Source of the DNA: an uncultured Desulfobulbaceae bacterium
Lineage (GTDB): Bacteria > Desulfobacterota > Desulfobulbia > Desulfobulbales > BM004
NCBI GenBank assembly: GCA_947258675.1
Contig: CAMYJP010000165.1
Location: 1-6,253 of the forward strand
Direction: 5' to 3'
Length of the DNA stretch: 6,253 nt
A model generated the notes under the pieces. The model saw only the letters and a program-made list of their open reading frames with translations, was not told where the DNA came from and ran no database searches. The stretch's first letter is position 1, and the number at the start of each line of letters is the position of its first letter. Shown here one piece after another: positions 1-6,253 of this stretch. Both the position numbers and the translations under genes were made by a program.

Positions 1-1515
1 CTGAATAGCAGCAGCATATACCAGCGGTTTCATTACCGAACCCATGGCCCTTTTGGCTGTGACTGCTCGATTGAAGAAATGGTTTTCAACACCACCAACC
101 AGGGCAAGAATTTTGCCTTTTTGCATGGTCAATATCGCCCCTTGGATTTCAGGATATTTTTCAATGTCCAGGATATATTCATTAGTTTCCGTGTTAACAT
201 CTCGCACACTAACAAAGACAATGTCACCAACCTGTAACTTGGAAAATAAAACAGGAAGATCAAAAATATCCGCTTCACTCCAGCGCTGTTCTTCCCATTT
301 CATGAGTGATGAGAGTAGTGGCATAAGCCCCTTTTCATCAATGCGTCCAGTCTTGTTAATGTGATCAAAAGCAATGGATACGGATGGTTCACCGGTATCA
401 TTTATATCCGTGATTCTGCCAAACAGAAAGGAACCTTTTTGGCTATCATGGGGGTTTTTACGAGATAAAGCTGCATACCTGCTCTGTATTTCATCCCGGT
501 CATAACCGGTGAGTCTGACATCCAACCTGGATAGCTCTTTGCGCAGCGAGTAATAGGCTTGGTCCTGAAGATCCTTGTCAACAGTAGTGATAATCCGAAT
601 GCCCGAGGTGGACACATTTTCAATTCCATGTTGAGCCAAAGCTTCTTCAACTTCTTCGGAATTAAGGGCCTTTTTCACCATATCCATTATGGAGTTTAAT
701 GGATATTTCATTTTTCCTTTTTTAAAAGAAATCTCCGTGTTCATCTGATCCATATACTGCTGGTCAGTAATGAAACCCAACTTCTGCATCTGATGTAGAA
801 CATAACCAGTTCGGTTTTTTGCCCTGATTCTTGTAACTTCTGAATCTTCCTCACTACCTTTTGTAAATGGGTTATAATAGTTGGGACGTTTCACACTGCC
901 GGCAATGAAAGCACATTCTAAAAGAGTGAGTTCAGAAACCGATTTGTCAAAATAATATCTGGCAGCTACTCCCAATCCATGCCCATTGCCGCTGACATAA
1001 AACTGATTAGCATAAAACTCCATTATCTTTTCTTTGGAATAATGGTATTCCAATTGCAATGCGAAGATCAGCTCTTTAAGTTTGGAGGATATTGATCTGT
1101 CCTTACGTTTGAAAAGGTTTTTAGCCGCTTGTTGAGTGATGGTACTGCCACCCTGGACAATTTTTCCGGCTTGGAGATTTGCCATTAAGGCCCGTATAAT
1201 CCCATTTACATCAATGCCGGAATGAGAAAAGAATTCGTTATCCTCTGAGGCTACAATTGCATTTATAAAATCAGATGGAATATTTCTGTAAGAAACATAT
1301 TGCCGGTGGGCTTTTTGGAAAAAAACACCGAGTTTGGACTGGCCATCCTGGTAAAAAACAGGGCTCTCCATAGCAAGTATATTTTCGATGTTATCCTGTT
1401 GAATCTCCTCGCCCGGGTTATAAATGATCAGCCAATAGTAAGTTGCAACACCTGCAAACGATAGCAGAACTGCTAAAGATACGCTGATATATAGTAGTTT
1501 CTTCAAAATAGACAT
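1..1515 (-). CDS. Class A penicillin-binding protein, PBP1A-like (bifunctional transglycosylase/transpeptidase), 3' end outside window
   Basis: This enzyme polymerises lipid II into glycan strands and cross-links them, anchored in the inner membrane and facing the periplasm. Reading the minus strand from ATG at 1515 gives 505 uninterrupted codons. A basic N-terminus is followed by one membrane segment (about residues 7-31). The glycosyltransferase (GT51) domain shows EDNEFFSHSGID with catalytic Glu91, GGSTITQQ (122-129), a K-x-x-E motif ending at Glu148, and EFYANQFYVSGNGHGLG (166-182). GIRIITTVDKDLQ (305-317) opens the linker. An OB-fold-like stretch (about 361-445) supports the PBP1A type. 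QGAILTMQKGKILALVGG (458-475) leads into the transpeptidase domain, with the acyl-serine motif SVMK at Ser493-Lys496. The SxN and KTG motifs must lie beyond the left edge, since the family is usually 700-850 residues. The ATG is the only start after the upstream in-frame stop, although no strong ribosome binding site precedes it. It is divergent to the lytic transglycosylase gene at 1735. The class is certain; the 1A subtype is likely. Confidence 0.95.
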   Translation of the reverse strand, partial: MSILKKLLYISVSLAVLLSFAGVATYYWLIIYNPGEEIQQDNIENILAMESPVFYQDGQSKLGVFFQKAHRQYVSYRNIPSDFINAIVASEDNEFFSHSGIDVNGIIRALMANLQAGKIVQGGSTITQQAAKNLFKRKDRSISSKLKELIFALQLEYHYSKEKIMEFYANQFYVSGNGHGLGVAARYYFDKSVSELTLLECAFIAGSVKRPNYYNPFTKGSEEDSEVTRIRAKNRTGYVLHQMQKLGFITDQQYMDQMNTEISFKKGKMKYPLNSIMDMVKKALNSEEVEEALAQHGIENVSTSGIRIITTVDKDLQDQAYYSLRKELSRLDVRLTGYDRDEIQSRYAALSRKNPHDSQKGSFLFGRITDINDTGEPSVSIAFDHINKTGRIDEKGLMPLLSSLMKWEEQRWSEADIFDLPVLFSKLQVGDIVFVSVRDVNTETNEYILDIEKYPEIQGAILTMQKGKILALVGGVENHFFNRAVTAKRAMGSVMKPLVYAAAIQ

Positions 1516-1734
1516 GGGATAGTTGGCTGATTTCTTATGATGGCTATTTTTCTATTAAGATTCTGTTCTGGAACGCCGATATAAAAGAATCGGGTTGTTT
1601 ATGTATAACTACTTATCTTTCCTTGTAGTTTCCATTTGTTCAAGTTTAGTCCTGCATTTTAAACTGTCAAATTTCATTTCTCCATGGTAAAAGCCTAATA
1701 TTTTATTGAGTAGACTTCAAGTAAGGGGATACCT
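1516..1734. promoter_or_regulatory. Divergent intergenic region between the PBP and lytic transglycosylase genes
   Basis: These 219 bp separate two divergently transcribed cell-wall genes and must carry promoters for both. The minus-strand candidate is listed separately. On the plus strand I see only weak candidates, such as TAATAT at 1696-1701 without a convincing -35 box, so the transglycosylase promoter is unassigned. A short dyad, CCGAT/ATCGG with an 8-nt loop (1577-1594 region), would lie in the PBP mRNA leader but is too weak to name. No RNA gene or riboswitch is recognisable. Confidence 0.5.
1643..1670 (-). promoter_or_regulatory. Candidate sigma70-type promoter for the PBP gene
   Basis: On the minus strand a perfect -35 hexamer TTGACA (1670-1665) is followed after 16 nt by TAAACT (1648-1643), a 4-of-6 match to TATAAT. 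Transcription would start near 1636, giving a leader of about 120 nt before the PBP start at 1515. The hexamers are seen directly; promoter activity is inferred. Confidence 0.4.
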
Positions 1735-1737
1735 GTG
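1723..1737 (+). promoter_or_regulatory. Ribosome binding site deciding a GTG start
   Basis: AAGGGG at 1723-1728 lies 6 nt before GTG at 1735. The in-frame ATG at 1756 (residue 8) has no comparable site upstream. Starting there would also drop Lys3, the positive charge expected at the head of a lipoprotein signal peptide. The GTG start is therefore preferred. Confidence 0.7.
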
Positions 1738-4113
1738 TGTAAAATAAATTCATTCATGCTCCACTTATGCATTTTGCTTTCGCTGTTCCTTCTCGCCGGA
1801 TGCGGTTCCAAAGGAAGGCAAGATTCCTCAAACACAGGTTTGTCAGCCAATCCATTGAGCGATTATATGTTTGTGGACATGATTCCCGTTGATTCGGAAC
1901 ATGCTGCAGTTCAAGACGATCTAATTGCTGATGAGATTGAAATGGAAGAGGTCCTCAGTGATGTGGAAGAAGTGCCACCTGAACCCGAAGAGACTGTGGA
2001 ACTCGAACTGCAAGAACTGGAAATACTTGGCAGTTGGGAAGAAGGAATGCCGGCGGTTGAAGATGAAGCAGTGGAAGTGGAGTATGATTTTCCGATCACC
2101 ATCAACAGGCAGGTTGAGTATTATTTAGATTTTTTTCAGAATAGAAATCGAGTAAATTTTGATCGTTGGTTAGCGCGCTCTGGAGCATATTTGCCCATGA
2201 TCAAGGAGAAGTTAAGAAAAGCTGGGCTTCCCCAAGATCTTGCCTATCTGGCAATGATTGAAAGTGGTTTCAGCCAGACCGCCCGTTCTAGAGCCAGGGC
2301 GGTTGGGCTTTGGCAATTTATCAGCGCAACAGGCCGCAGGTATGATCTCAAAATAAACACTTATATAGATGAGCGAAGAAATCCTGTCAAATCGACAGAT
2401 GCTGCAGTGGAGTATCTATCTGATCTTTACGAAGAATTTGATTCCTGGTATTTGGCGGTTGCAGGCTACAATGCAGGGGAAGGAAAAATTAGACGGGCAG
2501 TAAAAAAATATAAGACCAACAATTTCTGGGAATTAGCCCAGAGAAAGTACCTCAAGCTTGAAACCAAACGCTATGTGCCGAAATTAATAGCGGCAATTAT
2601 TGTTTCTAAAAACCCAGAAAAATATGGTTTTTCTCAGATAGAATATGCCCCTCCTCTAGCGTATGATGTATTTGAGACTACAAAATGGACCTCTTTGAAG
2701 TCAGTGGCATTGGCCTGTGGAACAGAGGTAGATGAATTGAGGAAGCTTAATCGAGAATTGCTGAAACCTTTTACACCTCCGAAAAATAATTCCTACCAAT
2801 TAAGAATACCTGTGGGCAAAAAAGCAGAAGTTAAACGGAATCTGCCCAGAGTGCATGCCGTTGTATCGACAAAGTATAAAACGCATGTAGTAAAGAAAGG
2901 GGAGTCGCTCAGTCGGGTGTGCAGAAAATACGGTTTGACTAAAACTATAGTATTAAAAGTCAACAATCTCCATTCTGCACGGTTGGAACCCGGCCAGAGA
3001 TTGAGAGTTCCCTATAGGACGACAGATTATGAACTTCTCCCGGAAGGTGCTGTAGCTCCACATTTTATGGCAAAAGGCAATGGAGATGAAAGCTTTATTT
3101 TACATAAGGTGCGGCCCGGTGAAACTGTTTCTGGAATAGCCTCGCGCTATAATGTTCCTGCCCATCTTATTGCTGGATGGAATGACCTCAGGGATATAAG
3201 TAGAATTCGAGCCGGTCAACAGCTTGCTCTATATGTCCTTGATTCCGGTTATAAATCGTCGCAACCAAATGCAAAACGAAGCAATTCGAAATTTATGGTG
3301 AAAATTGAAGACCTTAAAGGTGAGCTCGAAGAAGGAAGGGAAATGACATACTACACAGTCCGTCGAGGTGATTCTCTGTGGACAATTTCCAGACGACACA
3401 ACATTTCCATGGAAGAAATACGGATCTGGAATAATCTGGATGATAATAACATTTATCCTGGCAATAGCCTTTTATTAGTTGCCAATACCCATAATTATAA
3501 AGAAAACGAACTCCAACCTGAACCGGATACACCAACAGATGAAAAAAGAGTTTACTATAAGGTCCGCCGTGGTGACTCTTTATGGACAATAGCCAGGAAG
3601 TTCGATATCTCCGCAGAAAAAATAAGGAAGTTAAACAATTTAGATAATAATCTTATTCATCCGGGCAGCAAACTTCTTTTGGCTGACAACGCTCAAATGG
3701 AGGCTGAAAAAGTTTCTCATAGTAAACCGGTCACACCTTCTGACCCAAAAGGAGTTTACTATCGGGTTCGCCGTGGTGACTCTTTATGGACAATAGCCAG
3801 GAAGTTCAAAGTCTCTTCTGAAACAATAAGGAAGTTGAACAACTTAGACAATAATCTTATCCATCCTGGCACTAATCTCATGATTGCTAAACAAAAGGAA
3901 TTAGAGGCTACAAGGGATAGTGAGACTCGCACTGTTTCAGTTATGGAAAGTAAAGGCATTTATTATCGGGTGCGTGGCGGTGACTCCTTGTGGACAATTT
4001 CCAGAAAATTCAACCTTTCCATGAAAGAAATCAGAACACTAAACAATCTCAAAAATGATGTCATTTATCCAGGCAATCGTTTACTTGTCAAATCTTCAGA
4101 TCTTGATGCATAA
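1735..4113 (+). CDS. mltD: MltD-like membrane-bound lytic murein transglycosylase lipoprotein with six LysM domains
   Basis: The enzyme cleaves the MurNAc-GlcNAc glycosidic bond of peptidoglycan to form 1,6-anhydro-MurNAc ends, acting from the periplasmic side of the outer membrane. The signal peptide ends in a lipobox LLAGC with acylated Cys23; Gly at +2 gives no inner-membrane retention signal. Residues 29-124 are an acidic linker without Lys or Arg. The SLT domain spans about 130-300, with catalytic Glu176 in MIESGFS, GLWQF at 191-195 and AVAGYNAGEG at 241-250. A degenerate LysM-like module follows (about 314-362). Six LysM domains start near residues 381, 457, 539, 607, 675 and 743; the last four are near-identical in their opening motif YYxVRRGDSLWTI. 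E. coli MltD, as I recall it, has about 450 residues and two LysM domains, so this is a much enlarged version. LysM domains bind GlcNAc-containing glycan and should hold the enzyme on the wall. The gene stands alone on its strand; I see no clear terminator after the TAA. Confidence 0.93.
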   Translation: MCKINSFMLHLCILLSLFLLAGCGSKGRQDSSNTGLSANPLSDYMFVDMIPVDSEHAAVQDDLIADEIEMEEVLSDVEEVPPEPEETVELELQELEILGSWEEGMPAVEDEAVEVEYDFPITINRQVEYYLDFFQNRNRVNFDRWLARSGAYLPMIKEKLRKAGLPQDLAYLAMIESGFSQTARSRARAVGLWQFISATGRRYDLKINTYIDERRNPVKSTDAAVEYLSDLYEEFDSWYLAVAGYNAGEGKIRRAVKKYKTNNFWELAQRKYLKLETKRYVPKLIAAIIVSKNPEKYGFSQIEYAPPLAYDVFETTKWTSLKSVALACGTEVDELRKLNRELLKPFTPPKNNSYQLRIPVGKKAEVKRNLPRVHAVVSTKYKTHVVKKGESLSRVCRKYGLTKTIVLKVNNLHSARLEPGQRLRVPYRTTDYELLPEGAVAPHFMAKGNGDESFILHKVRPGETVSGIASRYNVPAHLIAGWNDLRDISRIRAGQQLALYVLDSGYKSSQPNAKRSNSKFMVKIEDLKGELEEGREMTYYTVRRGDSLWTISRRHNISMEEIRIWNNLDDNNIYPGNSLLLVANTHNYKENELQPEPDTPTDEKRVYYKVRRGDSLWTIARKFDISAEKIRKLNNLDNNLIHPGSKLLLADNAQMEAEKVSHSKPVTPSDPKGVYYRVRRGDSLWTIARKFKVSSETIRKLNNLDNNLIHPGTNLMIAKQKELEATRDSETRTVSVMESKGIYYRVRGGDSLWTISRKFNLSMKEIRTLNNLKNDVIYPGNRLLVKSSDLDA
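3349..4092 (+). repeat. Tandem LysM-coding repeats, 204-bp period, four copies
   Basis: Copies begin at 3349, 3553, 3757 and 3961, each exactly 204 bp (68 codons) apart; the last ends without its linker. Each holds a LysM domain of about 44 residues plus a linker of about 24. LysM parts are conserved (VRRGDSLWTIARKF, KLNNLDNNLIHPG), while linkers keep their length but differ in sequence. Copies 2 and 3 share a perfectly identical 39-nt run, 3565-3603 against 3769-3807, indicating recent duplication or gene conversion. Confidence 0.9.
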
Positions 4114-4436
4114 ATAGTATTCGAACAACAGGGCTGGAAAAACACTACATCCAACCAGACGAAATATCTCCTGCTGTTGAATGCAATAATTGCAGTTCAT
4201 ATCCGCCTTCTATCTATTATTTATTTTCAAAGTATCTCATACCGTTGTGATTACTAAATCGATTTAATCCGCTAATTCGGATAATTGAAAAACATGCATT
4301 CCTTTTAATTATCTCGTCCCAATTCCACCTTACCTCTCTTGAAAATCTTTATTTAGTCCTCTTTTATAATACAGTTTATTTATGGAATGCTTGATCCTTT
4401 ATGCGGTTAGTGTGTTTATTCTCTTTTAGGGTAAAA

Positions 4437-4456
4437 TACCCCGCTGCTTGCAGCGC
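4437..4456. repeat. REP-like hairpin 1 (degenerate)
   Basis: CGCTG (4442-4446) and CAGCG (4451-4455) form a 5-bp stem around the loop CTTG (4447-4450). It is preceded by TACCC as in hairpin 2, but the matching GGGGTA on the right arm is replaced by CACCT, so the outer stem is lost. The upstream GGGTA at 4429-4433 can instead pair with TACCC at 4437-4441 around AAA. Confidence 0.5.
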
Positions 4457-4497
4457 ACCTTGATGTCGTAGTAAGTAACACGTAGTGTGGACTTTTA

Positions 4498-4600
4498 CGA
4501 ATCCAGAATCCAGAAACCAGAATTCATAATGAAAACAGAAAAGAATGGGGACATGAAAGGTCTTTTCTTCTGAATACTGGCTCCTGGGTTCTGACTTCTG
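4498..4600. repeat. Imperfect inverted repeat, about 28-nt arms
   Basis: The left arm (4499-4526) is built from repeated CCAGAA units, and the right arm (4572-4600) carries the imperfect complement with repeated CTGG/TTCTG units, roughly four bases in five matching. Inside, AGAAAAGA (4537-4544) pairs perfectly with TCTTTTCT (4561-4568) around a 16-nt loop. The segment can therefore fold into one long interrupted hairpin. No reading frame of note lies within. Confidence 0.55.
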
Positions 4601-4601
4601 A

Positions 4602-4625
4602 TACCCCGTGGCTTGCCGCGGGGTA
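4602..4625. repeat. REP-like hairpin 2 (intact)
   Basis: TACCCCGTGG (4602-4611) pairs with CCGCGGGGTA (4616-4625), a 10-bp stem with one G-T wobble and the loop CTTG (4612-4615). No T-tract follows it (GTTCATTCTC), so a repeat unit is more likely than an intrinsic terminator. Confidence 0.65.
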
Positions 4626-4680
4626 GTTCATTCTCTTATAAGGGTTAAATATCCATAGCTCGAATTCTTATGCTTATATA

Positions 4681-4904
4681 ATGGGGGTATTCCTTTCAAA
4701 GGATTATCGTGGCATAGAATTCAGTGTCGCTTATGAAAGCAGTTTGAAATTCTTCATTCAATTATTAGCAGATCAGAATATTCAATATGATGATTAAATA
4801 TATAAGGGACATCCTCATGATATTGACGATATTGAAAAAAAAAGTATGATAGTCTTGATTTGTTAGCCAGCCAGAACTTCAAAGGAGGCTATTATAACTT
4901 ATAA
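4681..4904 (+). pseudogene. Possible decayed small reading frame (unrecognised)
   Basis: ATG at 4681 opens 38 codons with protein-like composition, ending at TAA 4795-4797. The same frame continues directly after that stop with IYKGHPHDIDDIEKK. A run of nine A (4835-4843) lies where a +1 shift would give YDSLDLLASQNFKGGYYNL, ending at TAA 4902-4904. One nonsense change and one homopolymer slip would thus restore about 73 codons. No ribosome binding site precedes the ATG and I recognise no family. It could equally be chance in AT-rich DNA. Confidence 0.2.
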
Positions 4905-4984
4905 TTACCGGCAGCTCTAGATTCTAGGGAATTTTATAAACTCGATTTATTAATAAGGCGATTTAATTTCTGGGTAAGAACTAA

Positions 4985-5977
4985 ATGTCAATTCGAACTG
5001 ACTATGAAAAGAAACAAAAAACGGTCCTTTCCTCTTATGCGTGTATATCTACAATAGGCCGCATAAGGCAGGAAGAGGAATGTGCAATCAGAACCCCATT
5101 TCAACGCGACCGAAATCGTATAGTTTACAGTAAGGCCTTTAGAAGACTGAAACATAAAACTCAGGTTTTTCTTTCCCCGATGGGGGATCACTACCGTACC
5201 CGTTTAACTCATACCCTGGAAGTTTCAGAGATTGCCCGGACACTTGCACGAGCTTTACGTTTGAATGAAGATATAGTGGAGGCAATTGCCCTTGGACATG
5301 ACCTTGGGGAACTGGTCCCTGGCGGATTCTCCCATTACAGCCAGACCCTGCGAGTGGTCGATGTTTTAGAAAATGGAGGTACAGGACTTAATCTGACGTA
5401 TGAAGTGCGGGATGGTCTCGCCAAACATTCTAAAGGGTATGGGGTCGTTATCCCATCCCAACAAAAGGATATGCCTGATACTGCGGAAGGGAGTGTTGTC
5501 CGTTACGCGGATATTATTGCCTATCTCAGCCATGATCTCGATGATGCTATTCACAGCAGTGTAATTAGAGAAGCAGATATCCCGTCAATATGCACCAAGA
5601 TTCTCGGCACCAGTCATGCAAAACGTATTATGTCCATGATCAAGGGAGTGTTGGCTGCTACACTACCGGAAGAAGATAAATTGATTTTTGGTATCGATCC
5701 CTTAGTGGGAGAGGCCATGCAGGAGTTGAGGAATTTTCAGTATCATAATGTATATCGTTCGCCCCAGGTACATAACCAATTTATGAAAGCCTCCAAAATC
5801 TTGCGAGAAATTTTCTATTATTGCTTGGAGCACAGGGAATTTCTGGAAAAGAAAATGGGATCATTTGCTGTGAGTACTTCATTGGAGCGTCGTGTAGGTG
5901 ATTTCATTGCAAGTATGACAGATAGATATGCATTGATGCTTTACAGGGAAATATTTGAACCTAAATCTATCGTATAA
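4985..5977 (+). CDS. dgt: dGTPase-family HD-domain protein (deoxyguanosinetriphosphate triphosphohydrolase-like), catalytic loop missing
   Basis: Family members hydrolyse dNTPs, classically dGTP, to the deoxynucleoside and triphosphate in the cytoplasm, helping to set nucleotide pools. The 330-residue product matches the family along its length: FQRDRNRIVYSKAFRRLKHK (39-58), RTRLTHTLEV (71-80), GHDLG (104-108), GLNLTYEVRDGLAKHSKG (134-151), RYADIIAYLSHDLDDA (173-188). The HD-type metal ligands are in place: His76, His105, Asp106 and probably Asp176. However, GHDLG runs straight into ELVPGGF (109-115). The family normally has HTPFGHxGE plus a few residues here, so about 13 residues (39 nt) are absent in frame, including the His and Glu reported as catalytic in E. 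coli Dgt. Residues 116-119 are also HYSQ rather than the more usual HNxQ. The start fits the family N-terminus; the ribosome binding site (GGGTAAG, 4972-4978) is weak. The symbol marks family only: the product may be inactive, regulatory, or reflect a sequence error. Confidence 0.88.
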   Translation: MSIRTDYEKKQKTVLSSYACISTIGRIRQEEECAIRTPFQRDRNRIVYSKAFRRLKHKTQVFLSPMGDHYRTRLTHTLEVSEIARTLARALRLNEDIVEAIALGHDLGELVPGGFSHYSQTLRVVDVLENGGTGLNLTYEVRDGLAKHSKGYGVVIPSQQKDMPDTAEGSVVRYADIIAYLSHDLDDAIHSSVIREADIPSICTKILGTSHAKRIMSMIKGVLAATLPEEDKLIFGIDPLVGEAMQELRNFQYHNVYRSPQVHNQFMKASKILREIFYYCLEHREFLEKKMGSFAVSTSLERRVGDFIASMTDRYALMLYREIFEPKSIV

Positions 5978-6046
5978 TTCTTCCCCGCCCCACTTATTAA
6001 AAGTTTTTTTCCTTTTGCCGAGCGCACTTATTTAAAGGATTTATTC
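5978..6046 (+). promoter_or_regulatory. Short spacer with ribosome binding site for the downstream gene
   Basis: AAAGGA at 6034-6039 lies 7 nt before ATG 6047 and is a good Shine-Dalgarno. The rest of the 69-bp spacer is pyrimidine- and T-rich (a run of seven T near 6004-6010), but no stem precedes it, so no terminator is called and read-through from the dGTPase-like gene is possible. Confidence 0.5.
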
Positions 6047-6253
6047 ATGGAAGAGATTCCAAAACGAGGAAAAATTTTCAGATGGGTATATGGGAAATTG
6101 CCTTTGTTGTTCTGCATGATACTGGTTGCAACCATCATTATTTTTTATGGACGGATTAAGGATGCTCAGGATCAGTTGCTGGCTGAAAAAAAAGCTGTAT
6201 CCAAAATAGAGCGGCCTCCGGTAAATGTCGTAATTCAAGAACTTAAGCCAAAC
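6047..6253 (+). CDS. N-terminus of a membrane-anchored protein, probably an RND/HlyD-type periplasmic adaptor, 3' end outside window
   Basis: Sixty-nine codons are visible. A basic N-terminus (KRGKIFRW) precedes one hydrophobic segment (about residues 18-35). A charged stretch KDAQDQLLAEKKAVSKIERP follows, then PPVNVVIQELKPN at 57-69. An N-terminal anchor followed by a P-x-V-x-V-x-x-x-x-P strand is how membrane-fusion (AcrA/HlyD-like) subunits of tripartite efflux pumps usually begin. Such proteins bridge an inner-membrane transporter to an outer-membrane channel. The lipoyl, hairpin and beta-barrel parts would lie beyond the window, so the assignment rests on layout and this short strand. 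There is a good ribosome binding site. It is codirectional with the dGTPase-like gene, 69 bp downstream. Confidence 0.6.
   Translation, partial: MEEIPKRGKIFRWVYGKLPLLFCMILVATIIIFYGRIKDAQDQLLAEKKAVSKIERPPVNVVIQELKPN

Follow-up and report, generated by a model that had tools for sequence, protein, structure and literature searches.

Working bacterial dGTPases split dNTPs into deoxynucleoside and triphosphate, form hexamers or other oligomers, and combine three sequence features: HD and HD_assoc domains in a known fold, metal-ligand residues in the order H...HD...D, and a catalytic His-Glu dyad within the motif HxPFGHxGE. The gene at positions 4985-5977 of the window (the whole stretch of 6,253 nucleotides that was analysed) encodes a protein in which the domains are present and the metal ligands can be assigned by motif, while the dyad is absent. 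The question raised by this locus is whether such a protein represents a housekeeping enzyme that has recently been inactivated, a protein maintained for another role, an enzyme that works without the usual dyad, or an error in the sequence. We compared the protein with its relatives, modelled its structure and searched the surrounding DNA (Table 1) for traces that might separate these explanations.

A dGTPase homologue without its catalytic loop

The product scored above the cut-offs of Pfam PF01966 and PF13286 (the HD and HD_assoc domains), of the NCBIfam equivalog NF002327 (419.1 bits, cut-off 393) and of TIGR01353 (166.7 bits, cut-off 152.35). It also matched the PADLOC anti-phage dGTPase model PDLC02374 at 2.2e-59, but with the defence-subfamily model NF041026 it scored 138.7, below the cut-off of 400. 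Because the catalytic dyad is missing, the protein is best filed, as far as its sequence can tell, as a dGTPase homologue and not as a working dGTPase.

Table 1. Features of the window, in order of position
Feature	Position	Strand	Details and basis
Peptidoglycan glycosyltransferase / PBP1A-like gene	1-1515	complement	cut by the window's end
MltD-like lytic transglycosylase, 792 aa	1735-4113		six LysM stretches (family scan)
dGTPase homologue, catalytic loop absent	4985-5977	+	330 aa; ORF list, Pfam and NCBIfam
H76, first metal ligand by motif, retained	5210-5212	+	invariant column in alignment A1
H105-D106, HD motif, retained	5297-5302	+	invariant columns in alignment A1
Junction of the 39-nt (13-codon) gap, G108 (GGG) / E109 (GAA)	5308-5309	+	alignment and codons
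H117 of GGFSHY, retained	5333-5335	+	codon check and alignment A1
D176, fourth metal ligand by motif RYADIIAY, retained	5510-5512	+	at least 90% conserved in alignment A1
ORF downstream of the dGTPase gene	from 6047		cut by the window's end; no Pfam or NCBIfam match

The closest relative among the best 120 of 7999 matches is P0002, a deoxyguanosinetriphosphate triphosphohydrolase (NF002327, PRK01286.1-2), with 78% identity over its full length. The two proteins are alike in domains, metal ligands and C-terminus and differ in the 13-residue catalytic loop, which the window protein lacks. The window protein is 15 residues shorter in total, the loop accounting for 13 and the stretch CIS--TIGR in the N-terminal region for two; P0006, too, is two residues shorter there.

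A first-pass annotation of this DNA had proposed that the loop was deleted in frame directly after GHDLG, and the alignment of all 120 listed proteins bears this out, down to the residue numbering (L107 at 5303-5305, G108 at 5306-5308, E109 at 5309-5311, Q120 at 5342-5344). The residues HTPFGHAGETVL(N/D) are missing between G108 and E109, corresponding to positions 111-123 of P0002 (HTPFGHAGETVLD). The annotation was also right that the frame stays open to a normal C-terminus, FEPKSIV in the window protein vs FEPRSLV in its kin. Among the best 120 of 7999 matches, the gap is found in the window protein alone (1/120), which is also the only one with a core gap of at least four residues; HxPFGHxGE is present in 119/119 of the others, including the nearest kin at 76-78% identity, so that the deletion is shared by no listed relative and the gap is known from one contig alone.

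The comparison was extended by two loop-targeted searches, and the best 120 of 7999, of 3983 and of 5719 matches together gave 229 listed proteins, window included. HxPFGHxGE was matched by 226 of these, the exceptions being the window protein, P0124 and P0135, and none of the 228 others carries the 13-residue gap; the same loss in orthologues of several lineages, as expected of a conserved pseudoenzyme family, was thus not seen among them. As only the best 120 of each search were listed and the searches with 7999 and 5719 matches scored only candidates sharing most words, other loop-deleted relatives may exist beyond these. Internal core gaps outside the loop occur in P0161, P0215, P0217, P0221 and P0223 (5 of the 229). 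In P0135 the loop is present, with GHACE replacing GHAGE.

Taken with the conserved remainder of the protein, the restriction of the gap to this one sequence makes a recent deletion the best-fitting explanation; the most likely case is a private and recent loss of function, or else an error in the sequence, and not a new kind of protein. A loss shared with dGTPases of similar length that are carried on plasmids was rejected: H1-H3, matched over 331, 327 and 314 codons, all have the loop (HTPFGHMGE, HTPFGHAGE and HSPFSHAGE), and their shortness lies elsewhere. The Thermus thermophilus dNTP triphosphohydrolase (PDB 2dqb) reads HDLG and then HPPFGHTGEH, which is absent in the window protein. A dGTPase gene with its loop was also observed on a Monoglobus plasmid record (L003, 301-1299), directly before dnaG.

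A second loop deletion was found in P0124, a metagenomic dGTPase of 338 aa that surfaced in the search aimed at residues 88-132 and lacks 9 residues of the catalytic loop. Both deletions share the same right edge, before ELVPGGF; however, P0124 lost 9 residues and not 13, belongs to another clade and has an intact sister, P0157 (94% identical, SH-aLRT 82). A tree built from 83 of the 229 proteins after removal of the loop columns counts the two losses as separate changes, so such sequences do recur. A search with P0124's own loop returned no further loop deletion among the best 120 of 5719 matches. Because P0124 surfaced in a loop-targeted search, it is no evidence for a higher rate of loss in the loop than in the rest of the protein, and both loop-targeted searches are uninformative on deletion rates elsewhere. 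That loop loss is a recurrent and tolerated step in Desulfobacterota dGTPases, yielding dNTP-binding, non-hydrolysing subunits that join intact copies present in the genome or the population and damp their activity, is a speculation to which we attach very little weight.

Retained residues and predicted consequences

All four metal ligands that the first-pass annotation had listed as kept (H76, H105, D106 and D176) are in place by codon check. It had further described a nearby HNxQ motif as changed to HYSQ, and for this subfamily this was mistaken: in 185 proteins including the window's, the motif reads HYxQ in 136, HCxQ in 31, other forms in 18 and HNxQ in none, with HYSQ itself in 7. A second defect at this motif is thereby ruled out. 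H117 may correspond, judged by the order of the motifs, to SAMHD1 H233, the spacing from HD being +25 in P0002 and +27 in SAMHD1.

Spacing from HD also suggests counterparts for the missing residues. At +9 and +12, the deleted H116 and E119 (P0002 numbering) correspond to SAMHD1 H215 and D218 and to CloA H126 and E129; at +4, the missing H111 matches SAMHD1 H210. In published mutant data, SAMHD1 H215A has no measurable activity but retains nucleotide binding and tetramers, and D218A has a kcat about 40-fold lower (PMC7311409). The CloA double mutant H126A/E129A is termed catalytically inactive and was solved with dGTP in the active site (PMC12265719), and SAMHD1 H210 is described as forming salt bridges to phosphate oxygens (PMC8177086). 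The loss of the catalytic dyad claimed by the annotation is thus supported by the alignment and by these mutants, and from the latter the window protein would be predicted not to hydrolyse dNTPs.

Loss of the dyad need not abolish binding, since SAMHD1 H215A and CloA H126A/E129A, as their sources describe them, still bind. On this ground a maintained pseudoenzyme may be considered, with metal and dNTP binding kept and the protein serving either to sense dNTPs or, as an inactive subunit, to poison or tune an intact paralogue's oligomers; the retained metal ligands and flanking motifs would agree with it. However, the engineered proteins are point mutants that share with the window protein the loss of the catalytic His (and, in CloA, of the Glu), whereas the window protein lacks the whole loop and the helix that follows it. 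AlphaFold2 monomer models, which took in 60 and 59 of the 229 listed proteins, point the same way. The fold is kept, with a Z score to 2dqb_A of 32.0 (rmsd 2.7, 310 aligned) for the window protein and 38.1 (rmsd 2.1, 326 aligned) for an intact control, but there is no confident structure at the junction: pLDDT is below 50 at residues 109-119, while blocks 111-120 and 121-130 of the control reach 87 and 91, and the control helix at 116-125, beside the active site, is absent. The window also holds no intact paralogue or partner gene. As no other listed protein has the gap, a maintained sensing or regulatory role, one of three readings that the annotation had offered, lacks positive evidence and we regard it as improbable.

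An enzyme still active through other residues that replace the lost loop could draw on what remains of the invariant motif residues, H117 among them. The dyad His is, however, indispensable in SAMHD1 according to the mutant data cited (PMC7311409), and a motif scan of the window protein found no HxPFGHxGE elsewhere in it, and a catalytic loop supplied by another part of the protein was rejected on this ground. Continued activity is therefore the least probable of the explanations considered. In the part of the literature that was searched, no description of a naturally occurring dGTPase lacking this loop was found, which is not proof of absence.

Constraint on the protein and origin of the gap

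In the 83-protein tree, the end branch of the window protein measures 0.24 changes per column and ranks 22nd among the 83. Since the branches of the nearest kin from the same fork are about 0.16-0.26 (path lengths less 0.24), it is not accelerated. Private changes in columns conserved at at least 99% numbered 3/24 for the window protein vs 2/149 pooled over nine kin (Fisher one-sided, 0.02), and all three (L97I, S121T and E265Q) are conservative; in the 229-row alignment, the same test gave p values of 0.085, 0.031, 0.050 and 0.16 at thresholds of 0.99, 0.97, 0.95 and 0.90. The comparison is at most a hint of relaxed constraint on the protein. P0124 gave no sign of relaxation (0/5 private changes in such columns). 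An old pseudogene was rejected, with three changes against 7.9 expected if all 24 were neutral (P 0.04; a weak test). The ORF contains no stop codon, where only 1.2 would be expected under the same assumption. For dN/dS, a scan of genome contigs for relatives' DNA yielded a single locus, from Anaerolineae and 35% identical, and viral contigs yielded none.

The rival account is a sequencing or assembly error: the cell would carry an intact gene, from which 39 nt went missing in the sequence, for example through a chimeric or error-bearing read in a low-coverage stretch. A single contig of 6253 bases is the sole source of the protein, whose conserved remainder, ordinary end branch and clean frame are as expected of a working gene; P0124, likewise known from one contig, has a 94%-identical intact sister. 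On the other hand, the gap is exactly in frame, for which the chance is one in three, a working gene would not be expected to show the mild excess of changes seen at invariant columns, and no frame break was seen in the neighbouring genes by the ORF list and family scans. No direct repeat abuts both sides of the junction within 5200-5450, and among 10- to 12-mers within 5281-5330 the sole one counted twice is GGCAATTGCC, which is identical to its own reverse complement. This repeat result is a weak argument against a collapse, because just one of the repeat copies would be left after such an event. Slippage between direct repeats is subject to the same weakness, the repeats that occur in 5200-5450 not abutting both sides of the junction. 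An error is thus a close rival, and we consider it a serious possibility although not the favoured one.

Some further features of the DNA were observed outside the gene. The 871 bases between the MltD-like and dGTPase genes (4114-4984) hold no listed ORF of at least 60 aa. A terminator-like hairpin of 10 pairs lies at 4602-4625, with three such sites in 4114-6253 vs 1.5 expected, and a 7-base repeat, GAATCCA, is present in 3.6 copies at 4499-4523. No RNA family reached its gathering score.

A tentative account of the loss and its meaning

A recent in-frame loss-of-function deletion in a dispensable housekeeping dGTPase gene of a bacterium that, from the names of the protein's listed kin, looks Desulfobacterota-like, also among the readings offered by the first-pass annotation, fits best, the gap being private to this sequence, and we give it a probability of about 0.5. 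In this account, 39 nt would have been lost recently and in frame, removing the loop that bears the general-acid His and the Glu paired with it, as well as the following helix. The product would still be made and would retain its four metal-ligand residues and most of its fold, presumably without dNTP hydrolysis. The loss would be tolerated, the dGTPase gene being dispensable in at least one studied bacterium: a Caulobacter mutant without Dgt (FssC) was grown and shows a catalysis-dependent cell-cycle phenotype (PMC12186491), which makes tolerance plausible by analogy. Several points speak against a recent loss, namely the weak signal of relaxation, the ordinary end branch, the lack of a stop codon, the single contig and the unrelaxed state of P0124.

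The finding matters under either of the two leading explanations. If the gap is an error, in-frame assembly defects can pass family cut-offs unnoticed. If the deletion is real, it serves as a warning that profile models still name a loop-less protein an active dGTPase, above the equivalog cut-off, and it would be a natural and clean loss of a dNTPase catalytic loop, an example of how dispensable enzymes vanish.
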